Below, in pieces: positions 1 through 64,000 of a stretch of 64,000 nucleotides of DNA. A model generated the notes under the pieces. It was not told the origin of the DNA. It did not search any database and saw only the letters and a program-made list of their open reading frames with translations. The position numbers and the translations under genes are program-made. The stretch is from Streptomyces mobaraensis NBRC 13819 = DSM 40847 (GTDB lineage Bacteria; Actinomycetota; Actinomycetes; Streptomycetales; Streptomycetaceae): positions 4,923,501 through 4,987,500 of the forward strand of contig NZ_CP072827.1 in NCBI RefSeq assembly GCF_017916255.1, in the 5' to 3' direction. Position 1 is the first letter of the stretch, and every line of letters begins with the position of its first letter.

Positions 1-2
1 CC

Positions 3-1598
3 GTGGAGTTCCCCGCCGAGAACGGTCCCGTACGCGCCGTCCACGAGCTGTCCTTCACCCTGCCGCCCGGCGGCGCGCTCGGCATCGTCGGCGAGTCCGG
101 CTCGGGCAAGAGCACCGCCGCGTACGCGCTCCTCGGCCTGCACCACGGGACGGGCGCCCGGCTCACCGGCTCGGTACGGGTCGCCGGGCACGACGTCACG
201 GCGGCCGGTGAGGCGGAACTGCGGCGGTTGCGCGGCGCCACGGCCGCCATGGTCTTCCAGGACCCGCTCTCCTCCCTCGACCCCTACCAGGCCGTCGGCG
301 ACCAGATCGCCGAGGTCTACCGCGTCCACCACCGGAACGCCTCCCGACGGGCCGCGCGGGCGCGGGCCGTGGAGGTGCTCGACCGGGTGGGCATCCCGGA
401 CGCCGCCCGCCGCGCGCGCTCCCGGCCGCACGAGTTCAGCGGCGGCCAGCGGCAGCGCGCCCTGATCGCCATGGCCGTGGCCTGCGGGCCCCGGCTGCTG
501 GTCGCCGACGAGCCGACGACCGCCCTCGACGTCACCGTCCAGGCGCAGATCCTCGCCCTGCTGCGGGAGCTGCGCGAGGAGACGGGCATGGGGCTCGTCC
601 TCGTCACCCACGACCTGGGGGTGGCGGCGGGCGGCGTCGACGAGCTGCTGGTGATGAAGGACGGCCGCGCGGTCGAGCACGGGCCGGTGCGTACCGTCCT
701 GGACACGCCGCGCGAGCCGTACACGCGCGCCCTGCTGGACGCCGTGCCGCGCGTGGAGGTACGGCGTGCGCCGGTGCCGCGTGAGGAACCGCCGGGGGAC
801 GACTCCGTGCTGCTCGAAGCGGTCGGGCTGCGGCAGGAGTTCGGGCGCGGGCGGCGGGCCGTCACCGCCCTGGACGACGTGTCGCTGACCGTCCGGGCGG
901 GGGAGACCGTCGGCGTCGTCGGCGAGTCCGGCAGCGGCAAGACGACGCTCGGCCGGGCGCTGGTCCGGCTGCTCGCCCCCACCGCGGGCGAGATCCGCTA
1001 CCGGGGGCGGGACATCGGTGCCCTGAACGACCGCGCGCTGCGGCCGTTCCGCAGTGAACTCCAGATGGTCTTCCAGGATCCCGTCTCCTCCCTCAACCCG
1101 CGCCGCAGCATCGGCGAGTCCATCGCCGACCCGCTGCGCGCGGCCGGCCGGCTGACGGACGCGCGGATCGTCGCCCGGGTACGGGACCTGCTCGACCGGG
1201 TGGGCCTCGACCCGGACGCCTACCACCGCTACCCGCACGAGTTCAGCGGCGGCCAGCGGCAGCGCGTGGGCATCGCCCGGGCCCTGGCGCCGGAACCCCG
1301 GCTGATCGTCTGCGACGAGCCGGTCTCGGCGCTGGACGTCACCACCCAGGCGCAGGTCGTCGCCCTGCTGGGCGAGTTGCAGCGCGAACTGGGCATCGCC
1401 CTCGTCTTCATCGCCCACGACCTCGCCGTCGTCCGGCAGGTCAGCGACCGCCTGGTGGTGATGCGCCACGGGGCGATCGTGGAGGAGGGCCCGGCGGACG
1501 CCGTGTACGACCGGCCGGAACACCCGTACACGCGGGGGTTGCTGGCGGCGGTGCCTCGGGTGGACGCGGTGGCCCGTACCAGCCCGGCCGGCGTTTGA
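3..1598 (+). CDS. Fused dipeptide/oligopeptide ABC transporter ATPase (DppD-DppF-like), 5' end outside window
   Basis: This protein carries two ABC ATPase domains in tandem and would energise uptake of peptides (or related substrates such as nickel) through a membrane permease. The first domain has a Walker A motif near residues 30-38, the signature FSGGQRQRA and a Walker B ending in DEPTTALD. The second repeats the set with [18 protein letters not shown] and DEPVSALD. After each ATPase there is the oligopeptide-type tail ([16 protein letters not shown]) seen in OppD/OppF proteins. The first GTG falls only about 27 residues before Walker A, shorter than usual, so the true start and the permease genes very likely lie upstream of the window. 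The family is clear; the substrate is inferred. Confidence 0.9.
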
Positions 1599-2057
1599 GG
1601 CCGCCGAGCGGCGCGGGGAGCAGTGGCCGATCTCAGCGTGGCCTGCGTTTGATGCCGAGCGGCGCAGCCGCGACGAAGCGGGGGCGCGCGGGGGCGCAGC
1701 CCCTGCGAGAAACGGGAAGTGGGGTCCCCCCTCTGGGGGAGGGGCAGGGGCACAGCTCCGCAGGACAGCCCCCGGGGACCCGCGCTGCCGGACGCTCGGG
1801 GCCTGGGCCTCGCGCTGCCGGACGCTCGGGGCCCGGACCCCGCGCTGCCGGACGCCCGGGGCCCCGGACGCGACCACCCGCCCCACCAGGGCGAGAACCG
1901 TTCGCCCCGGCCAAGCGCCCATAACGTCCCCCAAAGAGGAAGGTCACGCCCGTTCACCCCTTCCGGTGGTGCGACGGACAACCGTCCGTCGCACCACCTC
2001 CGCGCCCCCATAGCGTGCTCCCGGCTGCCGGACGACTGAGGGATCGGGGGTGCGCTC
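1599..2057. other. Repeat-rich intergenic region
   Basis: I see no convincing gene here. The stretch starts with a degenerate direct repeat: the sequence around the ABC stop codon (CGTTTGAGGCCGCCGAGCG) recurs near 1648 as CGTTTGATGCCGAGCG. It also contains a G-run/C-run palindromic block near 1724-1760 and an exact-period 30-bp array at 1781-1870. Similar GC-rich dispersed blocks are common in Streptomyces intergenic DNA. Open frames through it on both strands look like GC-composition artefacts. The final part must hold the promoter of the glycosyltransferase operon, but I cannot point to clear hexamers. Confidence 0.6.
1781..1870. repeat. 30-bp tandem repeat, three copies
   Basis: Three units begin at 1781, 1811 and 1841, each opening with CGCGCTGCCGGACG and continuing with a G-rich half (CTCGGGGCC or CCCGGGGCC). 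The period is exactly 30 bp and the first 23 bases are nearly invariant. Because 30 is divisible by three, every frame stays open across the array, which explains the spurious ORFs here. Confidence 0.85.
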
Positions 2058-3593
2058 GTGCGCGTGGGACTGCTGACCGAGGGTGGGTACCCGTACGCCG
2101 CTGGTGAGGGCGGGGAGTGGTGCGACCGGCTCGTCCGCGGGCTCCCCCGGCACGAGTTCGAGGTGTACGCGCTGAGCCGCAGCGCCCGCCAGGAGGACGG
2201 CGGTTGGTACGCGTTGCCCGGCAACGTCCGCCGGATCCGGGCCGCCCCGCTGTGGGGCGGACCCGCGCCCGGCGGGGCGGCGCGCGCCCACGGCGCGTAC
2301 GGCCGGCGCGAACGCCAGCGCTTCACCGCCCACTTCGGCGACCTGGCCGCCGCCCTCACCACACCCGGCGACCAGGCGTACCGTTTCGCCGAGGGCCTCT
2401 ACGGACTCGCCGGCCTGGCCCGCGACGAGGGCGGCCTCGTCGCCGCGCTCCGCTCCGAACTCGCCCTGCGCGCCCTGGAGACGGCCTGTCGCGCCCCCGA
2501 AGCGCATCCCGGCGCGCAGGGCGTCCGCGTCGCCGACCTCCTCGTCGTCGCCGGCCTCCTGGAACGGGCCCTGCGCCCGCTCTCCCTCGACTGGTACGGG
2601 GCCCCGGACGGCGACCTCGGCCTGGCCGGCGTCGACCTGTGCCACGCCGCGTCCGCCGGTCCGGCCGCCCTGCCGGGGCTGCTCGCCCGGCGCTTCTTCG
2701 GCACACCCCTGCTCGTCACCGAGTACGGCGTCCGGCTGCGCGAGCACTACCTCACCGAACCGACGGGCCTCTCCGTACCCGTCCGCACCCTGCTGTCCGC
2801 CTTCCACCGGCTGCTGGCCGGCGAGACGTACGCCCGCGCCTCACTGATCACCCCCGGCGACGCGCAGGTCCGCCGCTGGCAGGAGCGCTGCGGCGCCGAC
2901 CGCGGCCGGCTGCGCACCGTCCCGCCGGGGGTGGACGCGAGTCTGTACGAGGCCGTCGGCGAGGTCCGTCCCGAGCGGCGGGGGGAGGGGCCGGTGCTGC
3001 TCCTCGCCGGGGGCCCGCCCGAACCCTGGCTCTGGGAGGCGACCACCGTCCTCACCCTGACCCGGCCGGACGTCCGGCTGCGCGTCACCGGCGTCCCGGA
3101 GGGCGGGCCGCTGCCCGAGGGCGTCACCCGGGTCGCCGCGTGCGGCCCCGAGGACTACGCCGACGCGGACGTCATCGTCGTCGCCTCCTCCGGCGAGGGC
3201 TTTCCCGTCCCGCTGGCCGAGGCCATGTTCTGCGGCCGGGCCACCGTCGTCCCCGACACGGCGACGGCCCGCGAAGTCGTGGGCGGCACCGGCCTGGTGG
3301 TGCCCGCGCACGACCCGCACGCCCTCGCCGAGGGCTGCCTCACCCTGCTCGACGACCCCGCCCGCGCGGAGCGGCTCGGCGCCGCCGCCCGGGCCCGCGC
3401 CCTGGAACTCTTCACCGTGGAACAGAACATCGCCACCTTCGGCGGCATCTATCTGGAGCTGCTGTCGGCCGCCCCGGCGCGGCAGGACGTCGCCGCCCCG
3501 CGCGACGCGGCGTCCCTCGCCGCCGCCGGACGCCCGCGCGGCCTCGCCTGGTCCGCCCGTCCCGCCTCGCCGTCGTGGGCGGGCCGCCGGTGA
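2058..3593 (+). CDS. PelF-like glycosyltransferase (DUF3492 + GT4)
   Basis: A family 4 glycosyltransferase, likely cytoplasmic, expected to use a nucleotide sugar. The N-terminal half (about residues 1-290) opens with VGLLTEGGYPY and a GGEWCDRL segment, the hallmark of DUF3492/PelF-type enzymes. The C-terminal half has the GT-B donor site with the EX7E motif at about Glu380 and Glu388 (GEGFPVPLAEAM). It is 511 aa, normal for the family. The GTG start has a G-rich run about 8 bases upstream. The stop overlaps the next gene's start by 4 bases (GTGA), so it heads a translationally coupled operon with a membrane protein, an epimerase and a spherulin-4 protein. PelF makes a GalNAc-rich polymer in other bacteria; the sugar used here is unknown. 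Confidence 0.85.
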   Translation: MRVGLLTEGGYPYAAGEGGEWCDRLVRGLPRHEFEVYALSRSARQEDGGWYALPGNVRRIRAAPLWGGPAPGGAARAHGAYGRRERQRFTAHFGDLAAALTTPGDQAYRFAEGLYGLAGLARDEGGLVAALRSELALRALETACRAPEAHPGAQGVRVADLLVVAGLLERALRPLSLDWYGAPDGDLGLAGVDLCHAASAGPAALPGLLARRFFGTPLLVTEYGVRLREHYLTEPTGLSVPVRTLLSAFHRLLAGETYARASLITPGDAQVRRWQERCGADRGRLRTVPPGVDASLYEAVGEVRPERRGEGPVLLLAGGPPEPWLWEATTVLTLTRPDVRLRVTGVPEGGPLPEGVTRVAACGPEDYADADVIVVASSGEGFPVPLAEAMFCGRATVVPDTATAREVVGGTGLVVPAHDPHALAEGCLTLLDDPARAERLGAAARARALELFTVEQNIATFGGIYLELLSAAPARQDVAAPRDAASLAAAGRPRGLAWSARPASPSWAGRR

Positions 3594-5311
3594 CGCGCGC
3601 CGCGGCAGCGGCCGCCGATCCCGTAGCCGACCTCGATTGCGGGGGGACCGCGATCCCCGCGCAGGCGGGTTCGCGCCGGACGGGTCCGGGGCCCGCGGGT
3701 CCCGCGCCGGCCGTCGGCATACCTGCCGCTCACGGGCGCCCCGGGGCGGCCCCCGACCCCGTTCGCGCCCTCCTGCTCCGGCACCACGCGGTGTGCGCCG
3801 ACGCCGTCGACCCGTGGGAACTCGCCGCGCGGCTGGAGGCGCGGGGCGTCACCGACCGCGCGGCGGCGGCCTGCGGACACCAGGACGTCTTCTCGCTGGC
3901 GGAGGAGCTCCACGCGCGCGTGGGCGCGACGGCCCGCGCGGATGGGGTACGGGCTGCCGGGAACGGGAGGCGGAGGTCCGACGAGGTCGAGTGGCCGCAG
4001 TTCCGGACGCGGGACTGGGGGCGGTACGGGACGCCGGGCGCCTCCGGTGCGGAGGGGGCGCCGGCGCCCGGCGGGGGAGCGGACCTCGGCTCCCGCGCGG
4101 CCGGACGACCCTCGCGCGCCGCCGACCTCGTCGGTGCTTCGCGCGACGTCTACGCCGCTGTCGAAGTATCGCGAGCCTCGGGGGGCTCCGAAGTGCCCTG
4201 GGGCTCAGGGGCCTTCGGGGCTTCCGCACCCTCGGGAGCCTCTGGAGCCCCTGAGGACACAAGCGACCCTCGCATGGCGCGAGACCCGTACGCCCCGCAC
4301 CCGTCCGACGCCCACGGCCTGTGCCCCGCCCGCCCCCGCCGTGCCCGACGGACCGTCGTCGGGGCGCTGGCCTGGGCCTGGCTGCTCGCCTACGGGTGCG
4401 TCGGCGACCGGCTGCTCGACGCGCTGCTGCACGGTCACGGACGGCCCGGCCCTCGCGCCCTGGCCTTCGCGGCGGCACCCACCGCCCTCGGGCTGGCCTG
4501 CGCCGTCGCGCCCGCCGCGTGGTGCGCGCACGCCTTCGCCGGGTACGCCCGGCGGCGGCTGGCCGACAGCCGCACGCTGACCGCGTTCCGCGTACGGGCC
4601 CGGTGCGCCCTGCCGGCGATCCTCGCCGTCGTCCTGGGCGCCCTCTTCCTGTCCGTGTGGACCGCCCGGTCCGCCCTCCCCGGGCTCGGGCACCCGACGT
4701 CCGTCCCTGCGCTCGCCGCCGTCGCCCTCGGCTTCCTGCTCTTCCTCGACCGGCTCTGCGCCGCCCACGGCCTGGCCCGGCCGGCCGCCGCGGCCGTCCT
4801 CGCGGCCTGCGCCGCCGAGGCGCTGCCGCCGGTGCTGCTGCTCGCCGCGCGGCTGCCCGGCTGCGCCGCCCTGGGCTGGCCGGTCACCAGGCTGCCCGGT
4901 CCCCTCGGGCCGTCCGCCCCCGGGCTCGTCGCCTGCGCCGGGGCGGCCCTCGTCCTGACCGCGCGGGCCTTCGCGGTCCTGCCGCACGCGGCCGTCCACG
5001 GACTCGGCGGACCGGACGCGGCGGGCGTGCCGGGCGTGCCGGGCGTGCCGGGCACGACAGTGGCGGCGGGACCGGCCCACCTGCCACCGAGCCACGCCGA
5101 CCGTTCCGACTCGTCGTTCGGTTGCCCCGGCCGGTCATCCGGCCCCCTCGGCCCGTCGTCCGGCGACCTCGGTCAGTCGTCCGGCGACCCCGGCCCCTCA
5201 TCCGGCCGCCCCGACCCCTCGCCCGGCCGCCTCCCCGGATCCTCCCTCCGCCCCGGCGGGGCCGGGCCCTCCGTACACCCCCGTCAGAGGAGCACCCACC
5301 ATGACCGTTGA
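3590..5311 (+). CDS. Multi-pass membrane protein with disordered ends, polysaccharide operon
   Basis: I do not recognise a named family. The first roughly 245 residues are Gly/Ala/Ser/Pro-rich and look disordered. Residues about 250-480 hold several hydrophobic segments, for example around ALAWAWLLAYGCV, AILAVVLGALFLSV and AAVALGFLLFL, suggesting five to seven membrane spans. The tail is Pro/Ser/Gly-rich with short repeats (GVPGVPGVPG, then SSG-type octamers at roughly 5137-5225). The frame is open far upstream, so I chose GTG 3590 because it overlaps the preceding stop codon. Given its neighbours it may help assemble or export a polysaccharide, as PelG does in Pel systems, but no PelG signature is visible. 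The start and the function are both uncertain. Confidence 0.6.
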   Translation: MTRAAAAAADPVADLDCGGTAIPAQAGSRRTGPGPAGPAPAVGIPAAHGRPGAAPDPVRALLLRHHAVCADAVDPWELAARLEARGVTDRAAAACGHQDVFSLAEELHARVGATARADGVRAAGNGRRRSDEVEWPQFRTRDWGRYGTPGASGAEGAPAPGGGADLGSRAAGRPSRAADLVGASRDVYAAVEVSRASGGSEVPWGSGAFGASAPSGASGAPEDTSDPRMARDPYAPHPSDAHGLCPARPRRARRTVVGALAWAWLLAYGCVGDRLLDALLHGHGRPGPRALAFAAAPTALGLACAVAPAAWCAHAFAGYARRRLADSRTLTAFRVRARCALPAILAVVLGALFLSVWTARSALPGLGHPTSVPALAAVALGFLLFLDRLCAAHGLARPAAAAVLAACAAEALPPVLLLAARLPGCAALGWPVTRLPGPLGPSAPGLVACAGAALVLTARAFAVLPHAAVHGLGGPDAAGVPGVPGVPGTTVAAGPAHLPPSHADRSDSSFGCPGRSSGPLGPSSGDLGQSSGDPGPSSGRPDPSPGRLPGSSLRPGGAGPSVHPRQRSTHHDR

Positions 5312-5441
5312 TCCGACCGTCCCCGGCCCCACCAGTCCGGCCGGAACCGGCACGGACATCGACACAGGCGCCGACACCGGCACCGAAACCGGCGTCCCCG
5401 CCGGCCGTCGCGGCGGACGAGAGCGAGGAGGAGAACGATGA
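5301..5441 (+). CDS. Small ORF (46 aa) coupled to both neighbours
   Basis: This 46-codon frame has an ATG with a strong ribosome-binding site (GAGGAG, 8 bases upstream). It overlaps the membrane protein's end by 11 bases and the epimerase start by 4 bases (ATGA). The peptide is Thr/Gly/Asp-rich with a Thr-Gly-Asp alternation and an Arg/Gly-rich end. Third positions of the first 37 codons are about 80% G or C, which fits coding. It fills what would be the only gap in an otherwise fully overlapping operon. It could be a real small protein or only a coupling leader for the epimerase. No family is recognised. Confidence 0.45.
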   Translation: MTVDPTVPGPTSPAGTGTDIDTGADTGTETGVPAGRRGGRERGGER

Positions 5442-6352
5442 GGGTCCTGTTGCTCGGTGCCAACGGCTACCTCGGCCGCTTCGTCGCCGACCGCCTGCTC
5501 GCCGATCCCGCCGTCCAGCTCACCGCCCTCGGCCGGGGCGACGACGCCGACGTCCGCTTCGACCTGGCCACCGGCAGCCCCGGTGCGCTCACCCGGTTCC
5601 TCAACGCCGTCCATCCCGGCGTCGTCATCAACTGCGCGGGCGCCACCCGCGGCGGCGCCCGCGACCTGACCCGGCACAACACCGTGGCCGTCGCCACGGT
5701 CTGCGAGTCGCTGCGCCGCAGCGGCTGCGGGGCGCGGCTCGTGCAGGTGGGCTGCTCCTCGGAGTACGGGCCCTCGCAGCCCGGTTCGTCCACGGCCGAG
5801 GACGCGGTGCCGCGCCCCGGCGGCCCGTACGGCGTCAGCAAGCTCGCCGCCACCGAACTCGTCCTGGGCTCCGGCCTGGACGCGATCGTGCTGCGCGTCT
5901 TCTCGCCGGTCGGCCCGGGGACCCCGGCCGGTTCGCCGCTGGGCCGCCTCGCCGAGGCGATGCGGCGGGCCATGCAGAACGGCGACAACGAGCTCAAGCT
6001 CACCGGACTCGGCGTCCAGCGCGACTTCGTGGACGTCCGCGACATCGCGCGGGCCGTGCACGCCGCGTCGCTCTCCGCCGCCCAGGGCGCCGTCAACATC
6101 GGCACCGGCCGGGCCACCCGGCTGCGGGAGGCCGCCTCGCTGCTCGCCCGTGTGGCCGGCTTCGGCGGCGCCCTGCATGAACTCGACGACCCGCACTTGG
6201 GCGCCACGCCCGTCTACCCGTACCCGGACGGCTGCGGCGCCTGGCAGCAGGCCGACGTGCGCACCGCCCGCGACCGGCTCGGCTGGCGGCCCCGGATCGG
6301 CCTGGAGGAGTCGCTGGCCGACATCTGGATGGAGGCCGCGTGTCGTATCTGA
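5438..6352 (+). CDS. NAD-dependent epimerase/dehydratase (extended SDR)
   Basis: A cytoplasmic sugar-nucleotide-type oxidoreductase of the extended SDR family, 304 aa. The Rossmann motif GANGYLG is at residues 7-13. The active-site region has a Ser-rich CSSEYG at 106-111 and the YxxxK pair at Tyr131/Lys135 (YGVSK). A substrate-domain motif RDFVDVRDIA follows. In polysaccharide clusters such enzymes typically interconvert UDP-sugars such as UDP-GlcNAc/GalNAc, which fits the adjacent PelF-like transferase. The start overlaps the upstream small ORF (ATGA) and is preceded by GGAGG-like sequence. The stop overlaps the next gene by 13 bases. The substrate is inferred only. Confidence 0.85.
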   Translation: MRVLLLGANGYLGRFVADRLLADPAVQLTALGRGDDADVRFDLATGSPGALTRFLNAVHPGVVINCAGATRGGARDLTRHNTVAVATVCESLRRSGCGARLVQVGCSSEYGPSQPGSSTAEDAVPRPGGPYGVSKLAATELVLGSGLDAIVLRVFSPVGPGTPAGSPLGRLAEAMRRAMQNGDNELKLTGLGVQRDFVDVRDIARAVHAASLSAAQGAVNIGTGRATRLREAASLLARVAGFGGALHELDDPHLGATPVYPYPDGCGAWQQADVRTARDRLGWRPRIGLEESLADIWMEAACRI

Positions 6353-7095
6353 CCTCGTCCGGCAACCGCCGCCCGCTCCCCGCGGCCAAGACGCCGCTGC
6401 GGCTCGGCGTCCCCGGATTCGCCCACCCGCTCGTCGCGCCCGTCGAGTGGGGGCGGCTCTGCCGCGCGGACCTCCCGCTGGACTGGACGGTGCTCGGCAG
6501 CGCCTCCGGCGGGCCCGGCAGCCGCCCGGACCCGTACTGCACGGCCGCCGCGGCACCGCTGCGCGAGGCCGGCGTCCGGGTCCTCGGCCATCTCGACGCC
6601 GCCTTCGGCGCCCGGCCGTTCGGCGAACTCCTCTCCGACGCGCAGCGGTTCCTCAACTGGTACCGGGTGGACGGCTTCGCGGTGGCCCGCTGCCCGGCCG
6701 ACACCGGCGCGCTCGCGGACGTCCGCCGCGTCACCGGCGCCCTGCGCACCCTCCACGACCGGGCGTACCTCGTGCTCCTGCACGGCAGCCACCCGGTCGC
6801 CGGATACGCGGCGCTCGCCGACCAGTTGGTGACGTTCACCGGCCCCTGGAACCGCTACCGCTGGTCCCGCCCCGCCGACTGGACGGCCGACCACCCGCCC
6901 GGCCGCTTCTGCCACCTCGTCCACAGCGTCCCCCGCGCCCACCTGGAGGAAGCGCTGCTCATCACCCGCCGGCAGGGCGCCGGCACCGTCTACATGACCG
7001 ACCGCACCGACCGCGACGGACTGGACCCCTGGGAGTCCATGCCCGGGTACTGGGACGATTTCATCTCGAACATCGGACCGGGTGTCTCGGAATGA
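6340..7095 (+). CDS. Spherulin-4 / GH135-like protein
   Basis: A 251-aa protein matching the spherulation-specific family 4 (GH135, Sph3-like) fold. It shows the family's GPGSRPDPYC segment, the VRVLGHLDAAFGARPF strand-loop, and the FLNWYRVDG segment. In the family the following strand usually reads GIFFDE with acidic residues; here it reads GFAVARCP, so the expected acidic pair is missing at that point. No signal peptide is visible, so it looks cytoplasmic. It ends a five-gene overlapping operon with a PelF-like transferase and an epimerase. Family members act on galactosaminogalactan-type polymers in fungi. Catalytic activity here is doubtful and the partner role is inferred. Confidence 0.75.
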   Translation: MSYLTSSGNRRPLPAAKTPLRLGVPGFAHPLVAPVEWGRLCRADLPLDWTVLGSASGGPGSRPDPYCTAAAAPLREAGVRVLGHLDAAFGARPFGELLSDAQRFLNWYRVDGFAVARCPADTGALADVRRVTGALRTLHDRAYLVLLHGSHPVAGYAALADQLVTFTGPWNRYRWSRPADWTADHPPGRFCHLVHSVPRAHLEEALLITRRQGAGTVYMTDRTDRDGLDPWESMPGYWDDFISNIGPGVSE

Positions 7096-7114
7096 GCCGG
7101 GGCGTGGCAGTGTT
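7089..7114 (+). promoter_or_regulatory. SigR-type promoter of moeZ
   Basis: GGAAT at 7089-7093, an 18-base spacer, then GTT at 7112-7114, an exact match to the known SigR consensus (GGAAT-N18/19-GTT). The -35 element overlaps the last codons of the spherulin-4 gene. Transcription would start near 7121, about 60 bases before the moeZ GTG. moeB/moeZ is a known SigR target in Streptomyces coelicolor, which supports the call. Confidence 0.8.
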
Positions 7115-7179
7115 ACCGGGGAAGTACAGAACGCTGCCTCTACCTTCCCCGCTCCCGTGGGGATGACCCTGGAGACCCC

Positions 7180-8358
7180 GTGTCGCTGCCACCCCTGGTC
7201 GAGCCGGCTTCCGAGCTCACCGTCGACGAGGTCCGTCGGTACTCGCGCCACCTGATCATCCCGGACGTCGGGATGGACGGGCAGAAGCGCCTGAAGAACG
7301 CGAAGGTGCTCTGCGTGGGCGCCGGCGGCCTCGGCTCGCCCGCCCTGATGTACCTGGCCGCCGCCGGCGTGGGCACGCTCGGCATCGTGGAGTTCGACGA
7401 GGTCGACGAGTCCAACCTCCAGCGGCAGATCATCCACAGCCAGTCCGACATCGGCCGCTCGAAGGCCGAGTCCGCGCGGGACTCGGTGCTCGGCATCAAC
7501 CCGTACGTGAACGTCGTCCTCCACCAGGAGCGCCTGGAGGCGGAGAACGTCAAGGAGATCTTCTCCCAGTACGACCTGATCGTCGACGGCACGGACAACT
7601 TCGCCACGCGCTACCTGGTCAACGACGCGTGCGTGCTGCTGAACAAGCCGTACGTCTGGGGCTCGATCTACCGCTTCGACGGCCAGGCGTCCGTCTTCTG
7701 GAGCGAGCACGGCCCCTGCTACCGCTGCCTCTACCCCGAGCCCCCGCCGCCGGGCATGGTCCCCTCCTGCGCCGAGGGCGGCGTGCTCGGCGTGCTCTGC
7801 GCGTCGATCGGCTCCATCCAGGTCACCGAGGCGATCAAGCTGCTGGCCGGGATCGGCGAGCCGCTGGTCGGCCGCCTGATGATCTACGACGCCCTGGAGA
7901 TGTCGTACCGCCAGGTCAAGGTCCGCAAGGACCCCGAGTGCGCGGTCTGCGGCGAGAACCCGACCGTCACCGAGCTGATCGACTACGAGGCGTTCTGCGG
8001 CGTCGTCTCGGAGGAGGCCCAGGAGGCCGCCGCCGGCTCCACGATCACTCCCAAGCAGCTCAAGGAGTGGATGGACGACGGCGAGAACATCGACGTCATC
8101 GACGTCCGCGAGCCCAACGAGTACGAGATCGTCTCGATCCCCGGCGCCCGCCTCGTCCCCAAGAACGAGTTCCTGATGGGCACCGCCCTCCAGGACCTCC
8201 CCCAGGACAAGCGCATCGTCCTGCATTGCAAGACGGGCGTCCGCTCCGCGGAAGTCCTCGCCGTCCTCAAGTCCGCCGGCTTCGCGGACGCGGTCCACGT
8301 CGGCGGCGGCGTCATCGGCTGGGTCAACCAAATCGAACCGCACAAGCCGGTGTACTGA
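7180..8358 (+). CDS. moeZ: Adenylyltransferase/sulfurtransferase MoeZ
   Basis: MoeZ activates the C-terminal glycine of sulfur-carrier proteins with ATP and passes sulfur to them, serving molybdopterin and thiocarboxylate-dependent pathways in the cytoplasm. The N-terminal E1/ThiF domain has GAGGLGSP near residue 47 and the following DEVDESNLQRQ segment. Two CxxC-like zinc pairs follow (YRCLYP region and CAVCGE). The C-terminal rhodanese domain (about 285-392) carries the active-site loop HCKTGVRS. The length of 392 aa is typical. GTG 7180 has a GGAG site about 7 bases upstream. It is monocistronic, bounded by a SigR-type promoter and a hairpin terminator, so it should be induced by thiol stress. 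Confidence 0.95.
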   Translation: MSLPPLVEPASELTVDEVRRYSRHLIIPDVGMDGQKRLKNAKVLCVGAGGLGSPALMYLAAAGVGTLGIVEFDEVDESNLQRQIIHSQSDIGRSKAESARDSVLGINPYVNVVLHQERLEAENVKEIFSQYDLIVDGTDNFATRYLVNDACVLLNKPYVWGSIYRFDGQASVFWSEHGPCYRCLYPEPPPPGMVPSCAEGGVLGVLCASIGSIQVTEAIKLLAGIGEPLVGRLMIYDALEMSYRQVKVRKDPECAVCGENPTVTELIDYEAFCGVVSEEAQEAAAGSTITPKQLKEWMDDGENIDVIDVREPNEYEIVSIPGARLVPKNEFLMGTALQDLPQDKRIVLHCKTGVRSAEVLAVLKSAGFADAVHVGGGVIGWVNQIEPHKPVY

Positions 8359-8400
8359 GCGCGGGAGCACTGGTCGGGGAGAAGCCCTCACCGCTACCCT

Positions 8401-8430
8401 CTCCTCACGGCCCTCCGGGGTCGTGAGGAG
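8401..8430 (+). terminator. Hairpin terminator after moeZ
   Basis: CTCCTCACG at 8401-8409 pairs with CGTGAGGAG at 8422-8430, and the stem extends inward with a G-T pair and CCC/GGG to a 4-base loop. No U-run follows, as is common in Streptomyces. Confidence 0.65.
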
Positions 8431-8596
8431 CGTCGGCGACGTGTCCGATGGGGGACGGCGCTCCCACCCGCATCCGGGCAACCGAGCACCACCGAGCCTT
8501 CAATCGTCGCGGAGTCTCAGCAGACCATCCACAGGGTGGTCGGGCTGAGGCACGCCTGCCGACAGGTCGACCACCTTCCGGTGAAGGGACCGACCG

Positions 8597-8824
8597 ATGC
8601 GACCGACGTTCTCCGTCCAAGCGCTCCTGATGCTTCTGGCCTTCGTCTCCGCACTGCTGATCGCCGTCGTCGCGGGCGTGCTCTCTCACAGCAACGGCGT
8701 CCGCGCGGCGGGCGCGGTGCTGTACGGCGGCGGCGCGTTCATCGCCTGGATGACACTGTGCGTCTCCGTGCTCACCGCCCTCGGTCTGCTCGGGGGAGCG
8801 GGGGGTGCGGGGCGTGACGACTGA
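8597..8824 (+). CDS. Small membrane protein, unknown
   Basis: A 75-aa protein with two hydrophobic segments (about residues 9-28 and 38-64) and a Gly-rich acidic tail ending GRDD. The ATG has a GAAGGGA site 7 bases upstream. I do not recognise a family. It stands alone between moeZ and the UTRA/GntR pair; the 238 bases upstream hold the moeZ terminator and no other gene I can see. Two-span proteins of this kind are frequent in Streptomyces and mostly uncharacterised. Confidence 0.65.
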   Translation: MRPTFSVQALLMLLAFVSALLIAVVAGVLSHSNGVRAAGAVLYGGGAFIAWMTLCVSVLTALGLLGGAGGAGRDD

Positions 8825-8882
8825 CTGCGGTCGACAAGGGTGCAGCCGCTACCGTGAGCCCCTCCGGACGAGGGGGGAGACG

Positions 8883-9425
8883 GTGTCAGACCAGCAGTGG
8901 GAGAGCGAGTCCGCCAGGTATCTGGTTCCGCGCGGACACGGGCGGCCCGACGCGTGGGCTGAAGAGGCCGCCGAGCGGAGGGGCCGGGGCAGGCAGCGGC
9001 TGCTGGAGGCCGGGGTCGTCGAGGCGTCGGATGACGTGGCGCGGGCCCTTGAACTCGCCGACGGCGAGCGTGCGGTGGTCCGGCGGCGGCTGGTGTTGCT
9101 GGACGACGCGCCCGTCGAGATCGTGACCTCTTACTACCCCGGCCGCATCGCGGAGGGGACGCCGCTCGCCGAGGGAGGCAAGGTTCCCGGCGGCGCGGTC
9201 ACCTTCCTGGCCGGACCTGGGTACCTCGCGAAGAAGGTGGAGGAAGGCGTCAGTTGCCGTATGCCCACGGCTGAGGAGCGGCAGCTGCTCCTCCTCGGTG
9301 AGCACGAGCCTGTGCTCGTCGTCTCGCGGCTCGTGCTCGCCGACGGTGACGTGCCCGTGGAAGTCTGCGCGATGGTCATGAACGCCCGAGACAGGATCGT
9401 GCGTTACCGGATGCGGATGGGCTGA
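8883..9425 (+). CDS. UTRA-domain ligand-sensing protein without DNA-binding domain
   Basis: This 180-aa protein is a UTRA effector-binding domain of GntR/HutC regulators. It shows the pattern RRRLVLLDDAPVEIVTSYYP, then EEGVSCRMPTAEE, and the closing strand VEVCAMVMNARDRIVRYRM. No winged-helix segment precedes it. GTG 8883 has a GGGGGGAGA site just upstream. The next gene starts 2 bases after its stop and encodes a GntR winged helix (with a frameshift), so the two could work as a split repressor. The ligand is unknown. The start could be earlier (GTG near 8805), but the RBS favours 8883. Confidence 0.75.
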   Translation: MSDQQWESESARYLVPRGHGRPDAWAEEAAERRGRGRQRLLEAGVVEASDDVARALELADGERAVVRRRLVLLDDAPVEIVTSYYPGRIAEGTPLAEGGKVPGGAVTFLAGPGYLAKKVEEGVSCRMPTAEERQLLLLGEHEPVLVVSRLVLADGDVPVEVCAMVMNARDRIVRYRMRMG

Positions 9426-9427
9426 CC

Positions 9428-9782
9428 ATGGCGCGCTGGAAGGACCCCCGCCCCGCCTACCAGCAGAATCGCGGCGCGCATCCGGGACCAGATCATGTCG
9501 GGGCACCTGGATCCCGGAAGCAAGCTGCCGTCCACGCAGCAGCTCATGGACGAGTACGGCGTCGTCGGCACTACCGTGCAGAAGGCGTTGCAACTGCTCA
9601 AGGCCGAGGGCATCGTGGTCGGCCGGTCCGGGAAGGGCGTGTTCGTCCGCGAGGAGCCGAACCACGTCATCGCGCCCGCCTCGTCGATGCCGCCCTCCGC
9701 TCACGGGCGGCCGATCGAGGCGACCGTCATGACCAAGGCCGGGCACCTGTACGAGATGGAGTACCGGCTGCCGGTGGGCTGA
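9428..9782 (+). pseudogene. GntR-family winged-helix protein, broken by a single-base insertion
   Basis: The ATG frame reads MARWKDPRPAYQQ, the typical start of Streptomyces GntR regulators, then shifts at 9467. Removing one A there joins it to a frame giving IAARIRDQIMSGHLDPGSK and a complete winged helix (LPSTQQLMDEYGVVGTTVQKAL) through to 9782, about 117 aa in all. The downstream frame can also start at ATG 9495, but that loses the first helix. It sits 2 bases after the UTRA gene and would supply its DNA-binding half. Either the gene is genuinely inactivated or one base is a sequencing error in an A pair; I cannot tell which. Confidence 0.75.
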
Positions 9783-9797
9783 CGGCTGGCGGCGGGG

Positions 9798-11351
9798 CTA
9801 CGAGCAGGTCGTGCCCTCCTTCGGGACCTTGCCGTCGAGGAGGTACGCGTCGACGAGACGCGTCATGCAGGCGTTGCCGCTGTTGTACGCGCCGTGGCCC
9901 TCGCCCCGGTAGGTGACGCCGACGCCGACGCCCTTGCCGAGGCGTTCGGTCATGGTGCGGGCGCCCTCGTAGGGGGTGGCGGGGTCGCCGGTGTTGCCGA
10001 TGACGACGATGGGGGCGGAGCCGTCCGCTCGGACGTCGGGGGTCTTCCAAGCGCCCTTGACGGGCCAGTCGGTGCACTGGAGGAGGGCCCAGGCGGCGGA
10101 TTCGCCGAAGACCGGGGAGGCCGCGCGGAAGGCGGGGAGGCGGGACGTGATGTCGTCGGCGGTGTAGCGCTGCTCCGCGTCCGCGCAGGAGATCGCGCGG
10201 TTGGCGGCCTGGAGGTTGCTGTAGTGGCCGTCGGGGGAGCGGCCCGCCAGGGAGTCGGAGAGGAGCTGGAGGGTGGTGCCGGTGCCCTTGGTGCCGGCTT
10301 CGCGGAGGGCGGCCGTGAGGTACTTCCAGGTGTCCTCGGAGTAGAGGGCGGCGGCGATGCCGTTCACCGCCTGGTCCTGGGTGAGGGCGCGGCCCTTCTG
10401 GGCGGTGGGGAGGGGGTGGGCGTCGAGGCGCTTGAGGAGGGTGGTGATGCTTTCCTCGGTGGGGCAGGAGCGCGCCGCCGCTCCCTTGGCGCAGTCCTTG
10501 AGGTAGTCGCCGAGCGCCAGTTGGAACCCCTTGGCCTGGGCCAGGGAGCCCTCGGCGGGGTCCTGGGAGGGGTCGACGACGGCGTCCAGGACGGCGCGTC
10601 CGACCCGCTTGGGGAACAAGTGGGCGTAGACGCCGCCGAGTTCCGTCCCGTAGGAGATGCCGAAGTAGTTGAGTTTCTCGTCGCCGAGCGCGGCGCGCAG
10701 CCGGTCCAGGTCGCGGGCCGCGTCCGTGGTGCCCACGTGCGGGAGCACCTTGCCGGAGTTCCGGGCGCACGCCTGGACGTAGCGCTTGTTCTGGGCGAGG
10801 GCGGCGGCGGTCTCGCCGGCGTCGTCGGGCGTCGCGTCCGTCGCGTCGGCGGCGTCCAGCTCGCGGTCGTCCAGGCAGCGCACGCCCGCGCTCTCGCCGA
10901 CGCCGCGCGGGTCGAAGCTCACCAGGTCGTAGCGGGCGCGCAGCCCGGCGTAGCTCTTGGCGAGCTCGGGCAGCGTCGCCACCCCGGAGCCGCCCGGGCC
11001 GCCGAAGTTGAACACGAGCGAGCCGACGCGGTGGGCGGAGTCCGTGGCCCGGGCGCGGATCAGGGCGAGGTCGATCTTCGGGCCGTCCGGTCGCGCATAG
11101 TCCAGCGGGACGGGCAGCTTCGTGCACTCCCAGTCCTTGCCGGGGGCCTTGCCGCCGCCCTGGAGCGCCGTGGGCGCGGCGCACGGCTTCCAGTCGCCGA
11201 GGGTCCCCTGCCGGGCCGCCCGGTCCTTTCCGCTGTCGCCGCCGTCGCCGTCGCTGCCGGACCCGCCCCCGGACCCGCAGCCGGCGGTGGTGAGGACGAG
11301 CGCGAGGGCGGCGCCTGCGAGGGCGAGGGCCCTCGGCCGTGATGGACTCAT
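9798..11351 (-). CDS. Secreted lipoprotein alpha/beta hydrolase, SlpD/SlpE-like tripeptidyl aminopeptidase
   Basis: A 517-aa exported hydrolase of the TAP family that removes N-terminal peptides. The signal peptide ends in a lipobox (TTAGC, Cys about 25), followed by a Gly/Ser/Asp-rich linker. The alpha/beta-hydrolase core has the oxyanion segment NFGGPGGSG, DPRGVG, and the nucleophile elbow GISYG. The TAP-like C-terminal domain has VIGNTGDPATPYEGA (Asp) and GEGHGAY (catalytic His). Start ATG 11351. A close paralogue lies at 12020-13540 on the same strand, with a small membrane protein between, indicating a local duplication. Confidence 0.85.
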   Translation of the reverse strand: MSPSRPRALALAGAALALVLTTAGCGSGGGSGSDGDGGDSGKDRAARQGTLGDWKPCAAPTALQGGGKAPGKDWECTKLPVPLDYARPDGPKIDLALIRARATDSAHRVGSLVFNFGGPGGSGVATLPELAKSYAGLRARYDLVSFDPRGVGESAGVRCLDDRELDAADATDATPDDAGETAAALAQNKRYVQACARNSGKVLPHVGTTDAARDLDRLRAALGDEKLNYFGISYGTELGGVYAHLFPKRVGRAVLDAVVDPSQDPAEGSLAQAKGFQLALGDYLKDCAKGAAARSCPTEESITTLLKRLDAHPLPTAQKGRALTQDQAVNGIAAALYSEDTWKYLTAALREAGTKGTGTTLQLLSDSLAGRSPDGHYSNLQAANRAISCADAEQRYTADDITSRLPAFRAASPVFGESAAWALLQCTDWPVKGAWKTPDVRADGSAPIVVIGNTGDPATPYEGARTMTERLGKGVGVGVTYRGEGHGAYNSGNACMTRLVDAYLLDGKVPKEGTTCS

Positions 11352-11486
11352 GCCACGACTCTACGGTGGGGGTCGGACACTCGGCGGGCGAACGCTCCGG
11401 GGCTCCGGGGGCCACCGGGGGCGTCCGAGAGCCGTACCGCGCGCGTCCGGGCCCGCGCCGTACGCCGTGGTGCCGCGTCGCGCGCC

Positions 11487-11849
11487 TCACGGCCTGCGGG
11501 GCGCGGCCTCCGGGGGTATCGCGCGCACCGGGCGCTCCGCGCCGGGCCCGTACTCGGGCCCGAACCCGTCCCGCGCCGGCGCCGACGCGTCGCCCGAGGG
11601 CCGCGGCGTCGCCGGGGTCGGTGGTACGGGGGTGCCGTCCGGCCCGACCATCGGGGCCGACTGCGTCTGCCAGAGCGCCACCAGCGCGGCCAGTAAGGCC
11701 GTGACGGCCAGGGCGCCGGTGAAGCGCCGCGCGTGCCGGCCGGACTCCGGATCCGGCCCGGAGCACGAACCCGGCCCTGACCCCGGTCCCGACCCCGGTC
11801 CTGGCCTCGATCCCGGCCGTGGCCCCGGCCCTGAGGGCTCGTCCCGCAT
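11487..11849 (-). CDS. Single-pass membrane protein, unknown
   Basis: A 120-aa protein with a Pro/Gly-rich N-terminus (repeating PGPGSGPG pattern), one membrane span around ALAVTALLAALVALW, and a Pro-rich extracellular tail. I chose ATG 11849 because GGAGGGGTGAC lies directly upstream; a longer frame reaches 12029 but looks non-coding. No family is recognised. It lies between two paralogous secreted peptidases on the same strand, but gaps of 135 and 170 bases argue against a tight operon. Confidence 0.6.
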   Translation of the reverse strand: MRDEPSGPGPRPGSRPGPGSGPGSGPGSCSGPDPESGRHARRFTGALAVTALLAALVALWQTQSAPMVGPDGTPVPPTPATPRPSGDASAPARDGFGPEYGPGAERPVRAIPPEAAPRRP

Positions 11850-12019
11850 GTCACCCCTCCCCTCGCCCGTGAAACGGCCCGCCCGTGCGGACGGCCGTGT
11901 CGTCCCTCGACGCGGCACCCCTCCGACCGACCGGCCGACTCGTGTGCGAGCGATCGTAGTGCGGGCCACTGACATTCGAGAGAGCGGAATTCGCCGTACG
12001 GTGTGATCTGCTATGGGTG

Positions 12020-13540
12020 CTATGAGCACACCGTGCCGCGCCCCGGCACAGTACCGTCCAGGAGATAGGCGTCGACGGCCTTCTTGACGCAGGAATTGCC
12101 GCTGTCGTAGGCCCCGTGGCCCTGCCCCCGGTACGTCATCTCGACGCCGACCCCGTCGCCCAGCGCTCGCGCCATCCTCTGCGCTCCCTCATAAGGAGTG
12201 GCCGGGTCACCGGTGTTGCCGACCACGAGGATGGGCGCCGAGCCCTTGGCGGTCACGTCGGGCGTCCGCCACTCGCCCTTCACCGGCCAGCCGGTGCACT
12301 GGGTCAGCCCCCAGGCCATGAACGCGCCGAACACCGGGGACGCCTTCCGGAACCGGGGAACCTGCCCGGCGATATCCGCGGCCGTGTACCGCTGGGAGAA
12401 GTCCGCGCAGGTGATCGCCGCCAGTGACGCCTGGAGGGAGCTGTAATGCCCGTCCTGGCCACGCCCGTTCATGGCGTCGCCGAGGGCCATCAGGATCTTG
12501 CCGTCGCCGTTCTCGGCGTCCTCCAGCCCCTCGGTGAGGTAGTCCCAGAACTCCTTGGAGTACAGCGACTGGGCGATGCCGGTGGTCGCGAGGGACTGGG
12601 TGAGCTGCCGCCCCTCGGCGCCGGGTACGGGCTTCTCGCCGAGCCGGTCCAGCAGGGACACGATCTGCCGCTCGGTGGGGCAGTTGTCGTGCGTGGCGGC
12701 GCACGCGGTGAGGTAGTTGCCGAGGGCCAGCTCGAAGCCGCGGGCCTGGGCGAGGGCGCTCTCCACCGGGTCGGTCGTGGGGTCGACGACGGCGTCGAAC
12801 AGGGCACGCCCCACCTTCTTGGGGAACAAGTGGGCGTACACGCCGCCCAGTTCGGTGCCGTACGAGACGCCGAAGTAGTGGAGCTTGTCGTCGCCCAGGG
12901 CCTGGCGCATCAGGTCCATGTCCCGGGCGGCGTTGGCCGTCCCCACGTACGGCAGCACCTTCCCGGAGTGCCGCCGGCACGCGTCCGCGTACTTCTCCAC
13001 CCGCCCGATCAGGGCCTTCTGCTCCTCGGTGGTGCGCGGCATCGAACCGGCCGCGTAGTACGCGTCCAGCTCCTTGTCGTCCAGGCAGGTCACCCCGCCG
13101 CTGCGGCCGACCCCGCGCGGGTCGAAGCTCACCAGGTCGTAGCGGCGGCGCAGGTCCCGGTAGTCCTCGGCGAAGGCCGGCAGGGTGGCCACGCCCGAGC
13201 CGCCCGGGCCGCCGAAGTTGAACACGAGCGAGCCGATCCGGTGCGCGGGATCCGTGGCGCGGGCCCGGATCAGCGCGATGCCCAGGGTGTCGCCGTCCGG
13301 GTGCGCGTGGTCGAGGGGGACGCGCAGGGTCGCGCACTCCCACTCGTCACCCGGCGCCCTGGCCGGAACGCCTTCCTTGCTGCTGGGCGCCGGACACGAC
13401 TTCCAGTCCAGCGAGGGACGGGACGGCGAGGCCGAACCGGGTGCCCCCTCCGCGGCGGCCCCCCTCTCCCCGCCGGTGCACCCCGCGACGGCCAGCATCC
13501 CCGCGGCGAGCAGGCAACCGGCCCGTGTGCGTCTGGACAC
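12020..13540 (-). CDS. Secreted lipoprotein alpha/beta hydrolase, SlpD/SlpE-like (paralogue)
   Basis: A 506-aa TAP-family peptidase, close in sequence to the protein at 9798-11351. The signal peptide ends in a lipobox (AVAGC). Core motifs are NFGGPGGSG, DPRGVG, the nucleophile elbow GVSYG, the Asp segment VVGNTGDPATPYEGA and the His segment GQGHGAY. I chose GTG 13540 since it puts Arg-Arg directly before the hydrophobic core and has a GGGAG site 6 bases upstream. ATG 13585 is an alternative. The frame stays open to 13771 without coding character. Substrates are probably short peptides outside the cell. Confidence 0.85.
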   Translation of the reverse strand: MSRRTRAGCLLAAGMLAVAGCTGGERGAAAEGAPGSASPSRPSLDWKSCPAPSSKEGVPARAPGDEWECATLRVPLDHAHPDGDTLGIALIRARATDPAHRIGSLVFNFGGPGGSGVATLPAFAEDYRDLRRRYDLVSFDPRGVGRSGGVTCLDDKELDAYYAAGSMPRTTEEQKALIGRVEKYADACRRHSGKVLPYVGTANAARDMDLMRQALGDDKLHYFGVSYGTELGGVYAHLFPKKVGRALFDAVVDPTTDPVESALAQARGFELALGNYLTACAATHDNCPTERQIVSLLDRLGEKPVPGAEGRQLTQSLATTGIAQSLYSKEFWDYLTEGLEDAENGDGKILMALGDAMNGRGQDGHYSSLQASLAAITCADFSQRYTAADIAGQVPRFRKASPVFGAFMAWGLTQCTGWPVKGEWRTPDVTAKGSAPILVVGNTGDPATPYEGAQRMARALGDGVGVEMTYRGQGHGAYDSGNSCVKKAVDAYLLDGTVPGRGTVCS

Positions 13541-13912
13541 CGCTGCTCCCGGGAGTGAGGGGTCGAAGGGTGCGAACGTCCTCATCGTCCGGGCGGTGTA
13601 CGGAGTGCGCGCGTAGTGCGGGGCGTACGGGTGGAAAGAGGGGCGCGCGGGCGGCGGGGTGCGTCGAGGGGGCGGGGGAGGGGTACGGGAGGGGGCTGCT
13701 CGGAGGCTTCCGGCGGGCGCCCGGGTGAGTGCGGTGCCGGCTCGGCTGCTCCTCCGCGGACCGGGCGGCACCGGACGTACGGCTGAGGTGCGTTCCGACG
13801 GCCCGCGGTCTCGGCGAGGACCGGAGCCCCGCGACCGGGTCGCGGAGCCCCGCGACCGGGTCGCACCATGCCCCGGAGCGCCCGCCGGGGCCGGACGCCG
13901 CCGGCGCCGGCG
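13541..13912. other. Intergenic region with a 21-bp tandem duplication
   Basis: No gene is supported in these 372 bases, although several frames are open because of the GC content. The clearest structure is an exact 21-bp direct duplication, GGAGCCCCGCGACCGGGTCGC, at 13823-13843 and 13844-13864. Each copy contains the palindrome GCGACCGGGTCGC. The promoter of the secreted peptidase gene should lie in the left part. Confidence 0.6.
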
Positions 13913-16123
13913 TCAGAGCGGGACGAACGTCACCGCCGCCGCCCGTACGCCCACCCACACCCGCGCGCCTTCCACCGGGCGGAGCTCCGCCGCGGCCCGG
14001 GGCGGGAGTTCGGCGACGGCGTCGGGCCCGTCGGCGCCGCCCCCGACCAGGACGCGCAGCCGCCCGCCCTGCGCGGAGACCTCCCGGACCGTGCCGGACC
14101 ACACGTTCCCGCGTTCCGGCCCGCCCTCCGGCGGGCGGGACGCGGAGAGGGTGACGGCCTCCGGACCGGCGACCGCCAGGGCGGCCGTCGCGCCTTCCGG
14201 CGGGGGAGCGGCGGCGGTCAGCTCGGTGCCGGCGTCCAGCCGCAGCGTGCCCTCGGCGGTGACCTTGCCCGGCCAGGCGTTGTGCCCCAGCATCCGGGCG
14301 ACCCACGGGGAGCGCGGGAGGCGGGCCAGTTCGTCCGGCGCCGCGTACTGCACGGCCCCGCCGTCCTCCAGGACGAGGACGCGGTCGGCGAGCGACACGG
14401 CCTCCACCGGATCGTGCGTCACCAACAGGCAGACGCCCCCGAAACCGGCGAGCCGCCGCCGCAGTGCCTGCCGTACGGACGCCTTGGCCGACTGGTCGAG
14501 CGCGGCCAGCGGTTCGTCCATCAGCAGCAGCCGGGGGCGCGCGGCCAGGGCGCGCGCCAGGGCCACGCGCTGGGCCTGTCCGCCGCTGAGCTCGTGCGGC
14601 CTGCGGTGCGCCAGGTGGCCGATGCCGAGTTCGTCGAGGCCGGCCCGGGCCTCCCGGCGCGCCTCGGCCCGGGGCACGCCCTGGGCGCGCAGGCCGTAGG
14701 CCGTGTTGGCGAGCGCGGTCAGATGCGGGAAGAGGGCGCCGTCCTGCGGCACCCAGGCGATCCGCCGCCGGTGCGCGGGCGCGGCCGACAGGTCCCCGCC
14801 GCCGAGGTCGAGCGGACGCGCCGCGGCCCGCCGGGTGAGCCCGAGCAGCGCGCGCAGGAGCGTGGTCTTCCCGGCGCCGTTGGGGCCGACGACGGCCACG
14901 GTGGTGCCGGGCGGCACGTCGAGGACGGCACGGGTGGCGCCGGTGACGTGCGCGTAGAGGGGGTACGCGGCAGGGGTGGCGTCGGTACCGGGGTCGGGGT
15001 CGGTACAGGAGCCGGGACCGGTACCGGGGGCCGGATCGACGCCGGGGCGGGTGACGGCGCCAGGGCGGGCGTCGCCTTCGGTGCGGGTTTCGGCGCACTC
15101 GGTACGGGTATCGGTGCGCGCGTCGGCGGGGAGCGGACGTCGAGGAACGCCTTTCGCCTCCTTAGGAGGCGTGCCGCTGGAAACCTCCGAGGAACCCTCC
15201 GCGCACGACCGGACCGTCGCGCTGGAGCCGGCCGCGGTACGCGCTTCCGCCCCCGGGACCGTCGTCCCCGCCACGTCCGCAGCCCCTCCTCGCCCCCGCC
15301 GCGCCGCCGTTCCCCCTCCGCCCCCCAGCCACCGCCCCCGCAACGCGAGCAGCACCGCCGCGGCGATCGCGAGGAGCAGCAGGGACACGGCCGTCGCGCC
15401 CTCGGGATCGTCCTGGAGCAGCAGGTAGACCTGCAACGGCAGGGTCTGCGTCTCTCCCGGCAGGTTGCCCGCGAACGTGATCGTCGCCCCGAACTCGCCC
15501 AGGGCGCGCGCCCAGCACAGTGCCGCGCCCGCGACGAGCCCCGGGGCGACCATGGGCAGGGTGACGGTGCGGAAGACGCGCAGCGGGGCCGCTCCGAGCG
15601 AGACGGCCGTCTCCTCGTACTGCGGGTGCAGCCCGGCCAGCGCGCCCTCCAGGCTGATGACGAGGAACGGCATCGCCACGAACGCCGAGGCGACGACCGC
15701 GCCCGCCGTCGAGAACGGCAGCGTGACCCCGAACCACTCCTCCAGCCAGGGCCCGGCGACGCCCCGCCGCCCGTACCCCTGGAGCAGCGCCACCCCCGCG
15801 ACCGTCGGCGGCAGCACCATCGGCAGCATCACCAGGCAGCGCACCAGCGCCTTCCCCGGGAAGTCGACGCGGGCGAGCAGCCAGGCCAGCGGGACGCCGA
15901 GGACGAGGGAGAGCAGCAGGGCCCAGCCGGAGACGGCCAGGGAGAGGGTCAGCGCCTGCCGGACCTCGTGCGAGCCGACGCGGGACGGGAGCGAACCCCA
16001 CGGTGTCCGGGCGAGTACGCCCGCCAGCGGCACCAGCAGGAACACCACCGCGAGCCCCGCGGGTACGCCGAGCGCCAGGGGCGTACGCCCCCGGCCGCGC
16101 AGGCCCGCCGCGCTCCCTCTCAT
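13913..16123 (-). CDS. modBC: Fused molybdate ABC permease-ATPase (ModB-ModC)
   Basis: A single 736-aa polypeptide holding both the membrane channel and the ATPase for molybdate import. Residues 1 to about 265 form a ModB-type permease with several spans and the EAA loop (LEGALAGLHPQYEETAVSLG). A long low-complexity linker follows. The ATPase starts near residue 380 with GPNGAGKTT (about 410-420), LSGGQAQRVA (near 510) and a Walker B ending LLLMDEPLAALD, then a C-terminal TOBE-type molybdate-sensing domain. It lies 13 bases after modA in the operon regulator-modA-modBC. Separate modB and modC genes are more usual; the fusion is seen in several actinobacteria. Confidence 0.9.
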   Translation of the reverse strand: MRGSAAGLRGRGRTPLALGVPAGLAVVFLLVPLAGVLARTPWGSLPSRVGSHEVRQALTLSLAVSGWALLLSLVLGVPLAWLLARVDFPGKALVRCLVMLPMVLPPTVAGVALLQGYGRRGVAGPWLEEWFGVTLPFSTAGAVVASAFVAMPFLVISLEGALAGLHPQYEETAVSLGAAPLRVFRTVTLPMVAPGLVAGAALCWARALGEFGATITFAGNLPGETQTLPLQVYLLLQDDPEGATAVSLLLLAIAAAVLLALRGRWLGGGGGTAARRGRGGAADVAGTTVPGAEARTAAGSSATVRSCAEGSSEVSSGTPPKEAKGVPRRPLPADARTDTRTECAETRTEGDARPGAVTRPGVDPAPGTGPGSCTDPDPGTDATPAAYPLYAHVTGATRAVLDVPPGTTVAVVGPNGAGKTTLLRALLGLTRRAAARPLDLGGGDLSAAPAHRRRIAWVPQDGALFPHLTALANTAYGLRAQGVPRAEARREARAGLDELGIGHLAHRRPHELSGGQAQRVALARALAARPRLLLMDEPLAALDQSAKASVRQALRRRLAGFGGVCLLVTHDPVEAVSLADRVLVLEDGGAVQYAAPDELARLPRSPWVARMLGHNAWPGKVTAEGTLRLDAGTELTAAAPPPEGATAALAVAGPEAVTLSASRPPEGGPERGNVWSGTVREVSAQGGRLRVLVGGGADGPDAVAELPPRAAAELRPVEGARVWVGVRAAAVTFVPL

Positions 16124-16136
16124 CGGTGCGCCCGCC

Positions 16137-16919
16137 CTACGGCCGCTGGAAGCCGGCCGCGCCCAGCAGCCCCTGCGCCTCGGAGGACGCCAGCCAGCGC
16201 ACGAACGCGCCCGCCTCCTCCGGGTGCTTGGAGCCCTTGAGCGTGGCGGCCGGGTAGGCGGCGACCGCGTTCTGCGCGTCCGGTACGGCGACCGTGGCCA
16301 CCTTCCCCTTGGCGGCCGTCGCGTCCGTGACGTACACGATCCCGGCGTCCGCCTCCCCGAGGGACACCTTGCTCAGCACCGCCCGCACGTTCGGCTCCTG
16401 CGAGACGGGCTTCACGTCCACGTGCTGCTGCTCCAGGACCTTCCTGCTGTACCGGCCGACCGGCACCTCCGGCGCGGCCAGCACCACCTTGAGGTCCTTC
16501 CGCGCCAGGTCGGCGAGGTCCTTGACGTGCTTCGGGTTGCCCTGCGCGGTGGCGATCGTCAGCCGGTTCCGCGCGATGACGACGGGCTTGCCGGTCTCCC
16601 CGGAGAGCCCGTCCATCGTCTTCGTGTCGGCCGTCACCAGGGCGTCCGCCGGAACCCCCTGCCGGACCTGCGAGGCCAGCTCCTGGGAGCCCGCGAACGA
16701 GAACGTGACCTTCGTCCCCGGGTGCGTCTTCTCGTAGGCGTCCCCGGCCCGCTTGAAGACGTCGGTGAGGGACGCTGCCGCGAGCACGGTGAGCGTGGTG
16801 CCCTTCTTGCCGTCACCGCCGTCGGCGGACCCGCCGTCCGACGAGTCGTCGCAGGCGGCGGCCAGGGGCAGGAGCAGGGCGGTGGCGAGGGCGGCGAGAC
16901 GGACGGACGTACGGCGCAT
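16137..16919 (-). CDS. modA: Molybdate-binding lipoprotein ModA
   Basis: The extracellular substrate-binding protein of the molybdate importer, 260 aa. The signal peptide ends with the lipobox LAAAC (Cys23), followed by an acidic Gly/Ser linker. The mature part begins with [15 protein letters not shown], the classic ModA start that contributes anion-binding Ser residues, and contains [12 protein letters not shown] and the [10 protein letters not shown] strand. It is followed after 13 bases by the modBC fusion and preceded by a helix-turn-helix/TOBE protein, all on the minus strand. Confidence 0.92.
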
Positions 16920-16974
16920 GGGTTCTCCGTGGGGTGCCGGGCGGGGCGGACGGTACGCGGGGGCAGAGACCGGG

Positions 16975-17370
16975 TCAGAGGAGGTCGACGTGCACGTTGG
17001 TGGCCTTGACCCGGGCCACGGCCTCCATGCCCACGGCCAGCCCCAGCTCCTCCACGGCCTCGCGCGTCAGCAGGGAGACGAGGCGGTGCGGCCCGGCCTG
17101 CACCTCCACCTGGGCGGCGACGTCGCCGAGTTTCACGGCGGTGATGATCCCCGGGAAGGCGTTGCGCGCGCTGGAGTACGCCTCCTCGCCGTCCTCGTTC
17201 GCCTCGGCGGCGAGCGTCACGGAGAACGCGGCGAGGTCCGCCCCGTCGATCTCCCGCTTGCCGTGCTCGTCCCGCCGGGTGGGGATGCGCCCGGCGTCCG
17301 CCCAGCGGCGGACGGTGTCGGGGCTGACGCCGAGCAGCCGGGCCGCCCGGCCGATGGTGTAGGAGCGCAT
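16975..17370 (-). CDS. Helix-turn-helix + TOBE molybdenum-binding protein
   Basis: A 131-aa protein with a MerR/excisionase-type helix-turn-helix (residues about 4-45: [20 protein letters not shown]) and a TOBE/Mop domain (about 66-131: [23 protein letters not shown]). Mop domains bind molybdate or tungstate, so this is probably the local sensor-regulator of the mod operon, or a molybdate store with DNA-binding ability. It is the first gene of the operon, 55 bases before modA. ATG 17370 sits 7 bases after a good -10 hexamer, so the transcript is probably leaderless. Confidence 0.85.
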
Positions 17371-17377
17371 GTGCGGC

Positions 17378-17407
17378 ACGGTAGAGCCGTTCGCCCGGCA
17401 TGTGCAA
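17378..17407 (-). promoter_or_regulatory. Promoter of the mod operon
   Basis: On the minus strand TTGCAC (17407-17402) is followed by an 18-base spacer and TACCGT (17383-17378), close to vegetative TTGAC-TAnnnT elements. The start point would fall at about the ATG at 17370, giving a leaderless message. Confidence 0.55.
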
Positions 17408-17450
17408 GGGAGGAGGCTGGGGAAGGCGGGCAGATGCGAGGAGCGTGCTC

Positions 17451-18317
17451 CTACGCCGCGGCCCCCTGCGGGTCCAGCCGCAGCATGGCCGCCTCGTCCG
17501 TGCTGCCGGGCTCGGCCTGGTAGACGACGAGACGCTGGCCGTCCGTCCCGGACAGCGGCATCACCTCGTAGACGAGGGTCATCGCCCCGACCTTCGGGTG
17601 GCTGAACGTCTTGGTGCCGCCGACGCGCTCCTTCACGTCGTACCGCTCCCACAACTTGGCGAACTCGGGCGACTTCAGCAGCAGTTCCCCGACCAGCGCG
17701 GCCAGCCGGGGCGAGTCCGGATCGACGCCGGCGATCGCGCGGAGGTGGGCCACCGACTTGGCGACGGTCTCCTCCCAGGGGTCGTAGAGGGTGCGCCCCA
17801 CGGGGTGCAGGAACAGGTACCGGCTCACATTGCGCTGCTCCGGCGGCCAGTCCCAGAGACCGGGCATGAGCCGCCGCCCCGGGGGGTTCGCGGCCAGCAT
17901 GTCGCCGTACCGGCTCACGACGTACGCCGGCAGCGGCCGCACGGCCTCCAGCATCCGCAGGACCGACGCGCGCACGGTCTCCCCGGCGCCGGACGCCGGC
18001 CCGGCGGGGGTGCGCGGCTCGGGGACCCGGCCCGAGGCGAGTTCGGCCAGCTCGTGGAGGCGCTGGTGGGCGTCCCCGTTCAGCCGCAGCGCGCGGGCGA
18101 GGGCGTCGATGACGGCCGGTGAGGGGTTCCGCTCCCGGCCGCGCTCCAGGCGGGTGTAATAGTCGACGCTCACTCCGGCGAGCGTCGCCAGCTCCTCCCG
18201 GCGCAGGCCCGGCGTCCGGCGCAGTCCGGTGCCCGCGGGCAGCCCGACGTCCTCGGGGGTGATCCGCGCCCGTCGCGCTTTCAGGTATCTGCCCAGTTCG
18301 GTGCCGCTGTCGGTCAT
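17451..18317 (-). CDS. XRE-family regulator with MmyB-like ligand-binding domain
   Basis: A 288-aa transcription factor. The N-terminal XRE helix-turn-helix (about residues 8-75) contains LGRYLKARRARI, LRREELATLAGVSVDYYTRLERG and a following RNPS segment typical of the MmyB-type group. The C-terminal part (about 100-270) is the PAS-like MmyB ligand-binding domain, with VSRYGDMLAANP and an NVSRYLFLHP stretch. Members of this group often control a neighbouring redox or transport gene. Here an MFS exporter is transcribed divergently 327 bases away, making it the probable target. The ligand is unknown. Confidence 0.85.
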   Translation of the reverse strand: MTDSGTELGRYLKARRARITPEDVGLPAGTGLRRTPGLRREELATLAGVSVDYYTRLERGRERNPSPAVIDALARALRLNGDAHQRLHELAELASGRVPEPRTPAGPASGAGETVRASVLRMLEAVRPLPAYVVSRYGDMLAANPPGRRLMPGLWDWPPEQRNVSRYLFLHPVGRTLYDPWEETVAKSVAHLRAIAGVDPDSPRLAALVGELLLKSPEFAKLWERYDVKERVGGTKTFSHPKVGAMTLVYEVMPLSGTDGQRLVVYQAEPGSTDEAAMLRLDPQGAAA

Positions 18318-18644
18318 CCCGCCATTGTCGCCGGAGGCCCTGTGCGGTGGGGGGCCGTGTCAGGGCCAGGAACGCCGCGGCCTGCCGCCGGGCGGAACGG
18401 CGCGCCAAGCTGGTCCTGTTGCGGGCGGCCGACGGCCGTGGTGCGGGGAGGCGTACGACGTCGTGCCCCGACGCGGTGGGAGCCGCCCGCACGACGGCCG
18501 CCGGGCGGCTCCCGGCCGGACGGCTCCGGCGGGGACCGCCCGCGGCGGCGCGCCCTGCCGGGAACATCCGGTATTACCCGGAAACGTCCGGCACCCCCTT
18601 GCTTCACCCGCCGTTCCGCCCCTCCTCCCCGGAAGCGACCTCAC
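18318..18644. other. Divergent regulatory region between XRE regulator and MFS exporter
   Basis: These 327 bases hold no supported gene. Divergent promoters and the operator of the XRE regulator would be expected here. I could not identify a confident palindrome or hexamer pair. A GGAAG site at about 18631 serves the MFS start. Confidence 0.5.
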
Positions 18645-20060
18645 ATGCCCAGGACCATCGCCCGACGCCCACCCACTGTCAGCACCCGCCCGGCCGACTC
18701 CCCCACCCCCGCCTCCCCGGTCGCGCTGATCGCCTCCCTCCTCGGCTTCGCCGTCATCACCATCGACGTCTCGGCCGTCAACATCGCGCTGCCCGCCATC
18801 CGTTCGTCCCTCCACGGCGGGATGTCCGGCCTCCAGTGGGTCGTCGACGCGTACACGCTGATGTTCGCCGCCCTGATGATGTCCGCGGGGGCGCTCGCCG
18901 ACCGGTCCGGGGCGCGCCGGGCGTACGCCTGGGGGATCGCCCTCTTCACCCTCGCCTCCCTCGGCTGCGCCCTGGCGCCCGGGATCGGCGTGCTCATCGC
19001 GGCGCGGCTGGCGCAGGGCGCGGCGGCGGCCGTCGTCATGCCCGCCTCGCTCGCCCTGATCCGGCAGGCGTACGACGACCCGGCGCGCCGGGCGCGGGCC
19101 ATCGCGCTGTGGACGGTGGGCGGTTCGGTGTCCATGGCGGCCGGGCCGGTGCTCGGCGGCATCCTCGCCGAACACGCGGGCTGGCGCGCCGTGTTCCTGC
19201 TCAACCTTCCGGTGGGCGCCGTGATCCTCGCCCTGCTGGCCCGTACCGCGCCGTCCCCGCGCCGGCCGGCCCCCCTCGACCCGGCGGGGCAGACCACCGC
19301 CGTCCTCGCCCTCGCCGGCCTGGCGTACGCCGTCATCGAGGGAGGCCACCACGGCTGGACGTCCGTGCCGGTGCTCGCCGCGTCGGCCGTCGCGGCCGGG
19401 GCCGCCGTCGCGTTCCTCGCCGTGGAGAAGCGGCACCGCGCGCCCATGGTCCCGCTGGGCATGCTGCGCGAACGCCGGGTCGCCGTCTCCCTGGCGGCCG
19501 GCTTCGCCGCCAACGCGGCCTTCTACGGCCTGGTCTTCCTGCTCGGCCTCTACTACCAGCAGGCGCGCGGCATGACGGCGACGGAGGCGGGGCTGATGTT
19601 CGTGCCGCTGTCGGCCGTCATCACCACCGCGAACCTGGTCTCCCCGCGGCTGGCGGAACGCGTCGGCCGCCGCGCCGTCATCGTCCTGGGACAGGCGGTC
19701 CTGGCACTGGCGATGGCCGCGCTGCTGCCGCTGTCGGCGGACACCCCGCTGTGGCTGGTGCTGCTCCTGCTCGTGCCCACCGGTCTGGGCGGCGCGCTGG
19801 CGGTCCCCGCGCTGACGGCGCTGCTGATGGACGCCGTCCCGGGGCACCGGGCGGGTACGGCCTCGGGCCTGTTCAACGCCGTCCGCCAGACGGGCGGCGC
19901 GCTGGCCGTCGCCGTGTCCGGCGCCCTGATAGCGGACGGGGGCGCGGGGGACGGGTTCTCACTCGGGGGCATGCGGGAGAGCCTGTACGCCGCCGGGGGC
20001 CTGCTGTGCCTGACGACGGCGCTCACGGCGTGGCTGCTGCGCCGGGAGCGGACGGCGTGA
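18645..20060 (+). CDS. MFS multidrug exporter, DHA2-like (EmrB/QacA type)
   Basis: A 471-aa inner-membrane proton-driven exporter. After a short Pro/Ser-rich N-terminus the first span runs through VALIASLLGFAVITIDVSAVNIALP, which contains the family's conserved Asp and NIALP motif. LQWVVDAYTLMFAALMMSAGALADRSGARR gives the motif A loop. The GPVLGGILAEHAGWRAVFLLNLPVG segment is the DHA-type motif C/D region. About 13-14 hydrophobic segments are present. ATG 18645 has GGAAG 9 bases upstream; the frame upstream is open but unlike protein. It is divergent from an XRE regulator that probably controls it. Substrates cannot be read from sequence. Confidence 0.88.
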   Translation: MPRTIARRPPTVSTRPADSPTPASPVALIASLLGFAVITIDVSAVNIALPAIRSSLHGGMSGLQWVVDAYTLMFAALMMSAGALADRSGARRAYAWGIALFTLASLGCALAPGIGVLIAARLAQGAAAAVVMPASLALIRQAYDDPARRARAIALWTVGGSVSMAAGPVLGGILAEHAGWRAVFLLNLPVGAVILALLARTAPSPRRPAPLDPAGQTTAVLALAGLAYAVIEGGHHGWTSVPVLAASAVAAGAAVAFLAVEKRHRAPMVPLGMLRERRVAVSLAAGFAANAAFYGLVFLLGLYYQQARGMTATEAGLMFVPLSAVITTANLVSPRLAERVGRRAVIVLGQAVLALAMAALLPLSADTPLWLVLLLLVPTGLGGALAVPALTALLMDAVPGHRAGTASGLFNAVRQTGGALAVAVSGALIADGGAGDGFSLGGMRESLYAAGGLLCLTTALTAWLLRRERTA

Positions 20061-20220
20061 CGGGAGCGGGCCGCGTGACGGGAACCTGCGCCGGGAGCCG
20101 ACGGCGTGACGGGAAGGGGACGCGCCGGGAGCGGACCGCGTGACGGGAGAGGCCGCGCCGGGAGCCGACGGGGAGGCGGCCCGCAACGGGAGGGGACCGC
20201 GCCGGACGGCGCCGGGAGCC
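20040..20220. repeat. Degenerate tandem repeats at the MFS gene end
   Basis: About five imperfect copies of a 25-30 bp unit (CGCCGGGAGCSGACSGCGTGACGGGA) run from the last codons of the MFS gene into the intergenic region, with copies near 20040, 20089, 20122, 20154 and 20208. The first copy encodes the final Arg-Arg-Glu-Arg-Thr-Ala and the stop codon, so the array seems to have grown out of the gene's 3' end. No terminator hairpin stands out. Confidence 0.65.
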
Positions 20221-20266
20221 GGGCGAAGGCGGCCCGAGCCCGAACCCGTCCACTCCCCTCTCAGAC

Positions 20267-23032
20267 TCAGATCGCACCCTTCCGCGTCAACTGGTTGAAG
20301 CACAGCCACCCCGGCAGCACCGGCAGCCAGAACGTCAGCAGCCGGTACAGCAGCACCGAGGGCGTCGCGATCTCCGCGGGCAGCCCGGCCAGCGTCAGCG
20401 CGCCGATGAGGACGCCCTCGACGGCCCCGACGCCGCCGGGCGTCGGCGCCGCCGAGCCCAGCGCGTTGCCGGCCAGGTAGATCACCGCGACGCTGGCGAA
20501 GCTCATGTCGCCGCCGAACGCCCGGATCGACGTGTCGAGGCAGAACACGAAGGCGGCGGTCAGCAGCAGCATGCCGCCGATGCCGTTGACCAGCTTCCGC
20601 GGCCGCTGGAGCAGGTCCAGCATGCGCGGCACGACGCCCGCGAACAGCGAGCGCACCCGCGTCGAGACGAACTTCCGCAGGAACGGGATGGCCGTCACGA
20701 CGAGCACCAGCACCGCGGCCGTCAGCAGCCCGCCGATGACCGTACGGGACGGCGGAAGGGGCGACTCCGTCCGTTCGGTGCCGGTGATGTAGCCGAAGGT
20801 CAGCAGCAGCAGGATGTGCGCGGCCAGGCCGAACAGCTCCGACGCGCCGACGCTGGCCACCGCCAGCCCCGGACGGATCCCGGCCCGCTGCAGGAAGCGG
20901 CTGTTCAGGGCCACGCCGCCGACCGCCGCCGGGGCCACGAGCTTCACGAACGAGCCGGCGACCTGCGCCATGACCGTCCGCAGGTACGGCACCTTCTCCG
21001 GGACGAAGCCCAGCAGCCGCGTGGCCGCCGCGAAGTAGGAGAGCGCGGAGAAGGCCGCGGCGACCGCCACCCAGCCCCAGTTGGCATGATCGATGATCTT
21101 GTCGAGTTCGACGTGCGAGAGCTGCGAGAGCAGGAAGTACGCGGCGATCGCGCCCGCGATGGAGCTGATCAGCGTGCGCGGCCGGATGCGCTCCAGCCGG
21201 ACCGGCTCTATCGGCGCCTGCGGCCGGATCAGCAGCACCTGACGCCGGATCTGTGCCAGCAGGTCCTCCTCGCGGGCCTCCTCGGCCGCGACGTCCAGCG
21301 CCTGCTTCTCCGCCTTCTTCTCGGCCTTGAGCGCCCGGCGGTCGTCCGCCGGGCCCGACCCCTTCTCCGCCCGCTCCCTGGCCCGCTCCTCCTTGGCGAT
21401 CCGGGACGCCTCCAGCACCGCGTCCCGTTCGCGCTGCGCGCGCTCGCGCGCGAGCCGGCGCAGGGTGGCGCGGCTGGCGCGGGTCAGGGCAATCGGCTGG
21501 AGCAGCGGCAGGCTGTCCGCGACCGCGTCCGGGCCGAGCACGGCGACGGCCGAGGCCACCGCCCGTTCCGCGCCGACCCGCAGACCCAGCGTGGTGAGGA
21601 GCTGGGCGACGTCCATCCGCAGCACCAGGTCGCCGGCGGCGATCTCGCCACCGCGCAGATCGGTCAGGACGACGTTGCCGGAACGATCCACCAGGAGCGC
21701 GTCGCCGTCCAGGCGCCGGTGTGCGATCCGGCGCGACTGCAGGGCGCGCACCTGCCGCCACGCGCCGTCCACCAGCTCGTCGGTGATCTCCTCGTCGGCC
21801 AGGGTGTCCAGGGTCCGGCCGCCGACGTGCTCGTACACCAGCATCACGGCGTCCGGGCCGAGTTCGCTGGTGGCGATCAGCTTGGGGGCGTTGGCGCCGG
21901 CGGCGATGGCCGCGTAGGCGAGCAGCGCCTCCTGCTCCAGCGCCTGCCGGAGCGACTGGAGGCTGCGCCGCTGGGTGATGCCGCGCAGCGCGAGCCGCTG
22001 CCACAGCCGGTAGAAGAAGCCCTGCGCCTGTTGCTCGCGGTCGACGACCGTGACGTCCAGCGGCGGGCCGTCCTCCAGCGTGACGACGTAGCGCCGGCCC
22101 CGGTCGTGCGCGGTGCCCCGGGCCGGTTCGGCGTCCGGCACCTCCTCCGTGCGCAGCGCGCTCACCGGCTTGAAGCCGACGCGGCGCAGGCCGTGCAGGA
22201 GGTGCTGGCCGGTGGGGCGGACGTTGGGGGAGCCGACGGCGTAGAGGGTGCCGTAGGCGACCGTCCAGCCGATGAGCACGGTGGTGGCGATCGAGAACGG
22301 CGTCGAGTAGCCGTTGACCAGCACGGCGAACGCGTCGAGCAGCAGCACCGCCCACATGGCGACCCGCCAGCGCGGGCGCCGCGACATCCCGACGGCCGTC
22401 ATATAGGCGATCACGGGGGCGAGGTAGCCGTGGACGGGATCGGTCAGTTCATGGGTCGGCGTGATCCGGGTGAGCGCCTCCCTGATGGACTCCGGGGCGG
22501 CCTCGGCGACCCAGAGCGCGGCGCCGAGCGAGACGCCGTGCGCCAGGACGGCCGCGAGGACGCCGTCGGCGATGCGCAGGCCGTCCCGCTTGACCAGCCG
22601 TTCGACGGCGAACGCCACCGGCACGATGAAGATCGCGACATTGGCCGTGAGGCCGGCGATGTTGGCCAGCGTCTGCGGGGCGTGTCCGGCGCTCTCCTTG
22701 ATGTCGCTGGCGAGGCCGGTGGTGGTGCCGTGCGCGAACGCCGCCAGGGCGAGGACGACGGCGATGCCGACGATGCCCAGGAGCATGCGCACCAGGTCGG
22801 CGGGGCGGTGGACGCGGGCGGGGAGCAGGGGCTCGTCGCCGGAGACCTTGTCGATGTGGACCTCGCCGTCCTTCGTGTCGCACGCGTACGACGAGCCGTC
22901 CGGGGTGCCGGGGCGAGGCCCCTCGGCGTCCCCGCCGCTCCCGGGCAGCGCCCGGCGGACGCCGGCCCCCTCAGGAGGTCCCGCGCCCTGCTCGTCGTCC
23001 GTGTCTTCCTGGTCTTCTCGTTCTCGTATCAC
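20267..23032 (-). CDS. Flippase-type (LPG synthase TM-like) membrane protein fused to a kinase-like domain
   Basis: A 921-aa membrane protein. Residues about 75-290 hold several spans. Residues about 330-560 resemble an ABC1/aminoglycoside-kinase-like domain, with a hinge-like AVMLVYEHVGGRTL, a catalytic-loop-like HRRLDGDALLVD (near residue 440) and LTDLRGG in the DFG position. A charged coiled stretch rich in Lys/Glu/Ala follows. Residues about 615-915 form a lysylphosphatidylglycerol-synthase TM/YbhN-type domain (APAAVGGVALNSRFLQ, APTPGGVGAVEG). In the catalytic loop the usual Asp and Asn appear replaced, so it may be a pseudokinase. It probably acts on lipids or envelope precursors; the actual substrate is unknown. 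Confidence 0.75.
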   Translation of the reverse strand: MIREREDQEDTDDEQGAGPPEGAGVRRALPGSGGDAEGPRPGTPDGSSYACDTKDGEVHIDKVSGDEPLLPARVHRPADLVRMLLGIVGIAVVLALAAFAHGTTTGLASDIKESAGHAPQTLANIAGLTANVAIFIVPVAFAVERLVKRDGLRIADGVLAAVLAHGVSLGAALWVAEAAPESIREALTRITPTHELTDPVHGYLAPVIAYMTAVGMSRRPRWRVAMWAVLLLDAFAVLVNGYSTPFSIATTVLIGWTVAYGTLYAVGSPNVRPTGQHLLHGLRRVGFKPVSALRTEEVPDAEPARGTAHDRGRRYVVTLEDGPPLDVTVVDREQQAQGFFYRLWQRLALRGITQRRSLQSLRQALEQEALLAYAAIAAGANAPKLIATSELGPDAVMLVYEHVGGRTLDTLADEEITDELVDGAWRQVRALQSRRIAHRRLDGDALLVDRSGNVVLTDLRGGEIAAGDLVLRMDVAQLLTTLGLRVGAERAVASAVAVLGPDAVADSLPLLQPIALTRASRATLRRLARERAQRERDAVLEASRIAKEERARERAEKGSGPADDRRALKAEKKAEKQALDVAAEEAREEDLLAQIRRQVLLIRPQAPIEPVRLERIRPRTLISSIAGAIAAYFLLSQLSHVELDKIIDHANWGWVAVAAAFSALSYFAAATRLLGFVPEKVPYLRTVMAQVAGSFVKLVAPAAVGGVALNSRFLQRAGIRPGLAVASVGASELFGLAAHILLLLTFGYITGTERTESPLPPSRTVIGGLLTAAVLVLVVTAIPFLRKFVSTRVRSLFAGVVPRMLDLLQRPRKLVNGIGGMLLLTAAFVFCLDTSIRAFGGDMSFASVAVIYLAGNALGSAAPTPGGVGAVEGVLIGALTLAGLPAEIATPSVLLYRLLTFWLPVLPGWLCFNQLTRKGAI

Positions 23033-23208
23033 CAGTCACCGCCCGGAAGATGGTGGCATGGCCCTGCCGGGCAAGGGTGTATCAGGGTGCATTTCGGGGG
23101 CGCGGACCTCGGATCGTACGCCCTGTAGTCCGATCCCGCACTCTGGGTGATCTTCCGGAATTCGAACCTCCGGACGGCGGCCCCGGAGCGCGCGGCGCCT
23201 GCGGCAGT

Positions 23209-23841
23209 ATGGACCGGGTGACCGACGCATCGCCGCCGTCCGGGCCGCACCGGCTGCCGGAGGACCCCGCGGACTCCGCCTCCGAGGCCCCGGAAGCCCC
23301 CAAAGCCTCCGAGGCCCCTGAGGCCCCCGAAGCCCCTGAGGCCCCCGAGGTGCCCGAGCTTCCCGCGTACGCGGAACGCGTCCTGACCGTCGCCGAGACC
23401 ATCCCGCCGGGCCGCGTGATGACCTACGGCGACGTGGCCGAGTGGCTCGGCGAGGGCGGCCCGCGCCAGGTCGGCCGGGTGATGGCGCTGTACGGCGGCG
23501 CCGTGCCGTGGTGGCGCGTCGTGCGGTCGGACGGCGTCCTCCTGCCCGGCCGCGAGCGGGCGGCGCTCGGCCACTACCGCGAGGAGGGCACACCGCTCCG
23601 GACGGCCGGGCCCGCCGCCGACGGACACGTGCCGCGGATCGCGATGGCGCGGGCTCGCTGGGACGGGCTGCCGCTCGGGGGAGGGGCGGCTGAAGGTGGC
23701 GCCGGGGCCGACGCGACCGGGGAGCCCGCTGAGGTTGGAGAGACCGCTGAGACCGGAGGTCCCCCGGGTGCCAACGGTGCTCCGCGCTCCGGCGTGAGGG
23801 GCGCGCGCGGCGGCGCGTCGCGTGTGAAACGCGCCACCTGA
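23209..23841 (+). CDS. Alkyltransferase-like protein (MGMT-family DNA-binding fold, no catalytic Cys)
   Basis: A 210-aa protein with a central O6-alkylguanine transferase-like DNA-binding domain (about residues 45-140: ERVLTVAETIPPGRVMTYGDVAEWLG and RQVGRVMALYGG). Where MGMT has PCHR, this protein has PWWR, so it lacks the alkyl-accepting cysteine. Such ATL proteins bind alkylated guanine and hand it to nucleotide excision repair. The N-terminus carries a Glu-Ala-Pro repeat (DNA repeat near 23281-23355) and the C-terminus is Gly/Ala-rich. ATG 23209 is my choice; GTG 23218 is equally possible. It is followed by the AdnAB recombination genes. Confidence 0.82.
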   Translation: MDRVTDASPPSGPHRLPEDPADSASEAPEAPKASEAPEAPEAPEAPEVPELPAYAERVLTVAETIPPGRVMTYGDVAEWLGEGGPRQVGRVMALYGGAVPWWRVVRSDGVLLPGRERAALGHYREEGTPLRTAGPAADGHVPRIAMARARWDGLPLGGGAAEGGAGADATGEPAEVGETAETGGPPGANGAPRSGVRGARGGASRVKRAT

Positions 23842-24012
23842 TCCGCCCGTCCGCCGGGCAACCCGAACGGGTGAGGTGCCCGAACGCCCCCCACGCCCCC
23901 GGGAACGCCCTGCGCCCCACCCGCCTCCTGGCGTAGCGTCGAGGGCCGCCCCACCCCCGCGCCCCGACGGCGCGCGGAGATCCGCACCCGACCCGCAGGA
24001 CCGGCACCTCAC

Positions 24013-27000
24013 GTGAGTTCCACCCCCTTCTCCGGCATCCCCGGCTCGTCCGGCGCTTCCGGCCCGCTCGCTCCGGCGCGCCCGGAGGACCCGGAGCGCC
24101 GGCGGGCTCCCCGGCCCGCGCCGGGCGCGTACCGCCTGGTGCGCACGCCCCCGGGGCCCGTGGTCCCCCCGGAGCTGGACGCGGCACAGCGCGCGGTGGT
24201 TGAGCACGGGCAGGGCCCGCTGCTGGTCCTGGCCGGCCCGGGGACCGGCAAGACCACCACGCTCGTGGAGGCCGTCGCCGAGCGGGTGCGGCGCGGCGCC
24301 GACCCGGAGCGGATGCTCGTCCTGACCTTCAGCCGCAAGGCGGCGGCGGAGCTGCGCGACCGCGTGGCGGCCCGGCTGGGGGAGCGCGCCCTGGCGGCGC
24401 GGGCGCCGCAGGCCACCACCTTCCACTCCTACTGCTACGCCCTGGTCCGCGCCCACCAGGAGGCCGACCTGTTCGCCGAGCCGCTGCGGCTGCTGTCCGG
24501 CCCGGAACAGGACGTCGCCGTCCGGGAGCTGCTCGCCGGCCAGACCGAACTGGAGCGCGCGGGCCGCGCCACCGTGCGCTGGCCGGACGACCTGCGCGCC
24601 TGCCTCACCACCCGCGGCTTCGCCGACGAGGTGCGCGCGGTCCTCGCCCGCAGCCGGGAACTCGGCCTCGGCCCGGAGTCGCTGGCGGCCTTCGCGGAGC
24701 GGACCGGGCGCGGCGACTGGTCCGCGGCGGCGGCCTTCCTCGCCGAGTACCTGGACGTACTCGACGCGCGCGGCGTCGTCGACTACGCGGAACTGGTCCA
24801 CCGCGCGGTCCTGCTGGCCGAGCGGCCGGAGCTCGCGGCGGAGCTCGCCGGGCGGTACGACGCGGTGTTCGTCGACGAGTACCAGGACACCGACGCCGCC
24901 CAGGCGCGGCTGCTGCGCGCGCTGGCGGGCGGCGGGCGCACGCTGGTCGCGTTCGGCGACCCCGACCAGTCCATCTACGCCTTCCGCGGCGCCGACGTGG
25001 GCGGCATCCTCGACTTCCCGACGGCCTTCCCGCGCCGGGACGGCTCGCCCGCACCGGTCCGCGTCCTGACCACCTCCCGCCGCTCGGGCGCGGCCCTCCT
25101 CGCCGCCACCCGCCTCCTCACCCGCCGGATGCCGCTCGGCCGCCTCCCGTCCGACGCCGTCCGCGCCCACCGCGACCTGGCGGCCGTCCGCCCCGGCGGC
25201 CACGTGGAGGCGTACACCTACCCGACGCCCGGCGCCGAGACCGACAACATCGCGGACATCCTCCGCCGCGCCCACCTGGAGGACGGCGTCCCCTGGGGCG
25301 CCATGGCCGTCCTCGTCCGCGCCGGCTCCCGCTCCATACCGACCCTCCGCCGCGCCCTGACCTCGGCCGGCGTACCGGTGGAGGTCGACGGCGACGACAT
25401 CCCCCTCCGCCACGAACCGGCGGTCGCCCCACTGCTGACGGCACTGCGGGTGGTGGCGGAGTGGGCGACGGCGCCCGGCCCGGGCGGTGACGCCTCCGAC
25501 GAGGCCGGGGGGGACGTTCGCGTACCCGAGGGTGCCCTCGCCGTTCCCGCCCCCGCGGGCGGGCGGGGACGTGCTCTCGCGTCCGAGCGGGCGGTGACGC
25601 CTGGACCGGGCCGGGACGCTCCGGACGAGCCCGGGGGCGACGCCGGCGTGTCCGAGGGCACCTTTGAGCCCGCGGATGACGTTCCCGACGCCGAGCCGAG
25701 GGCCGATGCTCCCACCCTCGCGGGCGGGCGGGGACGCGCCGCCGTGGCCCCGCCGGACGGGGGCGGCCTCGCCGGAGACGAAGACACCGGCACGGGCCCG
25801 GAGGACGACATCACCGGGACCGGGCGCGCGCACGCTTCCACGTCCGCACGCGAGCCCGGTGCCGCGCCGGAGGCCGGCCTCGGCACGGCCGGCGAACCCG
25901 CTTCCGCCCGGACGCCCGGCTCGGCCACGCCGCCCGGCACCGGCGCGTCGCCGGAGCCCGAGCGCGAAGCCGCGCCCGACGGCCGGCCAGGGCCCGGCCC
26001 GGCGCACGAGGGCGTGGAGGAGGAGCGCCCGGCCGAGCCCATCCCCGCTCACCCCGCCGCCGCGGGCGCGCTCGCCCCCGAGACCGCCCTGACCCTCCTC
26101 ACCTCCCCGCTCGGCGGCATGGACGGCGCCGACCTGCGCCGCCTCGGCCGGGCGCTGCGGGAGGAGGAGCGGGCCGCCGGCCGGACCACGCCGCGGCCCT
26201 CGGACGTCCTCATCGCCGAGGCGCTCGCCGCGCCGGAGCGCCTGGTGGCGCACGATCCGGCGTACGCGCGGGGCGCGCAGCGCCTGGCCGCGCTGCTGAG
26301 TGCCGCCCGGGGCCAGCTCCAGGCCGGCGGCACCGCCGAGGACGCCCTCTGGACGCTCTGGAACGGCACCCCCCGGCACCCCGCCCCCTGGCCGGACCGG
26401 CTGCGCCGCGCCGCGCACCGCGGCGGTGCCGCCGGCCGCAACGCGGACCGTGACCTCGACGCCGTCTGCGCCCTGTTCGAGACGGCGGCCCGCGCCGAGG
26501 AGCGCGTCGGCGGCCGCGACGTACTCGGCTTCCTGGACGAGCTGGAGGCCCAGGACATCGCCGCCGACACGCTCACCCGCCGCGCCGTGCGCCCCGACGC
26601 CGTCCGCCTGATGACCGCGCACCGTTCCAAGGGCCTGGAGTGGCGGCTCGTCGTCGTCGCCGGGGTGCAGGAGGGACTCTGGCCCGACCTGCGCCGCCGC
26701 GGCTCGCTGCTGGAGGCGGACCGCATCGGCCGCGACGGCCTCGCCGAGCCCCTCCCGCCCGGCGCGCTGCTGGCCGAGGAGCGCCGGCTGTTCTACGTGG
26801 CGGCGACCCGCGCCCGCGAACGCCTGGTGGTGACGGCGGTCAAGGCCGCCGCCGAGGACGGCGACCAGCCGTCCCGCTTCCTCACCGAACTCGGCGTCGA
26901 ACCGGTCGACGTCACCCAGCGTCCGCGCCGCCCCCTCGCCGTCGCGGCGCTCGTCGCCGAGCTGCGGGCCACCACCGTGGACCCCACCGCGTCGGACGCG

Positions 27001-27969
27001 CTCCGGGCCGCCGCGGCCGACCGGCTCGCCCGCCTCGCCGGCCTGCGCGACGACGAGGACCGGCCGCTCGTCCCGGCCGCCGATCCCGACCGCTGGTGGG
27101 GCCTGTACGAGCCGACGCACAGCGCGGTGCCGCTCCGCGACCGGGACCAGCCGGTCGCCCTGTCCGGCTCCGCCGTCGGCCAGCTCGTGGACACCTGCTC
27201 GCTCCAGTGGTTCCTGGGACGCGAGGTACGCGCCGAGGCGCCCGCCGGAACGGCCCAGGGCTTCGGCAACGTCGTGCACGTCCTCGCCGACGAGGTCGCC
27301 TCCGGCCGTACCCCGGCGGACCTCGCCGTCCTCATGGAGCGCCTGGAGACCGTCTGGGACGCGCTCGCCTTCGACGCGCCCTGGAAGTCCCGGCAGGAGA
27401 AGGAGAACGCCCGGGCCGCCCTGGAGCGCTTCCTCCGCTGGCACGTCATGGAACGCGGCCGCACGCCCGTCGCCACCGAGCACCCCTTCGACGTCACCCT
27501 CACCGCGGGCGGCCGGCTCGTCCGCGTCCGCGGCTCCATGGACCGTGTGGAGCGGGACGCCGCCGGCCACGCCTACGTCGTCGACTTCAAGACGGGCAAG
27601 ACCCCGGCGACCGCCGCCGAGGTGGCCCGCCATCCCCAGCTCGCCGTCTACCAGCTCGCGGTCCGGCACGGCGCCGTCGACGACGTCTTCGACGGCGTAC
27701 GCCCGCGCCCCGGCGGCGCGGAACTCGTCCAGCTCCGGCAGGGCGCCGCCAAGAAGGAGGGCGGCGACGCCCTGCCCAAGGTGCAGGCGCAGGAACCGCC
27801 GGCGGACGGCGGCGAGGACGGCGCCGACTGGATCGGCGACCTCCTCGCCACCGCCGCCGGCCGCGTCCTGGACGAACGGTTCTCCCCACGCCCCGGCACG
27901 CACTGCGCGCACTGCGCCTTCCGCTCCTCCTGCTCGGCCCGCCCGGAGGGCCGCCAGATCGTCGAATGA
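24013..27969 (+). CDS. adnA: AdnA-like helicase-nuclease subunit
   Basis: One half of the AdnAB dimer that unwinds and resects double-strand breaks in actinobacteria. The UvrD-type motor has Walker A GPGTGKTTT (75-83), FSRKAAAELRDR, Walker B VFVDEYQDTD (near 286) and the late motif TAHRSKGLEWRLVVVAG. The C-terminal RecB/Cas4-like nuclease has SGSAVGQLVDTCSLQWF, GSMDRVERD...VVDFKTGK, and a terminal cysteine set (HCAHC...SSC) that with the earlier Cys may bind an iron-sulfur cluster. At 1318 aa it is longer than mycobacterial AdnA (about 1050) because of a low-complexity insertion near residues 489-685. Naming as AdnA rather than AdnB rests on gene order. Confidence 0.85.
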   Translation: MSSTPFSGIPGSSGASGPLAPARPEDPERRRAPRPAPGAYRLVRTPPGPVVPPELDAAQRAVVEHGQGPLLVLAGPGTGKTTTLVEAVAERVRRGADPERMLVLTFSRKAAAELRDRVAARLGERALAARAPQATTFHSYCYALVRAHQEADLFAEPLRLLSGPEQDVAVRELLAGQTELERAGRATVRWPDDLRACLTTRGFADEVRAVLARSRELGLGPESLAAFAERTGRGDWSAAAAFLAEYLDVLDARGVVDYAELVHRAVLLAERPELAAELAGRYDAVFVDEYQDTDAAQARLLRALAGGGRTLVAFGDPDQSIYAFRGADVGGILDFPTAFPRRDGSPAPVRVLTTSRRSGAALLAATRLLTRRMPLGRLPSDAVRAHRDLAAVRPGGHVEAYTYPTPGAETDNIADILRRAHLEDGVPWGAMAVLVRAGSRSIPTLRRALTSAGVPVEVDGDDIPLRHEPAVAPLLTALRVVAEWATAPGPGGDASDEAGGDVRVPEGALAVPAPAGGRGRALASERAVTPGPGRDAPDEPGGDAGVSEGTFEPADDVPDAEPRADAPTLAGGRGRAAVAPPDGGGLAGDEDTGTGPEDDITGTGRAHASTSAREPGAAPEAGLGTAGEPASARTPGSATPPGTGASPEPEREAAPDGRPGPGPAHEGVEEERPAEPIPAHPAAAGALAPETALTLLTSPLGGMDGADLRRLGRALREEERAAGRTTPRPSDVLIAEALAAPERLVAHDPAYARGAQRLAALLSAARGQLQAGGTAEDALWTLWNGTPRHPAPWPDRLRRAAHRGGAAGRNADRDLDAVCALFETAARAEERVGGRDVLGFLDELEAQDIAADTLTRRAVRPDAVRLMTAHRSKGLEWRLVVVAGVQEGLWPDLRRRGSLLEADRIGRDGLAEPLPPGALLAEERRLFYVAATRARERLVVTAVKAAAEDGDQPSRFLTELGVEPVDVTQRPRRPLAVAALVAELRATTVDPTASDALRAAAADRLARLAGLRDDEDRPLVPAADPDRWWGLYEPTHSAVPLRDRDQPVALSGSAVGQLVDTCSLQWFLGREVRAEAPAGTAQGFGNVVHVLADEVASGRTPADLAVLMERLETVWDALAFDAPWKSRQEKENARAALERFLRWHVMERGRTPVATEHPFDVTLTAGGRLVRVRGSMDRVERDAAGHAYVVDFKTGKTPATAAEVARHPQLAVYQLAVRHGAVDDVFDGVRPRPGGAELVQLRQGAAKKEGGDALPKVQAQEPPADGGEDGADWIGDLLATAAGRVLDERFSPRPGTHCAHCAFRSSCSARPEGRQIVE
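25477..26067 (+). other. Low-complexity, partly duplicated insertion inside adnA
   Basis: About 197 codons rich in Gly, Ala, Pro, Asp and Glu interrupt the motor domain between ALRVVAEWATA and ETALTLLTSPLGG. Two related units are visible: one with DASDEAGGDVRVPEG ending GGRGRALAS, the next with DAPDEPGGDAGVSEG ending GGRGRAAVA. At DNA level both end in the same GCGGGCGGGGACG block. The segment keeps the reading frame and is probably disordered. Confidence 0.7.
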
Positions 27970-27985
27970 CGGCCGGGACGCCCGG

Positions 27986-28045
27986 CCGGTCCGCACAAGA
28001 CCGGTCCGCACAAGACCGGCCCGGCCGAGACCGGCCCGGACAAGA
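27986..28045. repeat. 15-bp tandem repeat, four copies, between adnA and adnB
   Basis: Two exact copies of CCGGTCCGCACAAGA (27986-28000, 28001-28015) are followed by two degenerate copies, CCGGCCCGGCCGAGA and CCGGCCCGGACAAGA, ending at 28045. They fill most of the spacer between the two genes. Confidence 0.85.
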
Positions 28046-28098
28046 TCAGGAAGGCCGGTTGTCAGTGCTTGTCAGTGCCCCCGGTTACGGTTTGTGAC

Positions 28099-31000
28099 GT
28101 GACCCCGCGCCTGACCGACCCCGAGCAGCTCAAGGAGCTCCTCGGCATCCCCTTCACCCCGGAGCAGACGGCCTGCATCACCGCGCCGCCCGCCCCGCAG
28201 GTCATCGTGGCCGGGGCCGGCTCGGGCAAGACGACGGTGATGGCCGCCCGCGTCGTCTGGCTGGTGGGCACCGGCCAGGTCGCCCCCGAGCGCGTCCTCG
28301 GCCTCACCTTCACCAACAAGGCCGCCGGTGAGCTCGCCGAGCGCGTCCGCAAGGCGCTCGCCGCCGCCGGGGTGACGGCCGGCGAGGCCACGGAGGAAGA
28401 GGGCCCGGGCGAGCCGCGGATCTCCACGTACCACGCGTTCGCCGGCCGCCTCCTCAAGGAGCACGGCCTGCGCATCGGACTGGAGCCCACCGCCCGCCTC
28501 CTCGCCGACGCCACCCGCTACCAGCTCGCCGCCCGCGTCCTGCGCACCTCCCCGGGCCCGCACCCGGCCCTCACCCGCCCGTTCGGCGACCTCGTCGCCG
28601 ACCTCCTCGCCCTCGACGCCGAGCTCGCCGAGCACCTGGTCGAGCCGGAGGAGCTGCTGGCGCACGACGAGGCCCTCCTCAAGGACCTCGACGGCGCCCG
28701 CCTCACCAACGCCGACCTGCGCAAGGTCCCCGAGACCGCCCGCGCCCGGCGTGAACTCACCGGCCTGGTCGCCGCGTACCGCGCGGAGAAGCGCCGCCGC
28801 GACCTCCTCGACTTCGGCGACCAGATCGCCCTCTCCGCCGAGCTCGCCCGCACCCGGCCCGAGGTCGGCCGGATCCTCCGCGACGAGTTCTCCGTCGTCC
28901 TCCTCGACGAGTACCAGGACACCTCGGTCGCCCAACGCCTGCTGCTCGCCGGCCTGTTCGGCGGCGGCACGGGCCACGCGGTCACCGCCGTCGGCGACCC
29001 CTGCCAGGCCATCTACGGCTGGCGCGGGGCCTCCGTCGCCAACCTGGACGAGTTCCCCCGCCACTTCCCGCACGCCGACGGCCGCCCCGCCGCCCGCCAC
29101 TCCCTCAGCGAGAACCGGCGCAGTGGCGGCCGGCTCCTCCGCCTCGCCAACGGCCTCGCCGCACCCCTGCGCGCCCTTCACGAGGGCGTCGAGGCGCTGC
29201 GGCCCGCTCCCGGCGCCGAGCGGGACGGGTACGTGCGCTGCGCCCTGCTGCCCACCCAGGCCGAGGAGCTGGCCTGGCTCGCCGACTCCATCGCGCACCA
29301 CGTGCGCACCGGCACCCGCCCCGGTGACGTCGCCGTGCTGTGCCGCACGGCGGCGGACTTCGCGCGGATCCAGGCCGCGCTGGTCGAACGGGACGTGCCG
29401 GTCGAGGTCGTCGGCCTCTCCGGGCTGCTCCACCTGCCCGAGATCGCCGACCTCGTCGCCGTCTGCGAGGTCCTCCAGGACCCCACCGCCAACGCGTCCC
29501 TCGTCCGCCTGCTGACCGGCCCCCGCTGGCGCATCGGCCCCCGCGACCTCGCCCTCCTCGGTCGTCGCGCCCGCACCCTGGTGCCCTACGGCAGCGCGGG
29601 CACCGACCCCGAGCGGCGGCTCGCCGAGGCCGTCGAGGGCCGCGACCCGGCCGAGGTGATCTCCCTCGCCGACGCGCTCGACACCTTCCTGACCGGTGAC
29701 GCGCCCGACGACGGCCTGCCCTTCTCCGCCGAGGCCCGGATCCGCTTCGCCCGCCTCGCCACCGAACTCCGCGACCTGCGGCGCGGCCTGGCCGACCCCC
29801 TGATGGACGTCCTGCACCGGGTGCTCGCCACCACCGGCCTGGAGGTCGAGCTCTCCGCCTCGCCGCACGCGCTGGCGGCCCGCCGCCGCGAGACCCTGAA
29901 CCGGTTCCTGGACATCGCCGCCGGCTTCGCCGGCCTGGACGGCGACGCCGGCCTGCTCGCCTTCCTCGGCTTCCTGCGCACCGCCGTCCAGTACGAGAAG
30001 GGGCTCGACAGCTCCCTCCCCGGCTCCGAGGACACGGTCAAGGTCCTGACCGCCCACAAGTCCAAGGGCCTGGAGTGGGACGTCGTCGCCGTCCCCGGCC
30101 TCGTCGCCAAGACCTTCCCCAGCGAGCAGGCCCGCGACGCGTGGACCTCCCAGGCCCGCGTCCTCCCGCACACCCTGCGCGGGGACGCCGACACCCTCCC
30201 CGAGGTCCCGGCCTGGGACGGCAAGGGCATCGCCGCCTTCAAGGCCGCGATGAGGGACCACCAGGCCACCGAGGAACTGCGCCTCGGCTACGTCACGTTC
30301 ACCCGCCCCCGCTCCCTCCTCCTCGCCTCCGGCCACTGGTGGGGCCCCGAGCAGAAGCGGCCGCGCGGCCCGTCCGCCTTCCTCCACGCCCTGCGCGAAC
30401 ACTGCGAGGCCGGGCACGGCGAGATCGAGGCGTGGGCGGACCCCCCGGAAGAGGGCGCCACCAACCCCGCCCTCGACGCCGCCGAGACCGACCGCGCCTG
30501 GCCGCTCCCCCTGGACCCCGGCTCCCTCGCCCTGCGCCGCGAGGCGGCCGACGCCGTCCGCGCCCGCCTGGGCCGCCTTCCCGGCCTCACCCCGGCGCCG
30601 ATGGCCGCCCACGACCCGGAGTGGCCCCCTCCGCCGGAGGAGGACGGCGAGGCGTACCCGTACGCCGACTCGGCGTACGAGGAGGAGTACGGAGACGCCG
30701 CGGCCCACGGAGAGGAGCCCGAACGCGACGCAGCCGCGTACGAGGACCTCGCCCACGAGGACGACGCCGCCTTGGCGGACTGGGACGCCCTGCCCACCAC
30801 CCGCCCGACGGCGACCGCGCCCGACGGCACCCGCGCCGCCGAGCAGACCGGCAGCCCCGCGCCGGTGGCGCCCCAGCCGCAGGCACTCACCGTCGTCCCG
30901 CCCCCCCGGCACGAGCGGACTCCGGCTGCCCCCAGGGAGCCCTCCGCCCCGAGCGCGGCGCCCCGCGTCGGCCTCACCCCCGAAGAGAGCCGCCTGGTCG

Positions 31001-31716
31001 CCTCCTGGGACCGCGACCTGGACGCGCTCGCGGGCGAGCTCCGCAGGGCGCGGGCGAGCGTGCACGAGGTGCCGCTGCCCGCGTCGCTGACCGCGTCGCA
31101 GCTCGTCCGGCTCGCCGCCGACCCCGACGCGTTCGCGGCCGAGCTGGCCCGGCCCATGCCCCGCCCGCCACGGCCCGCCGCCCGCCGCGGCACCCGTTTC
31201 CACGCCTGGGTGGAGTCCCGCTTCGAGGCGCTGACCCTGCCGTTCACCGTCCCGGACGGGCTGCCCGGCGGCGTGGACGACGACGAGAGGGACGAGACCG
31301 ACGACTCCGGGATCGCCGACGAGCGGGACCTCGCCGAGCTCAAGGCGGCGTTCGAGCGCACGCCGTACGCCCACCGCACGCCCTACCGGGTGGAGGCGCC
31401 GTTCCGGATCACCCTCGCGGGCCGGGTGATCCGCGGCCGGATCGACGCCGTCTACCGGACCGGGGAGGAAGTCGACGGCACCGGCGCCGCCTACGAGATC
31501 GTCGACTGGAAGACGGGCCGGGACGGCACCGCCGACCCCCTCCAGCTCGCCGTCTACCGCCTCGCCTGGGCCGAGCGGCACGGCCTGCCGCCGTCGGCCG
31601 TCTCCGCCGCCTTCGTCCACGTCCGCGACGGCCGCGTGGTCCGTCCGACCGCGCTGCCGGACCGGGCGGGGCTGGAGAGGATCCTGCTCGGAGGGGGTGC
31701 CGGGGAGGGTGAGTGA
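28099..31716 (+). CDS. adnB: AdnB-like helicase-nuclease subunit
   Basis: The second AdnAB subunit, 1205 aa. The motor carries Walker A AGAGSGKTT (about 39-47), LTFTNKAAGELAERV, Walker B VLLDEYQDTS, YGWRGA and TAHKSKGLEWDVVAVPG. A Pro/Glu/Ala-rich spacer lies near residues 835-960. The C-terminal nuclease has RRGTRFHAWVE, GRIDAVYRTG and the EIVDWKTGR catalytic strand. A GTG at 28099 is preceded by TACGGT 7 bases upstream, a good TAnnnT -10, so a leaderless start is likely; a TTG at 28069 in the same frame is less attractive. It follows adnA after a short repeat array. Confidence 0.85.
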   Translation: MTPRLTDPEQLKELLGIPFTPEQTACITAPPAPQVIVAGAGSGKTTVMAARVVWLVGTGQVAPERVLGLTFTNKAAGELAERVRKALAAAGVTAGEATEEEGPGEPRISTYHAFAGRLLKEHGLRIGLEPTARLLADATRYQLAARVLRTSPGPHPALTRPFGDLVADLLALDAELAEHLVEPEELLAHDEALLKDLDGARLTNADLRKVPETARARRELTGLVAAYRAEKRRRDLLDFGDQIALSAELARTRPEVGRILRDEFSVVLLDEYQDTSVAQRLLLAGLFGGGTGHAVTAVGDPCQAIYGWRGASVANLDEFPRHFPHADGRPAARHSLSENRRSGGRLLRLANGLAAPLRALHEGVEALRPAPGAERDGYVRCALLPTQAEELAWLADSIAHHVRTGTRPGDVAVLCRTAADFARIQAALVERDVPVEVVGLSGLLHLPEIADLVAVCEVLQDPTANASLVRLLTGPRWRIGPRDLALLGRRARTLVPYGSAGTDPERRLAEAVEGRDPAEVISLADALDTFLTGDAPDDGLPFSAEARIRFARLATELRDLRRGLADPLMDVLHRVLATTGLEVELSASPHALAARRRETLNRFLDIAAGFAGLDGDAGLLAFLGFLRTAVQYEKGLDSSLPGSEDTVKVLTAHKSKGLEWDVVAVPGLVAKTFPSEQARDAWTSQARVLPHTLRGDADTLPEVPAWDGKGIAAFKAAMRDHQATEELRLGYVTFTRPRSLLLASGHWWGPEQKRPRGPSAFLHALREHCEAGHGEIEAWADPPEEGATNPALDAAETDRAWPLPLDPGSLALRREAADAVRARLGRLPGLTPAPMAAHDPEWPPPPEEDGEAYPYADSAYEEEYGDAAAHGEEPERDAAAYEDLAHEDDAALADWDALPTTRPTATAPDGTRAAEQTGSPAPVAPQPQALTVVPPPRHERTPAAPREPSAPSAAPRVGLTPEESRLVASWDRDLDALAGELRRARASVHEVPLPASLTASQLVRLAADPDAFAAELARPMPRPPRPAARRGTRFHAWVESRFEALTLPFTVPDGLPGGVDDDERDETDDSGIADERDLAELKAAFERTPYAHRTPYRVEAPFRITLAGRVIRGRIDAVYRTGEEVDGTGAAYEIVDWKTGRDGTADPLQLAVYRLAWAERHGLPPSAVSAAFVHVRDGRVVRPTALPDRAGLERILLGGGAGEGE

Positions 31717-31764
31717 GGCAAACCCGGTCCCGGTCACGGCCCGTGTCCGGCTAGGCTCGACGTC

Positions 31765-33180
31765 ATGAGCGACACCCCGGACAGTGCCGTCCGCGCGTAC
31801 ATCCAGCAGCACCGCGCCGCCTTCCTCGACGACCTCGCCGAGTGGCTGCGCATCCCCTCCGTGTCGGCCGACCCCGGCCACGCGGACGATGTGCGCCGCA
31901 GCGCGGACTGGCTGGCGGACCGGCTCAGGGCGACCGGCTTCCCGGTCGCCGAGGTCTGGGAGACCGCCGGCGCCCCGGCCGTCTTCGCCGAGTGGCCCTC
32001 CGGCGACGAGGGCGCGCCGACGGTGCTCGTCTACGGCCACCACGACGTCCAGCCGGCCACCCGGGAGGACGGCTGGCACACCGAGCCGTTCGAGCCGGTC
32101 GTCAAGGACGGCCGGATGTACGCCCGCGGCGCCGCCGACGACAAGGGCCAGGTGTTCTTCCACACCCTCGGCGTCCGCGCCCACCTGGCGGCCACCGGCC
32201 GGACCGCCCCCGCCGTCAACCTCAAGCTGATCATCGAGGGCGAGGAGGAGTTCGGCTCGCCGAACTTCCCGGACCTGCTCCGCGCGCACGCGGACCGCCT
32301 CGCCTGTGACGCGGTGATCGTCTCCGACACCGGCATGTGGGCCGAGGACACCCCGACCGTCTGCACCGGCCTGCGCGGCCTGGTCGAGTGCCAGGTCGAC
32401 CTGTACGGCCCGGACCAGGACATCCACTCCGGCGCGTTCGGCGGCGCCGTGCCCAACCCGGCCACCGAGGCGGCCCGGCTGGCCGCCGCGCTGCACGACG
32501 AGGACCGCCGCGTGGCGATCCGCGGCTTCTACGACGGCATCCTCGAGCTCACCGACCGCGAGCGTGAGCTCTTCGCGGAGCTGCCGTTCGACGAGAAGCG
32601 CTGGACGCGCGGGGCGCACTCGCACGCCACCCTCGGCGAGGCCGGCTACAGCACGCTGGAGCGCGTCTGGGCCCGCCCGACAGCCGAGGTCAACGGCATC
32701 TCCGGCGGCTACCAGGGCCCCGGCGGCAAGACGATCGTCCCGTCCTCGGCGCAGCTGAAGCTCTCCTTCCGCCTGGTCGCGGGCCAGGACACCGACCGCG
32801 TCCAGGAAGCGGTCCGGGAGTGGATCGCCGGCCGCCTCCCGGCCGGCATCCGCCACGAGCTCACGTTCACGGGCGCCACCCGCCCCTGCCTGACGCCGCT
32901 CGACCACCCGGCGCTCCAGGCCGTCGCCCGCGCCATGGGCCGCGCCTTCGGGCAGCAGGTCCGCTTCACCCGCGAGGGCGGCTCCGGACCGGCCGCCGAC
33001 CTCCAGGACGTCCTCGGCGTCCCGGTCCTGTTCCTCGGCATCTCCGTGCCCTCCGACGGCTGGCACGCGCCGAACGAGAAGGTCGAGCTCGACCTCCTCA
33101 TGAAGGGCGTGGAGACCGCCGCCCACCTCTGGGACGACCTCGCCACCGGCGACACGTCCTGGACGCGCCGCGCGCACTGA
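31765..33180 (+). CDS. M20-family dipeptidase
   Basis: A cytoplasmic zinc dipeptidase of the M20 (ArgE/DapE/CPG2) family, 471 aa. The first metal motif GHHDVQP gives His92 and Asp94; the bridging Asp is in AADDKGQ, the catalytic Glu in IEGEEEFGS, further ligands in VIVSDTG and the C-terminal DGWHAPNEK. The dimerisation lid contains DIHSGAFGG and NGISGGYQGPGGKTI. The start ATG at 31765 lies about 48 bases after adnB. The exact dipeptide is not predictable. Confidence 0.9.
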   Translation: MSDTPDSAVRAYIQQHRAAFLDDLAEWLRIPSVSADPGHADDVRRSADWLADRLRATGFPVAEVWETAGAPAVFAEWPSGDEGAPTVLVYGHHDVQPATREDGWHTEPFEPVVKDGRMYARGAADDKGQVFFHTLGVRAHLAATGRTAPAVNLKLIIEGEEEFGSPNFPDLLRAHADRLACDAVIVSDTGMWAEDTPTVCTGLRGLVECQVDLYGPDQDIHSGAFGGAVPNPATEAARLAAALHDEDRRVAIRGFYDGILELTDRERELFAELPFDEKRWTRGAHSHATLGEAGYSTLERVWARPTAEVNGISGGYQGPGGKTIVPSSAQLKLSFRLVAGQDTDRVQEAVREWIAGRLPAGIRHELTFTGATRPCLTPLDHPALQAVARAMGRAFGQQVRFTREGGSGPAADLQDVLGVPVLFLGISVPSDGWHAPNEKVELDLLMKGVETAAHLWDDLATGDTSWTRRAH

Positions 33181-33254
33181 CCGACCGGGCCCGTGACGCC
33201 GTGACGCACAAGACGCACCACCGCCATCACCACCAGGGGGAGTTGGAAGCAGCC

Positions 33255-34181
33255 GTGACCACCAGGACCGATTTCGCCGCCGACCGCATCACGCTCAGCG
33301 GATCGAGCGGCATCGACCGCGCCGCGCACCACCGGCTGGACGAGGCGTGGCTGTCGGCGGCGTGGAGCCACCCGTCGACCCGCGTGTTCGTGGTCTCCGG
33401 CGGCCAGGCGCTGATCGACGACACCCCCGACGGCCGTACGGAACTGGTGATGACCCCGGCGTTCGACGCGCCGCCCACCGAGACGCACCGCTACTTCCTC
33501 GGCCAGGACGAGGACGGGGTGGCCTACTTCGCCCTCCAGAAGGACAGCCTGCCCGGCCGCATGGACCAGTCCGCGCGCCCCGCCGGCCTCCGCGAGGCGG
33601 GCCTGCTGCTCTCCCCGCGCGACGCCGGCCTGCTGGTCCACGCCGTCGCCCTGGAGAACTGGCAGCGCCTCCACCGCTTCTGCTCGCGCTGCGGCGAGCG
33701 CACGGTCATCGCCGCCGCCGGCCACATCCGCCGCTGCCCGGCCTGCGGCGCCGAGCACTACCCCCGCACCGACCCCGCGGTGATCATGCTGGTCACCGAC
33801 GACCAGGACCGCGCCCTGCTCGGCCGCCAGATGCACTGGCCCGAGGGCCGCTTCTCGACCCTCGCCGGCTTCGTCGAGCCGGGCGAGTCCATCGAGCAGG
33901 CCGTCCGCCGGGAGGTCGCCGAGGAGGCCGGCGTCGTCGTCGGCGACGTCGAGTACGTCGCCAGCCAGCCCTGGCCCTTCCCCTCCAGCCTCATGCTCGG
34001 CTTCATGGCCCGCGCCACCTCCCCGGAGATCCAGGTCGACGGCGAGGAGATCCACGAGGCCCGCTGGTTCTCCCGGGAAGACCTCCGCGCCGCCTTCGCC
34101 TCCGGCGAGGTCCTGCCCCCCACCGGCATCTCCATCGCCGCCCGCCTCGTCGAGCTCTGGTACGGCGAACCGCTGCCGTAG
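33255..34181 (+). CDS. nudC: NAD(+) diphosphatase NudC
   Basis: A Nudix hydrolase that cleaves NAD(H) to NMN(H) and AMP and can remove NAD caps from RNA; 308 aa. The zinc ribbon is CSRCG (Cys143/146) and CPACG (Cys161/164). The Nudix box GFVEPGESIEQAVRREVAEE is complete. SQPWPFPSS just after it is the motif specific to NudC. GTG 33255 has GGAAG 5 bases upstream. It is transcribed toward mrx1, with a shared hairpin terminator between them. The same neighbours (adnAB, nudC, mrx1, uvrD2, whiB7) occur in mycobacteria. Confidence 0.93.
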   Translation: MTTRTDFAADRITLSGSSGIDRAAHHRLDEAWLSAAWSHPSTRVFVVSGGQALIDDTPDGRTELVMTPAFDAPPTETHRYFLGQDEDGVAYFALQKDSLPGRMDQSARPAGLREAGLLLSPRDAGLLVHAVALENWQRLHRFCSRCGERTVIAAAGHIRRCPACGAEHYPRTDPAVIMLVTDDQDRALLGRQMHWPEGRFSTLAGFVEPGESIEQAVRREVAEEAGVVVGDVEYVASQPWPFPSSLMLGFMARATSPEIQVDGEEIHEARWFSREDLRAAFASGEVLPPTGISIAARLVELWYGEPLP

Positions 34182-34200
34182 GCCGTCCGGCCCGGAGCAT

Positions 34201-34232
34201 GGGAAAGCCCCCGCCGCGGCGGGGGCTTTCCC
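34201..34232. terminator. Bidirectional terminator between nudC and mrx1
   Basis: A perfect inverted repeat: GGGAAAGCCCCCGCCG pairs with CGGCGGGGGCTTTCCC with no unpaired bases. It lies between convergent genes and can serve both. Confidence 0.85.
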
Positions 34233-34261
34233 ATGGGCCCGGTGCGGGCGTTTCCCGGCGG

Positions 34262-34501
34262 TCAGGCGCCGATCTTGGCCTTGACCTGGGCCAGGGAGGG
34301 GTTGGTCAGCGTCGAGCCGTCGGGGAACAGGACGGTCGGGACCGTCTGGTTGCCGTTGTTGGCCTTCTCCACGAAGGCGGCGGACTCGGGGTCCTGCTCG
34401 ATGTTCACCTCGGTGTACGCGATTCCCTCGCGGTCCATCTGGCTCTTCAGACGGCGGCAGTAGCCGCACCAGGTGGTGCTGTACATCGTCACGGCGGACA
34501 T
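34262..34501 (-). CDS. mrx1: Mycoredoxin Mrx1
   Basis: A 79-aa glutaredoxin-fold protein that reduces mycothiol mixed disulfides in the cytoplasm. The active site CGYC is at residues 12-15 (TTWCGYCRRLK), followed by the cis-Pro segment QTVPTVLFPDGS and the DGS loop. AAGGAG lies 6 bases before the ATG. A SigR-type promoter about 50 bases upstream indicates induction by thiol stress, as known for mycothiol-system genes. It diverges from uvrD2. Confidence 0.93.
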   Translation of the reverse strand: MSAVTMYSTTWCGYCRRLKSQMDREGIAYTEVNIEQDPESAAFVEKANNGNQTVPTVLFPDGSTLTNPSLAQVKAKIGA

Positions 34502-34549
34502 CGGGACTCCTTCTGCAGGCGAGCTGGGGGAGCGAGGCTCCGGTGGTAG

Positions 34550-34576
34550 AACGTGCGCCCCTCTCTTACCATTCCC
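34550..34576 (-). promoter_or_regulatory. SigR-type promoter of mrx1
   Basis: Read on the minus strand, GGGAAT (34576-34571) is followed by an 18-base spacer and GTT (34552-34550). This matches the SigR consensus exactly. Transcription would begin near 34542, about 40 bases before the mrx1 ATG. Confidence 0.82.
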
Positions 34577-34687
34577 GCCCCGCACGCGCGCCCGCGCCGG
34601 GCAGTCGCCGGGGTGATGGTATGACCGCAGGGCCTCGCCTGTGGACAACGTTCCCGGTCGCCTCCGCGGACCTGGCAGCATGGCTGC

Positions 34688-36943
34688 GTGACAGCAGCAA
34701 CGCACTCCTCCCTTTTCCCTCAGGTGCCGGAGACCGCCGACGCCGTGCTCGACGGGCTCGACCCGGAGCAGCGCGCGGTGGCAACGGCCCTGGGCGGGCC
34801 GGTGTGCGTGCTGGCCGGTGCCGGTACGGGCAAGACGCGCGCGATCACCCACCGGATCGCGTACGGCGTACGGTCCGGGGTGTTCCAGCCCACGAGCGTG
34901 CTCGCCGTCACCTTCACCAACCGGGCGGCCGGCGAGATGCGCGGCCGGCTGCGGCAGCTCGGCGCGGCGGGGGTGCAGGCCCGGACGTTCCACTCGGCCG
35001 CGCTGCGTCAGCTGCAGTACTTCTGGCCCAAGGCCGTGGGCGGCGAGCTGCCCCGGCTGGCCGAGCGCAAGGTGCAGATCGTCGCGGAGGCGGCGGCCCG
35101 CTGCCGGATCCGGCTGGACCGCAACGAGCTGCGGGACGTGACGTCCGAGATCGAATGGTCCAAGGTCACCCAGACCGTCCCCGAGGACTACCCCGCCGCC
35201 ATCGTCAAGGCCGGCCGCGACGCCCCCCGCGACCCGGCGGAGACCGCCAAGATCTACGGCATCTACGAGCAGCTCAAACGCGAGCGCGGCGTGATCGACT
35301 TCGAGGACGTGCTGCTGCTCACCGTGGCCGTCCTCCAGGACCGGCAGGACATCGCCGAGACCGTCCGCCGGCAGTACCAGCACTTCGTGGTGGACGAGTA
35401 CCAGGACGTCAGCCCCCTCCAGCAACGCCTGCTGGACCTGTGGCTGGGGGACAGGGACAGCCTCTGCGTGGTCGGCGACGCCAGCCAGACCATCTACTCC
35501 TTCACCGGCGCCACCCCGGACCACCTGCTGAACTTCCGCTCCCGCCACCCCCGGGCCACGGTCGTCCGGCTCGTCCGCGACTACCGCTCCACCCCGCAGG
35601 TGGTCCACCTGGCCAACGGGCTGCTCGCCCAGGCCCGCGGCAAGGCCGCGGAGCACCGCCTGGAGCTCGTCTCCCAGCGCGAGCGCGGCCCCGAGCCCGC
35701 CTTCGCCGAGTACGCCGACGAGCCGGCCGAGGCGGAGGGCGTCGCCCGCCGGGTCCGCGACCTCATCGCCTCCGGGGTGCCCGCGAGCGAGATCGCGGTG
35801 CTGTACCGGATCAACGCCCAGTCCGAGGTCTACGAGCAGGCCCTCGCGGACGTCGGCGTGCCGTACCAGCTGCGCGGGGCCGAGCGGTTCTTCGAACGGC
35901 CCGAGGTGCGCGAGGCCCAGATCCTGCTGCGGGGCGCCGCGCGGGCGGGCGGCGGCACCGATCCGCAGCTGGCCGGCGCCGAGGACCTGCCCGACCAGGT
36001 GCGGGCCGTGTTCTCGACCCGGGGCTGGACCGCGGAGCCGCCCGCCGGATCGGGCGCGGTCCGCGACCGCTGGGAATCCCTCGCCGCCCTGGTACGGCTC
36101 GCCGAGGACTTCGCCGCCGCCCGCCCGGACGCCGGCCTCGCCGACCTGGTCACCGAGCTCCAGGAGCGGACGGAGGCCCAGCACGCCCCCACGGTCGAGG
36201 GTGTGACGCTCGCCTCACTGCACGCCGCCAAGGGCCTGGAGTGGGACGCCGTCTTCCTGGTCGGGCTCACCGAGGGCATGATGCCGATCACCTACGCCAA
36301 GACGGACGAGCAGTTGGAGGAGGAGCGCCGCCTCCTCTACGTCGGCGTCACCCGGGCGCGCCGGCACCTGACCCTGTCGTGGGCCCTCTCCCGCGCGCCC
36401 GGCGGCCGCCCCTCCCGGCGCCCCAGCCGGTTCCTCAACGGCCTGCGGCCCGGCTCCCCGGCGTCCGGTCCGGGCGCCACCGGCTCGTCGGCCGCCCGCG
36501 GCCACGTCTCGTTCGGGTCCGGCTTCGGGGCCGACCCCGCTGACGGCGGTGCCCGGCCGGCCGCCGGGTCGCGCGGCGGCGCCTCACGGGCGCGCCGGCC
36601 CGCACGGTGCCGGGTCTGCGGCCGGACGCTGACCGACGCGGGCGAGATCAAACTGCTGCGCTGCGAGGACTGCCCCAGCGACCTCGACGAGGGGCTGCAC
36701 GAGCGGCTCCGCGACTGGCGGGCCGACCAGGCCCGGCGGCTCGGCCAGCCCGCCTTCTGCGTCTTCACCGACAAGACGCTGCTGGCCATCGCCGAGGCCG
36801 TGCCGGAAACGGAGGGGGAGCTCGCCGCCATCTCCGGGGTGGGGGCCCGCAAGCTGGGACGGTTCGGGGCCGACGTCCTGGCCCTCTGTGCCGGCCGTGA
36901 GCCGGAGCGGCGCGAGGGCCTGGAGAATTCTCCGGAAAAATAG
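34688..36943 (+). CDS. uvrD2: ATP-dependent DNA helicase UvrD2
   Basis: A superfamily 1A helicase, 751 aa. Motifs: LAGAGTGKTRA near residue 42, VTFTNRAAGEMRGR, VVDEYQDVSPLQQ, VVGDASQTIYSFTGA and LHAAKGLEWDAVFLVG. The C-terminal part has the tetracysteine module (CRVC...CEDC, about 640-663) followed by an HRDC domain, the UvrD2-specific architecture in which the cysteines are needed for unwinding in mycobacteria. GTG 34688 is used; no strong RBS is visible and the message may be leaderless. The last codons overlap the upstream element of the wblC promoter. Confidence 0.92.
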   Translation: MTAATHSSLFPQVPETADAVLDGLDPEQRAVATALGGPVCVLAGAGTGKTRAITHRIAYGVRSGVFQPTSVLAVTFTNRAAGEMRGRLRQLGAAGVQARTFHSAALRQLQYFWPKAVGGELPRLAERKVQIVAEAAARCRIRLDRNELRDVTSEIEWSKVTQTVPEDYPAAIVKAGRDAPRDPAETAKIYGIYEQLKRERGVIDFEDVLLLTVAVLQDRQDIAETVRRQYQHFVVDEYQDVSPLQQRLLDLWLGDRDSLCVVGDASQTIYSFTGATPDHLLNFRSRHPRATVVRLVRDYRSTPQVVHLANGLLAQARGKAAEHRLELVSQRERGPEPAFAEYADEPAEAEGVARRVRDLIASGVPASEIAVLYRINAQSEVYEQALADVGVPYQLRGAERFFERPEVREAQILLRGAARAGGGTDPQLAGAEDLPDQVRAVFSTRGWTAEPPAGSGAVRDRWESLAALVRLAEDFAAARPDAGLADLVTELQERTEAQHAPTVEGVTLASLHAAKGLEWDAVFLVGLTEGMMPITYAKTDEQLEEERRLLYVGVTRARRHLTLSWALSRAPGGRPSRRPSRFLNGLRPGSPASGPGATGSSAARGHVSFGSGFGADPADGGARPAAGSRGGASRARRPARCRVCGRTLTDAGEIKLLRCEDCPSDLDEGLHERLRDWRADQARRLGQPAFCVFTDKTLLAIAEAVPETEGELAAISGVGARKLGRFGADVLALCAGREPERREGLENSPEK

Positions 36944-36974
36944 TTTGCGTGCGTGGACGGCCTACCCATAGCCT
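36936..36974 (+). promoter_or_regulatory. WhiB7/WblC-type autoregulated promoter
   Basis: TTGCGT (36945-36950) is separated by 18 bases from TAGCCT (36969-36974), fitting TTGnnn-TAnnnT. Three bases before the -35 lies AAAAAT (36936-36941), matching the AT-rich element that WhiB7's AT-hook contacts exactly 3 bases upstream of the -35. The AT-rich element is inside the last codons of uvrD2. Start point near 36981. Confidence 0.75.
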
Positions 36975-37093
36975 TCCGAGCAGGAAAGCAACGGCCCCTC
37001 GCGGGATCCGTTGGTTCCGTGCTGTACTGCTGTACTCAAACCGAACATGACGGGCCCCGGCCCGTCCCGAGACGCCGAGAGGAGGCGAGACCA

Positions 37094-37420
37094 ATGATCA
37101 GCTTCATCACCAGCAGCAAAATGACCGATCGCCCGGTCTTCGCCACGCGTTCCCTCGGCATCGAGGCCGGCATCAGCGCCGTGCCGTCGTTCGGTTCCGT
37201 CCAGGGCACCGGTCTGTCCCTCGCCAAGCTGCCGCTCTCGGAGTCGGTGCTGGGCAATGAGCGACCGACCAAGGCGCCTGAGGTGGCGGAAGCGGCAGCA
37301 GTGGCACGAGTCCGTGTCATCGCGGCGGAGACCGACGGCGCCGGATCCCGGACCAAGCAGTACCAGCACCACACGATGTGGGCCTTCCGTGGGCTCGAAC
37401 CCTGGAGAGATCCAGCCTGA
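37094..37420 (+). CDS. wblC upstream ORF (108-aa leader)
   Basis: A 108-codon frame in the wblC 5' leader. ATG 37094 is preceded by GAGGAGGCGAGACCA, a near-perfect RBS, and codon use is typical of coding DNA. The peptide starts MISFITSSKMTDRPV and ends GLEPWRDPA; it has no membrane segment or known domain. The stop codon falls inside a small hairpin and 25 bases before an intrinsic terminator, so a terminating or stalled ribosome could decide which RNA fold forms. Published work on whiB7/wblC describes uORF-controlled antitermination; I infer that this ORF is that element. The peptide itself may also be functional. Confidence 0.75.
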   Translation: MISFITSSKMTDRPVFATRSLGIEAGISAVPSFGSVQGTGLSLAKLPLSESVLGNERPTKAPEVAEAAAVARVRVIAAETDGAGSRTKQYQHHTMWAFRGLEPWRDPA

Positions 37421-37433
37421 TCGGCAGATCAGG
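37416..37433 (+). promoter_or_regulatory. Small hairpin at the wblC uORF stop codon
   Basis: CCTGATC-GGCA-GATCAGG is a perfect 7-bp stem with a 4-base loop. Its 5' arm contains the uORF's TGA stop, so a terminating ribosome would block it. It lies 12 bases before the terminator stem and may be part of the antiterminator switch. Confidence 0.55.
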
Positions 37434-37445
37434 TCGGCACCTTCC

Positions 37446-37488
37446 AGGGCCGCGGAACCCACACCGGGATCCGCGGCCCTTTTGTTTG
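37446..37488 (+). terminator. Intrinsic terminator/attenuator in the wblC leader
   Basis: AGGGCCGCGGA (37446-37456) pairs perfectly with TCCGCGGCCCT (37470-37480) around a 13-base loop and is followed by TTTGTTTG, an unusually clear U-tract for this genome. It lies between the uORF and wblC, 64 bases before the wblC start, where only an attenuator makes sense. Confidence 0.88.
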
Positions 37489-37551
37489 CCCCCCGGCAGG
37501 GGGAACCAGCCCGGCCACCAGCCGGAACAACACAGACGAGGAACACACACC

Positions 37552-37923
37552 GTGCACATCAAGGCACACACCCCGTCAGTAGCCACCGACCTGATCCCCC
37601 CGCCCGTCCCCACGGAGGACTCCTTGACCCCCCTCGCTCCGCTCACCGCGCTCACCGACCTCGACGACGCGATCGAGAACCTCGGCACCCCCGTGCCGTG
37701 CCGCACCTACGACCCCGAGGTCTTCTTCGCCGAGTCCCCGGCCGACGTCGAGTACGCCAAGTCGCTCTGCCAGACCTGCCCGCTGCGTGAGGCCTGCCTC
37801 GCCGGCGCGAAGGACCGCCGCGAGCCCTGGGGCGTCTGGGGCGGAGAGCTCTTCGTCCAGGGCGTCGTCGTGGCCCGCAAGCGTCCCCGTGGTCGCCCGC
37901 GCAAGAACCCGGTCGCCGCATGA
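37552..37923 (+). CDS. wblC: WhiB7-type regulator WblC
   Basis: An iron-sulfur transcription factor that binds the principal sigma factor and activates resistance to ribosome-targeting antibiotics. The 123-aa protein has the four cluster cysteines (VPCRTY, LCQTC, REACL), the GVWGGELF turn, and a C-terminal AT-hook RGRPRKNP that is specific to WhiB7. GTG 37552 is preceded by GAGGA about 10 bases upstream. It is expressed through a long leader with its own WhiB7-type promoter, a uORF and an intrinsic terminator. Its end overlaps the next small gene (ATGA). Confidence 0.95.
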   Translation: MHIKAHTPSVATDLIPPPVPTEDSLTPLAPLTALTDLDDAIENLGTPVPCRTYDPEVFFAESPADVEYAKSLCQTCPLREACLAGAKDRREPWGVWGGELFVQGVVVARKRPRGRPRKNPVAA

Positions 37924-38246
37924 ACCTCCACGGCACCATCGACCGCCCCGTGACGCACGACCCCCAGAAGCAGGACCCGACGATGCAGCGCCCGTCCCCC
38001 GAGCCGGCCGGCTCCGCCCTCTCCGTCCGTGATACCTCCGGCGCGATCGTCTCGCGTCAGAACAGGAACCTCGAAATGCAACTCATCCCAGAAATCCTGG
38101 CCCGTGCGCATATGCACGAGCGCCTCCGCGAGGCCGAGTCGGAACGCACGGCCGTCCGCCTCGCCACGGCCCGCCGCATGCAGCGCCGCGCCGAGCGCGC
38201 CTCGCTGCGCGCCCGCAGGGCCTTGGCCATGGCCGTCATGCAGTAG
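37920..38246 (+). CDS. Small basic protein co-transcribed with wblC, unknown
   Basis: A 108-aa frame whose ATG overlaps the wblC stop codon (ATGA), so it is likely co-translated. The N-terminal half is Pro/Ser-rich; the C-terminal half is a strongly charged predicted helix (ARAHMHERLREAESERTAVR, then Arg-rich repeats to ALAMAVMQ). An internal ATG at 37983 is an alternative start. I recognise no family. Being in the wblC operon, it would be induced by translation-inhibiting antibiotics; its basic helix would suit RNA or ribosome binding, which is speculation. Confidence 0.6.
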   Translation: MNLHGTIDRPVTHDPQKQDPTMQRPSPEPAGSALSVRDTSGAIVSRQNRNLEMQLIPEILARAHMHERLREAESERTAVRLATARRMQRRAERASLRARRALAMAVMQ

Positions 38247-38269
38247 GCGGCCGGGCAACGCTTGGTGAA

Positions 38270-38303
38270 CCGAGGGGCCGGTCCGAACGGACCGGCCCCT
38301 CGG
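38270..38303 (+). terminator. Strong terminator of the wblC operon
   Basis: CCGAGGGGCCGGTCCG pairs with CGGACCGGCCCCTCGG, a perfect 16-bp stem with a 2-base AA between the arms. No U-run follows. Confidence 0.8.
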
Positions 38304-38357
38304 TGCGTCGGGGTGCGTCGCCCCGTCACCGGCCGTTCACGGGGATATCGTCTGGGA

Positions 38358-38564
38358 GTGGACCAGAAGACGCCTGACGCAGCGCAGTTGGACCCCGAGA
38401 ATCCCGGCCCCATCACATGTGCCCGGTGCGGCACCACCGCCGACGGCCCCCCGCCGACCTGGACCTGCTCCGTCGAGAACGGCGCCCGCCGCTACTTCTG
38501 CGACGACTGCGCCCGGGCCAACATCAGAGCGATCGAGGGCCGCCTCGACTCCTCCTGGTGGTGA
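38358..38564 (+). CDS. Small zinc-ribbon protein
   Basis: A 68-aa protein with two CxxC knuckles (ITCARCG and YFCDDCARANI) spaced about 26 residues apart, forming a probable zinc ribbon, and an acidic N-terminus. GTG 38358 has no RBS, but TATCGT lies 6 bases before it, so the message may be leaderless. It lies between the wblC terminator and the convergent ABC1 gene. No specific function is recognised. Confidence 0.65.
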   Translation: MDQKTPDAAQLDPENPGPITCARCGTTADGPPPTWTCSVENGARRYFCDDCARANIRAIEGRLDSSWW

Positions 38565-38614
38565 TCGCCGGAGCCCGTCCCGCACGGGCCCCGGCACCAG
38601 CCCGGGGACCCGTG

Positions 38615-39979
38615 TCAGGCGGGGGTCTCCTGACTCCGGCTTTCGGCCGCGAACCCCGGGACCCACGCCTCCATCTCGTCACGCAGCCGCACGGTCGCGC
38701 CCAGTTGGCAGAGCACCCCTATGGTGCTGGTGGTGACCCGGTGGATCAGCAGATACGCCGGCGGCAGATTGAGCTGACGGGCCAACTGGTAGGCGGGGGA
38801 GCGCGGGTCGGCGATCCGCGTCGCCTGCGCGCGCATCCAGTCGCGGGTGAAGGTGAACTCCTCCACCTGCGCCGGCTCGATGATCGGCAGCAGATAGTCG
38901 AGCACCGCGCCCGGGTCGAGGTCGATCCCCGGCTTGACGAACCCCTCGTCCCGCAGCAACTCGTGGACCGCCTCCGCGTCGCCCTCCAGCGTCAGCCGCA
39001 GTGCCGTCCCGATCTCCGGCGGCAGTCCCTGCGGCAGCCGGTCCACCGTGCCGAAGTCCAGCACGCCCAGTCGCCACTTCTCGGGCGGGCCGTCGGGCGC
39101 GCTTCCGGTCAGCAGCCGGAAGTTCCCCGGGTGCGGATCGGCGTGCAGCAGCCCGGTGCGGGCCGCTCCGGAGAACAGGAAGCGCGCCAGCAACTGCCCG
39201 GCCCGGTCCCGCTGCTCACGGGTGCCGTCCGCTATCACCTCGGACAACGGCACCCCCTCCAGCCACTCGGTCACCAGCACTTGATCGGTGTGGTGCACGA
39301 CGTCCGGGACGACGACGTCCACGTCCTCGGTGAACTCCCGGGCGTGGGCGGCCTGGGCGCGCGCCTCCAGCCCGTAGTCCAGCTCCTCGGAGACCCGGTC
39401 GCGCAACTCGGCGATCAGGGGCTTGATGTCCATGCCCGGGACCAGCGGCCCCAGCAGCCGGGCGAACCGGCCGAGTTGGGTGAGGTCGGACAGCAGCGCC
39501 TCCCCGGCACCCGGGTACTGCACCTTGACCGCGACCTCACGCCCGTCGTGCCAGACCGCCCGGTGCACCTGCCCGATCGACGCCGCCGCGGCCGGCTTGT
39601 CGTCGAACTCCTCGAACAGGTCTCGCCAGTCCTCCCCCAGCCGCTCCGCCAGCGCCGCGTGCACCGACTTCACCGGCATCGGGGGCGCCGCCTCCTGAAG
39701 CTTGGTCAGCGCCGCCCGATAGGGGCCCGCGACCTGCTCCGGGAGCGCCGACTCGAAGACGGACAGCGCCTGACCGAGCTTCATCGCCCCGCCCTTGAGC
39801 TGACCCAGCGTGGCGAACAACTGCTCGGCGGTGCGCTGCTGCAACTCCGCGGCGATCATCTCCGCCGGCCGTCCGCCGATGCGTTTGCCGAGCCCGAGCG
39901 CGGTGCGTCCGGCGAACCCCAAGGGCAGCGCGGCCAACTTGGCGGTACGAGCGACCGCCTTGCGCGGTAGATCAGACAT
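38615..39979 (-). CDS. ABC1/UbiB-family atypical kinase
   Basis: A 454-aa ABC1 (AarF/UbiB/ADCK) protein. Family features: the KxGQ segment LKGGAMKLGQALS, the Ala-rich loop PAAAASIGQVHRA replacing the usual Gly-rich loop, the VAVKVQYPG lysine, the catalytic loop HADPHPGN and LDFGTVD. Relatives support lipid/quinone metabolism as atypical kinases or ATPases; in mycobacteria the homologue sits next to whiB7. No membrane span is obvious. It follows the ThiF-like gene after 41 bases, forming a two-gene operon. A substrate cannot be assigned. Confidence 0.88.
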   Translation of the reverse strand: MSDLPRKAVARTAKLAALPLGFAGRTALGLGKRIGGRPAEMIAAELQQRTAEQLFATLGQLKGGAMKLGQALSVFESALPEQVAGPYRAALTKLQEAAPPMPVKSVHAALAERLGEDWRDLFEEFDDKPAAAASIGQVHRAVWHDGREVAVKVQYPGAGEALLSDLTQLGRFARLLGPLVPGMDIKPLIAELRDRVSEELDYGLEARAQAAHAREFTEDVDVVVPDVVHHTDQVLVTEWLEGVPLSEVIADGTREQRDRAGQLLARFLFSGAARTGLLHADPHPGNFRLLTGSAPDGPPEKWRLGVLDFGTVDRLPQGLPPEIGTALRLTLEGDAEAVHELLRDEGFVKPGIDLDPGAVLDYLLPIIEPAQVEEFTFTRDWMRAQATRIADPRSPAYQLARQLNLPPAYLLIHRVTTSTIGVLCQLGATVRLRDEMEAWVPGFAAESRSQETPA

Positions 39980-40020
39980 GCGCCCCTCCAACTGCTGAAC
40001 GGCCACGCCGCGGACGGCGG

Positions 40021-41286
40021 TTACCCGGGCATTGTCCCGTGCGGGGCCCCCGCCGCCCGGGCGCGACCCCCCTCGGGGGACCGTGCCGCGCCGCACGGAC
40101 ACCGCGGATGCGGCTCGACCGGGCGCGAGGACCAGTCCGGACCCGGCAGAGCCAGTTCCAGGCGCGCCCCCACGCCCGCGGCGGACCCACCGTCGAGGAA
40201 CGCGAGCGCCCACGACACGGTCAGTCCCGCCACGACCGTGGCCAGTGCCATGTCGCAAGACGGTACCTCCGCCCGTCGGCCGGACTTCCACTGGGCGACC
40301 ATCCGGGGCCAGGCCGCGTCCCGCTCCGCCCGGCCCAGCGCCAGGCACTCGGCACACGCCGACCGGCCCGGCAGCACCAGCGGCCCGACCACCCCCGTGG
40401 CCTCCGCCACCCCCGCGTACAGATGGGGCGCCCCCGCCGCCATCGCCTCCCGGGCGCCCGCCGGGTCGGGCGCCCACACCGCGACCCCGTCCCGGGGCGC
40501 GAACACCGTCAGGGCCAGCGGCGGCGCGAACTCCCCGGCCCCGGCCTCGTCCTCCCGCGCCCGCGTCCTCGGCCGGGGCAGCGGCGCCGCCTCCCGCACC
40601 ACCCGCCGCGCCGCCGCGTCCCGGCGCTCGCCCGTCCGCTCCACGCCCACGCCGCAGGGGCTCACGTCCCAGGGCTCTACGTATCCGCCGTCGAGCACGT
40701 CCACCTGCCCCACCCCGGACGCCGACAGCAGGGCGGCCACCGCGGCACCCACCCGGCCCGCGCCCCGCACCTGCACCCGTCTCGCCTGTCGAGCGGCCAT
40801 CAGCCCCAGCGCCGCCCCCGGCGCTGGATGCAGTACGGACAGGGAGGCCAGGTCGGGCCGCAGCCGCTCCAGGGCGGGGCCGCGGCTCCGCAGCGCGGCG
40901 CCTCCCCGGCCTCCGCCGCGCGCGTCGTCCAGCACCCCGGCCCGGGTCAGCCGCTCCACCAGCGCGTCCGCCCGGCCCTCCGGGAGCCCCATGGCCGCCG
41001 CCTCCGCCCGGAGCAGCGGCAGTCCGCGGGTGCCGTCGAGCAGGCCCAGGAACGACGCCGTCGCCGTGTCCACCGGACCCACCACCCTCGCGTGGGCCCG
41101 CGTCATCCCGAGCTGGAGGACGTCCCGGCGGCGCCAGGCCCGCCGCAGGGCGGGCTTCACCACCGGATGCGCCCCCGCGGCCCCGCCCGCGCCCCCGACC
41201 ACCGCGTCCCCGGGCCCGTCCGTGCGTCCTCGGTCCTTCAGGCTCTCCAGCACCGCGGCCCCGCACCCGCCGTCCGTCCCCACCAT
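40021..41286 (-). CDS. Divergent ThiF/E1-like protein
   Basis: A 421-aa protein with a degenerate E1/ThiF Rossmann domain: RGAGRVGAAVAALLSASGVG, then DVLDGGYVEPWDVSP where canonical E1s read D-x-D...NL-R-Q, so the usual ATP-contacting Asn/Arg are not seen. Zinc-type cysteines are present in SACAECLALG and the C-terminal PRCPCGA. The N-terminal part (about 40-150) resembles a winged-helix-like domain as in azoline-cluster ThiF proteins. ATG 41286 has GAGGGGGAG upstream. It is paired with the ABC1 gene and is conserved near whiB7 in other actinobacteria. Enzymatic activity is doubtful; function unknown. Confidence 0.7.
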   Translation of the reverse strand: MVGTDGGCGAAVLESLKDRGRTDGPGDAVVGGAGGAAGAHPVVKPALRRAWRRRDVLQLGMTRAHARVVGPVDTATASFLGLLDGTRGLPLLRAEAAAMGLPEGRADALVERLTRAGVLDDARGGGRGGAALRSRGPALERLRPDLASLSVLHPAPGAALGLMAARQARRVQVRGAGRVGAAVAALLSASGVGQVDVLDGGYVEPWDVSPCGVGVERTGERRDAAARRVVREAAPLPRPRTRAREDEAGAGEFAPPLALTVFAPRDGVAVWAPDPAGAREAMAAGAPHLYAGVAEATGVVGPLVLPGRSACAECLALGRAERDAAWPRMVAQWKSGRRAEVPSCDMALATVVAGLTVSWALAFLDGGSAAGVGARLELALPGPDWSSRPVEPHPRCPCGAARSPEGGRARAAGAPHGTMPG

Positions 41287-41513
41287 GACTCCCCCTCGTC
41301 GCCCGGCACACGCCGCCTCACACCGCCTCGCACCGGCGGCGGAGCCACCGTCCGCCGCCGGTGGACCCAGCATGCACGGCGGCGCCGATGCGCGTCCGAA
41401 GTTGTCCACAGGCACGGGCTGTTAGTCGTACTAGTGCCGTGATGTGGTGGGGAATCACCGACGGCAGGGCGACGGCGGGACTTCCCGCGCCGCCGACGGG
41501 GTAACGTCGTGGC

Positions 41514-42137
41514 GTGCCCGTCGACCCCCTGCACAGTGCCGCACGACCACCGCGCGGCGGGCCGAGTCCGCTCGGCCCGCCCTTCCTGGGGACGGAGGAG
41601 TTCCCGGCGGCCGAGACCCGCCCGGTGGAGGTCCGCCGGAGCGCACGCCGGCGCAGAACCGTCTCCGCCTACCGCGAGGCCGACCGCACGGTGGTCCTCA
41701 TCCCGGCCCGTATGTCGGACGCCGAGGAGAAGCGGTGGGTGTCCGTGATGCTCGACCGGCTCGCGGCCCAGGAGAGCAAGCGGATACTCGGCGACGCCGA
41801 GCTCGCGGAACGGGCGGAGCGCCTCTCCGGGCAGTACCTCGGCGGCCGGGCCCGGCCCGACAGCGTCCGCTGGGTCACCAACCAGAACACCCGCTGGGGC
41901 TCCTGCACCCCCGCCGAGGGCAGCATCCGCCTCTCGCACCGCCTGCAGGGCATGCCCGAGTACGTCGTGGACTACGTCCTCCTGCACGAGCTGGCGCACC
42001 TGCTCGTCCCCGGGCACGGGCCCGCCTTCTGGCGGCTCCTGGAGGCGTACCCGCGCACCGAACGGGCGCGGGGATACCTGGAGGGCGTCGTCGCCGCCGG
42101 CCGGCTCCCGCACCTTCCCGCCGCCCGCGGCGAGTGA
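41514..42137 (+). CDS. YgjP/DUF45-type zinc metallopeptidase
   Basis: A 207-aa protein with the M48-like DUF45 signature. The zinc motif HELAH is at about residues 158-162, with the third ligand in VPGHGPAFW. The characteristic NTRWGSCTPAEGSIRLSHRL segment precedes it. The N-terminus has a basic patch (EVRRSARRRRT). No signal peptide or span, so it is cytoplasmic. GTG 41514 lacks a clear RBS. It diverges from the ThiF-like gene. Family members are uncharacterised peptidases, sometimes near restriction systems; nothing of that kind is nearby. Confidence 0.85.
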   Translation: MPVDPLHSAARPPRGGPSPLGPPFLGTEEFPAAETRPVEVRRSARRRRTVSAYREADRTVVLIPARMSDAEEKRWVSVMLDRLAAQESKRILGDAELAERAERLSGQYLGGRARPDSVRWVTNQNTRWGSCTPAEGSIRLSHRLQGMPEYVVDYVLLHELAHLLVPGHGPAFWRLLEAYPRTERARGYLEGVVAAGRLPHLPAARGE

Positions 42138-42216
42138 GCCCCCGGGCGGCGGGAGGAGCGGGGGAGCCGTGGAGCAGCGGAACCGCGGCGGTGCCTCCCG
42201 CTCCGGCGGCGAGCGC

Positions 42217-42753
42217 CTACACCAGCGCCCGCACCCGCTCCACCAGCCGTACCACCGACGTATCGGCCACCGAGGCCACCTCGTCGTAGCCGAACCACCG
42301 CAGGTCCAGCGACTCGTCGCTGATCGCCGCCTCGGCGCCCTCCGGCGCCAGCGCCGCGTACTGCACGTCCAGGTGCCAGGCGCAGGGCGTGTGGTGCCGG
42401 TCCAGCCGGACCGGGCCGCCCGGCAGCAGGGTCAGCCCGCTCGCGATGCCCGACTCCTCCGTCGCCTCGCGCAGCGCGGCCGCCGCCAGCGTGGCGTCCT
42501 CCGGCTCGCAGTGGCCGCCCATCTGCAACCACATCCCCAGCTTGCGGTGGAGCGTCAGCAGCACCCGGCCGCGGGACGGGTCCACCACCAGGGCGCTGGC
42601 CGTGACGTGGCCGTCCCGGCACGCCTTCCACATACCGTCCGGGTGGTCGGCCAGATGGTCCAGGTACGCGAGCCGCAGCGCTTCCTGCCCCGCCTCACCG
42701 GACGGAGCGGGCCACTCCTTGAGCACCCGCTCCGCGTCCTCGCGAAGGCTCAC
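42217..42753 (-). CDS. Nudix hydrolase
   Basis: A 178-aa Nudix-fold enzyme. The Nudix box runs from MGGHCEPEDATLAAAALRE to ATEESGI; the REUxEExGU core is intact, but the Glu expected six residues after the box glycine is Asp. The start GTG overlaps the stop of the DUF2342 gene (GTGA), so the two are translationally coupled. The N-terminal helix-rich region (LRLAYLDHLADHPDGMWK) is typical of actinobacterial Nudix proteins of this position. Substrate unknown. Confidence 0.85.
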   Translation of the reverse strand: MSLREDAERVLKEWPAPSGEAGQEALRLAYLDHLADHPDGMWKACRDGHVTASALVVDPSRGRVLLTLHRKLGMWLQMGGHCEPEDATLAAAALREATEESGIASGLTLLPGGPVRLDRHHTPCAWHLDVQYAALAPEGAEAAISDESLDLRWFGYDEVASVADTSVVRLVERVRALV

Positions 42754-44273
42754 GCGCCGTCCTCGGGGCTGTCACCTTCGGAACCCTCGGAACCCTTGGA
42801 CCCCTTGGCGTCCTCGGACCCCTTGGAGCCGGCCGAGCCCTCGGAGCCCTCGGAGCCCTTCCCCAGATCCGGCTTGCCCTGGCCGCCGCCCCCGGCGGCC
42901 TCGCCGAGCATCTTGTCGAGCTCGGAGAAGTCCAGGTGCTCGCGGTGGACGAAACCGTCCGGGTCGTCCAGGTCCCCGGCGGTCGGCAGCATGTCCGGGT
43001 GCTCCCACAGCGCGTCGCGGCCATCGGCGCCGCGCGCGTCGGTGAGGGAGGCCCACAGCCGCGACGCGTCGCGCAGCCGGCGCGGACGGAGCTCCAGGCC
43101 GATCAGCGTGGCGAAGGTCTGCTCGGCGGGACCGCCGGTCGCCCGGCGGCGGCGCAGCGTCTCCCGCAGCGCCCCGGCGGACGGCAGGTGCGGCGCCGCG
43201 GCGGCGTGCACGACCGCGTCCACCCAGCCCTCGACCAGCGCCAGCGCGGTCTCCAGCCGGGCCAGGGCCGCCTTCTGCTCCGGCGAGTCCTCCGGCTGGA
43301 ACATGCCCTGCTGGAGCGCCTCCTGCATCTCTTCGGGGCGCGTGGGGTCGAGCCGGCCGACGACGTCCTCCAGCTTGGAGGTGTCCACCTTGATGCCCCG
43401 GGCGTAGCCCTCGACGGCGCCGAAGAGGTGCGAGCGCAGCCACGGCACGTGCGCGAACAGGCGCTGGTGGGCGGCCTCGCGCAGCGCCAGGTACAGGCGC
43501 ACCTCCTCCTGCGGCACCCCGAGACCGGCGCCGAACGCCTCGACGTTCACGGGCAGCAGGGCCGCCTTGCCGGCCGGGCCCAGCGGCAGACCGATGTCGG
43601 TGGAGCCCACGACCTCGCCCGCCAGCACGCCGACGGCCTGGCCGATCTGCGTACCGAACATGGCGCCGCCCATACTGCGCATCATGCCCAGCAGCGGGCC
43701 TGCCATGGCCTGCATCTCCTCGGGCAGCACGTCGCCCATGGCGGAGCCGACGCGCTCGGCGACCGGGTCGACCAGCTCCCGCCACACCGGCAGGGTCGCC
43801 TCGACCCACTCCGCGCGGCTCCACGCCACGGCGGTGCCGGAGCCCGACGGGAGCGAGGTCACGCCGTCCAGCCAGAGGTCGGCCAGCCGGACGGCCTCCT
43901 CGACCGCGGCCCGCTCGCCGGCCGAGACGCTGGCGTCCTTGGAGCCGTCGGCGGTGCCCTGGGCGACGGTCTGCCGCGCGATGTCCTTGGCCATGTCCCA
44001 GTTCACCGGGCCGCCCTCGTACGAGAGCATCTGGCCGAGCTGCTGGAAGGCGGCGCCCAGGTCGCCGGGGTTCATGCCCCCGAAGGCCGGGTTCCCGCCG
44101 CCGCCGAACAGCGCGGCGAAGGGATTGTCCGCGCCGCCCGCTCCGGAACCGAATCCGAACGGGTTCGCCGGACCCTGGCCACGGCCACCCTGGTCACCGC
44201 CCTTCTTCTTGCCGTTGTCGCCGTCCTCCGGCTCCTCCGGCGGAAGATTGAATCCGAATGGGGTGTCACTCAC
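42750..44273 (-). CDS. Zincin-like DUF2342 protein
   Basis: A 507-aa protein of the actinobacterial DUF2342/zincin_2 family. The core (about 75-420) contains PVNWDMAKDIARQTVAQ, LPVNVEAFGAGLGVPQEEVRLYLALREAAHQRLF and EGWVDAVVHAAAAPHLP; the AAHQRLF and neighbouring helices form the putative metal site, which lacks a textbook HExxH. The N-terminus is Gly/Asn/Phe-rich; the C-terminal tail is a Gly-Ser-Glu/Lys repeat (about 475-500). It is followed by a coupled Nudix gene. The homologue in mycobacteria lies in the same whiB7-proximal cluster. Proteolysis has not been shown as far as I know. Confidence 0.8.
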   Translation of the reverse strand: MSDTPFGFNLPPEEPEDGDNGKKKGGDQGGRGQGPANPFGFGSGAGGADNPFAALFGGGGNPAFGGMNPGDLGAAFQQLGQMLSYEGGPVNWDMAKDIARQTVAQGTADGSKDASVSAGERAAVEEAVRLADLWLDGVTSLPSGSGTAVAWSRAEWVEATLPVWRELVDPVAERVGSAMGDVLPEEMQAMAGPLLGMMRSMGGAMFGTQIGQAVGVLAGEVVGSTDIGLPLGPAGKAALLPVNVEAFGAGLGVPQEEVRLYLALREAAHQRLFAHVPWLRSHLFGAVEGYARGIKVDTSKLEDVVGRLDPTRPEEMQEALQQGMFQPEDSPEQKAALARLETALALVEGWVDAVVHAAAAPHLPSAGALRETLRRRRATGGPAEQTFATLIGLELRPRRLRDASRLWASLTDARGADGRDALWEHPDMLPTAGDLDDPDGFVHREHLDFSELDKMLGEAAGGGGQGKPDLGKGSEGSEGSAGSKGSEDAKGSKGSEGSEGDSPEDGA

Positions 44274-44476
44274 GGGTTTCCTCGGCTCCTAGGGCCGCCG
44301 GCGATGGCCGACGGCGAATGCCCGACAACACCACCCAGCGTAGACACCTCCCCGGTATCGGGGCTTGGTGCTCCACCGGCTCGGGGCCTGCGGCAGGATG
44401 GACGTCACCTGGTACGTACGGGTCATGACACAGGTGATGACACATACGTACTGAAGACAACCGCTGGAGACGCCCG

Positions 44477-45601
44477 GTGAGTTCCCCCGACCGAGAAGTT
44501 CGCGCAGCGCGAAACGGTTCCGCGCGAGACAGTACGAGCCCGACCGGCCGACGGCCCGTGGTCGCGGTCACCGGCGCCGCCCGCGGCGTCGGTGCGCTGC
44601 TCACCCGGCGGCTCGCCGCGTCCGAGGAGGTCAAGCACGTCCTCGCCATCGACGAGCGCCGCGGCGACGTCAGCGAGGCGCAGTGGCACGTCCTGGACGT
44701 CCGCGACCCGGCGATCGCGGAGAAGCTGCGGGGCGCCGACGTCGTCGTCCACCTCGCGCTCGACCTGGACCTGGAGACCGACCCGGCCGCCCGCACCGCC
44801 TACAACGTGCGCGGCACCCAGACCGTGCTGACGGCCGCCGCCGCGGCCGGGGTGCACCGCGTGGTGCTGTGCACGTCGGCGATGGTCTACGGCGCGCACC
44901 CCGACAACGACGTGCCCCTCGACGAGGACGCCGAGCTGCGGGCGACCGCCGAGGCCACCGGCGTCGGCGATCTGCTGGAGATCGAGCGGCTGGCCCGCCG
45001 CGCGCCCCGCGCGCACCCGGGGCTCAACGTCACCGTGCTGCGGCCGGCCGTCCTCGTCGGCGGCACGGATACGGCTCTGACCCGTTACTTCGAGTCGCCG
45101 CGGCTGCTGGTGGTGGCCGGGTCCCGGCCGGTGTGGCAGTTCTGCCACGTGGAGGACCTGGTGAGCGCCCTGGAGTTCGCCGCCCTGGAGAAGGCCGAGG
45201 GCGAGCTGGCGGTGGGCTGCGACGGCTGGCTGGAGCAGGAGGAGGTCGAGGAGCTCACCGGCATCCGGCGCATGGAGCTGCCGTCGGCCGTGGCGCTGGG
45301 GGCGGCCTCGCGGCTGCACCGCCTGGGCCTGACGCCGTCCCCCGCGGGCGACCTCGAGTACACGATGCACCCCTGGGTGGTCAGCGGCCACCGGCTGCAC
45401 GCCGCCGGCTGGCGGCCGCGCTGGACCAACGAGGAGGTCCTGGCCGAACTGCTGGAGGAGGTCGCCGGACGGCACACGGTCGCCGGCCGGCGGCTCGGCC
45501 GCAAGGACGCGACGGCGGCCGGCGCCGCCGGTGCCACCGTGGCGCTGCTGGGCACGGCGGCGCTGGTCCGGCGGGCGCGCAAGGCCCGGCGGCGGGTGTA
45601 G
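44477..45601 (+). CDS. NAD-dependent epimerase/SDR-family protein
   Basis: A 374-aa extended SDR. The Rossmann motif VTGAARGVGALL is near residues 31-42. STAMVYG-like CTSAMVYGAHPDND marks the active-site strand, but the YxxxK lysine is not obvious in the following helix. The C-terminus ends with a hydrophobic segment (AAGAAGATVALLGTAALV) and a basic tail, suggesting membrane anchoring. It is divergent from the DUF2342 gene. A long-standing actinobacterial gene in this position; substrate unknown, perhaps a lipid or polyprenyl-linked sugar. Confidence 0.75.
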   Translation: MSSPDREVRAARNGSARDSTSPTGRRPVVAVTGAARGVGALLTRRLAASEEVKHVLAIDERRGDVSEAQWHVLDVRDPAIAEKLRGADVVVHLALDLDLETDPAARTAYNVRGTQTVLTAAAAAGVHRVVLCTSAMVYGAHPDNDVPLDEDAELRATAEATGVGDLLEIERLARRAPRAHPGLNVTVLRPAVLVGGTDTALTRYFESPRLLVVAGSRPVWQFCHVEDLVSALEFAALEKAEGELAVGCDGWLEQEEVEELTGIRRMELPSAVALGAASRLHRLGLTPSPAGDLEYTMHPWVVSGHRLHAAGWRPRWTNEEVLAELLEEVAGRHTVAGRRLGRKDATAAGAAGATVALLGTAALVRRARKARRRV

Positions 45602-45621
45602 CGGGTCTGTGCCGGTACGCG

Positions 45622-45648
45622 CCGGCGCCCTCCGGGAGCGGGCGCCGG
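45622..45648 (+). terminator. Terminator-like hairpin after the SDR gene
   Basis: CCGGCGCCC (45622-45630) pairs with GGGCGCCGG (45640-45648) around a 9-base loop. No U-run follows. Confidence 0.5.
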
Positions 45649-45707
45649 TACGAATATCGCGGCCCGGCCCGGCCGGAGAGCGGGCGGCGTACGGCACGAT
45701 GGGGCGC

Positions 45708-46172
45708 ATGTCCCGTACGTACGAAGATCCCTCCGGGCCCGCCGTCCCCGATCCGGGCCCCCTGCGTCTCGTGGCGATCCGCGAGACCCCGCTCTCCCTG
45801 GACGAGGTCTTCGCCGCGGTGGGCGACCCCGCCGCCGGCGGCACCGCGCTCTTCGTGGGCACGGTGCGCGATCACGACGGCGGGGCCTCGGTCGCCGGGC
45901 TCGGCTACTCGGCGCACCCCACGGCCGAGGAGGCGCTGCGGCGGGTCGCCGAGAAGGTGGCGGCGGACTTCCCGGTGCGGGCGCTGGCCGCGGTGCACCG
46001 GGTCGGCGAGCTGACCATCGGGGATCTGGCCGTCGTCGTCGCCGTCTCCTGCCCGCACCGCGCGGAGGCGTTCGGGGCCTGCCGCCGCCTCATCGACGAC
46101 CTCAAGCGCGAGGTGCCGATCTGGAAGCACCAGGTCTTCTCCGACGGAACCGAAGAATGGGTCGGCGCGTAG
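45708..46172 (+). CDS. moaE: Molybdopterin synthase catalytic subunit MoaE
   Basis: The large subunit of molybdopterin synthase, 154 aa, which builds the dithiolene of molybdopterin with sulfur from MoaD. Conserved segments: ALFVGTVRDHD, GLGYSAHPTAEE, HRVGELTIGDLAVVVAVSCPHR and the catalytic lysine in PIWKHQVFSDG. An in-frame ATG at 45699 is a possible alternative start. No other moa gene is adjacent. The sulfur carrier activator MoeZ is encoded about 38 kb upstream in this window. Confidence 0.92.
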   Translation: MSRTYEDPSGPAVPDPGPLRLVAIRETPLSLDEVFAAVGDPAAGGTALFVGTVRDHDGGASVAGLGYSAHPTAEEALRRVAEKVAADFPVRALAAVHRVGELTIGDLAVVVAVSCPHRAEAFGACRRLIDDLKREVPIWKHQVFSDGTEEWVGA

Positions 46173-46352
46173 CGCCGTCGTCGAGGGGTGGTGGTCGGGT
46201 GACGGGTGGGCGGGTCGGCGCGCGGAGGGGGCGCCAGGTGCCCGGAACGGGCCACCCGAGTTGCGTAACCGCCGCCCTGACGTGAGCGTTGAGACGGCAG
46301 ACGATTAATGTGCTCATCGTAAGTCGCGAGGAGTAAGAGGTCGGAGGCCGTT

Positions 46353-46523
46353 ATGGCGGCGCTCGCTTGGTTGCTGATCCCGGTTGCCGCGGCCGTGGCC
46401 GCCGCCCTGTGGGGAAGCTGGGCGGCCCGGAACCGCAAGGCAGGCGATGTCTCCGAGCTCGCGGGATACGCGAAGTTCCGCGAGGCGATGGAGCGTTCGG
46501 ACTCCGGGGCCGGATCCGCTTAA
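46353..46523 (+). CDS. Small single-pass membrane protein (56 aa)
   Basis: ATG 46353 is preceded by GGAGG 5 bases upstream. The peptide has one membrane span (about 4-24: LAWLLIPVAAAVAAALWGSW), then a basic turn (ARNRK) and a charged cytoplasmic tail with a helix (ELAGYAKFREAMERS). It stops at TAA, rare in this genome. It lies 119 bases before the PDZ-Lon protease gene. No family name is known to me, but the topology and RBS strongly suggest a real gene. Confidence 0.7.
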   Translation: MAALAWLLIPVAAAVAAALWGSWAARNRKAGDVSELAGYAKFREAMERSDSGAGSA

Positions 46524-46642
46524 CGCGGATCCGCAGGGCTCGGGGGCCGGAATCCCGCGTGACGTGGGCCCCGGCAGGCACTTCTGCCCCGTACGGACCG
46601 CCCCGGAAGTGGACTGTCAGACCTGTCCCGTACTGTCGTTCC

Positions 46643-47731
46643 ATGCCCCGCCGCACTGCGACGATGCTCGCCTCCCTGCTGACCCTGATCGCGCTGCTCT
46701 GCGTCGGCGTGCTGATCCCCGTGCCGTACGCGGAGATGTCGCCGGGGCCGACGGTGAACACCCTGGGCGACCACGACGGGGAGCCGGTGCTCCAGATCTC
46801 GGGGCACAAGACGTATCCGACCAGTGGGCACCTCAACATGACCACGGTCCGGGTCACCGGCTCGCAGTACCGGATGAACATGATCGAGGCGGTCTACGGC
46901 TGGCTGGACCACGACAAGCTGGTGGTCCCGCACAGCACGCTCTACCCGGACGACAAGTCCCCGGACCAGCTCAACCAGGAGACCGCCGAGGAGTTCAGCC
47001 AGTCCCAGGAGAGCGCCAAGGTGGCGGCGCTCAAGCAGCTGGACATCCCCGTCCCCACGCGGGTCGTGGTCTCCTCCGTCGTCAAGGCGAGCCCCGCCGA
47101 GGGCGCCTTGCACGCGGGCGACGTGATCAAGGCGGTGGACGGCTCGGAGGTCCGGCAGCCCGGCGACGTCGCGAAGTTCGTCACCCGGCACAAGCCCGGC
47201 GAGAAGGTCGCCTTCACGGTCGTCCCGGCCAAGGAGGCCGCCGCCGCGGAGAAGGAGAAGCGGCAGCCGCGCGGGACGGAGTCCGTCACCGTGGTGACGC
47301 GGGAGGCGCCCGGTGACAAGCGGGCCATCGTCGGCATCCAGGCGGGCACGGCGCACACCTTCCCGTTCCCGATCAACATCAAGCTGGCCGACGTCGGCGG
47401 GCCGAGCGCCGGCCTCATGTTCGCCCTGGGGATAGTCGACAAGTTGACACCGGACGACCTGACCGGCGGGAAGTTCGTCGCCGGCACCGGGACGATCGAC
47501 GACGACGGCAAGGTCGGGCCGATCGGCGGCATCGAGATGAAGACGGTCGGCGCCCGGAACAAGGGGGCCCGGTTCTTCCTGACCCCCAAGGACAACTGCG
47601 CGGCCGCCGCCAAGGACACCCCGTCCGGGCTGACGCTCGTCAAGGTCGAGACGATAGGCGACGCGCTGAAGTCCCTGGAGAAGATCCGCAAGGGGGACGC
47701 GGCCGGCCTGCCGCGCTGCACGGCAGGCTAG
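46643..47731 (+). CDS. Membrane-anchored PDZ-Lon (S16) protease
   Basis: A 362-aa protein with an N-terminal span (about 8-27), a PDZ domain (about 140-200: VVSSVVKASPAEGALHAGDV) and a C-terminal Lon-type protease domain. The catalytic dyad is Ser255 in GGPSAG and Lys300 in GGIEMKT, 45 residues apart as in Lon. The protease would face the outside. TACTGT lies 6 bases before ATG 46643, so the transcript is probably leaderless. The mycobacterial homologue is in the same conserved cluster with the DUF2342 and UPF0182 genes. Substrates unknown. Confidence 0.88.
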   Translation: MPRRTATMLASLLTLIALLCVGVLIPVPYAEMSPGPTVNTLGDHDGEPVLQISGHKTYPTSGHLNMTTVRVTGSQYRMNMIEAVYGWLDHDKLVVPHSTLYPDDKSPDQLNQETAEEFSQSQESAKVAALKQLDIPVPTRVVVSSVVKASPAEGALHAGDVIKAVDGSEVRQPGDVAKFVTRHKPGEKVAFTVVPAKEAAAAEKEKRQPRGTESVTVVTREAPGDKRAIVGIQAGTAHTFPFPINIKLADVGGPSAGLMFALGIVDKLTPDDLTGGKFVAGTGTIDDDGKVGPIGGIEMKTVGARNKGARFFLTPKDNCAAAAKDTPSGLTLVKVETIGDALKSLEKIRKGDAAGLPRCTAG

Positions 47732-47762
47732 CCACCCCGTCCCGGAAGTCGCTCGGGGCGGC

Positions 47763-48359
47763 TCAGTCCGCGAAGGTCGCGGCCAGCGCCTCGGCCAGCC
47801 CGGGCACCAGGTCGGGGCCGGTGAGCACCTCGGTCGGCGAGTCCTTCTCGCGCAGCCGGACGGCGGACTCCCGGGCCCCGTCCCGCAGTACGGCGACCGT
47901 CATCCGCACCTCCTGCCGCTCCGGGTGCTTGGCGACCCACTTGGCGAGCTGCTTCTCGCTCATCCCGTGGGGCACGGACCCCTCGGCGGACGGCGGGAGC
48001 ATCAGCCGCTCCACGGTCAGGGCGCAGCCCGTCACCGCGGACGGCCAGGCGATGGTGGCGAGGAACTCGTCGAGGGCGGTGCCCGCGGGCAGTTCGTCCT
48101 GCTCGATGGGCGTGTAGGAGGGGACGGACGCGCCGGGGGCCGCGTCGTCGAGGCCGAGCTGGGCGGCCAGGGCGGGCTCCTGTGTGCGGAGCTTCGCGGT
48201 GTCGACGAGGGCGAAGAGCCGGGCGGGCTGGTCCCAGCCGAGGCCGGAGGCGTACTCGTCGATCTCGAGGACGGCGCGGGTCAGCGGGCTGGCGGCCATC
48301 GGGGGCGTGCCCGCTTCGGGGCGATCGGGGTGGCTCGGGGAGCCGGCGTTGCTGGACAT
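47763..48359 (-). CDS. PPA1309-family protein, unknown
   Basis: A 198-aa soluble actinobacterial protein. Recognisable stretches are [29 protein letters not shown] near the start and the acidic centre [22 protein letters not shown], with [30 protein letters not shown] towards the end. No catalytic motif or signal peptide. ATG 48359 is chosen. It converges with the PDZ-Lon gene and diverges from the UPF0182 gene, an arrangement typical of Streptomyces. Function unknown. Confidence 0.75.
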
Positions 48360-48490
48360 GCCCAATATCGTGCCCTGAGAGGGGCCGAAATCGGGAACCG
48401 AGTAAAGCCTCGGTAAGTTGCCACACTGGGTCCTACTATCGCCAGGGCCTGATCGACAGCTCCCTTACAGCGAACTTCGAGGTGCGCACC

Positions 48491-51391
48491 TTGGCTTTCC
48501 AGATGCCGGACCGCGGCGGAGGCCCGACAGGGCCACGGATCAGAGTCGGCCGACCGTCCCGGCGCGTCCGGACCCTGCTGATGACCCTGGGTGTGCTGGC
48601 TGCGCTGGCCATGCTCTTCGTCATGTTCGCGGGGTTCTGGACCGACTGGCTCTGGTACCGCTCGGTGCATTATTCGTCGGTCTTCACCACCACCCTCGGC
48701 ACCAAGATCGGCCTGTTCGCCGTCTTCGGCCTGCTGATGGCCGCGGCGGTGGGGTTCAACATCTGGCTGGCGCACCGGTTGCGCCCGCCGCTGAGCGCGA
48801 TGTCGGCCGAGCAGCAGAGTCTCGACCGCTACCGGATGAGCATCGCGCCGTACAAGAAGTGGGTGCTGCTGGCGGTCACCGCGCTGGTCGGCCTGGTGGC
48901 GGGCGCCTCCGCGGCCGGGCAGTGGCGCACCTGGCTCCAGTGGGTCAACGGCGTCTCCTTCCACCAGAAGGACCCGCAGTTCCACAAGGACATCTCCTTC
49001 TACACGTTCGACCTCCCCTGGTACCGCTTCCTGCTGAGCTTCGGCTTCGCGGCGGCCGTGCTGTCGCTGATCGCGGCGGCCCTGGTGCACTACCTCTACG
49101 GCGGTCTGCGGCTGACCAGCCCGGGCCACCGGGCCACCGCGGCGGCCACCGGGCACCTGTCCGTGCTGCTGGGCCTGTTCGTCGCGCTCAAGGCCGTGGC
49201 GTACTGGCTGGACCGGTACGGGCTGGCCGTGAAGTCCAGCGGGCTGCGGTCGGCGGACGGCTGGACGGGTCTGCGCTACGTGGACGCCAACGCCTATCTG
49301 CCGGCCAAGACGATCCTCTTCATCATCGCCCTGATCTGCGCGGTGCTGTTCTTCGCGACGCTCTGGCGGCGCACCTGGCAGCTGCCGGTCATCGGCTTCG
49401 GCCTGATGGTGCTCTCGGCGATACTGATCGGCGGGCTCTACCCGGCCATCGTGCAGAAGTTCCAGGTCTCGCCGAACGAGCAGACCAAGGAAGCGCCGTA
49501 CATCGCCAAGAACATCAAGGCGACGCGGGCGGCGTACGGGATCGACGACACCAAGGTCGACGACCGGTATCCGGGCAAGAGCGACGCCGGCGGCAAGGAC
49601 AAGAACAAGCTGCGCGAGATGGCGAACTCCACCGCGAGCCTGCGGCTGCTGGACCCGAACATCGTCTCGCCGGCCTTCCAGCAGGAGCGCCAGGACCGCG
49701 GCTACTACCAGTTCCCGTCCACCCTGGACGTCGACCGCTACACGGTGCAGGGCAAGGAGCAGGACACCGTCATCGGCCTGCGTGAGCTCAACATCAAGGG
49801 CATTCCCGAGCGGAACTGGATCAACGACCACTTCAAGTACACGCACGGTTACGGCGCCGTGACGGCCAAGGGCACGTCCGTGCCCAAGGGCGGCGGCCCG
49901 GACTTCCAGTCGGACGCCGCCCTGGGCCCGTACGAGCCGCGTGTGTACTACGGGGAGAAGACCACCCAGTACTCCATCGTCGGCGGGCCGCAGAAGGAGA
50001 TCGACAAGCCCGGTGACGAGGGCAAGGAGAGCTTCGGCTACGACGGCAAGGGCGGCGTCGCGCTGTCCAACCCGGTCAACCGCGCGGCCTACGCCGTGGC
50101 GTTCGGCGAGCCGAAGATCCTCTACTCGGGCGCCATCGGCAAGGGCTCCAAGATCCTCTACAACCGGACGCCGAAGGAGCGCGTCGAGGCGGTGGCCCCC
50201 TGGCTGACCATCGACGGCGACGCCTACCCGGCCGTGGTGAACCACCGCATCCAGTGGATCGTGGACGCCTATACGACGACCAACGGCTATCCGTACGCCT
50301 CCCGCACCACACTGGGCGACACCACCACCGACTCGTTGACGACCGGTCAACGCGCCGTTGTCGCACAGCAGAACCAGGTCAACTACATCCGCAACTCGGT
50401 GAAGGCGACCGTCGACGCCTACGACGGCACGGTCAAGCTCTACCAGTGGGACACCGAGGACCCGGTGCTCAAGACCTGGATGAAGGCGTTCCCTGGGACG
50501 GTCAAGCCGAAGGGCGAGATCAGCACGGACCTGAAGGCGCATCTGCGCTACCCGCAGGACCTGTTCAAGGTCCAGCGCGAGCTGCTGGCCCGCTACCACG
50601 TCACCGACCCGGCGGCGTTCTACACGGGCAGCCAGCGCTGGCAGGTGCCGGACGACCCGACCAACAAGGGCAACGCGGTGCCGCCGTACTACCTGAGCAT
50701 GCGGATGCCGGACCAGAAGGACCAGACGTTCTCGCTGACGACGACCTTCACGCCCAAGAACCGCCCCAACCTGGGCGCGTTCATGGCGGTCGACGCGGAC
50801 GCGAAGAGCGACGGCTACGGCCGGATCAGAATCCTCGAGCCCAAGGGCGCGGTCTGGGGTCCGGAGCAGGCGCAGAGCAATTTCAACAGCAATTCGGATG
50901 TCGCCAGCCTGATCAGGCTTCTCAAGGGCGGTGATTCCGAGGTCGAGTACGGAAATCTGCTGACGGTGCCCCTGGACGGCGGTTTCCTGTACGTGGAACC
51001 CGTGTACGTCCGCGGCGCCAGGGCGAATTACCCGCTGTTGCGGAAGGTGCTCGTCAACTACGGCGAGAAGATCGCCTTCCGGGACACCCTCGGCGAGGCC
51101 CTGGACGAGGTCTTCGGCAAGCAGCAGGGCGAGACCGGCAAGCAGCCGCCGGACACCTCGCGTCCGTCCACCGCCAACCCCACGGTCAAGCAGGCGGTCA
51201 AGGACGCGCAGGACGCCTGGGCCGCCGGCCAGAAGGCGCTGGAGCAGAAGGACTTGGAGGCGTACGGCAAGGCGCAGAAGAGTCTGAAGGACGCCCTCGA
51301 CCGGCTGGCCAAGGCCGAGGAGGGGGCCGAGAAGAAGGCGGACGGCAAGCCCGCCGGCAAGCAGGACGAGGGGAAGCGGACCGACGGTTAG
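48491..51391 (+). CDS. UPF0182 large membrane protein
   Basis: A 966-aa protein of family UPF0182. Seven predicted spans occupy about residues 25-335 (for example [21 protein letters not shown] and [15 protein letters not shown]), followed by a large extracellular domain with [26 protein letters not shown] and [19 protein letters not shown]. The C-terminal tail (after about 890) is Ala/Lys/Glu-rich. I use TTG 48491, giving a MAFQMPD start as I recall for homologues, with GAGG 9 bases upstream; ATG 48503 is the alternative. A TACTAT -10 lies near 48434. Function unknown; envelope role likely. Confidence 0.85.
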
Positions 51392-51434
51392 CCGATGCCC
51401 CGCCCCGCGCCGTGGTACGGTTGTTCCACAACAG

Positions 51435-51508
51435 CGCGGGGTGGAGCAGCTCGGTAGCTCGCTGGGCTCATAACCCAGAGGTCGCAGGTTCAAATCCTGT
51501 CCCCGCTA
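51435..51508 (+). tRNA. Initiator tRNA-Met (CAT), copy 1
   Basis: A 74-nt cloverleaf without encoded CCA. The acceptor arms CGCGGGG/CCCCGCT leave position 1-72 unpaired (C-T), and the anticodon stem ends in three consecutive G-C pairs (GGG CTCATAA CCC), both initiator hallmarks. The T-loop is TTCAAAT. A strong terminator follows. Confidence 0.93.
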
Positions 51509-51513
51509 CTGAA

Positions 51514-51548
51514 GACAAGGCCCGGAGTTTCGAACTCCGGGCCTTGTC
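51514..51548 (+). terminator. Terminator after initiator tRNA copy 1
   Basis: GACAAGGCCCGGAGTT pairs perfectly with AACTCCGGGCCTTGTC around a TCG loop: a 16-bp stem. Confidence 0.85.
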
Positions 51549-51766
51549 GTGCGTTCGGGGCGGTGGTAGGGACCGCGCTCCATGGCCGGCCGGCGGGGGA
51601 CCACCGTTCGCATCCGGCGCCACGCTGGTCTGTGCGGGTTATGTGCGGGGCTTTTGATTAGAGTTTGGGGCATCGCTGTGTCGGGAAGTCGGGAAGTCGA
51701 CAAAACGCTGAAGTGACCTCACTGGCTGCGGCATTCCAGGTGTACACAGGTTGCGGGAGTGCGACG

Positions 51767-53728
51767 ATGGGACGTATGGGGGACAAGGCGAGGCTGGTGG
51801 AGACACGTCGGCTGGTAGAGGCTCCCGTCCGGGGGAGTGAGCAGGGGACCGACCGGGGGAACGCCCCGGACGGACAAGGCGGGCAGGTCCCGTCCCAGAC
51901 GTCCGCCGGCGCCTCGGCGGACGCCGCCGACCTGGAGCTCGAAACCGCCCGCCGCCGCGCCGAATCCGGCGACCCCGCCGCCCTGAGCACCCTCGGCGCC
52001 CTGCTGCTGCGCCGCGGCGACCTGGACGCCGCCGAGCGCTGCCTGCGCGCCGCCACCGCCGAGGGCGACCGCTCCGCCGCCAACAACCTGGGCGTCCTGC
52101 TGCACCAGCGCGGCTACCCCGACGAGGCCGCCGGCTGGTGGCGGGTCGCCGCCGTCGCCGGTTCCGCCGCCGCCGCGCACGCCCTGGGCCGCTACCACCG
52201 CGAGCGCGGCGACGAGCCCGCCGCCGAGTACTGGCTGCGGCAGTCCGCCGAGTCCGGGCACGCCCTCGGCGCCTACGCCCTCGCCGACCTGCTGGAACAC
52301 CGCAGCGACGTGGGCGCGGAGCGCTGGTTCCGGTCCGCCGCCGAGCGGGGCCACCGCGAGGCGGCGTACCGCCTCGCCCGCATCCTCGACGGCCGCGCCC
52401 CCGGCTCCGCCGCGAACCGCCCCGGCGTCCTGCCCGGCCCGGCCCCGACGGCGGCCGGCCGGCGCACCCCCGTCGGCGGCGGGGACACCTCGGTGCGCGA
52501 CCTGCGCGCCGCCGCGGCCGTCGGCAAGGAGCGCGGGCCCGCCGCGGAGGCCGAGCAGTGGTACCGCCAGGCCGCCGCCCGCGGTCACCGCCGCGCCGCC
52601 CTGCACCTGGGCACCCTGCTGGAGGCGCGCGGCGAGATCCAGGAGGCGGCCCGCTGGTACCTGACCTCCGCCAAGGACGGCGAGTCCCGTGCCGCCTGCG
52701 CCCTCGGCTTCCTGCTGCGCGACGCCGGCGACAACGACAGCGCCGCCGTCTGGTGGCGCCGGGCCGCCCAGGACGGCGACGGCAACGCGGCCAACGCCCT
52801 GGGCGCCCTGCACGCCGACCGCGGCGAGGCCCAGCAGGCCGAGCGCTGGTACCGCGCCGCCCTGGACGCGGGCGACGTCAACGGCGCGTACAACCTCGCC
52901 CTGCTCTGCGCCGAGCAGGGCCGCACCGCCCAGGCCGAGCAGTGGTACCGGCGCGCCGCCTACGCGGGCCACCGGGAGGCCGCCAACGCCCTGGCCGTTC
53001 TCCTGCTCCAGGCCGGCGACCCGGCGGGCGCCGAGCCCTGGTTCTCCAAGGCGGCCGAGGCCGGCAGCGTCGACGCCGCGTTCAACCTGGGCATCCTCTA
53101 CGCAGGGAGGCACGACGAGCGGGAGGCGCTGCGCTGGTACGAGCGCGCCGCCGCGGCCGGCCACACCGAGGCCGCCCTCCAGGTCGCCATGGCCCTGCTG
53201 CGGGACGGCGATCAGGAGAGCGCCGAGGAGGCCGAGCGCCACCTGCGCGTCGCGGCCCGCGGCGGCAGCGCCGAGGCCGCGTTCCGGCTCGCGAGCCTGC
53301 TGGACCGGGAGGACCGCGGCGAGGGCGCTGCGGCCGAGTGCGAGGAGTGGTACGACCGCGCCGCCCGCCAGGGCCACCGGAGGGCCCAGGTGCGGCTCGG
53401 GATGATCGTGGCGGCCCGTGGCGACGTCGTCCGGGCCGCCCGCTGGTACCGCGAGGCGGCGGAGGCGGGCAGCCGCAACGGCGCGTTCAACCTCGGGCTG
53501 CTGCTGGCCCGCGAGGGCAGTGAGCCGGAGGCCGCGCTGTGGTGGACCCGGGCCGCCGAGGCCGGGCACGGCCGCGCGGCCCTCCGGCTGGCCCTGCTGG
53601 CCGCCCGGCACGGCGACCTGACGGAGGCCCAGCTCTGGTGCGCGCAGGCGGTCGAGTACGGCCCGGCCGAGGTCGCCGAGCGGGCGGCGCGGCTGCGGGA
53701 CGCCCTCCAGCAGGAGCTCTCGGCGTGA
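51767..53728 (+). CDS. Sel1/TPR-repeat protein
   Basis: A 653-aa soluble protein built mostly of Sel1-like repeats of about 36 residues, from residue 75 to the end, with the recurring pattern A-LG-LL--RGD--AAE-WYRRAA--GH--AA (for instance NNLGVLLHQRGYPDEAAGWW and FNLGILYAGRHDEREALRWYE). Around fourteen repeats are visible. A Pro/Gly linker sits near 220-245. Such solenoids are protein-interaction scaffolds. ATG 51767 or 51776 may be the start. It lies between two identical initiator tRNA genes. The partner is unknown. Confidence 0.85.
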   Translation: MGRMGDKARLVETRRLVEAPVRGSEQGTDRGNAPDGQGGQVPSQTSAGASADAADLELETARRRAESGDPAALSTLGALLLRRGDLDAAERCLRAATAEGDRSAANNLGVLLHQRGYPDEAAGWWRVAAVAGSAAAAHALGRYHRERGDEPAAEYWLRQSAESGHALGAYALADLLEHRSDVGAERWFRSAAERGHREAAYRLARILDGRAPGSAANRPGVLPGPAPTAAGRRTPVGGGDTSVRDLRAAAAVGKERGPAAEAEQWYRQAAARGHRRAALHLGTLLEARGEIQEAARWYLTSAKDGESRAACALGFLLRDAGDNDSAAVWWRRAAQDGDGNAANALGALHADRGEAQQAERWYRAALDAGDVNGAYNLALLCAEQGRTAQAEQWYRRAAYAGHREAANALAVLLLQAGDPAGAEPWFSKAAEAGSVDAAFNLGILYAGRHDEREALRWYERAAAAGHTEAALQVAMALLRDGDQESAEEAERHLRVAARGGSAEAAFRLASLLDREDRGEGAAAECEEWYDRAARQGHRRAQVRLGMIVAARGDVVRAARWYREAAEAGSRNGAFNLGLLLAREGSEPEAALWWTRAAEAGHGRAALRLALLAARHGDLTEAQLWCAQAVEYGPAEVAERAARLRDALQQELSA

Positions 53729-53863
53729 GGGCCCGGCCCCGGCGGGCCGGGCCGCGTACGGCGGCGGAACGGCGGCGCGCCGGAGCGGAACGTGCCGCCG
53801 CCGGCGGTCGGGGATCACCCGTTTGCATGGAACGCCTTGACCGGGTTACAGTTGACCTACCGA

Positions 53864-53937
53864 CGCGGGGTGGAGCAGCTCGGTAGCTCGCTGGGCTCAT
53901 AACCCAGAGGTCGCAGGTTCAAATCCTGTCCCCGCTA
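53864..53937 (+). tRNA. Initiator tRNA-Met (CAT), copy 2
   Basis: Identical over all 74 bases to the copy at 51435. TTGCAT (53823-53828), a 17-base spacer and TTACAG (53846-53851) form a plausible promoter upstream. It is followed by its own hairpin terminator, different in sequence from that of copy 1. Confidence 0.93.
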
Positions 53938-53943
53938 CTCCTG

Positions 53944-53978
53944 ACGAAGGCCCGGATCCCGAGGATCCGGGCCTTCGT
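53944..53978 (+). terminator. Terminator after initiator tRNA copy 2
   Basis: ACGAAGGCCCGGATCC pairs perfectly with GGATCCGGGCCTTCGT around a CGA loop. Confidence 0.85.
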
Positions 53979-54028
53979 GCTGTGTTCCCGGGCCGGTGAG
54001 CCGAGCGAACGCCCCCCGGCGCCCGCCG

Positions 54029-54445
54029 TCACGCTCCCGAGCAGCCCGGGCACAGTCCGCGATAGGTCACCTCGACCGCGGACACCTGGAAGCCGAAGCG
54101 CTCCTCCGTCGGCAGTCCGGCGAGCAGGTCCCCCGAGGGGTGCACGTCGCGGATGGTGCCGCAGCGGGAGCACACCAGGTGCTGGTGCGCGTGGTGGGCG
54201 TTCGGGTCGTAGCGTTTCGCCCGGCCGTCGGTGCTCACCTCGATGATCTCGCCGAGGGACACCAGTTCGCCGAGTGTGTTGTAGACCGTCGCCCGGGAGA
54301 TCTCCGGGAGCAGTTCGGTCGCCTTGGCGTGCACTTCGTCGGCGGTGTAGTGCACATGGTCCCCGTCGAGCACCTCGGCGACGACGCGCCGCTGCGCGGT
54401 CAGCCGCCAGCCACGTCCCCGGAGCCGTTCCAGCAGGTCACTCAT
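54029..54445 (-). CDS. catR: Fur-family peroxide-type repressor CatR
   Basis: A 138-aa PerR/Fur-type metalloregulator. The winged helix includes LTAQRRVVAEVL and the recognition helix ISRATVYNTLGELVSLG. The metal ligands follow in HHAHQHLVCSRCG, with a second CxxC (CPGC) at the C-terminus for structural zinc. It diverges from the catalase gene; CatR represses both genes in Streptomyces until peroxide oxidises it. ATG 54445 is chosen; GTG 54454 would add three residues. Confidence 0.92.
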   Translation of the reverse strand: MSDLLERLRGRGWRLTAQRRVVAEVLDGDHVHYTADEVHAKATELLPEISRATVYNTLGELVSLGEIIEVSTDGRAKRYDPNAHHAHQHLVCSRCGTIRDVHPSGDLLAGLPTEERFGFQVSAVEVTYRGLCPGCSGA

Positions 54446-54528
54446 GCCATTCACCCATCAGTCAGATAGGACCAGCCTAGCAGCGGCAGGCGTCTACCAC
54501 TGGATCCGGTTTTTATGTCAGCTCCATC

Positions 54529-54556
54529 TTGACTTAGACAAAGTCCAATGTAAGGA
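54529..54556 (+). promoter_or_regulatory. Catalase promoter with CatR operator-like palindrome
   Basis: TTGACT (54529-54534), a 16-base spacer and TAAGGA (54551-54556) form the promoter. An imperfect palindrome, TTGACTTAGACAAAGTCCAA (54529-54548), overlaps the -35 and spacer, resembling a Fur/PerR-type box. Repressor binding there would block polymerase. Confidence 0.65.
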
Positions 54557-54621
54557 TCGGTCTCGCCGCGGGGCCGAAGAGGACCGGCCGAGCGGGCAGG
54601 ACCGAGAAGACGGAGGCGTAC

Positions 54622-56097
54622 GTGACGGTTCAGGACGAGGCCATGACCACGACGGGCCCGCTGACCACGGAGTCCGGAGCTCCGGTCGCGGACAACCAGA
54701 ACAGCGAGACCGCGGGCATCGGTGGCCCCGTCCTGGTGCAGGACCAGCTGCTGCTGGAGAAGCTCGCCCACTTCAACCGGGAGCGGATCCCGGAGCGCGT
54801 GGTGCACGCCCGCGGCGCCGGCGCCTACGGCACCTTCACCGTGACCCAGGACGTCACCCGGTGGACCCGGGCGAAGTTCCTGTCCCAGGTGGGCAAGCAG
54901 ACGGAAACGTTCCTCCGCTTCTCCACCGTCGCGGGCAACCTCGGCTCGGCGGACGCGGTGCGCGACCCCCGCGGCTTCGCGCTGAAGTTCTACACCGAAG
55001 AGGGCAACTACGACCTCGTCGGCAACAACACCCCCATCTTCTTCATCCGCGACGCCATCAAGTTCCCCGACTTCATCCACACCCAGAAGCGCGACCCGTA
55101 CACCGGCTCGCAGGAGGCGGACAACGTCTGGGACTTCTGGGGCCTGTCGCCCGAGGCCACCCACCAGGTGACCTGGCTATTCGGCGACCGCGGCATCCCC
55201 GCCTCGTACCGCCACATGGACGGCTTCGGCTCGCACACCTACCAGTGGAACAACGAGGCCGGCGAGGTCTTCTGGGTCAAGTACCACTTCAAGACCGACC
55301 AGGGCATCAAGAACCTCACGCAGGAGGAGGCCAACCGGCTCGCCGGCGAGGACCCCGACTCCCACCAGCGCGACCTGCGCGAGGCCATCGAGCGCGGCGA
55401 CTTCCCGAGCTGGACGGTGTCCGTCCAGATCATGCCGGCGGACGAGGCGGCGACGTACCGCTTCAACCCCTTCGACCTGACCAAGGTCTGGCCGCACGCG
55501 GACTACCCGCTGCACGAGATCGGCAAGCTGGAGCTCAACCGCAACCCGGACAACGTCTTCGCCGAGGTCGAGCAGTCGGCGTTCTCGCCGTCGCACTTCG
55601 TGCCCGGCATCGGCCCGTCCCCGGACAAGATGCTCCAGGGCCGGCTGTTCGCCTACGCCGACGCCCACCGCTACCGCGTCGGCATCAACGCCGACCAGCT
55701 GCCGGTGAACCGTCCGCACGCCACCACGGCCCGCACCTACGGCCGGGACGGCTACGCCTACGACGGCCGCCACGGCCGGGCGAAGAACTACGAGCCGAAC
55801 AGCTTCGGCGGCCCCGCCGAGACCGGCCGGCCGCTGTGGCAGCCGGTCCCCGTCACCGGGGCCACCGGCAACATCGCGAATCCCGCGCACGCCGAGGACA
55901 ACGACTTCGTCCAGGCGGGCAACCTCTACCGGCTGATGACGGAGGAGGAGAAGGAGCGCCTGATCGCCAACCTCGCGGGCTTCATCGCCAAGGTGTCGCG
56001 CGACGACATCGCGGAGCGGGCGATCAACAACTTCCGCCAGGCGGACCCCGACTACGGCAAGCGGCTGGAGGCCGCGGTCCAGGCCCTGCGCGGCTAG
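54622..56097 (+). CDS. katA: Monofunctional heme catalase
   Basis: A clade-type small-subunit catalase of 491 aa converting hydrogen peroxide to water and oxygen in the cytoplasm; called catA in some Streptomyces. The distal heme pocket has [13 protein letters not shown] (catalytic His) and [17 protein letters not shown] (catalytic Asn). The proximal heme ligand lies in [18 protein letters not shown] 54622 has GGAGG 5 bases upstream; ATG 54643 is an alternative. It is divergent from catR, whose operator covers its promoter, and is followed by a hairpin terminator. Confidence 0.95.
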
Positions 56098-56115
56098 GGC
56101 GCTTGCCGTAAGAAA

Positions 56116-56154
56116 CCGGAGAGGCCGGACGCCATGGGGCTCCGGCCTCTCCGG
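56116..56154 (+). terminator. Terminator after the catalase gene
   Basis: CCGGAGAGGCCGGA pairs perfectly with TCCGGCCTCTCCGG around an 11-base loop. It also lies downstream of the convergent CBS gene. Confidence 0.8.
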
Positions 56155-56195
56155 CTGTCCGCCGGCGGGAGGCCGCGCGCCGTGGGCGAAAAGGG

Positions 56196-56606
56196 TCACG
56201 CCGTCAGCGCCGTCCCGTCCCGCCGTGGCACCCCGTGCGCCACCCAGCAGCGGATGACGTCGCGTACCGAGACCACGCCCACGGTCTCCTGGCCGTCCAG
56301 CACGATCAGATGCCGGAACTCGCCGCGCGACATGGCGGTGGCGGCCTCCTCCAGCGTCCACTCGGGCGCCGCGAAGACCACGTCGGAAGTGGTGTGGCGG
56401 TGGGCGGTCTCCCGGTCCGGGTCGCAGCCGGCGCCGAGCGCCTTGAGGACGTCGCGTTCGGTGAGGATGCCGAGGCCGCTGGTGTCGGGATCGAGGACGA
56501 CGGCCGCGCCGACCCGCCGCGCGGACATCAGCCGGGCGGCCTGCCGGAGGGTGTGGGCGGGGCCGATGGTGAGGACGATCGTGCTCATGGCGTCGCGGAC
56601 GAGCAT
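56196..56606 (-). CDS. Two-CBS-domain protein
   Basis: A 136-aa protein made of a CBS pair (about 1-60 and 75-130): RDAMSTIVLTIGPAHTLRQA, GILTERDVLKAL, then the second domain with FRHLIVLDGQETVGVVSVRDVIR. CBS pairs bind adenine nucleotides and regulate partner proteins. No partner domain is present. ATG 56606. It converges with the catalase gene and lies downstream of hisN, 189 bases away; that spacer shows no gene. Confidence 0.85.
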   Translation of the reverse strand: MLVRDAMSTIVLTIGPAHTLRQAARLMSARRVGAAVVLDPDTSGLGILTERDVLKALGAGCDPDRETAHRHTTSDVVFAAPEWTLEEAATAMSRGEFRHLIVLDGQETVGVVSVRDVIRCWVAHGVPRRDGTALTA

Positions 56607-56795
56607 GGGCGTGCCACCTCCTGCGGGGCGCTTTCACGCATTCACAAGCCGTTCCTCAGCGTGACACGCGACGCCCCGGCGGGGAAGAGGACGACGACCG
56701 GCCGCTTTGCCGATTTTTTACGCCGTCTTTGAGGTTTCGAGCGGCCGAACGGGCTGTGACGTTCCTGCCGCCACCCCGCTCGCCGCCGGAGCCCC

Positions 56796-57602
56796 TCAGG
56801 TGCGCAGGTACCCCAGCAGCTCGTCGTGCAGCAGCCCGTTCGACGCGGCGGCGTTCCCGCTGTGCGGCCCCCGTCGCCCGTCCAGGCCCGTGAACCGGCC
56901 GCCGGCCTCCTCCACGATGACGACGTTCGCCGCCATGTCCCACAGCGACAGCTCGGGCTCCGCGCAGATGTCCACCGAGCCCTCGGCGACCATCATGTAC
57001 GGCCAGAAATCGCCGTAGCCGCGCGTCCGCCAGCAGTCCCGCGTCAGGTCCAGGAAGCGCGGCAGCAGCCCGCGTTCCTCCCAGCCCGACAGCGAGGAGT
57101 ACGCGAACGAGGCGTCCGCCATGCGCTCGACCTTGGAGACCGTCAGCCGGCTCGCGGACGACAGGCTGCGCCCGGTGTACGCGCCCGACCCCTTCGCCGC
57201 CCACCACCGCCGGCCCAGCGCCGGGGCCGACACCACGCCGACGACCGGCTGGTAGTCGACGGTGCCCTCGTGCTCCGTCTGGACCATCAGGGAGATCAGC
57301 GTCGCCCAGACGGGCACCCCGCGCACATAGTTCTTGGTGCCGTCGATCGGGTCGATGACCCAGCGGCGCGGGCCGAGGCCCTCGCCGCCGAACTCCTCGC
57401 CGAGCACGGCGTCGCGGGGCCGCGCCCGCTGGAGGTGACCGCGGATCAGCTCCTCGGCGGCCTTGTCGGCCTCGCTCACCGGGGTCATGTCCGGTTTGGT
57501 CTCGACCTTGAGGTCGAGGGCCTTGAACCGTTCCATGGTCGCCGCGTCGGCGGCGTCCGCCAGGACATGGGCCAAGCGCAGATCATCGTGGTAGTCGGAC
57601 AT
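56796..57602 (-). CDS. hisN: Histidinol-phosphatase HisN (inositol-monophosphatase fold)
   Basis: A 268-aa magnesium-dependent phosphatase of the IMPase fold, expected to remove phosphate from histidinol phosphate. Metal-binding motifs: VSEADKAAEE, LGEEFGGEG, VIDPIDGTKNYVRGVP and the C-terminal LSLWDMAAN. The sequence matches the actinobacterial HisN group rather than CysQ or SuhB, though that distinction is made from memory. ATG 57602. It diverges from a TetR gene. Confidence 0.88.
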   Translation of the reverse strand: MSDYHDDLRLAHVLADAADAATMERFKALDLKVETKPDMTPVSEADKAAEELIRGHLQRARPRDAVLGEEFGGEGLGPRRWVIDPIDGTKNYVRGVPVWATLISLMVQTEHEGTVDYQPVVGVVSAPALGRRWWAAKGSGAYTGRSLSSASRLTVSKVERMADASFAYSSLSGWEERGLLPRFLDLTRDCWRTRGYGDFWPYMMVAEGSVDICAEPELSLWDMAANVVIVEEAGGRFTGLDGRRGPHSGNAAASNGLLHDELLGYLRT

Positions 57603-57728
57603 AACAGGAACACTACCCGCGGCCCCCGTCCGCGCACGTGCGGCCCGCCCGGGCTCTTGACACCGTCTGGTGGTGCGTCAATTCTGTGGCCACAACCGTC
57701 GTGCGGCCGCAAGGCCCGGGAGGCGACG

Positions 57729-58370
57729 ATGCCCGCGGCACGAGAGCTCCTGCTGGACGCGGCCTACACGGCGCTCGGCATCCGGCCCTGGCACGGGGTC
57801 CGGATGGTCGACGTGGCGGCCGCCGCCGGGGTGTCCCGGCAGACCCTGTACAACGAGTTCGGCAGCAAGGACGGCCTGGCCCGGGCCCTGGTCCGGCGCG
57901 AGGCGGAGTCCTTCCTGGCCGGTGTGGAACGCTCGCTGGCCGACGCCGTCGAGCGGGAGGACGCCGACGCCGGCGACTGCTGCGCGGCCGCGGCCGTCTG
58001 GACGCTGCGCACCGCGCGGGCCAACCCGCTGGTGCGCGCGGCCCTCACCGGCTGCCGCGGCGAGCGGCTGCCCGCCCAGGCGGCCCCCGCCGTACCGGCG
58101 CCGCGCACCCCGCCGCCGCCCATGACGGCCCGGAGCGCCCCCACGCCCGCCGCCCTGGTGGAACGCATCACCGGGAGCGCGGCCGGGGCGGCCGGCGAGG
58201 CCACCGCCAGGACCGGCCGCCCGCCGGATCCGGACGCGCTGCGCCGGGCCTGCGAGGCCGCGGTCCGGATGACCCTGTCATACGTGGTCGCCCCGGCGGG
58301 CTCCGACACCGAGGCGGCCGAGGAGGTGGCCGGTGTGGTCAGGACGCTGCTCGGCGGCGGGCGGGAGTGA
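57729..58370 (+). CDS. TetR-family regulator
   Basis: A 213-aa repressor-type protein. The N-terminal helix-turn-helix (about residues 5-50) reads ELLLDAAYTALGIRPWHGVRMVDVAAAAGVSRQTLYNEFGSKDGL. The C-terminal ligand domain includes a Pro-rich loop (about 118-135). ATG 57729 has GGGAGG 5 bases upstream. It converges with the SMR exporter gene 18 bases away and diverges from hisN; the exporter is a conceivable target. Ligand unknown. Confidence 0.85.
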   Translation: MPAARELLLDAAYTALGIRPWHGVRMVDVAAAAGVSRQTLYNEFGSKDGLARALVRREAESFLAGVERSLADAVEREDADAGDCCAAAAVWTLRTARANPLVRAALTGCRGERLPAQAAPAVPAPRTPPPPMTARSAPTPAALVERITGSAAGAAGEATARTGRPPDPDALRRACEAAVRMTLSYVVAPAGSDTEAAEEVAGVVRTLLGGGRE

Positions 58371-58388
58371 TCCCCGGGGTCGGCGCGC

Positions 58389-58712
58389 TCAGTGCGCGGA
58401 GCCCGACAGCTGGAGCCCGATCACCCCGATGATCACGAACGCGATCGAGACCAGCTTCAGCGTGGAGACCAGGTCGTCCAGGAAGACCATGCCGTAGATC
58501 GCCGTCCCGGCCGCGCCGATGCCCGTCCACACCGCGTAGGCCGGGCCCACGTCCAGCTTCCGGAGGGAGAGCGTCAGCAGGCCGAAGCTGCCGAGGGCGA
58601 AGCAGGCGAAGGCGATCGTCGGCCACAGGCGGGTGAAGCCGTGCGAGAGTTTGAGACAGACGGCGAAGCCGGTTTCCAGAAGTCCTGCGACCACGACCAG
58701 CAGCCACGCCAT
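58389..58712 (-). CDS. Small multidrug resistance (SMR) family exporter
   Basis: A 107-aa four-span SMR transporter. The essential glutamate is Glu13 in VAGLLETGFAVCLKLS; the dimerisation helix contains GPAYAVWTGIGAAGTAIYGM. The first-helix GLLETGFAV pattern and the AYAVWTGIGA segment suit both SugE/Gdx and QacE branches. ATG 58712 has GGAGG 8 bases upstream. It exports guanidinium or quaternary ammonium ions. I searched the leader for guanidine riboswitch features and found none that convince. Confidence 0.88.
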   Translation of the reverse strand: MAWLLVVVAGLLETGFAVCLKLSHGFTRLWPTIAFACFALGSFGLLTLSLRKLDVGPAYAVWTGIGAAGTAIYGMVFLDDLVSTLKLVSIAFVIIGVIGLQLSGSAH

Positions 58713-58798
58713 CAGTTTCGCCTCCCGTGTCGTCGACCGCCCCGTCCGTCCCGGTGCTGTTGCACTTGCCATCGGCGGTCATGCGCAAACGTAGGCGA

Positions 58799-59806
58799 TC
58801 AGTCGCCTTCGCGCCGCTCCCGGGTGGCGAGAAGCCGCCGCAGCGAGTACAGCCGCTGCGGGTCGGCGTGCCCGTCCGCGACCCACTGGTCCAGCGCGCA
58901 GTCCGGCTCGTCGTGGCTGCACGCGCGCGGGCAGCCCTCGGTGCCCGGCTCCAGGTCCGGGAAGGCGTGGATGACGCGCGAGGGGTCGATGTGGTTCAGC
59001 CCGAACGACCGGACGCCCGGGGTGTCGATCACCCAGCCCGAGCCTCCGGGCAGCGGCAGGGCCAGCGCCGACGTGGTGGTGTGCCGGCCGCGGCCGGTGA
59101 CCGCGTTGACGTGCCCGGTGGCCCGCTGCCGGTCCGGGACCAGGGCGTTGACGAGCGTGGTCTTGCCGACGCCGGAGTGCCCGACGAACGCGGTGACCCG
59201 GCCGTTCAGCCGCTCCCGCACCCGCTCCGCGGCCTCGCCGGCGGCCAGTTCCTCACGGTTGGTGACCACGTACGGCAGGCCCAGCGCGCCGTAGGACTCC
59301 ATCAGCTTCGCGGCCGGGGCCAGGTCCGACTTGGTCAGCACGAGCAGCGGCTCGAGACCCGCGTCGTACGCCGCGACCAGGCAGCGGTCGATCAGCCGGG
59401 GGCGCGGCTCGGGGTCGGCCAGGGCGGTGACGATGGCCAGCTGGTCGGCGTTGGCGACCACGACCCGCTCGAACGGGTCGGTGTCGTCGGCCGTCCTGCG
59501 CAGCACCGAACGGCGCTCCTCGACCCGGACGATCCGGGCCAGGGTGTCCTTCTTGCCGCTGAGGTCGCCGACGACCGCCACCTGGTCTCCGACGACGACG
59601 CCCTTGCGGCCCAGCTCCCGGGCCTTCATGGCCATGATCACCCGGTCCTCGACGAGGACCGTCAGCCGGCCCCGGTCGACGGTGAGGACGAAGCCCTCGG
59701 CGGCGTCCTCGTGCTTGGGGCGGATGCTGGTCCGCGGCCGGTTGCCCTTGCGGTTGGGGCGGACGCGGACGTCGTCCTCGTCGGTGTTCTTGCCGTAGCG
59801 GCGCAT
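58799..59806 (-). CDS. rsgA: Ribosome small-subunit-dependent GTPase RsgA
   Basis: A 335-aa circularly permuted GTPase that assists late 30S maturation. The G motifs come in permuted order: G4 LTKSD (about 152), then G1 GHSGVGKTT (about 208-216) and G3 DTPGVRSFG. An N-terminal OB-like region and C-terminal zinc-binding knuckle CPRACSHDEPDC follow the family plan. It starts 15 bases after the aroA stop, so the two form an operon. Confidence 0.93.
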   Translation of the reverse strand: MRRYGKNTDEDDVRVRPNRKGNRPRTSIRPKHEDAAEGFVLTVDRGRLTVLVEDRVIMAMKARELGRKGVVVGDQVAVVGDLSGKKDTLARIVRVEERRSVLRRTADDTDPFERVVVANADQLAIVTALADPEPRPRLIDRCLVAAYDAGLEPLLVLTKSDLAPAAKLMESYGALGLPYVVTNREELAAGEAAERVRERLNGRVTAFVGHSGVGKTTLVNALVPDRQRATGHVNAVTGRGRHTTTSALALPLPGGSGWVIDTPGVRSFGLNHIDPSRVIHAFPDLEPGTEGCPRACSHDEPDCALDQWVADGHADPQRLYSLRRLLATRERREGD

Positions 59807-59821
59807 GGTGGTCCGGTTCCC

Positions 59822-61186
59822 TCAGGCTCTCGGCACCGTCGTCGCCCCCGCGACGGATCCGAGCATGCCGTGCCAGAGCTCCGGGAAGTCGGGGAGGGTC
59901 TTGGCGGTGGTCGCCACGTTCTCCACCTCGACGCCCGGGACGGTGAGGCCGAGCACCGCCGCGGCGGTGGCCAGCCGGTGGTCCTCGTAGGTGTGGAAGA
60001 CGCCGCCGTGCAGCGGGCGCGGACGGATGCGCAGGCCGTCGGCGGTCTCGGTGACGTCGCCGCCGAGTTCGTTGATCTCCTTGGCCAGCGCGGCCAGCCG
60101 GTCCGTCTCGTGCAGCCGCAGGTGGGCGATGCCGCGCAGCTCGGACTCGGAGTCGGCGAGCGCGGCCACCGCGGCGATCACCGGGGTGAGCTCGCCGACC
60201 TCGTGCAGGTCCGCGTCGATGCCGGTGATCCGGCCGGTGCCGGTGAACGTCAGGCCCGCGTCGGTCAGTTCGCAGGAACCGCCCATGGCGGTGAAGATGT
60301 CGCGCAGCGCGTCACCCGGCTGCGTGGTGCGCTCGGGCCAGTCCGGGATGGTGACCCGGCCGCCGGTGACCAGGGCCGCCGCCAGGAACGGCGCCGCGTT
60401 CGACAGGTCGGGCTCGACCACCAGGTCGCGGCCGAGGAGGGCGCTGGGGGAAACCCGCCAGACGTTCGGCTCGCCGCCCGACTCGGGGGTGTCCACCTGG
60501 GCGCCGGCGGCGCGCAGCATCTCGACCGTCATCCGGATGTGCGGCAGCGAGGGCAGCGCCGAGCCGACGTGCCGTACCTCCACGCCCTGGTTGAAGCGCG
60601 GGCCGGAGAGCAGCAGCGCGCTCACGAACTGGGAGGACGACGAGGCGTCGATCTCGACCGGACCGCCCTCCAGCGCCCCGGCGCCGTGCACGGTCAGCGG
60701 CAGCGCGCCGCGGTCGTTGTCGTCGATCCGGGCGCCCAGGGCGCGCAGCGCGTCGATCACGCCGTGCAGCGGGCGCTCGTAGCTGCGCGGGTCGCCGTCG
60801 AAGCGGACCGGGCCGTCGGAGAGCGCCGCGACCGGCGGCAGGAAGCGCATGACCGTGCCCGCGTTGCCGACGTCGACCGAGGCCGGGCCGTGCAGCCGGG
60901 CCGGGATGATCCGCCACGCCTCGCCGGAGCCGTCCCGGTCGCCCTCGGAGCTGGAGGAGACGGTCTCCTCGATGCCGACGCCCATGGCGCGCAGCGCCTC
61001 CGCCATCAGCAGGGTGTCGCGCGAGCGCAGCGGGCGGCGCAGCCAGCCCGGCTCGGCGGCGAGGGCGGCGAGGACGAGGCCGCGGTTGGTGACCGACTTG
61101 GAGCCGGGCACGGTGACGGTCGCGTCGACGGCCCCGGTGGCGGTGGGAGCGGGCCAGAGGTCGGTGGGCGCGGGGCTCTCGGTCAT
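59822..61186 (-). CDS. aroA: 3-phosphoshikimate 1-carboxyvinyltransferase (EPSP synthase)
   Basis: The sixth shikimate-pathway enzyme, 454 aa, forming EPSP from shikimate-3-phosphate and phosphoenolpyruvate. Motifs: [16 protein letters not shown] (PEP/S3P binding), [26 protein letters not shown], the catalytic-site HETDRLAAL and [14 protein letters not shown] 61186. rsgA follows in the same operon. The order aroA-rsgA upstream of sigR-region genes fits Streptomyces. Confidence 0.95.
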
Positions 61187-61273
61187 GCCCTAACCTTACG
61201 GCCTCGCCGGGGGCGGTGACCGGGGCCTACGGCCGCGCAGGCCCCGCCGTCGCGCGCCCGGGCGACCGCCGGT

Positions 61274-61987
61274 TCACCCCCGGAGCAGCAGGTTGCCGCC
61301 GGCCAGCAGCGCGGCCAGGGCGACCACGTGGAAGAAGAGCAGCCACAGCACCGGCGTCACACCGGTCAGCCGGCCGAGCTGGTCGGCGTCGGAGTCCGCC
61401 GCCGCCCCGAACCGGCGCTTGCGCTGGAGCTCGAAGGACGGCCGCACGCCCCCCAGCAGCAGGAACCACACCACCCCGTAGGCGAACGCCGCCCGCACCT
61501 CCGGGCCGGCCAGCCAGGAGACCAGGACGAAGGCCGCGCCGGTGAGCACCACCGTCAGCGCGCCGTACGCGTTGCGGATCATCACCAGCATCGCGGCCAG
61601 CAGCGCCGCCGCCACCCACAGCAGGGCCGTGACGTGCCCGGTGGACAGCGCCCAGGCGCCGGCCAGGCCGAGCAGCGAGGGCGCGGGGTAGCCGGCCGCC
61701 GCGGTGAGGACCATGCCGAAGCCGGTCGGTCGGCCGCGCGAGACGGTGAGGCCCGAGGTGTCCGAGTGCAGCCTGATGCCGTCCAGGGTCCGCCCGCCGA
61801 GGAGCGCCACCAGGCCGTGGCCGCCCTCGTGGGCGATGGTGATCGCGTTGCGCGTCACCCGCCAGACCCGGGGCGGGAGGATCATCGCCAGGGCGACCAG
61901 CCCGGTGCCGACGACGGTCCACACCGAGGGCCCGGACTGGCTGCCGGCCAGACGGTCCCACAGGTCGGTGGCGGTGGTGCTGTCCAT
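61274..61987 (-). CDS. M50-type membrane metallopeptidase
   Basis: A 237-aa membrane protein with about six spans. The zinc motif HEGGH (in ITIAHEGGHGLVALLGG) is in the second hydrophobic region, as in M50B peptidases. A second ligand motif is not clear. ATG 61987. Homologues occur beside aroA in Streptomyces. It is 87 bases upstream of aroA on the same strand. Substrate unknown; regulated proteolysis of membrane proteins is plausible. Confidence 0.82.
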   Translation of the reverse strand: MDSTTATDLWDRLAGSQSGPSVWTVVGTGLVALAMILPPRVWRVTRNAITIAHEGGHGLVALLGGRTLDGIRLHSDTSGLTVSRGRPTGFGMVLTAAAGYPAPSLLGLAGAWALSTGHVTALLWVAAALLAAMLVMIRNAYGALTVVLTGAAFVLVSWLAGPEVRAAFAYGVVWFLLLGGVRPSFELQRKRRFGAAADSDADQLGRLTGVTPVLWLLFFHVVALAALLAGGNLLLRG

Positions 61988-62144
61988 GTAGGGGCCGCTC
62001 CTTGCGCGTTCGTGGTCCGTGCTGAGGGACGGCCGGGGCCGCGCGGTGGTTCCTCGGGCCGGGCGGCCGTTGTCGGACGGTGTCCGACCCATGCGGCAGC
62101 ATGGTCGGCGGCAGACGTGCGAGGGAACCGAGGGGCGGTCGGAC

Positions 62145-62963
62145 ATGTGCGGGCGGTACGCGGCGAGCCGGGGGCCGGAGGATCTGGCCGGGCTCTTCGA
62201 CGTGGAGGTGTGGGAGCCGGAGGAGACCCTGGCGCCGGACTGGAACGTGGCGCCCACCAAAGAGGTGTACGCCGTCCTGGAGCGCCCGCTCAAGGGCGCG
62301 CCGGACCGGCGCCCGGTCCGCCAGCTGCGCGCCCTGAAGTGGGGGCTCGTCCCCTCCTGGGCGAAGTCGCCGGAGGGCGCAGCGCGCATGATCAACGCCC
62401 GGGCGGAGACGGTGCACGAGAAGCCGTCCTACCGGCGGGCGTTCGCGGAGCGGCGCTGCCTGCTCCCGGCGGACGGCTACTACGAGTGGGTCACCGGCGC
62501 ACAGGAGCGCGAGCTGGAGGTGCAGGGGCGCCGCAAGCGCCCCCGGAAGCAGCCCTATTTCGTGACGCCCGCCGACGGATCGGTCATGGCGATGGCCGGC
62601 CTCTATGAGTTCTGGCGCGACCGCACCCTCCCGGACGACCACCCGGCGGCCTGGTGGGCCACCTGCTCGGTGATAACCACCGAGGCCGACGACCGGCCGT
62701 TCGCCGGCGGCGGCACCGAGGGCGGCCCGCGTTCCCTGGCGGAGATCCACCCCCGGATGCCGCTGGTCCTGCCGCCCGACCGGTGGGCCGCCTGGCTCGA
62801 CCCGGCGCGCACGGACCCGGAGGAGCTGCGCTCCCTGCTCGCCCCGCCCCCGCCCGGGCTGGTGCGCGCGTACCCGGTGGCGACGGCGGTCAGCGACGTG
62901 CGCAACAACGGGCCGGAGCTGGTGGCGGAGCTGCCGGCGCCGGAGGAGACCACGCTGTTCTGA
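62145..62963 (+). CDS. SOS response-associated protein, HMCES/YedK family
   Basis: A 272-aa protein that crosslinks to abasic sites in single-stranded DNA and protects them. The catalytic Cys2 directly follows the initiator Met (MCGRYA). Other conserved elements are WNVAPTKEVYAV (Asn), INARAETVHEKPSYRRAF, GYYEWV (Glu near 114) and SLAEIHPRMPLVL (His near 201). ATG 62145 must be right because Cys2 needs to be exposed. It diverges from the M50 gene. Confidence 0.92.
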   Translation: MCGRYAASRGPEDLAGLFDVEVWEPEETLAPDWNVAPTKEVYAVLERPLKGAPDRRPVRQLRALKWGLVPSWAKSPEGAARMINARAETVHEKPSYRRAFAERRCLLPADGYYEWVTGAQERELEVQGRRKRPRKQPYFVTPADGSVMAMAGLYEFWRDRTLPDDHPAAWWATCSVITTEADDRPFAGGGTEGGPRSLAEIHPRMPLVLPPDRWAAWLDPARTDPEELRSLLAPPPPGLVRAYPVATAVSDVRNNGPELVAELPAPEETTLF

Positions 62964-63037
62964 CGGCGCCGCCGCTCCGGGGGGTTCCGACGACGTCGCG
63001 TACCGTCGCCGCGGCACCGGGACGGCAGGATGGCCGC

Positions 63038-63697
63038 GTGACGACGAAGAAGCCGCAGACAGAGAGCGTGGACACCCCGGCGGGCGAGGCCCGGATCCAC
63101 TGGTACCGCGCGCCGGAGCCCCGCCTGGTGCTCGCCCTCGGCCACGGCGCCGGCGGCGGCGTGGAGGCCCGTGACCTCCAGGCCCTGGCCGCCGCCCTGC
63201 CCGCGCACGGGGTGACCGTGGCGCTCGTGGAGCAGCCCTGGCGGGTGGCCGGCCGGAAGGTGGCCCCGGCGCCCCGCGCCCTCGACACCGCCTGGCGCGC
63301 CCTGTGGCCCGCGCTCGCCGCGCCCGGGCTGCCCGTCGTCGCGGGCGGCCGGAGCGCGGGGGCGCGTGTGGCCTGCCGGACGGCGGCGGAGCTGGGCGCG
63401 GTCGCGGTGGTCGCGCTGAGCTTCCCCCTCCACCCGCCGGGCCGGCCCGAGAAGTCCCGCGCCGAGGAGCTGCTCGGCGCCGGGGTGCCGGTCCTGGTCG
63501 TCCAGGGCGCCCGCGATCCGTTCGGCCGCCCCGAGGAGTTCCCGCCCGGCGTCGCGCCGGTCGCCGTGCCCGGCGGGGACCACGGGTTCGCGGTGCCGAA
63601 GAGCGCCGCGAAGAACGGCGGCGTCACCCAGGAGGACGCACTGGCGGTGATCATCGACGCTGTCGCGGGCCGGCTGGCGGGGACGCCGGGCGGCTGA
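63038..63697 (+). CDS. Alpha/beta-hydrolase family protein (KANL3/TEX30-like)
   Basis: A 219-aa alpha/beta hydrolase. The oxyanion strand is LALGHGAGGG, the nucleophile elbow GGRSAGAR, the Asp in VQGARDPFG and the His in GGDHGF. It resembles the compact dienelactone-hydrolase-like group. GTG 63038; the preceding ATG at 63030 is out of frame. It lies 74 bases after the HMCES gene. Substrate unknown. Confidence 0.82.
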   Translation: MTTKKPQTESVDTPAGEARIHWYRAPEPRLVLALGHGAGGGVEARDLQALAAALPAHGVTVALVEQPWRVAGRKVAPAPRALDTAWRALWPALAAPGLPVVAGGRSAGARVACRTAAELGAVAVVALSFPLHPPGRPEKSRAEELLGAGVPVLVVQGARDPFGRPEEFPPGVAPVAVPGGDHGFAVPKSAAKNGGVTQEDALAVIIDAVAGRLAGTPGG

Positions 63698-63755
63698 GGC
63701 GGGCGCCGGGCCGCCGCGACCGGGTGGCGACGGGCGAAGGAGAGCGGGGACGAGC

Positions 63756-63782
63756 GGGAATGGCACGGGCGCCGTCGATGTT
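63756..63782 (+). promoter_or_regulatory. SigR-type autoregulatory promoter (sigRp2-like)
   Basis: GGGAAT (63756-63761), an 18-base spacer, then GTT (63780-63782; next base G). This is an exact SigR consensus and matches the known autoregulated sigRp2 promoter that drives the longer SigR' isoform. Start point near 63789. Confidence 0.82.
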
Positions 63783-63814
63783 GAGCACCACGTACGTACG
63801 ACACGCACCGGCAC

Positions 63815-64000
63815 ATGACAAAGGATTGGGAGACCCGCCCCATGGGTTCGATCGCATGCCTGTCCCGCCCCGGCACCGCAGACCGGAGCCGGCCGGTCGT
63901 CGTGGGCGGCCTGGCCGCCGCGGCCGGAACGGCGGGTTCGGCAGGTCATCGTCTATTCTCCGAATCGAGCGGGTCCGCCCAGGGCTCGTCCACGTTTTCG
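63815..64000 (+). CDS. sigR: Presumed 5' end of sigR (SigR' N-terminal extension), runs off window
   Basis: Past the SigR-type promoter two frames stay open to the window end. One can start at ATG 63815 or ATG 63842; the latter has GGGAGA 8 bases upstream and reads MGSIACLSRPGTADRSR. The other can start at TTG 63826 or ATG 63856 and reads MPVPPRHRRPEP then LRIERVRPG. Neither shows sigma-factor domains, which would lie beyond 64000. SigR in S. coelicolor has an unstable upstream-initiated isoform with about 55 extra residues; I infer that one of these frames is that extension. Which frame is right cannot be decided here. Confidence 0.45.
   Translation, partial: MTKDWETRPMGSIACLSRPGTADRSRPVVVGGLAAAAGTAGSAGHRLFSESSGSAQGSSTFS

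Follow-up and report, generated by a model that had tools for sequence, protein, structure and literature searches.

Actinobacterial operons that combine a transferase, a multi-span membrane protein and a GH114 protein, in some cases together with a spherulin-4 protein, are described in the part of Bamford et al. 2020 (PMC7229062) on which we draw. The Gram-positive pelDEADAFG operon, as presented in extracts of Whitfield et al. 2020 (PMC7112168), includes a PelF/DUF3492-type transferase, and the fungal galactosaminogalactan (GAG) cluster comprises Sph3 (GH135), Agd3, Ega3 (GH114), an epimerase and a synthase. The locus studied here lies in a 64,000-nucleotide stretch of the Streptomyces mobaraensis NBRC 13819 chromosome (NZ_CP072827.1, positions 4,923,501 to 4,987,500; hereafter the window). 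Under family models its genes are called PelF-like, epimerase and spherulin-4, names that point to a biofilm polymer. The window is part of a 7.57-Mb chromosome carrying two DUF3492 genes, and the features relevant to this work are as follows:

1953..1998, + strand: conserved block TTCACCCCTT... closing in a palindrome at 1965-1998 (15-base arms, AACC centre)
2058..3593, + strand: GT, a DUF3492/GT4 glycosyltransferase paralogue that lacks the donor-loop Arg and Lys and part of the donor domain
3590..5311, + strand: MEM, 573 aa; helical N-terminal domain (residues 57-124), disordered linker, six predicted TM helices, disordered tail
5301..5441, + strand: leader ORF, 46 codons in the window; its TGA overlaps the EPI ATG
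5438..6352, + strand: EPI, an extended short-chain dehydrogenase/reductase (SDR) with Cys-Tyr-Lys for Ser/Thr-Tyr-Lys, under the strongest constraint in the set
6340..7095, + strand: SPH, GH135/spherulin-4 fold; no signal-like hydrophobic N-terminus, other residues at the positions of the catalytic Asp and the acid/base Glu
7180..8358, + strand: moeZ (adenylyltransferase/sulfurtransferase), a constant downstream neighbour that we do not claim as a member of the system

All five frames from GT to SPH are open, with successive overlaps of 4, 11, 4 and 13 bases, just as the original prediction had described them. The cassette shares a cytoplasmic transferase, a multi-span membrane protein and a spherulin-4 gene with operons in the covered part of PMC7229062 (the last with some of them only), and the fuller variant of this parent type also shares an EPI homologue with it. 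In contrast to that operon class, as the same part of the source presents it, the window has no Agd3-like, GH114, LegB-like or nucleotidyltransferase gene; its SPH, EPI and MEM are altered, in the window's clade GT too, and it carries a leader ORF and a palindrome of its own. With pelDEADAFG, the PelF/DUF3492-type transferase is held in common, whereas the cassette matches none of the PelD, PelE, PelA and PelG families. The absence of PelA, PelD and PelE, already proposed, was borne out in a scan of the five frames and near neighbours, no PelA, PelD or PelE model of Pfam or NCBIfam matching any of the five. PelG exceeded its cut-off in 3 of 296 Actinomycetota genomes; the genome of the window is not among them, its best PelG (PF16933) match scoring 27.7 bits against a cut-off of 29. 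The GH135 fold and an epimerase-class SDR are common to the window and the fungal GAG cluster, whereas the window SPH lacks the acid/base Glu and a signal-like N-terminus, and the window transferase is of GT4 type.

The second DUF3492 locus lies at ~0.77 Mb in the same genome (G000:C1:767500-777600; L003:1489-11530). Beside its GT gene stand those for MEM, a secreted Agd3-like protein, a LegB-like dehydratase and a nucleotidyltransferase. The locus also encodes an EPI homologue (45%), a Spherulin4 protein (42%) and a GH114 protein whose start is lipoprotein-like. GT, MEM, EPI and SPH of the window are paralogues of genes in this operon and follow the same order, which supports the suggested kinship with Pel/GAG-type operons. 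At the 0.77-Mb locus, the catalytic residues of both the transferase and SPH are intact. The secreted protein itself scored 14.3 bits for Agd3 (cut-off 27.6) and gave no PDB match, while 9 of 10 of its relatives matched Agd3_CE at E ≤0.1 (best 8.8e-7). This operon is the likelier maker of a Pel/GAG-type polymer in this genome, compared with the window copy. Among 17 parent-type loci with GT and downstream genes, this one included, eight hold EPI and nine are shorter, lacking LegB, nucleotidyltransferase and EPI; GH114 is present in 12 of the 17. The shorter sets (L136-L138, L143, L144, L146, L148-L150) encode a PelF-type transferase, MEM and SPH with intact residues and mostly adjoin Agd3-like and GH114 genes (L136 was omitted from A5). 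A PelF-type transferase with a spherulin-4 protein but without Pel partners had been put forward as a new arrangement; it is not new, because this operon class is known from the covered part of PMC7229062 and is present in the window's own genome.

Across the genus, we compared 100 loci (L035-L134) that were picked via their transferase, so that GT is present by selection. L035 and L058 are one region, L004 is the window and L003 the paralogue; duplicates and the paralogue were removed from counts of distinct loci. The complete order GT-MEM-EPI-SPH-MoeZ, as in the window, was seen in 93 of 100 loci, the remaining seven running out at contig ends, so that the cassette order is real and beyond chance. 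In tblastn alignments, identity to the window was 73-99% for EPI and 46-88% for GT. A start codon lies on the GT stop (last four GT bases ATGA or GTGA) in 90 of 97 loci, counted directly at the GT end, as choosing the nearest start for MEM would favour an overlap of 4. The SPH start codon sits 13 bases inside the EPI end in 91 of 92 loci; the sole exception, L115, has its SPH start 364 bases past EPI, a possible frameshift or assembly fault.

Sought independently of GT, EPI of the window type turned up in every one of the 181 genus genomes in an order sample, the weakest match having E 8.3e-134. Beyond the genus, a single further genus of the family has it (G475, 63% identity), and 15 genomes from other families gave no match at E ≤1e-30. 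Five genomes were checked by handle: G008 and G475 have window-type EPI, G010 gave a match of 48 residues followed by a masked stretch, and G001 (79% complete) and G017 (1140 contigs) yielded no window-type EPI, their matches being a paralogue or less. The cassette is thus a Streptomyces-wide paralogue of a Pel/GAG-type operon.

GT matches Pfam DUF3492 with 99 bits (cut-off 23.3) and contains GT4 domains. Against the PelF model NCBIfam NF038011 it scored 61.8 bits, below the curated cut-off of 100, compared with 169.3 bits for the paralogue in the same genome. Two further transferases of the window's clade scored 55.5 (L055) and 56.4 bits (L057), and L064 was not listed; five window-type transferases outside this clade reached 88.6, 97.0, 102.9, 103.1 and 108.2 bits, so that three of the five pass. 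We built a quick maximum-likelihood tree from 58 transferases (L168 left out as a fragment), in which the 29 window-type rows form a single clade (SH-aLRT 100) on a stem of 1.15 changes per site, which joins the Agd3-type group (SH-aLRT 94) apart from PelG-linked PelF; the outgroup set consisted of three actinobacterial PelF genes located beside PelG, and a long-branch warning applies there. The DUF3492 type of the predicted PelF-like transferase is therefore confirmed but its PelF membership is not, notwithstanding the passing scores outside the clade, and clustering away from PelF had been named beforehand as an outcome that would speak against the proposal.

In GT4 enzymes, the donor site is served by a donor-loop Arg and Lys and the EX7E motif. 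The window GT has lost the Arg and Lys and kept EX7E. Among the 18 loci of the window's clade, Lys is lost in all 18 and Arg in 13, and the first donor-site Glu is replaced by Asp in 14, the window retaining Glu. Thirteen of these 18 transferases form one group in the tree (SH-aLRT 99), and the other five were placed by identity; several species of the clade were formerly called Streptoverticillium. Outside the clade, 79 of 82 window-type loci keep all four donor residues (Arg, Lys, Glu, Glu), as do all 18 parent-type transferases, and the donor loop is broken in the sister genus G475 too. Five species (netropsis, olivoreticuli, cinnamoneus, griseocarneus and mashuensis) hold, among the best 120 of 3539 matches, a second GT beside the broken window-type one, and this second GT is 81-84% identical to the intact paralogue GT of the window genome.

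MEM has no Pfam match, PelG (PF16933) included. Six helices in the structure model agree with six hydropathy segments, compared with about 12 helices in the own-genome paralogue. Neither membrane model gave a Foldseek match at E ≤0.001, and our statement on the fold rests on VIA-align and profile comparison: the MEM model aligns to one lobe of a MATE-like fold, and MEM and its paralogue share a 60-residue match and, in the profile comparison of the C-terminal half, 99.6%. MEM is thus predicted to be about one lobe of a MATE/MOP-like flippase fold. The full two-lobe fold with 12 TM helices is not seen, given the helix counts and the single lobe aligned, in contrast to MATE/MOP flippases (PDB 9r10, 6ids and WzxE 9g9p), which the window protein is predicted to resemble in one lobe rather than two. 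The proposed structural comparison with PelG and flippases hence points to a MATE-like lobe without a PelG family match, and the description as an unassigned multi-span protein stands for "multi-span" only.

EPI matches the Pfam NAD epimerase family (124.6 bits, cut-off 20.9) and contains the extended-SDR motifs GxxGxxG and YxxxK. SDRs have a catalytic Ser/Thr four residues before the tyrosine of the YG pair. All 93 window-type loci have Cys here, as against Ser in all eight paralogues and in G475; an SDR can remain active after such a replacement of Ser/Thr by Cys. The galE model gave 30.4 bits against a curated cut-off of 262.3. The nearest PDB entry is a GDP-6-deoxy-4-hexulose reductase (79.5 bits), and the best entry named UDP-glucose 4-epimerase scored 52.2 bits. 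The predicted sugar epimerase accordingly stands as an epimerase-class SDR but not as a galE member, and with a reductase as nearest structure we rejected the supply of UDP-GalNAc as a demonstrated role.

For SPH, the GH135-like assignment was upheld by the Spherulin4 profile (66.5 bits, cut-off 30.2) and by a profile match to Sph3 in the PDB (E about 6e-15). In alignment with Sph3 (5c5g, 5d6t), FFDET becomes FLLDRC and VFEA becomes TFSG in the window family, and at the columns of the catalytic pair the window has Ala (for Asp) and Thr (for Glu), so the active GH135 pair is absent. None of the 92 distinct window-type loci has the acid/base Glu; the catalytic Asp is kept in 69 of the 92, the window not among them. 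Both residues are kept in all 20 compared relatives (18 parent-type operon loci and two stand-alone genes). An Sph3 D166A variant is inactive according to the consulted part of PMC8546845, which also notes for this enzyme class that inactive glycosidases can serve as lectins; in the section of PMC12054363 used here, Glu222 of Sph3 is the acid/base, with the nucleophile printed as Asp196. A simple hydropathy window detected no signal-like hydrophobic stretch at the SPH N-terminus, and some Agd3-type SPH proteins lie near the lipoprotein control. All compared window-type loci have a GH135-fold protein without the acid/base residue and an SDR of Cys type. The EPI-SPH pair is not universal in the family, because the sister-genus locus in G475 (L255) reads GT-MEM-EPI-MoeZ without SPH. 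One phage record gave a weak spherulin-type match (22.9% identity).

The 46-aa frame between MEM and EPI has no Pfam match. In 92 of 92 window-type relatives, the TGA of the upstream frame overlaps the EPI ATG (ATGA). Under our own rule of an ATG start with a ribosome-site-like motif, 90 relatives have a leader, spanning 11-20 codons in 84 of the 90; a conserved 46-aa protein was rejected on this count, and by comparison of these lengths the window ORF reads as a lengthened form of a short leader. All 92 relatives have AGA or AGG at codon 2 of EPI; of the other Arg codons of EPI, 76 of 2970 are of this kind, and the own-genome paralogue uses CGG at codon 2. Any role of the leader would lie in translation rather than in the peptide, because its amino-acid sequence varies among relatives.

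The palindrome upstream of GT, a candidate operator or 5' hairpin, is present in all 97 readable loci, each of which holds the centre used to seek it; of the 100 loci, two had too little flank and one was masked by N. Its arms are perfect in 38 loci, carry one mismatch in 41 and two to five in 16, and are mis-registered in two. Arm mismatches summed to 104, whereas shuffling the right arms among sequences 1000 times gave 163 on average and 142 at the least. Variable pairs are T-G more often than C-A, in related sequences that are not independent. From the palindrome centre to GT the distance is 82 bases in the window and mostly 101-104 in other loci. A search allowing 3 mismatches detected it in 131 of the 150 genus genomes, as against none for the reversed pattern, and missed it in 19, the well-assembled G200 and G210 included; it occurs once in the window's own genome. 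Just before it (window 1942-1962) lie GT(T/C)AC-type half sites, which we take to resemble response-regulator boxes. G475 (L255) has a partly similar GTTCACTCCTTC stretch upstream of GT. A search of 1600-7700 for sigma-70-type promoter sites gave none, and an ARAGORN call of tRNA-Thr at 1847-1921 is probably false, as no Rfam family matched at E ≤1 in bases 1-9000.

A GT match at E ≤1e-20, paralogues included, was obtained in 139 of 150 genus genomes. We opened five genomes that have the palindrome and a weak or missing GT, plus G008, whose locus (L261) stops at a contig edge and was not counted as a loss. In L257, GT is reduced to its N-terminal part and MEM was not found; in L258 neither gene was found; L259 has a GT remnant of ~70 residues and a further short piece, with no MEM found; L260 has a GT remnant and MEM; and L262 has only the N-terminal part of GT and a MEM match of ~30 residues. 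All five keep MoeZ, EPI with the Cys motif (~85-89% identity), and SPH without the acid/base Glu, starting 13 bases inside EPI. The leader ends on the EPI start in four of them and just before it in one. Hence, GT, and mostly MEM too, can be lost while palindrome, leader, EPI and overlapping SPH persist.

Mean dN/dS, from simple NG86 counts on hand-picked pairs, was 0.277 for GT, 0.470 for MEM, 0.031 for EPI, 0.239 for SPH and 0.089 for MoeZ within the clade (8 pairs), and 0.251, 0.430, 0.085, 0.223 and 0.083, respectively, outside it (10 pairs). By these counts EPI is the most constrained gene in the clade, and a GT with a broken donor site is not drifting freely, since its clade value of 0.277 indicates purifying selection.

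Conservation, residue losses, deletions and overlaps jointly favour leader, EPI and SPH as the working core of the cassette, with GT and MEM dispensable and no exported Pel/GAG polymer built by this copy; we assign this reading a probability of about 0.58. EPI and SPH would be made in coupled amounts via the leader-EPI-SPH overlaps. EPI would be a cytoplasmic SDR, catalytic with Cys, acting on a nucleotide sugar or a GalNAc-type glycan, and SPH its sugar-binding partner without hydrolysis, while GT and MEM would be remnants, at most a membrane-side scaffold. If this is true, a core Streptomyces gene set bears a misleading name. More tentatively, the operon may have turned into a cytoplasmic Cys-type SDR and a GH135-fold sugar-binder that sense or adjust GalNAc-type metabolism, with GT and the half-flippase optional; co-production of the two proteins would then rely on the leader ORF and the gene overlaps, with a dedicated palindrome in front.

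The originally predicted polymer has to be weighed against this core. A minimal Pel/GAG cassette, in which GT polymerises epimerase-made UDP-GalNAc, MEM exports the chain and the spherulin-4 protein trims it, would account for the domain set and the kinship with Agd3-like/GH114 operons, and it could draw on the loci outside the clade, 79 of 82 of which keep the donor residues, and on the SPH Asp kept in 69 of 92. However, the window's donor site is broken, MEM is about half a flippase, SPH lacks a signal-like N-terminus and, in 92 of 92 loci, the acid/base residue, and the five frames include neither a deacetylase nor GH114. Moreover, other species without GT still keep EPI-SPH, and EPI is nearer in the PDB to the reductase (79.5 bits) than to UDP-glucose 4-epimerase (52.2). 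We judge this reading improbable; polymer synthesis by the window copy is unlikely because the acid/base Glu is found in 0 of 92 loci and the GT donor site is broken in the clade.

GT is probably active in most Streptomyces, because the donor residues are kept in 79 of 82 loci and dN/dS is 0.251 outside the clade. The same two figures, together with the 90 of 97 loci in which a start codon sits on the GT stop, would suit an active glycosylation unit working on lipid, protein or a short glycan in most of the genus, composed of GT, a shortened flippase, the SDR and SPH as a chain-binding subunit, with late GT decay in the window's clade and a few others. This account seems to us rather unlikely, as GT dN/dS in the clade is not clearly higher (0.277 vs 0.251), unlike simple decay, and EPI is if anything more constrained there. 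That the whole cassette is a non-functional relic drifting to loss might be read from the lost residues and truncations, but mean dN/dS lies well below 1 for every gene and overlaps, leader and palindrome are conserved over the genus, which makes it highly implausible. For the leader-EPI-SPH core, species naturally without GT and MEM reveal which cassette genes are important, and laboratory strains would allow direct tests of the invariant Cys, of the leader ORF and of the palindrome.

A search of the open-access literature (most subscription papers being outside its scope) found no study of this cassette. In S. coelicolor, SCO5179-5182 are assumed to be the cassette from their adjacency to SCO5178 (moeB), the only gene from SCO5178-SCO5182 for which a literature tag was found. 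Two of the surveyed loci, titled Streptosporangium nondiastaticum (L069) and Kitasatospora aureofaciens (L086), hold a Streptomyces-type transferase locus, and these titles may be misassigned.
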